The notes below the pieces were generated by a model. That model made no database searches, had not been told where the DNA came from, and was given only the letters and a program-made list of their open reading frames with translations. From contig JAIMKT010000038.1 in the NCBI GenBank assembly GCA_020692245.1, forward strand, positions 1 to 35,432: 35,432 nt of DNA. Direction: 5' to 3'. The position numbers were made by a program, and so were the translations under genes. The stretch is from Microcoleus sp. GA_180221_E-2-1-MAG-45_12 (GTDB taxonomy: Bacteria > Cyanobacteriota > Cyanobacteriia > Cyanobacteriales > JAAUUE01). Below, one piece after another: positions 1 to 35,432 of the stretch; the first letter of the stretch is position 1; every line of letters begins with the position of its first letter.

Positions 1-1058
1 TCGTCTTCTAAATCTTCCTCCTCATCTTCATCGCTGTCCTCATCCTCCTCATCCTCATCCTCATCCTCATCGCTACTATCTACAACATCCTCATCCTCAT
101 CTTCCTCATCGTCCTCATCTTCATCTTCCTCGTAATAATACTCATACTCATCATCCTCTTCTTCCCCTTCTACATACTCTTCCTCTTCGTAGTAGAAATC
201 CTCCTCATCCTCTTCGTCCCCAATCCCAGAGGTGAAATCTACATCAGTGACGGCTCGGATTGTCCAGCAACTCCGGCAGTGTTCTGGGTTGGTCATGTAG
301 GCATAGGGAATATAGCAATAGCCATAGTCTCCCCAATCTACACCCCAAGAATTACGGACAATGAAAACTTGGCGAGAATCAGAATAACCTACACAAAGCA
401 TGGCATGTCTACCGTGTTCTGTGCGTCCAGCTTCGGTTTCTGGGTTTGGGGTGGGGACTCTGCCCCGGCGACTGGCTCGATCGAAGGACTTAAACAAAGT
501 TAGGGAAAATACAAAGGGATGTCCCTCTGCTAGGCAGTGCCTCATGGCGTGCAAATCTAGGGGAATTTCCTCTGCTTCTTCGATCAAAAACCGAGTAGCT
601 TCTGTGTAGGCTTCATCGTGGGGTTTAGAGTTGACTTGAGTAATTTCGTAGGGCCAAATATCTTCTGGGCAAGTTCCCATCTCCTGTAGAACTTGAATAC
701 TGGTCGCAATGGAACTGCCTTCATCCCCTTCAATGCCATCAATCAGCCGGGCGTTGTAATAAATAAATAAACGGCTGACATCCCCCGAAGTTCCTAAAAT
801 TCGCATTCCTAAGTATTCGTAGGCTCCGGCGATCGCATTTGCCACACAACTATTGGTCTGAGATTGGTCTTCTACCTCCGTTAGATAGGGACGTAAATCT
901 ACCCTTTTGGGCAACTCTGTTTCTGAGTATCTAGCAGCACTATAATCTTTAGATTTGGGAGGCTTTTTTGCCGAGTCAACTACACCTCCTAATTTGATTT
1001 TCTTCCCCGTCGATTTCTGCAATAAAAAGGCACTTTTCGCAAGATTACCTGTTGCCAT
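1..1058 (-). CDS. Papain-like (C1A) cysteine protease with hyperacidic C-terminal tail, 3' end outside window
   Basis: The frame is open from an ATG at 1058 to the left edge, giving 352 residues without a stop; an AGGAG ribosome site sits just upstream. The protein has the papain catalytic set: QSQTNSCVANA gives Gln65 and nucleophile Cys71, GRHAMLCVGY gives His218, and RNSWGVDWGDYGY gives Asn236. There is no signal peptide and no long inhibitory propeptide (only about 50 residues precede the domain), so a cytoplasmic enzyme is likely. From about residue 281 to the edge the sequence is almost entirely Asp and Glu with some Tyr, at least 70 residues, encoded by a GAT/GAG/GAA tract. Its substrate is unknown. 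The family call is firm; the role of the acidic tail is not known, and its full length cannot be seen. Confidence 0.9.
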   Translation of the reverse strand, partial: MATGNLAKSAFLLQKSTGKKIKLGGVVDSAKKPPKSKDYSAARYSETELPKRVDLRPYLTEVEDQSQTNSCVANAIAGAYEYLGMRILGTSGDVSRLFIYYNARLIDGIEGDEGSSIATSIQVLQEMGTCPEDIWPYEITQVNSKPHDEAYTEATRFLIEEAEEIPLDLHAMRHCLAEGHPFVFSLTLFKSFDRASRRGRVPTPNPETEAGRTEHGRHAMLCVGYSDSRQVFIVRNSWGVDWGDYGYCYIPYAYMTNPEHCRSCWTIRAVTDVDFTSGIGDEEDEEDFYYEEEEYVEGEEEDDEYEYYYEEDEDEDDEEDEDEDVVDSSDEDEDEDEEDEDSDEDEEEDLED

Positions 1059-1363
1059 AAAACTCCTAAAATAGATTAGTTGGAAACTACTTTCAATCGA
1101 GTATTCTAGCCTCAGGATATCTTATTGGGCAGAAGTATTAAAAGATAGCTTTAGGTAGAATAAAAAGGAAAAAATATAGTGATCTATTGGTTATGCTGTA
1201 AAAAGTGTGGGTAAATCGGTACCAATAAACTTATTTGATTCACTACCAGATATTTTTAGGTTTGACGAGTTTTTAATTTGTTGCAGCCGAGAGAGATTAT
1301 TGCGCCGTATCGTAGCGTAAAGGCTTAAAGTGGATTATGTAGCAAAAAAAGATTGATGAAACG
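1059..1363. other. Divergent intergenic region between the protease and smpB
   Basis: This AT-rich stretch of about 305 bases separates two divergently read genes and must hold both promoters. I see no convincing paired -35/-10 boxes, RNA gene or hairpin. TTGACG at 1262-1267 lacks a good -10 at the expected distance. Confidence 0.5.
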
Positions 1364-1831
1364 ATGAAAGAGCAAAGTGAAGGTTTTAAGATAATTGCCG
1401 ACAACCGCAAAGCCCGTTTTTTGTACGAAATTTTGGAAACCTACGAAGCAGGGCTAGAGTTGAAAGGCTCAGAGGTGAAGTCAATCCGGCAGGGCAAGGC
1501 AAACTTGCAAGATGGCTATGCCCTAGTTCGCAATGGTGAAGCCTTATTGCTGAATGTCCACATTTCCCCCTACGAAAAAACCGCCGCCTATTTTAACCAC
1601 GATCCCCGCCGGACTCGGAAATTGTTGCTGCACAAACAGGAAATCCGTAAACTCATTGGCAAAGTAGAACAGCAGGGCTTAACTTTAATTCCCCTGAAAA
1701 TGTATATGAAACGGGGCTTGGTGAAGATGACGATCGCCCTCGCCAAAGGCAAAAAAATCCATGACAAGCGAGCCAGCATCAAAGAACGGGAAGACAAACG
1801 AGAAATAGCAAGAGCTACTAAGCGTTACTAA
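1364..1831 (+). CDS. smpB: SsrA-binding protein SmpB
   Basis: SmpB binds tmRNA and brings it to ribosomes stalled on broken mRNAs, so that the nascent peptide is tagged for degradation. The 155-residue length is normal. Recognisable family segments are [20 protein letters not shown] near the N-terminus, [20 protein letters not shown], and the basic C-terminal tail ([20 protein letters not shown]) that mimics the tRNA anticodon arm. The ATG at 1364 is the first in-frame start; an ATG nine bases earlier hits a stop at once in another frame. The gene is convergent with the DUF3593 gene, with only three bases between the stops. The tmRNA gene is not in the window. Confidence 0.97.
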
Positions 1832-1834
1832 CTA

Positions 1835-2176
1835 CTAACCATCCTCCCCTGATAACGGTTCACTGTTCCTTGGTAACTGCTCACTGCTAACTGCTAACTG
1901 TTCACTGTTTAACGCTTGCCGAAATCCCAACACCACCATGATATTCGTAATCGTCAAAAAGGACTCTGCCGCCCCGTGGAGCCAGTCGATATTGGCGAGG
2001 GAATCCTTGTAGGCAACCTGAGCAAAAATTCCTGATGGGATGGTAATAGCCACAAAAACTAGGGTTCCATAGAATCCTTTTAGAGCTAGAGGCGGCACTT
2101 TTTGAGATTTGGTTAAGAACCACAACGCCCCCAGATAGGGAAATAGAGACAAGCCAAATAGGGTTTCTTTAGACAT
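1835..2176 (-). CDS. DUF3593 family membrane protein
   Basis: This 113-residue protein matches the cyanobacterial/plastid family DUF3593 as I recall it: TLFGLSLFPYLGALWFLTKS, then GFYGTLVFVAITIPSGIFA, then DWLHGAAESFLTITNIMVVL. These hydrophobic blocks suggest two to three membrane segments. The function is unknown. The last 25 or so residues (NSEQLAVSSEQLPRNSEP and onward) are not family sequence: they translate a short-repeat tract at 1853-1910 that also supplies the stop. The gene is convergent with smpB. Confidence 0.85.
   Translation of the reverse strand: MSKETLFGLSLFPYLGALWFLTKSQKVPPLALKGFYGTLVFVAITIPSGIFAQVAYKDSLANIDWLHGAAESFLTITNIMVVLGFRQALNSEQLAVSSEQLPRNSEPLSGEDG
1853..1910. repeat. 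Degenerate short tandem repeat inside the 3' end of the DUF3593 gene
   Basis: On the minus strand this reads as alternating CAGTTAGCAGT, CAGTGAGCAGT and CAGTGAACAGT units. Similar CAGTTA/CAGTGA tracts are common between genes in cyanobacteria. Here the tract is read as protein (NSEQLAVSSEQL) and forms the C-terminus of the DUF3593 protein. Confidence 0.75.
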
Positions 2177-2248
2177 AGATATTTATAAAGATATTTAAGA
2201 AATATTTACGATTAGGATTTATGCAAATTCTGCCGTTAATCACCATTG

Positions 2249-2272
2249 GTAGGGGCGCAAGGCCTTGCGCCC
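2249..2272 (+). repeat. REP-like hairpin, GGGCG class, with 5' GTAG
   Basis: GTAG at 2249-2252 is followed directly by a perfect 20-base palindrome, GGGCGCAAGGCCTTGCGCCC, at 2253-2272. It lies between the divergently facing ends of the DUF3593 start and the PP2C stop. The GTAG-plus-hairpin layout is that of REP elements recognised by RAYT proteins; a RAYT is encoded at 15705-16298. Confidence 0.7.
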
Positions 2273-2295
2273 TTACTAGATATATAGTACCTAGA

Positions 2296-4116
2296 TTATT
2301 GGGGTCGATCGAGACTTGAGCGAGTCGGGAAAATCCGTTGCCATTGTTGTTGAAAACTGGTGGGATTAATTACACTCCATAAGCCAAGACCAACTAGGAA
2401 AGTCAGGGCAACTACTCCCGCCCCGATCGCCACCCGCTTACCAAGGTTCGATTGAGCGGTTTCTGGGGTTGCCAAGGAAGGTTCACTATCTTCGTACAAT
2501 AATTGCGCTGAAGCCGGGAAGAGAAAAGAATCCTGTTCTTGGGGTAGTCCAAGGTTGACCAGAGATTTTTGATCGGCATTGAGCAACACGGGATACTCTG
2601 GGGTGACACTGCAATAGGTGAGGACGACCGAGGCATTATCATGACCATTACGCTGACTAGCGATCGAGAGCAACTGCTCCACTGCCTTCTCTAGGGTAAT
2701 TTTGCCCCCAGTCACCTCCACCATTAAACCCTGCCACGATTCTTCCACCCTGCCATGATCACTCAAACCATCACTACACAAAAGCAATAAGCCATCTTCT
2801 TCAATAATTAGGCGCTGTACCTTGGGACTGAGATTGTCGGCCGATCGAGTTCCGATGGCTTGGGTCAAAGCTAGGGCATCCACTCTTTGCAATGCCTGCC
2901 GATATAAACTCCTACCCAGCCGGACTTCCCGATTTGCCACATCATCATCCACTGTTAATAAATGGCAATACTCCTCCGTCAACCAGTAAGCCCGACTATC
3001 CCCCACACTGACTAAATAAAGCTCATGACTATTGCGTTTACCTTGGGTTGTGGCAATTTGTTGGGGCAATTGTAGAGCCATAATCAAGGTTGTCCCCATC
3101 CGCCGCCGAGATTCCCGTTGTTGCTCATCGTTGCGCCCGGCAATCATGTTATTCACCACCCGCAGAATTTCCTGCAACTGCTCCGCCACTAGCTCTGGGG
3201 TCATCAACTGAGGGTCTTCGCTCACTTCCTTTAACAACGCCCGAATTTGTAACTTCACCGTTTCCACCGCCAACTGACTGGCCACTTCGCCCCCTTCATG
3301 CCCGCCCACACCGTCACACACAATACTCAAGAACGGAATTAGGGGATCATAGGTTTGATTGTTACTAGGCAGATCGCCAAGGAGAGGATAGCAAGTGTCT
3401 TCGTTTTGTAAATGCTGGGGGCCGGCATCCGTTGCGCCTACGACTCTTAATCTCAGGGGTTGGAGGGCGGCTTGCTGTAATAAAAGTTGGTTGAGAGCCT
3501 CGATCGTTGTTTCTAGGTTTACCTCTGGCATTTGCTGAATGAGTTGGGATAAGGGTTCCCGGACTGGAGAAGATGTGCCGGGGAGGAGTGCTTGCCAAGT
3601 TGTTGCCAAATCTTCTAGGGTGGCTGTTTGGGCTGAGTGTAATTGGGTTAGACGAACTCGCCAGCCCTCGACTCGAATATTTTCTGGGTCTAGCCAACTC
3701 GCCGTTACTCCCACCTCTGCCATGGGTGTCCACAGGTCTAAGATTTGCCAAAGCCAGTACAATTGCCGCACTGGGGTTGCCTTTTCCCACGTAGAAAGCA
3801 GACTGGGGTAGAGTTGCCCGGTTCGATCGATTGGCACATTTTCTAGCAACAGAATTTCTGGGGTATGCTCAAGGCTACAGACTCCATAGAGTTGGGGGAG
3901 GTGGAGTTGGTAGGGATGCAGCAGTAGGTAGGGTTTGACGGGTTCTAGTTTGTCGGGAACCTCTGGGGCAAGGTCTGGGAGAGTATCTAGCCAAAGGTGG
4001 GTCGATCGAGACTTCACAATCTGATAGCGACCCTTGATTAATTCTGTTGTTGGCAATTCCTCTAAATCCTTACCCACAGCCCAGAGATACCGATTATTTG
4101 TCATGGTAGAATCCAT
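2296..4116 (-). CDS. PP2C-type Ser/Thr phosphatase with N-terminal pseudokinase-like region and C-terminal membrane anchor
   Basis: This 606-residue protein contains a metal-dependent PP2C phosphatase from about residue 224 to 515. Motifs in order are GATDAGPQHLQNEDT (Asp230, Glu239-Asp240), CDGVGGHEGGEVAS (Asp268), VSVGDSRAYWL, LCSDGLSDHG and GHDNASVVLTY, so all metal-binding acidic positions appear present. Residues 29-36 (GRYQIVKS) and 138-150 (TASWLDPENIRVE) resemble the start and catalytic loop of bacterial Ser/Thr kinases, but the glycine loop, HRD and DFG are missing, which points to a degenerate kinase fold; this part is inference. Residues 562-583 form one membrane helix. The start may be Met1 (4116) or Met5 (4104). 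It is divergent from the NfeD gene. Its targets are unknown. Confidence 0.9.
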   Translation of the reverse strand: MDSTMTNNRYLWAVGKDLEELPTTELIKGRYQIVKSRSTHLWLDTLPDLAPEVPDKLEPVKPYLLLHPYQLHLPQLYGVCSLEHTPEILLLENVPIDRTGQLYPSLLSTWEKATPVRQLYWLWQILDLWTPMAEVGVTASWLDPENIRVEGWRVRLTQLHSAQTATLEDLATTWQALLPGTSSPVREPLSQLIQQMPEVNLETTIEALNQLLLQQAALQPLRLRVVGATDAGPQHLQNEDTCYPLLGDLPSNNQTYDPLIPFLSIVCDGVGGHEGGEVASQLAVETVKLQIRALLKEVSEDPQLMTPELVAEQLQEILRVVNNMIAGRNDEQQRESRRRMGTTLIMALQLPQQIATTQGKRNSHELYLVSVGDSRAYWLTEEYCHLLTVDDDVANREVRLGRSLYRQALQRVDALALTQAIGTRSADNLSPKVQRLIIEEDGLLLLCSDGLSDHGRVEESWQGLMVEVTGGKITLEKAVEQLLSIASQRNGHDNASVVLTYCSVTPEYPVLLNADQKSLVNLGLPQEQDSFLFPASAQLLYEDSEPSLATPETAQSNLGKRVAIGAGVVALTFLVGLGLWSVINPTSFQQQWQRIFPTRSSLDRPQ

Positions 4117-4303
4117 CGTAATCTTAAATTTTCCTAAAGAAACCAGTTCTTAACCTATTGATCGCAGCCTACAGCGAGTCTAATAGCTATGATAATCTTA
4201 AGTTGGCTTAGCACCAGTGAACAAACAGATTATCTTCTTGGCGACAAGCCCAATCAACTAATAAAATCCAAATTAATTTTTCTATCTGCTCTAGAAGTTC
4301 CCC

Positions 4304-4729
4304 ATGAATCCAACATTACTATGGTTAGTAGCTGGCGTAGTCCTTTGTTTAATGGAGCTATTTTTTCCCACAGCTTTCGTTGAATTTATGATGGGCTTGG
4401 CAGCTTTGCTAGTCGCCGTAATTTCCCTCGTGATTCCTTCCATGGGGATGCAGATTGCTCTATGGATTCTACTAGCCACGGGGTTAACTATCTTCTCTCG
4501 CCGCTTTGCTCCTTCCAAACGCCTATCTCAGCGCATGGATGCTGTAGAAGGAGAAACAATTACAGAAATAGCTCCCGGCAAAATGGGCAGAGTTCTTTAT
4601 GAAGGCAATTCTTGGCGAGCAAAATGTGCTGATCACAACCTAGTGATTCCCCCCCACCGCAGAGTCTACGTGGTCAAAATGGAAGGCACGACCCTAGTAG
4701 TGTTACCAGAAAATCTCCTTGAAGATTAA
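4304..4729 (+). CDS. NfeD-like membrane protein
   Basis: A 141-residue NfeD family protein of the short, protease-less type. The first 65 residues hold two or three hydrophobic helices (LLWLVAGVVLCLMELFFPTA; a second block around residues 28-60). The rest (from about 78, DAVEGETITEIAPGKMGRVL, to VVLPENLLED) is the small OB-fold domain, with the typical GxxGxVxxxGxxW-like pattern. Short NfeD proteins usually pair with SPFH/stomatin proteins, and the next gene on the strand is one (263 bases on). The role is probably in organising membrane microdomains; the exact function is unknown. The start codon lacks a strong ribosome site. Confidence 0.85.
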   Translation: MNPTLLWLVAGVVLCLMELFFPTAFVEFMMGLAALLVAVISLVIPSMGMQIALWILLATGLTIFSRRFAPSKRLSQRMDAVEGETITEIAPGKMGRVLYEGNSWRAKCADHNLVIPPHRRVYVVKMEGTTLVVLPENLLED

Positions 4730-4886
4730 TTTTGCAGATTAAATCCAGCATCAACCAAACCAGCTATTAACTCAACCCCATTAGCTTAAACCCATTAGCT
4801 CAACTTTATTAACTCAACCCTAATCAAAAATATCTTTGACGTTGCTAAATGGAAACATGATTTGCCGATCTCAAGACCTACCAAGA

Positions 4887-4910
4887 GGGCATAAAGCCTT
4901 ACGCCCCTAT
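4887..4910 (-). repeat. REP-like hairpin, GGGCG class, reverse orientation
   Basis: The 20-base imperfect palindrome at 4887-4906 is the same class as the one at 2253-2272. Read on the minus strand it is ATAG followed by GGGCGTAAGGCTTTATGCCC, so the GTAG lead is changed to ATAG. It sits between the NfeD and SPFH genes. Confidence 0.6.
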
Positions 4911-4950
4911 AAATTTTCATAAATGTGATCAGCAACGCTAATATCTTCTT

Positions 4951-4969
4951 TACCTCCTTTACCTCCTAT
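4951..4969. repeat. TACCTCC short repeat upstream of the SPFH gene
   Basis: Two near-identical units, TACCTCCTT and TACCTCCTAT, lie 24 bases before the SPFH start. The same core occurs in six 10-base units at 34758-34817, just ahead of the permease gene. Confidence 0.5.
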
Positions 4970-4992
4970 TACTTAACCTTCGGTGAAAAAAA

Positions 4993-5922
4993 ATGGAACA
5001 AATTTTTCTGTTAATCGCTTTAGTGTTCGGTGGTTCGGCGATCGCTGGCTCGGCACGAATTGTCCAAACTGGAGATCAGGCTCTTGTGGAAAATCTGGGT
5101 ATTTATAAGCGCAAACTAGACCCCGGTTTAAATTTTCTAGTTCCTTTTATCGATAAAGTCGTCTATCAAGAAACCATCCGGGAACGGGTGCTAGATATTC
5201 CCCCCCAGCCCTGTATTACCCGTGATAATGTGTCGATTACCGTGGATGCGATCGTCTATTGGCGGATTATGGATCTGGAAAAATCCTACTACAAAGTCCA
5301 AAATCTCCAAGCAGCCATGACTAACTTAGTTTTAACCCAAATCCGCTCTGAGATCGGCAAGTTAGAACTAGATCAAACTTTCACCGCAAGGTCGCAATTA
5401 AGTACAATTCTCCTTGAGGAACTGGACGAATCTACAGACCCGTGGGGTGTGAAGGTGACACGGGTAGAACTGCGGGATATTGTTCCGGCTCAGGCTGTCC
5501 AAGAAGCGATGGAATTGCAAATGTCGGCAGAACGGAAGAAGCGAGCAGCAATTCTCACTTCGGAAGGGGAACGGGAAGCGGCGGTCAACTCGGCAAAAGG
5601 TCGGGCAGAGGCGCAAATTCTCCAAGCGGAAGCTGCACAAAAATCTACAGTTCTCAAGGCTCAGGGCGATCGCCAACAGCAGGTTCTTCGATCGCAAGCC
5701 ACGGCGGAATCTCTACAAATCATTGCTAAGGTACTGCAAACAGACCCCCAAGCCAAGGAAGCTCTCCAGTTTGTCTTAGCTCAAAATTACCTAGATATGG
5801 GGACAACCATTGGGGCTAGCACTAGTAGCAAGGTGATGTTTATGGATCCTAATAGTATTCCTGCCAGTATTGAAGGGATGAAGTCGATCGTCTCCGATGG
5901 ACAGACTGGGCAATCTCGCTAG
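4993..5922 (+). CDS. SPFH/band 7 (stomatin-like) protein
   Basis: This 309-residue protein belongs to the stomatin/prohibitin-like SPFH superfamily. Residues 1-20 form a hydrophobic membrane anchor. The SPFH domain follows: [63 protein letters not shown] charged Ala/Glu/Gln-rich coiled coil occupies about residues 170-240 ([20 protein letters not shown] onward), then a C-terminal oligomerisation segment. Such proteins form large membrane rings or scaffolds that influence proteases and lipid domains. NfeD lies just upstream on the same strand, the usual partner, although the 263-base gap with a REP-like hairpin makes strict co-transcription uncertain. Confidence 0.92.
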
Positions 5923-5944
5923 GATATCTCGCCAAAACATACAG

Positions 5945-5993
5945 AGCGGCTCAAGCGTTTACTACGGAGGAAAGCGGCTAAAGCCGTTACTAC
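5945..5993 (-). repeat. Two tandem REP elements (GTAGTAA-CGGCTTTAGCCG class)
   Basis: The copy at 5973-5993 reads on the minus strand GTAGTAACGGCTTTAGCCGCT, with a perfect 12-base palindrome. The copy at 5945-5965 is the same element with a one-base loss and changes in the stem. Both point the same way, 23 bases after the SPFH stop. Confidence 0.75.
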
Positions 5994-6094
5994 AAAAGAA
6001 AAGTTGTTATACTCTAGGGGGTGCAGAGTTTTGCCCTCTAGATTTTTATTCTTGACAACTATTTTTTGCATTTTTGCAGCCAATTTTTTTAATC

Positions 6095-6403
6095 ATGACC
6101 GGAGCAGAGCTACAGGAACTATTGGTAAGCAAGTGGGGAAAATCCTACGATGTACAACTGCGGCGATCGCAGGGCAAGGTTTTTGTGCAGGTAATGTGGA
6201 AATATTTAGAGCAGGTATCTTTTCCCATGAATGAGACCGAATATCTAGCTCATTTAGATACTGTTGCTAACTATCTCAACGGCATGGGAGGGGCTGCCCA
6301 GTTTCAAGAGTATATCCAGAAAACTAGCGATCGCCCCCGCTTAGGAAAAGCCGTGAGTATTGCCCTAGACTTAGGAGCCAGAGGTTCCGAGTGGATTGTC
6401 TAG
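6095..6403 (+). CDS. DUF3067 family protein
   Basis: I place the start at the ATG at 6095 (MTGAELQELLVSKWGKSYDV), giving 102 residues; a TTG seven codons earlier is possible but adds a non-family lead. The sequence matches the cyanobacterial and plant-plastid DUF3067 family: KWGKSYDVQLRR, VMWKYLEQVSFPMNETEYLA, HLDTVANYLNGMG, and the C-terminal RPRLGKAVSIALDLGARGSE. It is a small soluble protein of unknown function. It converges with dps. Confidence 0.82.
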   Translation: MTGAELQELLVSKWGKSYDVQLRRSQGKVFVQVMWKYLEQVSFPMNETEYLAHLDTVANYLNGMGGAAQFQEYIQKTSDRPRLGKAVSIALDLGARGSEWIV

Positions 6404-6423
6404 GAGAGATTGTTGTAAATTAA

Positions 6424-6894
6424 TTAAGATTCCAAGAGACTCCGCAACATCCAAGCATTTTTCTCGTGGAGTTGCATTCTTTGGGTGAGCAGATCCGCCG
6501 TTGGTTCATCTGCTGCCTTGTCTACCACGGGGAAGATCGATCGAGCCGTGCGGGTGACTGCTTCTTGTCCTTCTACGAGGAGCTTAATCATTTCTTCTGC
6601 CTTGGGGACACCAGAGGTTTCTTCGATCGAACTCAAGCGGCTGTAGTCACTATAGGTTCCGGGAGCCGGAAAGCCCAAAGCTCTAATCCGTTCTGCAATC
6701 AGATCCACTGCCAGAGCCATTTCTGTATACTGGGTTTCAAAGAGCAGGTGCAAAGTTTGGAACATGGGCCCAGTGACGTTCCAGTGAAAATTATGGGTTT
6801 TTAGATACAAAGTATAGGTATCTGCCAAAAGTTTGGATAGACCATCGGCAATTTCCTTGCGGTCTGTTTCACTAATTCCAATATTGACGCTCAT
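6424..6894 (-). CDS. dps: Dps ferritin-like DNA-protecting protein
   Basis: This 156-residue protein forms the Dps fold, a 12-subunit shell that oxidises and stores iron and limits peroxide damage. The inter-subunit ferroxidase ligands can be placed: His37 ([10 protein letters not shown]), His49 (QTLHLLFE), Asp64 and Glu68 (AVDLIAERI), with the classic 12, 15 and 4 residue spacings. There is no long Lys-rich N-terminal tail, so DNA binding, if any, is not by the E. coli mode. No PerR or Fur box could be recognised in the short upstream region. Confidence 0.95.
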
Positions 6895-7049
6895 GATTGA
6901 CTCCAGAATTTTAAACTAATTGACTTTCTTTCTTCTCATCTTAGCATCCTCCATAGACAGCCCCGGATTGTTCGATTACGGTATTTACACCAAGTTTGGG
7001 GATGGCAGCATACTTGATTTTGCACTCTAAAAAAGCTGACTTTACTCCT

Positions 7050-7069
7050 GTAGTAACGGCTTTAGCCGC
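7050..7069 (+). repeat. REP element (GTAGTAA-CGGCTTTAGCCG class)
   Basis: GTAGTAACGGCTTTAGCCGC, with the same perfect 12-base palindrome as at 5975-5986 but on the opposite strand. It lies between the dps start and the FkbM stop, nine bases from the latter. Confidence 0.75.
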
Positions 7070-7077
7070 CCTAAATA

Positions 7078-8058
7078 TTAACCACCAATGATCATAAATT
7101 CCCCTAGAAAGCCTTTGATGGATTGCAATGCGGGGAGATTTTCGATATCTTGCTCTGCCAGCTCAGGGATTTGTTGCAGACTGTGGACGATCGACCAAGC
7201 GCAGTTATATCTGGGGTCCGAGCCGTAATTCGCAGTTAGATATACAAGTAATTCTAATACATAGTCAGAGAAGCCCAAAATATCGGCAATACAAGCTAGT
7301 TTCAAGAAATTTTCTGGAGTTTGCCACGGTTGATTCACCTCTGCTAATAGATCCCGCAGATAAAAAGCCTCGCCCCAGAGAGTTTGGGGGGTGCCATAGC
7401 CAGCTGGGATGGGTGAATTTGTCCTGCTCACGGGAACGGTGCCAAGATGAAACAGGGTAAAACCTTGGGCATTCAGAAATTGATCCACATCCCCAAATAG
7501 GGGTTGACCTTTGTATAGGGGCGCAAACTCTACTTCTGTTTGAATTGCCAAAATGCTCTGACTAAAAATCTCCGGGGCAGCCTTAAATACATCCAGTTCG
7601 GCTCCTTGGATATCAATTTGTAAAAAATCAATGTGGTTAACTTGATAGTCTTGGCAGAATCGATCGAGGGTCGTGGTTTCAACTTCGAGAATGCGATCGA
7701 GATTTACTAGAGGTGGCAATCCGGCAAATCTTGCTAAGTAGGCTTCATTGGGTGGATAAAGAGAGCTACACATGGGGTGCTTGGTGACATACAAGGACTG
7801 CTGACCCACCACACCCCCCAACGCCAAGGGAAAATGCTGCTCCTGCCAAATTCTCGCCTGATTACTCTGGTTCGCCTGCTCACAAGCTACCGGATCCGCC
7901 TCAAACCCATAGATCGTCAAATTCTCCCCAAATATGCCCCATTCCCCCATCCCATAATCATCGTAGGTTCCCAATTTTCGAGAACCAATATTCACCACCG
8001 TCATCCCCATCTGCTCTAGATGACCGTAGTGTTTCAAGCTATTTAGAAATAAAGACAT
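7078..8058 (-). CDS. FkbM family S-adenosylmethionine-dependent methyltransferase
   Basis: The 326-residue protein shows the FkbM hallmark HIDFLQIDIQGAELDVFKAA near residues 140-165, preceded by an N-terminal Rossmann start (VVNIGSRKLG, then IYGFEADP, with the acidic ribose-binding position). FkbM enzymes are usually O-methyltransferases acting on sugars or natural products. The C-terminal 130 residues (YLRDLLAEVNQPWQTPENFL onward) are helical and not assigned. No sugar-biosynthesis neighbours are present, so the substrate cannot be inferred. It ends next to a REP element. Confidence 0.85.
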   Translation of the reverse strand: MSLFLNSLKHYGHLEQMGMTVVNIGSRKLGTYDDYGMGEWGIFGENLTIYGFEADPVACEQANQSNQARIWQEQHFPLALGGVVGQQSLYVTKHPMCSSLYPPNEAYLARFAGLPPLVNLDRILEVETTTLDRFCQDYQVNHIDFLQIDIQGAELDVFKAAPEIFSQSILAIQTEVEFAPLYKGQPLFGDVDQFLNAQGFTLFHLGTVPVSRTNSPIPAGYGTPQTLWGEAFYLRDLLAEVNQPWQTPENFLKLACIADILGFSDYVLELLVYLTANYGSDPRYNCAWSIVHSLQQIPELAEQDIENLPALQSIKGFLGEFMIIGG

Positions 8059-8185
8059 AAATTAATTGCACCGGATGCCGATCGATATTTAGATCAGCCG
8101 AAATTAGATAAGATCACATTAAGTTAAACAGTTAAACCGGAAGTTAAGCCTAAACAGTTAAACCATAATTAAACAAACTCTCAAA

Positions 8186-8836
8186 TTAGGGAGTTGTGGC
8201 AAGAGAGGCTTCCGTCCCTACTTCCTCAAAGTAAATACTCCGCAAATCTTCAGGGATCGCCGTTTCTAGGAGTTGATAACCTTCTTGGAGGGAAGCCTTG
8301 ATCTGGGCTGGGGTAAATTGATCGCCCTCTGCTTGGAGATAGGCAGCAATTCTAGTTTCGCTCCAATGGAAAGTCTGCGCCATGATCACCATCAGTCGCA
8401 ACTCTGGGGGAAGATTTGCCAAACCCTGCTCTAGGTAGCACCACAAAGGCGGGGGAGCCGATTGCAAGGAATAATTAATTTCCTCCACTGCGGGGGGTTC
8501 AATCTGATTAATACAGTAGGCAGTAATATTGATTAACCAATTTTGAAAAGAAGTTGCTACGGGATTGGGGTTATTTCTGAGGTCTAGCTCTCGCAACTCA
8601 TGGAAAATGTGCCGCCAAGTTAAAGAAAATAGATAATCAGTCTGGACTGGCGATCGAGTCGCATGGTCAACCAGAGTATAGACGATCGGGCTATAGCGAC
8701 AAAAGAGAGCCGTAAAATATTTACCTTGGTGAGGATAGTTCTGACACAGAGTTAGTAACTCCTGATCACTGTGGTGAAAAAGAGCCTTCACTAGGGGATG
8801 GTTAGCTTCTGGGAAGTGGGGGATATGTACAGTCAT
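8186..8836 (-). CDS. Sigma-70-like protein, divergent
   Basis: A 216-residue protein that resembles an ECF-like sigma factor only loosely. FTALFCRYSPIVYTLVDHAT (about residues 42-61) looks like the start of sigma region 2. LPPELRLMVIMAQTFHWSET followed by RIAAYLQAEG (about 145-175) looks like the first helices of region 4. The linker is long, and the usual DxxQE motif and basic recognition helix are not evident. It may be a diverged sigma factor or a regulatory paralogue that no longer binds promoters. There is no anti-sigma gene beside it. The ATG at 8836 follows a C-rich leader with no usable ribosome site. It is divergent from prmA across a tandem repeat. Confidence 0.55.
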   Translation of the reverse strand: MTVHIPHFPEANHPLVKALFHHSDQELLTLCQNYPHQGKYFTALFCRYSPIVYTLVDHATRSPVQTDYLFSLTWRHIFHELRELDLRNNPNPVATSFQNWLINITAYCINQIEPPAVEEINYSLQSAPPPLWCYLEQGLANLPPELRLMVIMAQTFHWSETRIAAYLQAEGDQFTPAQIKASLQEGYQLLETAIPEDLRSIYFEEVGTEASLATTP

Positions 8837-8871
8837 CGCAGGGGGACTTTTTTGTTTTATCTTAGCAGTAG

Positions 8872-8937
8872 TCTAGAAATTAATTCTAGAAATTAATTCT
8901 AGAAATTAATCATAGAAATTAATCATCAGGAATTAAT
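8872..8937. repeat. 13-bp tandem repeat between the sigma-like gene and prmA
   Basis: Three exact copies of TCTAGAAATTAAT (8872-8884, 8885-8897, 8898-8910) are followed by a one-base variant (CATAGAAATTAAT, 8911-8923) and a 14-base diverged copy to 8937. It lies 36 bases upstream of the sigma-like start and about 165 bases upstream of prmA. Confidence 0.85.
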
Positions 8938-9102
8938 CTTAGAAAATGTAGCAGAAAAAATCACACTATGATTAGATCATCTTATTCAATCTATGAAAAT
9001 CAGGGTTAACTGTAAATAAATTAATACTGAGATAATGCTGGGATAATTTTTGGACTAGTTCTGGGGTAATTGCGGGTTAGTGATGGGGTAACTAAGGGTG
9101 GT

Positions 9103-10014
9103 ATGCAAAATCTAACAAAAATGAATGTCAGTAATTGGTGGGAAGTGGAAATCCTTTGTGACCCCAATTTGGAGGATAGTTTCTTTTGGCGACTAGAAAA
9201 ATTTGGCTGCCGGGGAATGGTGACGGAAACTCAAGGAAATTTATCCTTCCTGCGGACTTACCTACCAGAAATGCAAGCCGGACTACTGGATTTAGCAGCT
9301 TTGTCCCTCTGGCTCCACCAAGATGCCTTGATGTTAGGGTTAATAGTGCCGAAGGTGAAATGGCATCTCATTGATGAACAGGATTGGTCTAGTAGTTGGA
9401 AACAGCACTGGCAACCAGAAAAAGTGGGCGATCGATTCCTAATTTATCCAGCTTGGCTCCCGGTTCCCGAAGAGAGCGATCGAACAATTCTCCGTCTTGA
9501 TCCCGGTGTTGCGTTTGGAACGGGCAATCACCCTACTACTCAACTCTGCCTAGAGGCTCTAGAAATGCGAGTAGGGGTTGGTAATAATGACGAAGTAATT
9601 GCGGATATCGGCTGTGGATCGGGGATTCTCTCGATCGGGGCAGTGTTGTTGGGTTCCAAGCAAGTTTACGGCGTAGATACCGACCCCCTCGCTGTCTATG
9701 CAGCCCGGAGTAATCGAGACTTAAACGGGATTACCGAAGCCCAACTGGCGATCGAAGCAGGCAGTACCGACCAGATTTGGGAAATGATCGATCGACCCGT
9801 AGATGGGATTGTCTGTAATATTCTCGCAGAGGTGATTATTGATCTGATCCCCCAATTTGCGGCGATTTCTCAGCATGATACTTGGGGAATTCTCAGTGGG
9901 ATTCTGCTAGAACAAACGAAGCCGATCGCCGATACCCTCGAACAAAATGGCTGGGTAGTAGCAACTCTCTGGAAGCGGCAGGACTGGTGTTGCTTTAATA
10001 TCCGTCGGGATTAA
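9103..10014 (+). CDS. prmA: Ribosomal protein L11 methyltransferase PrmA
   Basis: PrmA trimethylates ribosomal protein L11 using S-adenosylmethionine. The N-terminal L11-binding domain ([20 protein letters not shown]) has the cyanobacterial form. The methyltransferase core has the [20 protein letters not shown] signature, motif [31 protein letters not shown], and motif [11 protein letters not shown]. The start is taken as the ATG at 9103, which follows AAGGGTGGT; the ATG at 9121 ([11 protein letters not shown]) also fits family length, and the open frame reaches back to a TTG at 9070. The length is 303 residues. It is a single gene, with SGNH hydrolase 73 bases downstream. Confidence 0.95.
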
Positions 10015-10087
10015 TTATTTTTCCTGATTTTTTTGTCTAGGACTGTGAAAGAAGGATAGCAAGTACCCTAACTACTTTTGCCATCCT

Positions 10088-11437
10088 ATGAGTAAAATTC
10101 TGAGTCATCCCTATCTAATTGCCGCTGCCCTCCTTGGGGGAAATCAAGCTACACCCTTGCCGGAGTTGCCCTCGATCGATCAGCCTGTCGATAGTCTCAA
10201 TCCCGACCTCCTAAAAAATTCGCCGAAGGATACTAGCAATCTTTCTCGCAATCTCCTTAGTAATAGTTACCCAGATGATTTTTCTGACCAGTTTTTGGGT
10301 AATCCTGCTAATAATTTCTCAAGTAATCTCTCAACTAATCTCTCGAACAAATCCCTAAGCAATTCTTCTGGCAATCTCTTAGTTAATTTCTCAGGTAATT
10401 CCCTAGATATCGAAGATACTGACTCGAATAACCTTAGTAATAATGCCTCAAATAACTCTGCTAATAATCTCTTAAATAATTCCTCTAACAATTTCTCTAG
10501 TAATCTTAATAATCTTCCTCAAAACTCCTCAAATAGTTATTCCTTATCTACAGGAACTAATTCATTATCCACAGCAACTACAGCAACTATAGGAATTAAC
10601 AACTCTACTAGCTCAACAATTCCAGCCGTCCCAGAAACTCCCTCACCCATACTGGATCCCCCCTACCCAGTATTGAGTTTTTCGGCTCCTAATTTTGACT
10701 CTGGGATGCCCCGTTTCACCCCGCCCCCAGAAATACCCCGCCCAAAATCTGGATCCCAAATGCTTTACCAACGCCTCGCCGCCCTCCAAGCAGGGGTTAC
10801 TTATACCCGTATTCCCACGGATAGTTTTTTTGAATACTGGCAAAAAGCAGACCCTAGAGACCCTACCTACGAGCAATGGCAGAGTTTATTAATTCAAGAA
10901 GCCAGAGCTTTGGCAAAGGGACAGGGTGCTAATCCACTGTCGATTATTGTAGGGGATTCTCTCTCCATGTGGTTTCCTACGGATAAGCTCTCTAAGGATC
11001 GCCTATGGTTAAACCAGGGCATTTCTGGGGAGAATACAACCCAAATTCTGCGGAGGTTGAAATACAAAGATTTTGCTCAGACTAGACCCGATCGCATCTA
11101 CGTAATGGCGGGTATCAATGACCTACGGCAGGGAGTGGATGATCAGACTATTTTGGCAAATCATCGGCAAATTATCCGGGTTTTACTCCAAGGGCATCCC
11201 CAAGCTCAAGTAATTGTCCAGCCCATCTTGCCCACCCGGTTTGCCGCGATTCCCGATCGACGGCTCCGCTATCTCAATCAACAACTAGAAATAATTTCTG
11301 CTCAAGAAGGGGCGAGTTTTCTAAATATTTATGATAGTTTCCTCAATGCAGAAGGACAACTCCGTAGGGAATTAACTACCGATGGTTTGCATTTATCTCC
11401 TGAAGGTTATGAACTCTGGAGTTGGGCGGTTAATTAA
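10088..11437 (+). CDS. SGNH/GDSL-type hydrolase with Asn/Ser-rich N-terminal region
   Basis: The C-terminal 190 residues form an SGNH hydrolase: block I VGDSLSMWF (Ser nucleophile), block II GISGENTTQIL (Gly), block III MAGINDLRQG (Asn), block V TDGLHLSPEGYELW (Asp/His). These enzymes are esterases or lipases of varied substrates, often acting on cell-envelope acyl groups. Residues 1-22 (ending LIAAALLGGNQA) may be a weak export signal. Residues about 50-160 are low complexity, made of degenerate NLS, SNN and NNS units, and are probably a disordered linker. A Pro-rich stretch follows. The protein is 449 residues. The substrate is unknown. Confidence 0.88.
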   Translation: MSKILSHPYLIAAALLGGNQATPLPELPSIDQPVDSLNPDLLKNSPKDTSNLSRNLLSNSYPDDFSDQFLGNPANNFSSNLSTNLSNKSLSNSSGNLLVNFSGNSLDIEDTDSNNLSNNASNNSANNLLNNSSNNFSSNLNNLPQNSSNSYSLSTGTNSLSTATTATIGINNSTSSTIPAVPETPSPILDPPYPVLSFSAPNFDSGMPRFTPPPEIPRPKSGSQMLYQRLAALQAGVTYTRIPTDSFFEYWQKADPRDPTYEQWQSLLIQEARALAKGQGANPLSIIVGDSLSMWFPTDKLSKDRLWLNQGISGENTTQILRRLKYKDFAQTRPDRIYVMAGINDLRQGVDDQTILANHRQIIRVLLQGHPQAQVIVQPILPTRFAAIPDRRLRYLNQQLEIISAQEGASFLNIYDSFLNAEGQLRRELTTDGLHLSPEGYELWSWAVN

Positions 11438-11659
11438 AAATTTTCTTAGTGAATAACTCTAACTGATAAGTAATTGACAGCAATTGAGATCGTAATTTCT
11501 CTATGGCGGAGCTTCAAGACTTTCGGTTACACTGAGAAGATTTCAATCCCTTTAATAGCTCTAGTAAAGCCAGTAAATCTAACAAATTCCATAGCTTCAA
11601 CAAACTTAATCTATTCAAAAAACTCAAAAAAACTTAACTTGTGGACGCTGGTATATTTC

Positions 11660-12724
11660 ATGAAAAAGCACTCTTTATTAACTTTATTTCCCCCTGCCCT
11701 CTTACCCATTTCTCTCATATCTGCCTTGGCGGGGATTACCCTTGCGGTTACACCTTGGGGGGCGATCGCAGTCAATGTCAAAGGTTTAGAGCTAAAACAA
11801 CCAGAGCTTAAACAATCAGCAGTTCAGGACTCTACACCCAATCAAGCGACACCTAGCCCTTCTGGAACTGGAACACCAACCACTGGGACACCAACAACGG
11901 GTGAATCTGCTGCTGATGATGCTGAAACTAGAGAATTAATCGCCAGGGAATTTTTTGAAAGAGGTAGTGCCGCCCAAGCTGCGGGGGAGCATCGTCAAGC
12001 CGAAAGCCTGTTTCGCCAAGTGATTGCTATTAATTCTAACAACGCCCCTGCCCATAACAATCTGGGGAATGCTCTGCGAGATCAAGGACGGATCGATGAA
12101 GCGATTCTCAGCTATCAAGATGCTCTCCGGGTGGATGCCAATAGCAGTACTGCCCACTTTAATTTGGGGCTTGCCCTCAGACAAAAAGGAGATCTGCGGG
12201 GAGCGATCGCCAGCTACCGGGAAGCGATTCGGATTGAGCCAAATTATGCAGAATCTTACATTGCCCTAGGTAACGCCCTTTCTCAGCAAGGTAATCTCCC
12301 CGAAGCCCTGACCAGCTATCAAGCCGCCGTTCGTATTGATAACTTAAACTATCTTGCCTACTACAACCTTGCCAATGTGCTTTATCAGCAAAATAATCTT
12401 GCGGAATCCCTAGAAAATTATCGAGCCACTGCCCGCCTCAAACCAGACTATGCTCCCGCCCAGGTGGGAATTGCCAATGTCTTCTATCGGCAACGAGACT
12501 TTCCAGCCGCTATTACTAGCTACCAAAATGCCATCCGGCTTGACCCGAACTACGCCCTTGCCTATAGCAATCTAGGGAATTTATTTCTCCAACAAGGGAA
12601 CCGAGAGGAGGCGATCGCCAATTACCGCAATGCCATCCGTCTCAATCCCCAGTTTTGCCAAACTTCCACTACTATCAGAAATCTCGATATTTGCCCTGCC
12701 CCCACGGAAGCGACCACTCCTTAA
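11660..12724 (+). CDS. Exported TPR-repeat protein
   Basis: The ATG at 11660 begins MKKHSLLTLFPPALLPIS, a typical signal peptide (Lys-Lys, hydrophobic core, Ala-rich cleavage area near residue 35). The frame extends upstream to a TTG at 11474, but that lead does not look like protein. A Thr/Pro-rich linker with GTPTTGTPTTG follows. Then come seven consecutive 34-residue TPR units with the expected Gly8, Ala20, Pro32 pattern (for example APAHNNLGNALRDQGRIDEA). TPR solenoids bind other proteins; the location is probably periplasmic or lumenal. The length is 354 residues. No partner is indicated by the neighbours. Confidence 0.9.
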   Translation: MKKHSLLTLFPPALLPISLISALAGITLAVTPWGAIAVNVKGLELKQPELKQSAVQDSTPNQATPSPSGTGTPTTGTPTTGESAADDAETRELIAREFFERGSAAQAAGEHRQAESLFRQVIAINSNNAPAHNNLGNALRDQGRIDEAILSYQDALRVDANSSTAHFNLGLALRQKGDLRGAIASYREAIRIEPNYAESYIALGNALSQQGNLPEALTSYQAAVRIDNLNYLAYYNLANVLYQQNNLAESLENYRATARLKPDYAPAQVGIANVFYRQRDFPAAITSYQNAIRLDPNYALAYSNLGNLFLQQGNREEAIANYRNAIRLNPQFCQTSTTIRNLDICPAPTEATTP

Positions 12725-12765
12725 ACTTGTCCTTAATCTTTGGAGAAGTCTTGGTTATTCATTGG

Positions 12766-13230
12766 TTATTCATAAGTTTGAGCTTGCAAGACCGGGGTAG
12801 GAAAGGGAGGAGCAGATAGGGGTTGGTTGTACAGCACCATCGTTGTCGTGGGATTGCACTGGAAACCAATCTTTTCATAGAAGGTTTGTTGATGGGTGGT
12901 AGTGAGATAAATTCGTTCGACTCGTTGCATTTTGGGATGACTCAAAACGGTTTCAACAAGTTTGCTGCCCAGTCCCTGCCCTTGATAGTCGGGGTGAATG
13001 ATCACATCCCAGATTGTGGCTCGGTAAATACCATCAGAAGTGGCTCTGGCAAAACCAATGAGGGTTTGAGCATCCCAGAGGCTAATTACAGGTTCGCTGT
13101 TGGCAACTGCTATCTGGAGGTCTTCGATCGAGCGGCTCTTTGCCCAAAAAGCCGTAACTGTAAACAAGTGTTGTAACTGGATGTAGTCAATATCGGTGGG
13201 GCGATCGCTGAATTGAATTTGACGGTTCAT
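12766..13230 (-). CDS. ycf52: GNAT N-acetyltransferase, Ycf52-like
   Basis: The 154-residue protein is a GNAT acetyltransferase: the acetyl-CoA loop is PDYQGQGLGSKLVETVL, followed by IYLTTTHQQTFYEKIGF. The long exact-looking run FARATSDGIYRATIWDVIIH and the N-terminal FWAKSRSIEDL match, from memory, the chloroplast-encoded Ycf52 and plant NSI family, enzymes that acetylate lysines and N-termini of chloroplast proteins. The symbol is given on that resemblance. It is transcribed away from the [2Fe-2S] gene. Confidence 0.85.
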   Translation of the reverse strand: MNRQIQFSDRPTDIDYIQLQHLFTVTAFWAKSRSIEDLQIAVANSEPVISLWDAQTLIGFARATSDGIYRATIWDVIIHPDYQGQGLGSKLVETVLSHPKMQRVERIYLTTTHQQTFYEKIGFQCNPTTTMVLYNQPLSAPPFPTPVLQAQTYE

Positions 13231-13401
13231 AGTCTAGATTAACTTTCATTACAGTTCTGTTGTATCTAACTTTATCTCTTGTGTATATAGGGAACCCCAC
13301 AATTATGTATTTTTCCTGACATAAATTCCTCAAGTCTGCTGGCAGTCAGTGGTTATTCAGTCAATTACAGCCTTAGTCGTCAAGATTTTTAGCTTAAGTA
13401 T

Positions 13402-13416
13402 TGACAGTTATTATCA
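13402..13416. promoter_or_regulatory. Possible Fur/Zur-type operator overlapping a TTGACA -35 box
   Basis: TGACAGTTATTATCA matches 13 of 15 positions of the inverted-repeat form TGATAATNATTATCA described for Fur-family regulators. It overlaps TTGACA at 13401-13406, and an AT-rich -10 candidate (CATTAA, 13424-13429) follows at 17 bases. It is about 120 bases upstream of the [2Fe-2S] protein start. This rests on pattern matching only. Confidence 0.35.
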
Positions 13417-13535
13417 ATTAAGTCATTAATTAAGCTAGGATAAGAAAAGAAACAACAGCCCTAAATACATTTACTCAACTATTTTTCTTGATCTCTAGAT
13501 AAATATTTAGCCATTTTGCGCTGTTACTTATCGAT

Positions 13536-14300
13536 GTGTTACGCCCCGGTTATTTATTCCCAGATTATTTCCAGCCACTATTCACCCAATACTCAACACC
13601 CAAAACCAAAGTGGATAAAAGATTAAACCCGTTTATTCTAGAAGGCAGAGTCATTCATTGGCTACACCAGCTCCAGCCTAAATGCATTTTACTTGCAACA
13701 GCTCAAGGAGAAGTGATGATCAAGCTCAGTAAAGATTTGCGCCGTCATTTTTTGTGGCAGCCGCAGCCTCTAGCGGGAACTTGGATGCGGCTCGCTGGGG
13801 AAATCAAGAAAAATGGGGAGTACAAAGCAGATTATTTTGACTGGCTCGATCGACCAGCCTTAGAAAAAGTAGGCTCACCTATAGCTTTACCCATAGCCTC
13901 ACCGATGGCTGCATCAACAAATTCTCTCCTATTATCAAGCCCACAGGTTTCGTTACCACAGCCCCCATCAATATCGATACCAGTTGCCAACGCTGCCAAA
14001 TCTCCTGAAGTTACTAAGCCTCCAGCTTGTATTTTGGTTTGTGGGAAATCTAGCTGTCAAAAACGGGGAGCCGGGGCGGTGATTGCTAGTCTGGAAGAAG
14101 CGGTGGTCGATCAAGGTTTAGCCTCTCAAGTCAAAATTAAAACTACGGGTTGTCTGAAAAAGTGTAAACAGGGAGCTAACGTCGTCTTCCTGACTGATAA
14201 AGCCAGTTACACTGCGGTTAAACCGATCCAAGTTTCCTCTCTGCTCACCAAGCACTTTCCCCTAGAATCCCAGCCTTCTGAACAACACTCTGGGCATTAG
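13536..14300 (+). CDS. Thioredoxin-like [2Fe-2S] ferredoxin-domain protein
   Basis: Two parts are visible. Residues about 30-110 (FILEGRVIHWLHQLQPKCIL, LLATAQGEVMIKLSKDLRRH) are an N-terminal domain found with this family in cyanobacteria. Residues 165-240 form a thioredoxin-like ferredoxin: ILVCGKSSCQKRGAGAV and TTGCLKKCKQGANVVF supply four cysteines in CX4C and CX3C pairs, the pattern of the [2Fe-2S] cluster in NuoE/HoxE-type folds. A Ser/Pro/Ala-rich linker joins them. The start is uncertain: the frame opens just after a stop at 13500, and GTG 13536 is the first usable codon, without a clear ribosome site. It is probably an electron carrier; the partner is unknown. Confidence 0.8.
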   Translation: MLRPGYLFPDYFQPLFTQYSTPKTKVDKRLNPFILEGRVIHWLHQLQPKCILLATAQGEVMIKLSKDLRRHFLWQPQPLAGTWMRLAGEIKKNGEYKADYFDWLDRPALEKVGSPIALPIASPMAASTNSLLLSSPQVSLPQPPSISIPVANAAKSPEVTKPPACILVCGKSSCQKRGAGAVIASLEEAVVDQGLASQVKIKTTGCLKKCKQGANVVFLTDKASYTAVKPIQVSSLLTKHFPLESQPSEQHSGH

Positions 14301-14330
14301 AGAATGTCTAAAAAGTTTCTAGCCATTAGA

Positions 14331-14351
14331 AGCGACTAAAGTCGTTACTAC
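14331..14351 (-). repeat. REP element with compensated stem (CGACTTTAGTCG)
   Basis: Read on the minus strand: GTAGTAACGACTTTAGTCGCT. Compared with the CGGCTTTAGCCG copies, one G-C pair has become A-T on both sides, so the palindrome is kept. It lies between the [2Fe-2S] gene and por. Confidence 0.75.
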
Positions 14352-14563
14352 AAAAACCTACACTACCAGCACAAACTGTCGAAATCTTAGATTCTCAAAA
14401 AGGCTACTCTCAAAATCTTAATTCTCCCAGCGTTAATTTTTAGCAATGGCAAAGCGATCGACCTTTCCAGAGACAGCAAGACAAAAAACTTAAGATACTT
14501 AATCTCGGCTCTATGAGATCATAAGGAAAATATATAAAGTTAAAAAATTGATCTGATCTGTAA

Positions 14564-15544
<981 letters not shown>

Positions 15545-15593
15545 ATAGCAAAATAATTTATCTATGTACAATCAGGACTTCTAATCTCATCTC

Positions 15594-15705
15594 GTAGTAA
15601 GGCTTTAGCCTTTTCGTCTTATTAACGTAGTAAGGCTTTAGCCTCTTGGTCTTGTTAATTTTGCAGCTTTCTAATTTTGATGATTTTGCGCTAAAGCGCT
15701 ACTAC
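15594..15705. repeat. Cluster of three REP elements at the 3' end of the RAYT gene
   Basis: Two direct copies of GTAGTAAGGCTTTAGCCT lie at 15594-15611 and 15627-15644 (plus strand). A third, GTAGTAGCGCTTTAGCGC, lies at 15688-15705 on the minus strand; its first G is the last base of the RAYT stop codon TAG. Two direct plus one inverted copy beside the transposase gene is typical of a REP/BIME arrangement. Confidence 0.85.
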
Positions 15706-16298
15706 TATTTATCATCCCAACCTTTGCCATAGTCGCTGATCGGGTATTCTAGCCAGCAGTTACGTAGCCAGTCTCGTCCTTTTTTTTGTAAGTACCAGTG
15801 GACACTGCTTTCTTGCCAATTGTAGGGGGAGGTGACTAAATTATGTTTGACAGGGTTGTAGTGAATATAGTTTAGGGCTGTGTAGTAATGCTTTTCAGAA
15901 CGAATAGCTCGATCGCTGTAGGAATACCAAATTTTTCCTGTAGTTTGATCTTCTTGGTTCCACTGATAGGCAGTTCTGCCATGAATTAACCGAATTTTTT
16001 TACTGAGCCATTTAAAATCAACAGTTTCAGTTAATAGGTGATAATGATTGGGTAAAACAACCCAAGCTAATATAGCAATATTTTCTTGAGTAAATGTCTC
16101 GAATAGCTGACTTAGTAATTCCTGACGGCGTGGGGGAGAATTTAGCCGATGTTTATGTTCATAACAAGTGGCGGTCAGGAGGTAATGAGAACTATCTGGG
16201 ATAGGATGGGGTGGTGAGTGGGGTGGATAGCCCTTTTGGAGTCTTTGTCGAACAACTTCGGCTTTTTGTTCTGGTGATAATTTGCGATATTCATACAT
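15705..16298 (-). CDS. REP-associated tyrosine transposase (RAYT, IS200/IS605 Y1 family)
   Basis: The 197-residue protein is a single-domain HUH nuclease of the Y1 transposase type. The HUH motif is HYH in LPNHYHLLTE (about residues 92-101), with Tyr in the middle position. The catalytic tyrosine lies in the NYIHYNPVKHNLV segment (about 143-155). DRAIRSEKHYYTAL is also typical. RAYTs cut and rejoin single-stranded DNA at REP hairpins by recognising a GTAG tetranucleotide next to the stem; they are usually single-copy, domesticated genes and not ordinary insertion sequences. No IS200-type ends are seen flanking it; instead REP copies abut its stop. The start is ATG 16298. Confidence 0.92.
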   Translation of the reverse strand: MYEYRKLSPEQKAEVVRQRLQKGYPPHSPPHPIPDSSHYLLTATCYEHKHRLNSPPRRQELLSQLFETFTQENIAILAWVVLPNHYHLLTETVDFKWLSKKIRLIHGRTAYQWNQEDQTTGKIWYSYSDRAIRSEKHYYTALNYIHYNPVKHNLVTSPYNWQESSVHWYLQKKGRDWLRNCWLEYPISDYGKGWDDK

Positions 16299-16458
16299 AT
16301 TTTTGGGGTCTTAGCATGACTGATTGCATATTTCCGCTCTAACGATCGAGAATAAATCTATTAGAATGGTTTATATTAATTTTTTTGATTTTTCACCTTG
16401 TGGAACTTAGACTACAGCGATCGATACAGCGAGGTATGGGCGAGGAAAACAAAAAATC

Positions 16459-18174
16459 ATGTTCCAGAAATTCAAGCTCCAAAGATTAAAATTCCAAAAG
16501 TTAATGTTCCAAAAGTTAATGTTCCAGAGATTTAAAATACCAATTTGCCTAAGTTTAGGAGTTCTCCTTGCAAGCTATCCTCAAACAGCCAAGGCGGTAG
16601 AGCAGCTCAATCTCCGGTTAGGATTTTTGTCCCAGACTGTGGCGATCGCCGACCTCGAAAACTTTGCAGCCACTGGCGAAATTCCCTCTTCCCTCCGCCT
16701 CTACAGTCCCCTCTTCACCCCAGAAGTTAAAGCTGCCTTGAGTCAACCTTGGCAAGTCCCCCCTTCCCTAGCCCAACGCTTTGTCGATGATTTACTGCCG
16801 ACCCACGATGGCGAGCGGGTGGTGGCGAGTCTGCACCAAGTAATTCCTGAAGCAAACCTGATTGATTTACAAGTTGCCCTCAAAGCAGGAGCAGAACAGG
16901 AATCGGGCTTAAATTTAATTAATTTATTACGTCAATATCCGGGGCAGAAATTAACCCTAGACCTCGGTGGTCTGGCAACGATCGCCCTCCAAATGAATCT
17001 GCCCTACCTCCAGAGCCGACTGCTTGCCCCTTGGTTAGCCCAGGAATTTCATACCGATGCTCCAACTAATTCCCTCGGAGATATAGCGATCGCTGCCCCT
17101 GAGCCGGGAACAAAAATCTTGAACCCCAGCAGTCCGGGAGGTCGGAGAGTCCGGCGGCGGAGTTGGGCGTTTGCCGATCAAAAACGGGAGCGGATCATTC
17201 CAGTTGATGTGTATTGGGGGTCTGGCAGGAGTCCAGTGGCTGAGGCTCCTTTGGTGGTGATTTCCCACGGCTTTGCTGCCGATCGACACTTTTTAGATTA
17301 CCTCGCTAACCATCTTGCTTCCCACGGCATGGTAGTTGTCGCCATTGAGCATCCCAAAAGTAATATTAACTGGCTGGCAAGTATTGCCTTGGGAAATAAT
17401 CCAGAGGCGTTGTTACCTGCAACGGAGTTTGTCGATCGACCCTTGGATGTGAGTTTTGTCCTCGATCGATTGGCGGAAATTAGCTCCCACGGCAGTTTTT
17501 GGCGGGGAAGATTTGCCACCGATAAAGTCACGGTGATTGGGCATTCCTTGGGGGGCTACACTGCCTTAGCTCTAGCCGGGGGAGAATTAGAGCCTACTGC
17601 CGTGAAGGAATTTTGTGAGCAGCGCAGTCCTTGGGAGCGATCGCCCGCCGATTGGTTTCAGTGCAGTGTGGAGCAGTTGCCCCAGGAGAAGTTTTCCTTA
17701 GCAGACCCTCGCATTGCTCAAGCCATCGTCCTCAACCCCATTGCCGGGAGATTGTTTGGCGATCGAGGTTTAGGAAAAATTACCGTGCCGACTCTTCTCC
17801 TCGCCAGTAGCCACGATACGGTGACACCGCCCCTAGAACACCAACTCCGAGCTTTCCAACAAATCAATACCCAAAAATATCTGCTGACGGCGATCGGGGG
17901 CACCCATCTCAGTGTCAGCGATCCCCGCCATATCAATCAAGACCTTGCCACAAATCCCCTTGTCCCCGAAGTTGTAGGGGAGGCTGCCAAACCTGTGCAT
18001 AATGTCCTCAAGGGAGTTAGCCTCGCCTTTATTATGCAACTAACCCCAGAGGCAAATAATTATATTTCTTTTCTCAATCCCACCTATATCCAAGCCCAAT
18101 CTGCGGATAATTTAAATTTTCGATTTAACACCAGTCTCTCCTTGGCGACAACGAAATTATTGCAAATGTTTTAG
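16459..18174 (+). CDS. Alpha/beta hydrolase with N-terminal DUF1400 domain, exported
   Basis: Residues about 45-180 match the cyanobacterial DUF1400 domain (AVEQLNLRLGFLSQTVAIAD, FAATGEIPSSLRLYSPLFTP). An alpha/beta hydrolase follows: PLVVISHGFAADRHFLDYLA (oxyanion region), nucleophile Ser363 in VIGHSLGGYTAL, and a C-terminal His in IGGTHLSVSD. It resembles dienelactone hydrolase and platelet-activating-factor acetylhydrolase types; the substrate is unknown. The first 26 residues are a repeat of FQKLM-like units from a 15-base DNA repeat. A better start is Met21 (16519, MFQRFKIPICLSLGVLLASY), which gives a clean signal peptide ending TAKA. Full open frame 571 residues. Confidence 0.88.
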   Translation: MFQKFKLQRLKFQKLMFQKLMFQRFKIPICLSLGVLLASYPQTAKAVEQLNLRLGFLSQTVAIADLENFAATGEIPSSLRLYSPLFTPEVKAALSQPWQVPPSLAQRFVDDLLPTHDGERVVASLHQVIPEANLIDLQVALKAGAEQESGLNLINLLRQYPGQKLTLDLGGLATIALQMNLPYLQSRLLAPWLAQEFHTDAPTNSLGDIAIAAPEPGTKILNPSSPGGRRVRRRSWAFADQKRERIIPVDVYWGSGRSPVAEAPLVVISHGFAADRHFLDYLANHLASHGMVVVAIEHPKSNINWLASIALGNNPEALLPATEFVDRPLDVSFVLDRLAEISSHGSFWRGRFATDKVTVIGHSLGGYTALALAGGELEPTAVKEFCEQRSPWERSPADWFQCSVEQLPQEKFSLADPRIAQAIVLNPIAGRLFGDRGLGKITVPTLLLASSHDTVTPPLEHQLRAFQQINTQKYLLTAIGGTHLSVSDPRHINQDLATNPLVPEVVGEAAKPVHNVLKGVSLAFIMQLTPEANNYISFLNPTYIQAQSADNLNFRFNTSLSLATTKLLQMF

Positions 18175-18198
18175 TTTTTAGAGTTTGATTTTTAAAAT

Positions 18199-18223
18199 AA
18201 AAAAAGGACGATATTTCACGCCC
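18199..18223 (-). terminator. Probable intrinsic terminator of glgP
   Basis: On the minus strand a 5-bp stem (GGGCG/CGTCC, one G-U pair) with an 8-base loop at 18206-18223 is followed by seven T residues at 18205-18199. It is about 110 bases past the glgP stop and reads in the right direction. The stem is short, so strength is uncertain. Confidence 0.5.
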
Positions 18224-18242
18224 TCAGTATTTATCTAACAAT

Positions 18243-18286
18243 GTTCTAATAGAGTTCTAGTAGAGTTCTAGTAGAGTTTTATTAGA
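18243..18286. repeat. 11-bp tandem repeat downstream of glgP
   Basis: Four units: GTTCTAATAGA, GTTCTAGTAGA (twice, exact) and GTTTTATTAGA. It lies between the glgP stop and its probable terminator. Confidence 0.8.
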
Positions 18287-18295
18287 ATTCTATTT

Positions 18296-18316
18296 GGTGG
18301 GCGATGCCCACCCTAC
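18296..18316 (-). repeat. REP-like hairpin, GGTGGGC class, with GTAG
   Basis: Minus strand: GTAG followed by a GGTGGGC/GCCCACC stem with a three-base ATC loop (stem 18296-18312). It is 18 bases after the glgP stop. The palindrome differs from the GGCTTTAGCC class but keeps the GTAG lead. Confidence 0.65.
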
Positions 18317-18333
18317 TTGGCTAATGTTTAGTC

Positions 18334-20856
18334 TTAGAGACTTGTGGATTTGTAATCATCGACCTCGATCGCCACGGGTTCGACTTTCCAAATTTCTTTG
18401 GCGTACTCATCAATGGTGCGATCGGAAGAAAACTTACCCATGCGGGCCGAGTTGAGGATCGACATCCGAGTCCATTCGTCTTGATTTTGGTAGGCTTGGC
18501 TCACTCGGTCTTGACAGTCAATGTATTCTTGATAGTCGGCAAAGAGTAAGTAGTCATCGTGGTACATCAGGGAATCAACCAAGGGCTTAAAGAGTTGGGT
18601 ATCACCATTGGAGAAGTCTCCCGAAGCAATGCGATCGATCACAGCCTTCAGGTTATCATTGCCATGGTAGTAGTCCTCAGGATTATACCCCTGAGCTTTG
18701 AGGGCGTAGACTTCAGCCGCAGTCAGCCCAAACAAGAAGAAGTTATCTTCCCCCACCTCCTCCCGGATTTCAATATTTGCCCCATCAAGAGTGCCAATGG
18801 TCAAAGCTCCGTTCATGGAGAATTTCATATTTCCGGTTCCCGAGGCTTCTTTCCCCGCAGTGGAGACTTGTTCTGAGAGATCGGCAGCAGGATAGATCAT
18901 CTTACCTAGGGAAGCACTAAAGTTGTTGACAAATACTACCTTCAAACGTCCCCGGACATCAGGATCCCGGTTTACAACTTCTGCCACCGCATTAATTAAC
19001 TTGATAATTAATTTTGCCATGTAGTAGCCCGGTGCTGCCTTGCCGCCAAAGATCACCGTCCGGGGCTGGATGTAGACATTGGGATCAGCCTTAATCCGGT
19101 TGTAGAGGGTGATCACATGGAATATTGCCAAATGTTGCCGTTTGTATTCGTGAATCCGCTTAACTTGGACATCAAAAATCGAATCCGTGGAGACTTCAAT
19201 GCCATTATTTTGGAGAATATAACGGGCGAGGCGTTCTTTGTTCGATCGCTTAATTTGCTTCCATCGATCGCAGAAGGCAGGATCATCAATGTAGGCTTCC
19301 AGCTTGCGGAGATCATCCATGTGGGTGAGCCAATGGTCAGAGCCGAGTTTCTCCGTAATTAGGTCACATAGTTGGGGATTACTGAGGAGCATCCACCTGC
19401 GGGGAGTGACACCATTGGTTTTGTTAAAGAACTTTTCTGGCCATAGCTTATAGAAATCCTTGAGGACATCTTGCTTCAGTAATTCCGTATGCAAGGCGGC
19501 GACCCCGTTGATGGCATGACTCCCCACACAAGCCAGATGCGCCATCCGCACCGATTTCTCTTCCCCTTCTTCAATAAGGGATAGCCGTTCGAGCAGCCCC
19601 TCATCTCCGGGATACCAAGTTTTCACATCAGCAAGGAAACGCTGGTTAATTTCATAGATAATTTCTAGATGTCTAGGCAGTACGGTACCAAAGAGACTCA
19701 CTGCCCATTTTTCTAGAGCTTCTGGCATCAGGGTATGGTTGGTGTAGGCAAAGGTTTTCTGGGTAATCCGCCACGCCCGATCCCACTCTAAACCATGCTC
19801 ATCTAGCAACAGACGCATGAGTTCGGCAATACTCACGGCGGGGTGGGTGTCGTTGAGTTGGATTGCTGCCTTGTCGGGGAGATTATCGAGGCTGCTATTA
19901 GCTCTCAGGTGATGGCGGATAATATCCTGAAGCGAACAGGAGACAAAGAAGAACTGCTGCTCTAGGCGGAGTTGTCGTCCTTGGGGGGTGTTGTCGTTGG
20001 GGTAGAGAACTTTGGAGATGGTTTCCGATCGCATCTTACTCGCCACCGCTCCATCGTAGTCCCCGGCATTAAAGGCTTGGAAGTTAAAATCATCACTGGA
20101 TTCGGCTTTCCATAACCGCAGGGTATTAACGGTGTTGGTGTTGTAGCCCGGCACTGGGGTATCGTAGGGCAGCCCCATGACTCGCTCCTTGGGAATCCAG
20201 AGGACTTTGGGGTTACATTTCTCATCGTGGTAGACCTCGGTATAGCCACCGAATTTCACCTCTACTTTTTCGTCGGGGCGGACAATTTCCCAAGGATTAC
20301 CCAGCCGGAGCCATTTGTCGGGAATTTCCACCTGCCAACCTTCACTGATGGCTTGAGTAAAGATGCCAAATTCATAGCGGATGCCATAACCCACGGCGGG
20401 GAGTTCGAGGGTAGCCAGGGAATCCAAGAAACAAGCAGCTAAACGCCCCAAACCCCCGTTACCTAAACCTGGATCCGGCTCCTGTTCCAGCAAGTCGTGG
20501 ATATTCAGCCCCGATTCTTTTACCGCTTGGGTGGCTCGATCGAGCAGCCCCAAATTAATTAAGCTATTGCCCAAATGTCTGCCCATCAAAAATTCTGCCG
20601 ATAGGTAATAGACAGTTTTCACATCCTTCTCGTTGTAGGTTTGGAGAGTTTTCAGCCAACGGCGGAGGAGACGATCGCGGGCGGTGTAGGCTAAGGCCAT
20701 GTAGTAGTCATCGGTAGTAGCGAGGGATTCGTACTTGCCTTGGAGGTAGAAGAGTTGATCAGTAAAGGCTCGTTTTAGGGTTTCTACGCTCATGCCAGTG
20801 CGATCGTCTTCGATCCGGAATTTTTCCGTAGTTTTGCCAGTGGTGGTTTCAGTCAT
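18334..20856 (-). CDS. glgP: Glycogen phosphorylase
   Basis: The enzyme releases glucose-1-phosphate from alpha-1,4-glucan stores. The 840-residue length is normal. N-terminal YYLSAEFLMGRHLGNSLINL, EPDPGLGNGGLGRLAACFLD, and the pyridoxal phosphate segment GKEASGTGNMKFSMNGALTI (the Lys in NMKF carries the cofactor) with TLDGANIEI are all present. LNDTHPAVSIAELMRLL and RIHEYKRQHLAIFHVI are also family signatures. The start is ATG 20856. In cyanobacteria this enzyme mobilises glycogen in the dark. It stands alone; a probable terminator lies about 110 bases beyond the stop and a REP pair lies upstream. Confidence 0.98.
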   Translation of the reverse strand: MTETTTGKTTEKFRIEDDRTGMSVETLKRAFTDQLFYLQGKYESLATTDDYYMALAYTARDRLLRRWLKTLQTYNEKDVKTVYYLSAEFLMGRHLGNSLINLGLLDRATQAVKESGLNIHDLLEQEPDPGLGNGGLGRLAACFLDSLATLELPAVGYGIRYEFGIFTQAISEGWQVEIPDKWLRLGNPWEIVRPDEKVEVKFGGYTEVYHDEKCNPKVLWIPKERVMGLPYDTPVPGYNTNTVNTLRLWKAESSDDFNFQAFNAGDYDGAVASKMRSETISKVLYPNDNTPQGRQLRLEQQFFFVSCSLQDIIRHHLRANSSLDNLPDKAAIQLNDTHPAVSIAELMRLLLDEHGLEWDRAWRITQKTFAYTNHTLMPEALEKWAVSLFGTVLPRHLEIIYEINQRFLADVKTWYPGDEGLLERLSLIEEGEEKSVRMAHLACVGSHAINGVAALHTELLKQDVLKDFYKLWPEKFFNKTNGVTPRRWMLLSNPQLCDLITEKLGSDHWLTHMDDLRKLEAYIDDPAFCDRWKQIKRSNKERLARYILQNNGIEVSTDSIFDVQVKRIHEYKRQHLAIFHVITLYNRIKADPNVYIQPRTVIFGGKAAPGYYMAKLIIKLINAVAEVVNRDPDVRGRLKVVFVNNFSASLGKMIYPAADLSEQVSTAGKEASGTGNMKFSMNGALTIGTLDGANIEIREEVGEDNFFLFGLTAAEVYALKAQGYNPEDYYHGNDNLKAVIDRIASGDFSNGDTQLFKPLVDSLMYHDDYLLFADYQEYIDCQDRVSQAYQNQDEWTRMSILNSARMGKFSSDRTIDEYAKEIWKVEPVAIEVDDYKSTSL

Positions 20857-21012
20857 AAATTTCTGATTGCAGCTTAAGCTGATGATTCGATGATTTAGTT
20901 ACTCTGTTACTCTGATTTTGCCTGTAGGATCACGATTCTCCCTAACAAGATAGGTTAAATTTAATAATCTTGAATGATTTGGGGAACATTGGGGGGCGAT
21001 CGATCATATTTA

Positions 21013-21086
21013 GTAGTGGCGCTTTAACGCAGAAATAATTGCTTTAGCGCAGAATAATTGGAACTAGAAGGCTAAAGCCTTACTAC
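21013..21086. repeat. Inverted pair of REP elements with an internal partial copy
   Basis: GTAGTGGCGCTTTAACGC at 21013-21030 (plus strand, imperfect stem) faces GTAGTAAGGCTTTAGCCTT on the minus strand at 21068-21086. A stem fragment GCTTTAGCGC (21041-21050) lies between them, beside repeated AGAA(A)TAATTG sequence. It lies between ureC and glgP. Confidence 0.75.
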
Positions 21087-21121
21087 AAGTTAAAACGAGT
21101 TAAAACAAATCTAGAACAAAT

Positions 21122-22834
21122 CTAGAATAAAAAGTAGCGCTGGGCCATAGGTAAAACTTCCGCAGGTTCGCAGGTGAGGAGTTCACCATTGGCTCGGACT
21201 TCGTAGGTTTCTGGGTCTACTTGAATTTGGGGCAGTAGGTCATTGTGCTTCATATCCCGTTTGCTAATTTGCCGATTACCAACGGTGGCAATGGTGGGTT
21301 TCTGGAGGTTTAATTGCCCCCGGATATCTGCATCAAGGGCAGCTTGGGACACAAAAGTTAGGGAAGTGTGGGCGATCGCTCCCCCAAAACTAGCAAACAT
21401 CGGACGACTATGGATCGGCTGCGGTGTGGGAATACTGGCATTGGCATCTCCCATCTGGGCGTAGGCAATCATCCCCCCCTTAAGGACAAGCTCTGGTTTC
21501 ACCCCAAAAAATCCCGGTCTCCACAAACACAAATCGGCCAACTTCCCTACTTCCACCGAACCAACGTATTGACTGATCCCGTGGGCGATCGCTGGATTAA
21601 TGGTGTACTTAGATATGTAGCGCTTAGCCCGGAAATTATCATTGCCGACTCCGGTTGCCTCTGCTAACTGTCCCCGTTGCACTTTCATTTTGTGGGCGGT
21701 CTGCCAAGTACGGATGATGACCTCGCCCACCCGACCCATAGCCTGAGAATCGGAAGAGATCATGCTAAAAGCTCCTAGATCTTGGAGGATATCTTCGGCA
21801 GCAATGGTTTCCCGGCGAATTCTCGATTCAGCAAAAGCCACATCTTCGGGAATGGCTGGATCCAAATGATGGCAGACCATCAGCATATCTAGGTGTTCAT
21901 CGATGGTATTCACTGTGTAGGGACGGGTGGGATTGGTGGAAGAGGGCAGGACATTGGCTTCCCCGCAAACTCGGATAATATCGGGCGCATGACCACCCCC
22001 GGCTCCTTCGCTGTGGTAGGTATGGATGACTCGGTTCTTGAAGGCGGCGATCGTGGTTTCCACAAATCCAGCTTCGTTTAAGGTATCCGTATGGATTGCT
22101 ACCTGGACATCGTACTCATCGGCGACCCCTAGACAGGTATCAATGGCGGCGGGGGTTGTTCCCCAATCTTCATGGAGTTTTAAGCCCATGGCTCCAGCTT
22201 GGATCTGTTCCACGAGGGCTTGGGGTTTGCTGCTGTTGCCCTTACCGAGAAAGCCAATATTCATGGGAAAAGCATCGATCGACTGGAGCATCCGAGCGAG
22301 ATACCAGGGGCCCGGAGTACAGGTGGTTGCATTCGTCCCCGCCGCAGGGCCTGTGCCACCGCCGAGCATTGTGGTTATACCAGAGGCGATCGCCACTTCG
22401 ATCTGTTGAGGACAAATAAAGTGAATATGGCTATCAATCCCCCCCGCCGTCAGGATCATCCCTTCCCCGGCAATCACTTCGGTACCGGGACCAATAATAA
22501 TATTTACGTTGTCTTGAATATAAGGGTTGCCAGCTTTGCCGATCTGGAAAATTCTCCCCGCTTTCACCCCCACATCAGCTTTAACGATGCCCCACCAATC
22601 AAGGATCAAAGCATTGGTAATCACCAAATCTACCGCCCCTTCAGCATTGGTAATGGGAGACTGCCCCATGCCATCCCGGATAACTTTACCTCCCCCGAAT
22701 TTCACCTCGTCGCCGTAGGTAGTTAGATCCTGCTCGACTTCAATAAATAGCTCCGTGTCAGCAAGACGGACTCGATCGCCCGTAGTTGGCCCAAAGGTAT
22801 CAGCATAGGCTCGGCGACTCATTCTATAGCTCAT
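21122..22834 (-). CDS. ureC: Urease alpha subunit
   Basis: UreC is the catalytic subunit of nickel urease, splitting urea to ammonia and carbamate. The 570-residue length is normal. Nickel ligands are visible: HIH in [14 protein letters not shown], the carbamylated Lys in [13 protein letters not shown] (with the adjacent catalytic-region His), His in [13 protein letters not shown], and His in [16 protein letters not shown]. The mobile-flap His is in [12 protein letters not shown] choose the ATG at 22834 because GGGAG sits just upstream; the frame opens earlier at a TTG (22855) that lacks such a site. No ureA, ureB or accessory genes occur in the window; scattered urease genes are common in cyanobacteria. 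Confidence 0.97.
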
Positions 22835-22932
22835 GGCATCTCCCAATTTTCCCAAATTTTAAGAAATACCATACTACTTTTTATCCAAATCTATCCTTAA
22901 AAAATCCTGTATATTCACTTTCTATAATTGGA

Positions 22933-23280
22933 TCACGAAGCTAAATCTGTTGTTCCATAGCCAGTATAAGGACGTTTATAGGGGGGATGTAGTCCGAAAA
23001 TAATATCTTCTTTGGGAACTCCCATTTCTACTAATTTCTGGGCAATATCTACCTCGGTCATGTTGTGCTGAATCCAGATTTTACCTTCTTTGATATCTAG
23101 GTGCATAAAACAAGTATAGATGCGATGTAATCCTTGCCAACCAACATCTAATAATAAATAGCGATCGCCTTCTCGATCAAAAATTAATTGACTCTCGATA
23201 TCTGAATTTCCTAAGTCCTTTCTAACCTCTGCGGTTAATAGTTGACAAACACATTGGCGATAATAAGCTAGCTTGTCCAT
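22933..23280 (-). CDS. xisI: XisI family protein (fdxN element excision controlling factor)
   Basis: The 115-residue protein matches the XisI family: MDKLAYYRQCVCQLLTAEVR, ESQLIFDREGDRYLLLDVGW, YTCFMHLDIKEGKIWIQHNM, and VDIAQKLVEMGVPKEDIIFG. In Anabaena, XisH and XisI are needed for developmental excision of the fdxN element by the recombinase XisF, but family members occur widely in cyanobacteria without that element. The ATG lies inside the end of xisH (13-base overlap), indicating translational coupling. The biochemical role is not established. Confidence 0.93.
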   Translation of the reverse strand: MDKLAYYRQCVCQLLTAEVRKDLGNSDIESQLIFDREGDRYLLLDVGWQGLHRIYTCFMHLDIKEGKIWIQHNMTEVDIAQKLVEMGVPKEDIIFGLHPPYKRPYTGYGTTDLAS

Positions 23281-23684
23281 TCTGTGATTACCTCCTGACG
23301 GGGTTCATAAACAATTAGTTTTAGCTGATAATTTCTAACAGATTCCTGCACAAAGCGTTCTTGGAAAAAGGAGTCAAAGGTATCCAACGGCACAGCCAAA
23401 TACAATACTCGTTCCGGTTCTGTCATTTCTAGGGCAAGACGATAGTTGAGAAATTGTCCTAAGGCGGCATGAAAGTCTGTCAAAGTGGAATTACTCAAGA
23501 AACTTTTAATTTCAATGGCAATTTTGCGTTCTGCTTTTTCAGCCGCTAAGATTTTGTCTGCACCCAGATCAATTTCAAATTTTACTTTATCAATTTTAAT
23601 AACTAGCGGATCTGCGGTAATTTTCCACTGGTCTTTTATTAATGCTTGTCTAACAGCCTCATGGAATAAATCTTTTGCCGCCAT
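23268..23684 (-). CDS. xisH: XisH family protein, PD-(D/E)XK nuclease-like
   Basis: The 138-residue protein matches XisH: AAKDLFHEAVRQALIKDQW, then IDKVKFEIDLGADKILAAEK and KIAIEIKSFLSNSTLTDFH. The Asp of EIDLGAD and the E-x-K of AIEIKSF form a PD-(D/E)XK-like nuclease core, so DNA cleavage is plausible; XisH is structurally grouped with such endonucleases. Later segments (GQFLNYRLALEMTEPERVLY, LAVPLDTFDSFF) are also typical. It is followed by xisI in an overlapping pair. No fdxN element or XisF recombinase is present here. Confidence 0.93.
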   Translation of the reverse strand: MAAKDLFHEAVRQALIKDQWKITADPLVIKIDKVKFEIDLGADKILAAEKAERKIAIEIKSFLSNSTLTDFHAALGQFLNYRLALEMTEPERVLYLAVPLDTFDSFFQERFVQESVRNYQLKLIVYEPRQEVITEWTS

Positions 23685-23808
23685 TACTTGTTCGTTTATT
23701 TTCTAGTTTAACTATTAGGACAAGATATGAGCAACCCAGAACCCGCATGGCTTCCTGCCAAAGAACCCTTTAACAATTCTCAAAAAAATCTTGTAACCTT
23801 TATATAGG

Positions 23809-25077
23809 CTAAATTTTACAAGCCTCAAAGTGAGAGAAGAGACAAATAAACCCAAATGCCATCCAAATACATTCACCACTTGGGAGGTGTCCTTCAAGGG
23901 CTTTATTGTTAAAAGTAATATCTTCGTACAACAACCAACTTCCTTCTTTTCTCCAGCCTACCCTGTCTCCAAAGTTGTTCCAAACCTGTTCATTCTGCTC
24001 TCTTGTTCCCCCAAAACTCTTGTAAATGCGCTTCTGCACCGAGAAGCCAAACTGCCCATTGCTATACTTCACCCATAGTCTATCAATTGTCCGCAAATCC
24101 TCACAAGGAAAATTATCAATACTTGCCGGATCTAACCAACCCTCCTTAGTCCGGTTCGCCACTTCTAGCATTACCTTCTCTGTCTCCTGATCGCTTCTTG
24201 CCATTTCCCCGCCGCCAGCAGCACCTCTAACTGCCGATACTTTACAAGAACCTGAACTTTAATAGGCTTCACTTGCAATAGCTCCAGCCATGCCTCCACC
24301 GTTTGTGTCCTATCCTGTGGCTGTACTGCCATTCCTTGCTTAATCGCTTCCTGCACCGCCGGACTCACTTCTGTAGGTATTTGAAAATCATCCCTTGTTG
24401 CTCGATTAAAAGACGGTTGTGGAACTCTACCAGTCACCAAAGTTGCGAGAGTTGCTGCCAAAGCATAAACATCTGTAAATTCTCCCCGATGCGCTCGATC
24501 GTCATATTGTTCAACGGGGGCAAACCCAAATGTTCCATTTTTAGTATGAGTTTGGGTTAAATCTGGAATAAACTCCCTTGCAATTCCAAAATCAATCAAC
24601 ACCGCCTCATCTGTGGAATCTCTCACCATAATATTCTGGGGTTTCAAATCTCGATGTAATAACCCCTTATCATGCACCACTATCAACGCCTCACCAATCT
24701 GCCGGATATAGCGCACCGCCTCTGCCTCCGGCAACTTTCCTTGCTGCTTTAGCCGTTGCCACAAATCCATCCCCTGAATATATTCCATGACAATACAGGG
24801 CAAACCTTGATGACTAAAATTATTCTCAATCTGGACAATATTGAGGATGGCGACAAATAGCTAACTTCAGGGCTTCATTCTGAAAATCCCGTAAATACTT
24901 ATCTCGATACTCCGCGTACTCCTCATGATTCATCACCTCATCCTTAAGCGTCTTTATTACCCAAGCCCGCCCCTTCCCGTCCTGAGCCAAATAAGTGATA
25001 CCAAAACCACCCTTACCAATGGCTTTTTGGATGGTGTACCGATTTCCATAAAGTGACTGCTCCGCTTGCCAAACCAT
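23809..25077 (-). pseudogene. Ser/Thr protein kinase with C-terminal GUN4 domain, two frameshifts
   Basis: Three open pieces form one gene. 25077-24826 encodes the kinase N-lobe (GRYTIQKAIGKGGFGITYLA-like glycine loop, Lys in WVIKTLK). 24841-24171 encodes the rest (LLHRDLKPQNIMV, VLIDFGIAREF). 24204-23809 encodes a GUN4 domain (EGWLDPASIDNFPCEDLRTI, WVKYSNGQFGFSVQKRIY). An extra base at 24841/24842 breaks the first junction: removing one gives PHIVQIENNF. One base is missing between 24192 and 24193: adding one gives QEADQETEKV. The shifts are +1 and -1, so the GUN4 domain returns to the starting frame. All catalytic motifs are intact, so the decay is recent or the shifts are sequence errors. 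GUN4 domains bind porphyrins in the chlorophyll pathway; kinase-GUN4 fusions are common in cyanobacteria. Confidence 0.85.
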
Positions 25078-25238
25078 AAGCGCTCAAAAACCAAATATTT
25101 GTGCTTATTTTATCCTATTTTTTTGGGGAGTTCAGTGAATAATTGCCAGTAAATTACTATTTGGTAAATTTGTTTAGATTAAACTGTGGCAAAATTAAAG
25201 GTAATCGCAATTTTCCCAGAACTTTTCTGAATTTTCCC

Positions 25239-28200
25239 ATGACTGTACCTATCTCTCCCCTCGCTACCCAGTACGACGCTGCCACCACCGAAGCCAAGTG
25301 GCAGGAATTTTGGGAATCCCAGCAGGTGTTCAAAGCTGATCCTCAACATCCGGGAGAGCCTTTTTGTGTCGTGATCCCGCCCCCTAACGTCACGGGCAGT
25401 CTGCACATGGGTCACGCCTTTGAAAATGCCCTGATTGATACCTTGGTGCGCTACCACCGGATGCAGGGACGAAATACTCTGTGGTTGCCGGGGACAGACC
25501 ACGCCAGTATTGCGGTGCAGACGATTTTAGAGAGACAACTGAAGGCAGAGGGAAAGACTCGGCAGGAGTTGGGACGGGAAGAATTTTTGGCTCGGGCTTG
25601 GCAATGGAAGGCAGAATCCGGGGGGACGATCGTCAACCAACTGCGACGGTTAGGGGTTTCTGTAGATTGGTCACGGGAACGTTTCACCATGGATCAGGGC
25701 TTGTCAGAGGCGGTAGTGACAGCTTTTTGCCAGTTACATAAAGAAGGTTTGATCTATAGGGGCAACTATCTAGTTAACTGGTGTCCGGCTTCCCAGTCGG
25801 CGGTGTCAGATTTAGAGGTAGAAAATAAAGAAGTAGCGGGGAATCTTTGGCATTTCCGCTATCCCCTGAGTAATGGCAATGGTTATCTAGAAGTGGCAAC
25901 CACCAGACCGGAAACCATGCTAGGAGATACTGCCGTGGCGGTACATCCCGAAGATCCCCGTTATCAGCACTTGATTGGGCAGACCGTGAGATTACCAATT
26001 GTGGGGCGAGAGATTCCGATTATTGGGGATGAATTTGTTGATCGAGAATTTGGTACAGGCTGCGTGAAAGTTACCCCCGCCCACGACTTTAATGATTTTG
26101 AAATGGGACAGCGCCATAATTTGCCCTTCATCAATATCATGAATCGAGATGGCACTCTAAACGAAAATGCTGGGGATTTTCAAGGGCAGGATCGGTTTGT
26201 GGCGAGGCGGAATGTGATCCAAAGATTGGAATCGTCGGGGGTCTTGGTTCAAACCGAGGAATACAAGCATACGGTTCCCTACAGCGATCGAGGCAAAGTC
26301 CCCGTGGAACCCCTACTGTCTACCCAATGGTTTGTGAAAATTCGCCCCCTTGCTGATAAAACTTTGGAGTTATTGGATCATGATAATTCCCCCGCCTTTG
26401 TGCCTCAACGCTGGACGAAGGTATATCGAGACTGGCTTGTCAGCCTCAAGGATTGGTGTATTTCTCGGCAATTGTGGTGGGGGCATCAGATTCCGGCGTG
26501 GTATGTGGTCAGCGAGACCGAAGGGGAAATTACCGATCATACTCCCTACATTGTGGCAGCAACAGCAGAAATAGCACGGGAGGAGGCGATCGCCCAGTAT
26601 GGGGAGCAAATCCAGTTAGAGCAGGATCCCGATGTCTTAGATACTTGGTTTTCCTCTGGGTTATGGCCGTTTTCCACCATGGGCTGGCCGGAGGAAACCG
26701 CAGATTTAGCCACCTATTACCCCACCACCACCCTAGTTACGGGTTTTGATATCATCTTTTTCTGGGTAGCCCGGATGACGATGATGGGGACTTATTTTAC
26801 TGGCAAAATGCCCTTTGATACGGTCTACATTCATGGGCTGGTGCGGGATGAAAATAATAAGAAAATGTCCAAGTCTGCCAATAATGGCATTGATCCCTTG
26901 GTGCTAATTAAGAAGTACGGCACGGATGCCCTCCGGTTCACCCTGATTAAAGAAGTTGCTGGAGCGGGGCAGGATATTCGCTTGGAATATAACCGGAAAA
27001 CCGATGAATCTATATCGGTAGAGGCTTCCCGGAATTTCACCAATAAGATTTGGAATGCTTCCCGGTTTGTGATGATTAGTCTCGAAGGCAAAACCCCGGC
27101 GCAGTTGGGACTGCCAGAGATGGATAAATTGGAGTTGAGCGATCGCTGGATTCTCTCTCGTTATCATCAAACTATTCAATTCACCTCTACCCAAATTAAT
27201 AACTACGGTTTTGGGGAAGCTGCCAAAGGCTTGTACGAATTTATCTGGGGTGATTTCTGTGATTGGTATATCGAGCTAGTCAAATCTCGCTTGCAACCAG
27301 AGGCTGAACCTGCATCCCGCCTTGTGGCTCAACAGGTATTAGCTAATGTTTTAGAAGGCATCCTGAAGCTCCTCCATCCCTTCATGCCCCACATTACTGA
27401 AGAGCTTTGGCACAATCTTACCCAAGCCGGAGACAAATCTCTGTCTCTAGAGCTTTATCCCCCCATTGATCCCCAACTAATCAACGTCGACCTAGAGGCA
27501 GAGTTTACTTTACTAATTGAGACTATTAGAACTATTCGCAATCTCCGAGCCGATGGGGATGTGAAGCCGGGGATCAAAGTTCCCGTAATCTTCCAAAGTG
27601 AAAGTAGTCGAGAGTGCGGGATTCTCCGCCGGGGGCTGGTGTATATTCAAGATTTGGCTAAGGTTTCTGAGGTGGAAATTCGGGAAATCTCTGAGGTAAC
27701 AGAGGCGATCGAACTCCCTGAAACTCCAGAGATTGTGGCAGCCTCAGAAAGCCCAGTAGTTCTAGAGATTCCTCAAGTAAGTGAAGTTTCTCCTAAAAGC
27801 CAGAATTTGCTCCCGACTCAACCTCCTAAATCTAATCCTCCAGACTCTCCGGGGATGGATCGATCGACCAAATCGCCAAACTGGTTCCTCCTATCTGCCT
27901 TACCCCTCTTTGTCCTCCTCTTTGTGGGGATAATTTCTCTCCTTGGTTTAGGAGCTCTTTACCAACTATTCCTCAAATTTGTGAAAAAACAATCACTAAA
28001 TCAAACATCCCCAGAGAAAACACCCCTAACCATAGCTAAAACTACAAACAAAATTTCACCAGTTTCCCAAACTATTACTCCGCCCCTAATTTCCCTACAA
28101 CCTTCACCCCCTATAGCATTACCCCTATCCCAGCAGTCTCTCACGGGCGTAGTTGGCACAATCCAAGTGCTAATTCCCCTAGATGGTGTGGTAGATTTAG

Positions 28201-28403
28201 TAGCATTGCAGTCTAAGCTAGAGAAGAGCCTCCAGAAAGCTCAAGCAGAAATAGATGCTCTGACCCGTCGTTTGAGCAATCCCGGTTTTGTGGATAAAGC
28301 CAGACCTGACGTAGTTGCAGCCGCTAGGACAGCCTTGGTGGAAGCAGAAAAGCAAGCCGAAATTCTCAGCGATCGCTTATCTAGTCTCCCACCGATTAGT
28401 TAA
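25239..28403 (+). CDS. valS: Valyl-tRNA synthetase with a membrane-segment insert
   Basis: ValRS charges tRNA-Val. The start is taken at ATG 25239 ([20 protein letters not shown]), giving 1054 residues; the frame opens further upstream with non-family sequence. HIGH is HMGH (residues 56-59) in [20 protein letters not shown] is at 542-546, and [16 protein letters not shown] is also typical. The anticodon-binding domain ends near residue 814. Residues about 815-967 are an insert absent from ordinary ValRS: a Pro/Glu/Ser-rich stretch, one hydrophobic helix (about 882-908, starting [16 protein letters not shown]), then a Thr/Pro-rich stretch. The normal C-terminal tail resumes at [16 protein letters not shown] with its coiled coil and NPGFVDKA. 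The insert suggests membrane attachment, as with CAAD-bearing synthetases. Confidence 0.97.
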
Positions 28404-28435
28404 CAACCTCTAACCCTATTGTCAAATCATCTGCC

Positions 28436-28861
28436 ATGCTACATCTGGCGCAAGTACAGCAAAATCAGATTTTAGATGAACCAGAATTGAAAATACTGGC
28501 TACCCAAGAGTCGGAAACTTCTTGGTCACTACCTGCAAAAGAGTTTATTCTGCCGATCCCTCACAGCAAAAACTTGCATGAGGGCTTACTGGTATTGGTG
28601 GAAACTAATGAAAACAAAGAAGTCTCGAATATTCAATCGGCCAGAAATTGGGTATTAGATTTTGTGGAAAAGTACCTGACCTTGGGAGTTACTCCCGAAT
28701 ATCTCCAGCAGGAGGCAGCAAGGGTAGAAGAGTGGCGCAAGGATCTCACCCTCCAGAGCCAAGAACTAGGACGCAAACAGTGGGAAATGGAAGCCCGCAG
28801 GGAGCAAATTCAAACCCTAGAGGAAGAGTTGAAGCGCAAGCAAAAAGATTCTGATGGTTAA
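28436..28861 (+). CDS. Conserved hypothetical protein with C-terminal coiled coil
   Basis: It begins 32 bases after the valS stop on the same strand, so co-transcription is likely. The 141-residue protein has an N-terminal globular half (MLHLAQVQQNQILDEPELKI, then EGLLVLVETNENKEVSNIQ) and a highly charged helical C-terminal half from about residue 90 (EYLQQEAARVEEWRKDLTLQ to EELKRKQKDSDG) with heptad-like spacing. It resembles a cyanobacterial hypothetical family I know only by sequence; no function is established. No signal peptide or membrane segment is seen. Confidence 0.75.
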   Translation: MLHLAQVQQNQILDEPELKILATQESETSWSLPAKEFILPIPHSKNLHEGLLVLVETNENKEVSNIQSARNWVLDFVEKYLTLGVTPEYLQQEAARVEEWRKDLTLQSQELGRKQWEMEARREQIQTLEEELKRKQKDSDG

Positions 28862-29161
28862 ATAGATTTTGATAGTTGACGGGGGCAAATACTCGCTAGT
28901 TAGGCAATAAATCTAGGTTAAGCAATAATTGCTCGATCGCCAAAAATAATAGTCATACCCTAAACAATAAACACCTAAACAATCATCGAGAACTAATCAA
29001 TAATTATTTATGACGGATGTATAGAAAAACATCTTGTAAATAGGGCAAAGGGTACTAAACTTATCCTTGGTAATTTTGGGTGTCAAGATTTGAATGTCTG
29101 GAATTTTTGGAAGTATTTTTGGGAAGTATTTTTTGGAAGTACAAGGAGTAGAGGAGTTTGT
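28862..29161. other. AT-rich intergenic region with a 12-13 bp triple repeat
   Basis: About 300 bases with no gene. Three units, ATTTTTGGAAGT, ATTTTTGGGAAGT and ATTTTTTGGAAGT, lie at 29103-29140, just before the GAGGAG ribosome site of the next gene. CCTAAACAAT occurs twice near 28960-28985. No clear promoter or hairpin could be picked out. Confidence 0.6.
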
Positions 29162-31252
29162 ATGGACTGCAAGGATCAGGTGGTTGGTGAGATGGGAAAG
29201 GGTCAGTTAACGACCAAATTAGTTACTAAATCATACAATCAGGCACTTAATAGATCACTTCATCAAGCGTTTAAGAAGTTGATCCCGAAATCAATCCCGC
29301 AATCAAGCCCTGGATCGATCGTCCCATTGAGACAAGATCAATCAACTCAACAACTACTTAAACCCAGATTATCCAAGCTTATTAGTTATGTATCTTTAGC
29401 CTCCCTCCTAGTCAACGCCTTGGCAACTCCCAGCAGAGCAATAATTTCTTCGGCATCTTTGGGGGCTAATGTTTCGGGTTCTGAGGTACTTAACTCCAGC
29501 AAGGCTCAAAGTTCTCCTAGTTGTGAAAATCAAGCTAATCCCTCTGTCGGTGATAGTGGAGAAAATCCTAGGGGTTTAGTCAATATAAATAACAATGAGA
29601 ACCCCCGGACAAAAAGCAAAAAAACAACTCTGTTAAAACAGGCTATTAATCTCAAAAGGCAAGTTAATCAGCAATGGCAGTATTTAGTCATGGGTTGGGC
29701 TAGTGAAGCCGGAGCCTACCTCCAACCCGCCCCCTGGCCACAAATTCACCAACAGGCTCGCCAAGCAAAAGTCCCGGTGATGATGTACCACGATGTCTTG
29801 CCAGAAAAAGAAGTGCCTTGGGATAATACGCCCCAAGAAATTGCCGAGCATTTCCGGTTAATTAAGGCTCAAGGGCTTACTCCCATTAGCTTACAACAGC
29901 TTGTCACCCATCTACACACAGGGCTACCTTTGCCAGAGAAGCCGATCGTCCTCACCTTTGATGATGGTTACGGTGGGCATTACGAATACGTTTATAAGCT
30001 GATGCAGGAATATAACTACCCGGCTGCTTTTTCTGTTTATACCGATGGTGTGGGGAAAGATGCGATTCCCAATAAAGATCGTCGTCCCGGTGGGCCCCGA
30101 ACTCATGTCAGTTGGGAGCAGTTACAGGAAATGGCAGCAAACCCCCTTGTGGAAATTGTGTCCCACTCTGTCACCCATCCCCTAGATATGCGGGAGCAAA
30201 CCGATGCTCAGATTACCAAGGAACTGGTAGAAGCGAAGCAAATTCTGGAAAGTAAATTAGGGGTTTCCATCGATTATTTCACCTATCCTGTGGGCAAAAA
30301 TGACGATCGAGTCCGCCGCCTAGTCAAGGAAGCAGGGTATGTGGCTGCCTTTGCCATGCACGAAGATCCTGCCGAAGAACAGTTAGCCGGAGAATCAGAA
30401 AACCTGTTGGCGATCGGGCGCTGGGGACAGTCTCGGTTCCTTGAAGCCTTAGAAAATACTTGGGGTGGAGAAGCCTTGGTGAATATAGCTGGTCAATCTG
30501 GCATGGAGGAATTTGATTTTACCGCTCCCATCAAAATGCAGAAGGTGGCGATCGACAAAACAAACCTAGTCTTGATCTCCGGGGGCAGACCCGTCACAAT
30601 CCATGCCCGTAGTCGCTACCAAGTCCCAGAAATTCTTGCCAATACAGGAGCCGTTGCCGGGGTAGACGGGGGATTTTTCTCCCTAGAATTTCTAGATTCT
30701 AACCAGATGATCGGGCCCGTTTTGAGTCAAAGTACCCAGAAATTTGTCCCCGGTAAAGAAGCTGATGTCCTGCGGATTAAAAATAGACCCCTAGTCCTGA
30801 TCAGTCCTGAAGCCGTTAAATTTATCCCCTTTGATGTTAATAAACATAATGAACAGGCTGGGGTAGAAGCAGAAATGGATGGGGTCACGGATGCCTTTGT
30901 GGCTGCGGCTTGGCTTGTCCGGGATGGAGCTGCTCAATCAGCCCAAACCTTTGGCAATTTGTTTGATTTTGATGCCGAGCGTCATCGAGCTTTTTGGGGA
31001 ATTAACAAAAATGGACAGCCAGTGATTGGCGTATCTGTAGATCCGGTGGATTCTGTGAATTTGGGTAAAATTTTGGCGAAGGCTGGCTATCACGATGCGG
31101 TGATGTTAGATTCGGGTGCTAGTACTTCCCTTGCCTACAAAGGAGATTCTCTGGTGGGCTATGTGCCTCGCCCTGTTCCCCACGTAGTTGCCCTTATGCC
31201 CAGTGAGACTGAAGTTGCGGCAAATTGTAGCCCTAGTCTAGGTTCTAAATAA
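29162..31252 (+). CDS. Fusion of polysaccharide deacetylase (NodB) and phosphodiester glycosidase (NAGPA) domains
   Basis: The start is ATG 29162, preceded by GAGGAG; an in-frame TTG lies at 29090. The protein is 696 residues. Residues about 74-92 (YVSLASLLVNALATPSRA) form an export signal or anchor after a long basic N-terminus. The NodB domain spans about 205-400: VPVMMYHDVLPEKE, TFDDGY (metal Asp268 in the DD pair 267-268), SHSVTH (His335, His339), FTYPVGK. These remove acetyl groups from surface glycans. Residues about 455-690 match the NAGPA/phosphodiester glycosidase fold (AVAGVDGGFFSL, LVRDGAAQSA, HDAVMLDSGASTSLAYKGD), which cleaves sugar-phosphodiester bonds. The fusion suggests an extracytoplasmic enzyme trimming a phosphate-containing or acetylated envelope polymer; that substrate is inference. 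It converges with the CRP gene. Confidence 0.9.
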   Translation: MDCKDQVVGEMGKGQLTTKLVTKSYNQALNRSLHQAFKKLIPKSIPQSSPGSIVPLRQDQSTQQLLKPRLSKLISYVSLASLLVNALATPSRAIISSASLGANVSGSEVLNSSKAQSSPSCENQANPSVGDSGENPRGLVNINNNENPRTKSKKTTLLKQAINLKRQVNQQWQYLVMGWASEAGAYLQPAPWPQIHQQARQAKVPVMMYHDVLPEKEVPWDNTPQEIAEHFRLIKAQGLTPISLQQLVTHLHTGLPLPEKPIVLTFDDGYGGHYEYVYKLMQEYNYPAAFSVYTDGVGKDAIPNKDRRPGGPRTHVSWEQLQEMAANPLVEIVSHSVTHPLDMREQTDAQITKELVEAKQILESKLGVSIDYFTYPVGKNDDRVRRLVKEAGYVAAFAMHEDPAEEQLAGESENLLAIGRWGQSRFLEALENTWGGEALVNIAGQSGMEEFDFTAPIKMQKVAIDKTNLVLISGGRPVTIHARSRYQVPEILANTGAVAGVDGGFFSLEFLDSNQMIGPVLSQSTQKFVPGKEADVLRIKNRPLVLISPEAVKFIPFDVNKHNEQAGVEAEMDGVTDAFVAAAWLVRDGAAQSAQTFGNLFDFDAERHRAFWGINKNGQPVIGVSVDPVDSVNLGKILAKAGYHDAVMLDSGASTSLAYKGDSLVGYVPRPVPHVVALMPSETEVAANCSPSLGSK

Positions 31253-31277
31253 ACTCCTAAATAAATCTCGAAATAAA

Positions 31278-31985
31278 CTAGGCAATAATTTTTTCTAGGG
31301 CAGCCACATCAGGAATATACATCATGTCATGGTCTCGAATAATGAGACCTTTTTTTTCCAGACGGGTCAGGACTCTAGTAACGGTTTCTCTGGCTAAACC
31401 ACTCAGGCTACTTAGTTCTCGATGGGGAAGATTAGGAATTTCTGTGCCTTGCTGTCGAACTTTGCCCTGACCTTCGGCGAGGAAGAGGATAGTATCTGCC
31501 ACGCGGGATTGGCTGTCGGATTCTCGTAAACGCAAACGACGATTAACTTGCCGCAGACGTTTTGCCATTAATTGGGCGAGTCTGACTCCGGCGAGGGGTT
31601 CTGTGTTGACAAGCTGGACAAAATCTTGGGCGGGAATGCTGCCAATGGTTGTTGGGGTAAGGGTAATTACGTCGGTCGATCGAGGCACTTCATCCAAAGC
31701 TGCCATTTCTCCAAAGAGTTCTCCCTTGCCTAAAATATTGAGAGTTACTTCCTTGCCATCCATATTGTAGGTACGAATTTTTGCCCAACCCGCCAGCACA
31801 AAGTACACCGAACCGCCCCAATCATTTTCTAGTAAAATTACTCGATTAGCTGGATGGGTACGGGTGACAATATGGGCAGTAGCTTTTTTGGCGATCGCTG
31901 GGGGCAAGCCATTAAAAAGGGGAATTGAGTTGATAAACTCCTGAAGGGGAGATACTGTATCTGAGGAACTTAGATGTTCTTCCAT
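31278..31985 (-). CDS. CRP/FNR family transcription regulator, SyCRP1-like
   Basis: The 235-residue protein has a cyclic-nucleotide-binding domain (about 20-140) and a C-terminal winged helix (RELSSLSGLARETVTRVLTR, helix-turn-helix near 185-205). The phosphate-binding cassette reads LFGEMAALDEVPRSTDV, retaining the Glu and Arg that contact cAMP in E. coli CRP. The segment HPANRVILLENDWGGSVYFV and the basic MAKRLRQVNRRLRLRES match my memory of cyanobacterial SyCRP1, a cAMP receptor controlling motility genes. It is not NtcA. Target sites in the window were not recognised. The start is ATG 31985. Confidence 0.9.
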   Translation of the reverse strand: MEEHLSSSDTVSPLQEFINSIPLFNGLPPAIAKKATAHIVTRTHPANRVILLENDWGGSVYFVLAGWAKIRTYNMDGKEVTLNILGKGELFGEMAALDEVPRSTDVITLTPTTIGSIPAQDFVQLVNTEPLAGVRLAQLMAKRLRQVNRRLRLRESDSQSRVADTILFLAEGQGKVRQQGTEIPNLPHRELSSLSGLARETVTRVLTRLEKKGLIIRDHDMMYIPDVAALEKIIA

Positions 31986-32180
31986 GAAGCCTTTGCTGAT
32001 TTTTCCTTACTCAACCACAAGTTTACCAACAATGTACAGATTAATACCTAATTAATATCTAAGATTGAATTAATTGTGCTAGGAATCATAAATTGTTAAT
32101 CATAAATCCGTAATTTAAGATACTTGATGATCGTAATTACCAAACAATTACCAACTAATTACTAAATGCTTACCCAATAT

Positions 32181-32954
32181 TTACAAGTCGCTGACCATCA
32201 CCATGGGACCGGTGGGGACTGGGGGAGCAGGGGATAGTTCGATCGTAATGGCAAGTTTGGTAACGGCGTAGCTGCTGGGCAGAACTAATTTTGTCAGGGC
32301 TACTCCTTGGTGATTGACTTGGAATTGTTGCCACGGAATTTTTTGATCACCAATAATATTCCATAACTGGTAGAACTGACCACGGGGTAGAGGCGGGAGA
32401 TTCCGCAGAACTAACATTGCTTGGGATTCGCCGGGGGTGACAACAATACTGCCAGAAGCAGTCACCATATCATCCATTCCCTTGAGAGAAACTAGCCGAG
32501 TATTGGGTTGTTGGAGCATGGCAATCACATCTTTTTGCCGATCGACCTGCCCTTGGATAGTCACTAGTTGTTGACGGATTTGGTAGTTATCAAAACCAAG
32601 GATCACGGTAGCTAGAGCCGCAATTCCCCCAGCTAGTTTGAGCCAAGGTGTAGGGATTTGAGTAATTCTCGACCAGTTTCTAGAGCTTCTCGTAGCAGTA
32701 ATATCTGTAGGCGCAATGGAAGCTCGATCGAGACCTGCTAGGATATTCTGGCGTAATTGGGGGCTAGGCTGGATTTCTGGAAGAGCATAGGGCAACATCG
32801 CCAATACTTCCTGTAAGCTCTGAAGTTCGATCTCTAGCTCTGGATGCTCCATCAAAATTTGCTGCAACTCTTCCGCCTCCTCTGGGCTGAGGTCTCCAAG
32901 GGCATAGCCAGCTAATAATTCTTCTATCCGGTCTGAGGGTGAGGATTCATTCAT
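32181..32954 (-). CDS. RskA-type anti-sigma factor
   Basis: The 257-residue protein has an N-terminal anti-sigma domain (RIEELLAGYALGDLSPEEAE), a membrane helix at about 104-120 (WLKLAGGIAALATVILG), and an extracytoplasmic C-terminal RskA domain (SIVVTPGESQAMLVLRNLPP, GQFYQLWNIIGDQKIPWQQF). There is no HxxxCxxC zinc motif, so it is not a ZAS redox sensor. The ECF sigma gene lies 119 bases upstream on the same strand, so it very likely holds that sigma factor at the membrane and releases it by regulated proteolysis. The signal is unknown. Confidence 0.92.
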   Translation of the reverse strand: MNESSPSDRIEELLAGYALGDLSPEEAEELQQILMEHPELEIELQSLQEVLAMLPYALPEIQPSPQLRQNILAGLDRASIAPTDITATRSSRNWSRITQIPTPWLKLAGGIAALATVILGFDNYQIRQQLVTIQGQVDRQKDVIAMLQQPNTRLVSLKGMDDMVTASGSIVVTPGESQAMLVLRNLPPLPRGQFYQLWNIIGDQKIPWQQFQVNHQGVALTKLVLPSSYAVTKLAITIELSPAPPVPTGPMVMVSDL

Positions 32955-32960
32955 AGGTGG

Positions 32961-33098
32961 TCAATTCATAGGGTTTCATTTATGGGGTTTCATGCATGGG
33001 GGGCTTTAATGGGCTAGTTAATCAAGTCTTGAAGAAATTAAGTCTTTAAGTCTTTAAGAAATAAATTAAGTTTTTAAGAACCCAAGTCTTGAAGATTT
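32961..33098. repeat. Degenerate short repeats in the sigma/anti-sigma gap, reaching into the sigma 3' end
   Basis: AAGTCTTGAAGA occurs at about 33024 and again near 33084; AAGTCTTTAAG, TCTTTAAGAA and AAGTTTTTAAGAA lie between. The last copy is coding and forms the final codons of the sigma gene. Farther left, GGGTTTCAT occurs twice (about 32970-32995). Confidence 0.6.
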
Positions 33099-33664
33099 TT
33101 TCTCAGTTGTAATAATCCTTGGCGAGACCAGCTTTTTACCGTACCGAGGGGCATATTCAGGCAGGCGGCTATTTCTGATTGACTCAGCCCTTCATAGTAC
33201 GCCAGTTCTAATACTTGTCGGTGCTTATCTGACAAAAGGCTCAGAGCTTGGTGAATTTCTGTCGATCGTTGCTCTAGGGAAGCTAGGTCAAAGGGACTAG
33301 GTGGAGATGGGGCAGTGGTCATGGCTTGGCTCCAACGTTGCAGAAACTTGACTTGGGTAGTCCGGCTCCGGAGTTTGTCGATCGCCCTCGATCGGGTCAA
33401 GGTGGTTAGATAGCTACTCAGGGAACCCCGGCTGGGATCGTAGGTTTGATTGTGCCAAAGATTGAGGAAGATTTCTTGGGTTAAGTCTTCTGCTTCTGGG
33501 GCCTTAGCTAAAATCCGCAGAGCCAAGCGATAAACAAGGCTACTGTAGCGATCGTAGAGTTCCCCCAAGGCTGAGGATTCCCCCCGCCGCATGGCTTCGA
33601 CCAAAACTGCATCTATGGCTGGCTCCTGACCATCAATAGCAGGTTCTACAGCATCAATTTCCAT
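33074..33664 (-). CDS. ECF-type (group IV) RNA polymerase sigma factor
   Basis: I place the start at ATG 33664 (MEIDAVEPAIDGQEPAID), 196 residues; the frame runs back to a TTG at 33724. Region 2 is clear: ALGELYDRYSSLVYRLALRI, then AEDLTQEIFLNLWHN and SYLTTLTRSRAIDKLRS for -10 recognition. Region 4 is LSDKHRQVLELAYYEGLSQS followed by EIAACLNMPLGTVKSWSRQG for -35 binding. Region 3 is absent, as in ECF factors. The downstream RskA-type gene is its expected antagonist, making a membrane-stress switch. Autoregulation is likely by family habit; no matching promoter pair was identified. Confidence 0.93.
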   Translation of the reverse strand: MEIDAVEPAIDGQEPAIDAVLVEAMRRGESSALGELYDRYSSLVYRLALRILAKAPEAEDLTQEIFLNLWHNQTYDPSRGSLSSYLTTLTRSRAIDKLRSRTTQVKFLQRWSQAMTTAPSPPSPFDLASLEQRSTEIHQALSLLSDKHRQVLELAYYEGLSQSEIAACLNMPLGTVKSWSRQGLLQLRKNLQDLGS

Positions 33665-33852
33665 AGGTTTGCAACAGAGTATAAATGTTAATCGAATTAC
33701 CCCACTTCCCCAAGTAGTTGGCAATTCCCCTGTTTATCAACCTATCTATAAATAAATACGCACATTTCATAGATTTAGATGATTAGTTAATGATAAAAAT
33801 TCTAATCAAAATTCTAACTTTTCTGGGGATTTTCTTATGGTAGGCTAGAGCA

Positions 33853-34647
33853 ATGAATATTTTAGTCAGTAATGATGATGGTATTTTTGCCCTAGGCTTG
33901 CGGACTCTGGCAACAGCCCTAGCAGAAGCGGGTCATCAAGTCACCGTGGTAGCTCCCGATCGAGAAAGGTCTGCCACTGGACATGGGCTAACCATTCATC
34001 AACCCCTCAGGGCTGAATCGATCGAAAACGTTTTTGCTCCAGAAATTAAAGCCTGGTCTTGTTCTGGCACTCCATCAGACTGTGTGAAAATTGCCCTCGG
34101 AGCCTTGCTCGAAACACCCCCCGATTTAGTTGTCTCCGGTATTAATCACGGGGCAAATCTAGGCACAGACATCCTCTATTCCGGCACGGTGTCCGCAGCC
34201 ATGGAAGGAGTCATGGAAGGGATTCCCAGTATTGCTTTCAGCCTGACTAGCTACACTTCCAAAAGCTTTGTCACCGCCGGAAAATTTGCCCAGACTCTAG
34301 TTGCCCAAATTACCAAAGAGCCACTCCCAGATATGATGCTCTTAAATGTCAACGTTCCCTCAGTGGATTGGTCAGAGATTGCCGGAGTATTGGTGGCAAG
34401 ACAGGGTATCCGCCGTTATTTTGATAGTTTTCAGAAGCGAGTAGATCCCAGGGGCAAAACTTACTATTGGTTAGCTGGGGAAGCGATCGAAGAAGTAGAT
34501 CAACCCGCCAACCCTCTCTTGCCGCCCCATGTCCTCACCGATGTCCAAGGTATCCAACAAAACTACATCACCATCACACCCCTCCAATACAACCTCACCA
34601 GCGTTGCCGGGATCAATAGTCTCCAAGCCCGCAAATTTAGCCTATAG
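33853..34647 (+). CDS. surE: 5'-nucleotidase SurE
   Basis: SurE dephosphorylates nucleoside 5'- and 3'-monophosphates and is linked to stationary-phase survival. The 264-residue protein shows the N-terminal metal site [16 protein letters not shown] (Asp8, Asp9), [19 protein letters not shown], and the conserved Asn in [20 protein letters not shown], followed by [17 protein letters not shown]. The start ATG 33853 begins directly with the core motif. It is divergent from the sigma gene. The C-terminal [20 protein letters not shown] segment is also family-typical. Confidence 0.96.
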
Positions 34648-34757
34648 TGATGTCTTAGCCCTTGCAAGATCAAAAATCAAAATAAATTTTATTTCCCCTA
34701 ACCTACATACCCCAAAACTTGGTAAATTATGCTAGGTCAAATTCCTGCTATTTATTT

Positions 34758-34817
34758 TACCTCCCTGTACCTCCTTCTACCTCCCCTTACCTCCCTGTAC
34801 CTCCCCTTATCTCCTTA
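34758..34817. repeat. 10-bp TACCTCC tandem repeat, six units
   Basis: Units: TACCTCCCTG, TACCTCCTTC, TACCTCCCCT, TACCTCCCTG, TACCTCCCCT, TATCTCCTTA. The array ends seven bases before the permease start. On the other strand every unit is GGAGGTA, the sequence of a ribosome-binding site. The same core appears at 4951-4969. Confidence 0.85.
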
Positions 34818-34824
34818 AAACTTC

Positions 34825-35432
34825 ATGAAAACCTTTCCCTCCCCTGAAGCTCTAAGGCGCTTTCCCTTTGGGCTTGCTGATATTGCTGTGATTTTAGGAA
34901 CCTTGGTACTTCTCTCCCTGATTGCGAGGGTGGGGGCGGGAGCCTTGGTGAGTTTTGAGCCGCCGAATATCATGCCAGAAGTTGATCTGGATATCGCTAA
35001 TCTGCCTTACTACGGGGGACGATCGACCCTCCGGATGTTCATTGCTTTATTCTGCTCCACGGTTTTTAGTCTCGCCTACGGTTATATTGCAGCCAATAGT
35101 CGGCGGGCAGAGCAGTTGATGGTTCCTTTATTGGATATTTTGCAATCAGTGCCAGTTTTGGGGTTTCTCTCGGTGACAGTGACAGGGTTTATTGCCTTGT
35201 TTCCCGGTAGTTTATTGGGACTAGAAGCGGCTTCAATTTTTGCGATTTTTACCAGCCAAGTCTGGAATATGACCTTTTCCTTTTACCAATCTCTACGGAC
35301 AATCTCCAAGGAATTAAATGAAGCCGCAACCCTTTACCAGTTATCTCGATGGCAGCGCTTTATAGTCCTAGAAGTACCCACATCCATGATTAGTTTGCTC
35401 TGGAATGCCATGATGAGTTTTGGGGGGGGGTG
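34825..35432 (+). CDS. ABC transporter permease (binding-protein-dependent type), 3' end outside window
   Basis: The frame is open from ATG 34825 to the right edge, 202 complete codons. The sequence starts MKTFPSPEALRRFPFGLADI and has a first membrane helix at about 17-42, a periplasmic stretch, then the permease core: STLRMFIALFCSTVFSLAYG, LLDILQSVPVLGFLSVTVTG, a long EAASIFAIFTSQVWNMTFSF helix, and the coupling loop LNEAATLYQLSRWQRFIVLE that docks onto the ATPase. It resembles TauC/SsuC/NrtB-type permeases. The spacing suggests the first half of a larger, possibly double, permease. The final G run (nine G) is in frame and encodes GGG. The substrate is unknown. Confidence 0.88.
   Translation, partial: MKTFPSPEALRRFPFGLADIAVILGTLVLLSLIARVGAGALVSFEPPNIMPEVDLDIANLPYYGGRSTLRMFIALFCSTVFSLAYGYIAANSRRAEQLMVPLLDILQSVPVLGFLSVTVTGFIALFPGSLLGLEAASIFAIFTSQVWNMTFSFYQSLRTISKELNEAATLYQLSRWQRFIVLEVPTSMISLLWNAMMSFGGG

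Follow-up and report, generated by a model that had tools for sequence, protein, structure and literature searches.

By its sequence, the gene at 15705–16298 of the window (the whole stretch of 35,432 nt that was analysed, which is contig C48 of a Microcoleus sp. genome of 4.21 Mb in 132 contigs, 95% complete) is a RAYT of TnpA-Y1 subclass 2.8, and most of the dispersed hairpins among which it resides are probably not its own. The hairpins in question carry a GTAG tag and a TTYA loop, and are termed here 6-type or 7-type from the number of nucleotides between the two. The best explanation as a whole, to which we give a probability of roughly 0.6, is that the substrates of this RAYT would be 6-type REPs, namely the doublets at 15627–15705 and 21013–21086 and a few copies elsewhere; that a different, 7-type RAYT, either lost from the lineage or located in the unassembled part, most likely spread the approximately 80 dispersed hairpins of that type, one subtype of which was probably carried also by a TIR-bounded MITE-like element; and that the resident 6-type RAYT probably arrived independently, its nearest relatives being RAYTs of Pseudanabaena and Symploca. 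The features concerned are as follows, with the basis in brackets where it is other than the sequence itself.

2249–2276, plus strand: hairpin of a different family, GTAGGGGCGCAAGGCCTTGCGCCC (matches a family found beside other RAYT subclasses)
4887–4910, minus strand: degenerate member of the GTAGGGGCG family, with an ATAG tag
5945–5965, minus strand: degenerate 7-type REP GTAGTAAACGCTTGAGCCGC
5975–5993, minus strand: 7-type REP GTAGTAACGGCTTTAGCCG, class A
7050–7068, plus strand: 7-type REP GTAGTAACGGCTTTAGCCG, dispersed class A
14297–14389, minus strand: half copy of a MITE-like element bounded by TIRs, the carrier of class B REPs (nhmmer match, E 1.3e-20)
14333–14351, minus strand: 7-type REP GTAGTAACGACTTTAGTCG, class B, within that half copy
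15594–15612, plus strand: 6-type REP GTAGTAAGGCTTTAGCCTT
15627–15644, plus strand: 6-type REP GTAGTAAGGCTTTAGCCT
15627–15705, no strand assigned: REPIN-like doublet of one GCGC-type and one AGGC-type REP, GTAG being outermost on either side, adjoining the RAYT gene (alignment with the doublets at 21013, on contig C40, in Pseudanabaena and in Symploca)
15688–15705, minus strand: 6-type REP at the 3′ end of the RAYT gene, GTAGTAGCGCTTTAGCGC, with one base in common with the TAG stop codon
15705–16298, minus strand: RAYT / TnpA_REP gene, 197 aa, with HUH motif NHYH, W[Y] and Y motif YIHYNP
18296–18316, minus strand: hairpin GTAGGGTGGGCATCGCCCACC, from another family (in other genomes its members lie beside DHxH/YIHYNP RAYTs)
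21013–21086, no strand assigned: second copy of the 6-type doublet, its GCGC-type hairpin (21013) slightly degenerate and its AGGC-type hairpin (21068–21086) intact (doublet alignment)

The identity of the protein as an HUH/Y1 RAYT, which a sequence-only reading of the window had proposed, is borne out. The ORF scores 97.1 bits against NCBIfam NF047646 (REP-associated tyrosine transposase; cut-off 80) and is also matched by PF01797; the HxH of the HUH motif and the catalytic Tyr with its Y-x-x-x-NP signature are present as NHYH and YIHYNP, and H85, H87, Y144, N148 and P149 are invariant across 35 relatives. Among solved structures E. coli TnpA_REP (4er8) is the only credible sequence match (E 1.1e-4), and it is also the best fold match of an AlphaFold model with mean pLDDT 85 (E 4.8e-8, TMt 0.64), the next being IS200/IS605 transposases. 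The features by which subclass 2.8 is recognized, NHYH, W[YH], YIHYNP, a length of about 199 aa, a proline-rich N-terminus and residence in cyanobacteria, are all found on alignment against the table of PMC6006769 (2018), and so are flanking GTAG hairpins where that work reports GT[AG]G. As in that work some genes have REP insertions, seen here also in G090. The likeness is less close in the REPs themselves, which PMC6006769 terms long canonical for subclass 2.8, whereas the 6-type stems here are of 4–5 bp and stand 1–2 nt from GTAG; also different is that members were found in MAG contigs labelled Chloroflexi and Parabeggiatoa. Four such loci (L072, L074, L077 and L078, labelled Parabeggiatoa or Chloroflexi/Anaerolineae) have GTAG hairpins of their own, and may be due either to transfer or to misbinning of MAG contigs.

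If it acts as E. coli TnpA_REP does, the protein should bind GTAG-tagged hairpins in single-stranded form and cut next to them. The two have in common the HUH/Y1 fold and a GTAG guide at, or very close to, the foot of the hairpin, and in an alignment made by eye D129, R130 and R133 fall opposite the reported GTAG contacts E100, H101 and R104, replacements of a kind described for subclasses 2.5 and 2.7 (PMC6006769). They differ in that identity over the fold alignment is 23%, and in the shorter stems, the fixed TTYA loop and another W motif here. In the assembly of this genome, a search at E up to 10 yielded neither a second RAYT nor a relic of one, and 15705–16298 is the sole RAYT detected.

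Does a common GTAG tag make a single family of the hairpins in the window? The sequence-only reading placed three GTAG hairpins at the 3′ end of the RAYT gene, where they indeed are (15594 and 15627 on the plus strand, 15705 on the minus), and further hairpins across the window, every one of which exists where it was placed, the one at 4887 with ATAG as its tag; all lie between ORFs, apart from the single base by which the 15705 hairpin overlaps the TAG stop. It also took them to be one cognate family, and of this the part that stands is that GTAG hairpins flank the RAYT gene. By the spacing rule described below the dispersed copies are mostly of the 7-nt type, so that they are probably not cognate, and the listed hairpins are of at least four families. 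Stems beside the RAYT gene are AGGC/GCCT and GCGC/GCGC with 6 nt from GTAG to the loop, and the dispersed stems are CGGC/GCCG (class A) and CGAC/GTCG (class B) with 7 nt. The longer GTAG-led palindromes of the genome constitute two other families, GTAGGGTGGGC..GCCCACC and GTAGGGGCG..CGCCC, with 13 in all as against none with GATG, GAGT, TGAG, AGTG or CTAG as the tag. Both families are found, in other genomes, beside RAYTs of other subclasses, DHxH/YIHYNP (L154, L155) and NHxH/YI..NP (L176, L180), so that the hairpins at 18296 and at 2249 and 4887 are not close relatives of those flanking the RAYT gene. That all the listed hairpins are a single cognate family was rejected on account of stem, spacing and RAYT neighbours in other genomes.

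The expectation of GTAG enrichment beside stems genome-wide proved correct. In 789 kb of the same genome, taken in stretches without regard to REPs, there are 19 GC-rich 4-bp stems that enclose a TTTA loop, and 16 of them are preceded within 8 nt by GTAG, compared with none on the TAAA (opposite) strand of the same stems and almost none for most other loops. Sites of the form GTAGT-N5-C-TTYA-G pair at all four positions in 17 cases out of 23, without pairing having been demanded, and their main stems are CGGC/GCCG and CGAC/GTCG. The pattern GTAGTANNGNNTTTANNC is found 46 times across the 4.2 Mb of the genome and its reversed counterpart once. Placement is intergenic beyond chance, since 2 of 29 hairpin sites are inside ORFs of at least 150 aa and for random positions the figure is 80%. 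Around class A copies there is at most a weak AT-rich tail as longer conserved context.

The spacing rule comes from subclass-2.8 relatives taken from 149 genomes of the order and from public contigs, with at least one contig counted under two locus identifiers among the 42 loci. Two or more GTAGT–TTYA hairpins are near the gene at 28 of these 42, and at 1 of 64 other Y1 loci; a clear flanking REP is absent at 11 of the 42. Across the subclass GTAG and the TTYA loop are 6 or 7 nt apart, with little variation at any one locus, the departures being two 5-nt hairpins in L033, one 7-nt hairpin in L062 and an 8-nt set in L077, together with nested 4-nt readings at L052, L072 and L076. In a phylogenetic tree built from 41 proteins the 6/7 label of the flanks switches once, at a branch with support 99/98; every bootstrap tree shows the single switch, and none of 500 shuffles does. 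Both types occur within host family f28 and again within f32, which ties the spacing type to the RAYT rather than to the host. With the switch being single on the tree, spacing is a clade marker which is consistent with a recognition ruler but may reflect shared descent. Dispersed REPs obey the same rule: their spacing matches the clade of the resident RAYT in all 8 six-clade and all 14 seven-clade genomes, i.e., in 22 of the 22 that are testable, a number that leaves out G125, where both RAYTs are present, the second (L184) with flanking 7-type REPs, and the dispersed REPs are 7-type. Residue 51 is R in every six-clade protein, and nearly all proteins of the seven clade have H, Y, I or Q at this position. 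It is a serious, if tentative, possibility that subclass 2.8 RAYTs measure the distance from GTAG guide to loop by clade-specific rulers of 6 or 7 nt, with R51 invariant in the six clade, and that the present genome is a natural swap, a six-ruler RAYT among orphaned seven-ruler REPs. A narrow range of foot plus stem length has been noted for subclass 2.5 (PMC6006769).

How does the window RAYT stand with regard to this rule? It belongs to the six clade, where it adjoins the RAYTs of Pseudanabaena cinerea (83% identity) and Symploca (77%). All three REPs that flank it are 6-type. The genome at large has 88 seven-type matches (control 12) against 16 six-type ones (control 7), the seven-type hairpin being GTAGTAACGGCTTTAGCC with about 80 dispersed copies. 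Exact left arms of GTAGTAAGGCTTTAG number at least six among the matches listed (100 of 111 places). Two of the six lie at the RAYT gene, one lies at 21072–21086 and three are on other contigs, of which one has a degenerate right arm. So hairpins like the three flanking ones do recur elsewhere in the genome, as expected of a RAYT, with four further exact left arms, one of them in the window. Three GTAG-outside doublets of GCGC-type plus AGGC-type occur, at 15627–15705, at 21013–21086 and, in shorter form, on contig C40; they constitute two inverted REPs as a repeated unit, which is the mark of a REPIN, at low copy number. An equivalent doublet design is present in Pseudanabaena and Symploca, and at the Pseudanabaena RAYT locus DNA similarity of 79% extends over 619 bp and stops about 20 bases past the stop codon, after the 3′ REP. 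The 7-type REPs were most likely orphaned by RAYT loss or replacement, or only appear so through an assembly gap, for a 7-type RAYT could lie in the missing 5% or so of the assembly.

An unlikely alternative is that the resident RAYT spread all the GTAGTA hairpins, the differences of stem and spacing being drift within one cognate family. It is, after all, the only RAYT detected in the assembly, and GTAG and the TTTA loop are common to the hairpins. Co-occurrence in the order also speaks for this alternative. Genomes rich in GTAGT-N3-6-CTTYAG hairpins make up 18 of the 24 that have a subclass-2.8 RAYT and 15 of the 125 that lack one (Fisher p ~1e-9, relatedness ignored), and the same-genus genome G022 (87% complete) has neither the RAYT nor the hairpin excess. 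The sequence-only reading had looked to RAYT-less relatives for scarcity of the hairpins, which G022 provides and the 15 hairpin-rich negative genomes do not; most of the latter that were tested have some other RAYT. Against a single family are the agreement of dispersed spacing with RAYT clade in all 22 other single-type genomes, and the position of the window RAYT deep in the six clade, from which use of seven-type REPs needs an extra change on the tree. Much less probable still is that the resident RAYT formerly used 7-type REPs and its flanking REPs later became 6-type. Such an orthoswitch is described for Pseudomonas in PMC3686654, in which it is common for a REP class to lack a matching RAYT, but the nearest RAYTs, those of Pseudanabaena and Symploca, are already 6-type with the same doublets, so that the switch would have to predate them or be common to them.

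Might the 7-type REPs instead have travelled mainly as passengers, inside a TIR-bounded MITE that a DDE transposase moved without the help of any RAYT? Class B copies often have a longer common context, and among the first loci a TIR-side tail is present in about 12 of 18 copies. Full copies of the element are of about 190 bp, with TIRs of about 20 bp (AGAGGATGTCTGARAAG) and two inverted REPs, with 85–87 bp between their inward-facing GTAGs; shortened copies of about 80–90 bp exist also. The TIR pattern AGGATGYYTRARAAG has 14 matches and its reverse none, and as a short noncoding element with TIRs in several copies it is what is called a MITE. A possible direct repeat, as of a target site duplication, is seen at L003 only. 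Against passengers, most class A copies are short, stand singly and have no TIR, seven-type REPs elsewhere go with seven-clade RAYTs, and no transposase with class B TIRs was identified in the loci examined. Passenger status for the 7-type REPs generally is improbable. With class B copies often in a MITE-like element and most class A copies standing singly, some of the dispersal may nevertheless not be RAYT-driven, and the reading preferred here, with a former or unassembled 7-type RAYT, allows for that.

The proposal that this is a cyanobacterial counterpart of known RAYT–REP systems holds, and had already been published: GTAG REPs in cyanobacteria were known in 2013 (PMC3733652), and subclass 2.8 RAYTs with GT[AG]G hairpins in 2018 (PMC6006769). 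The GTAG-12, GTAG-15 and GTAG-16 families of the former, compared by description, are likewise GTAG-tagged intergenic palindromes in cyanobacteria, and some GTAG-15 dimers sit within longer palindromes, as in the class B element. In the published literature searched the exact sequences of the present REPs were not found; GGCTTTAGCC occurs in a table of PMC2817692 as a REP of another, non-cyanobacterial species. In Pseudomonas too, inverted REP doublets are units (REPINs), and REPs outlive their RAYT and persist without a matching one (PMC3116915, PMC3686654); there the RAYT subclass and REP sequences are different, and the mismatch here is also in guide-to-loop distance. While the RAYT is of a known kind, neither the 6/7 spacing rule nor the mismatch was found in the literature examined, and both are testable. 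RAYT–REP pairs are domesticated transposition systems whose specificity is structurally understood for one E. coli enzyme only, and a spacing rule that holds across a clade and switches once, together with one mismatched genome, would allow specificity to be tested with two proteins and two hairpins. Caution is also due, as hairpins near a RAYT or with its GTAG tag need not be its substrates.

Some other occurrences were encountered. In G008, G103 and G120 there are about 500–1,060 six-type hairpins and a subclass-2.8 RAYT was not found, and in G008, rated 99% complete, no RAYT match of any kind was detected. RAYTs with DHVH and YIR[EQ]NP at L171 and L183 are flanked by a further GTAG family, GTAGRACAGGCGTCYCGCCTGTY, and at G139:C67:74909-75150 a 7-type REP (GTAGTAGCGACTTTAGTC) is present as at least nine tandem 28-bp repeats.
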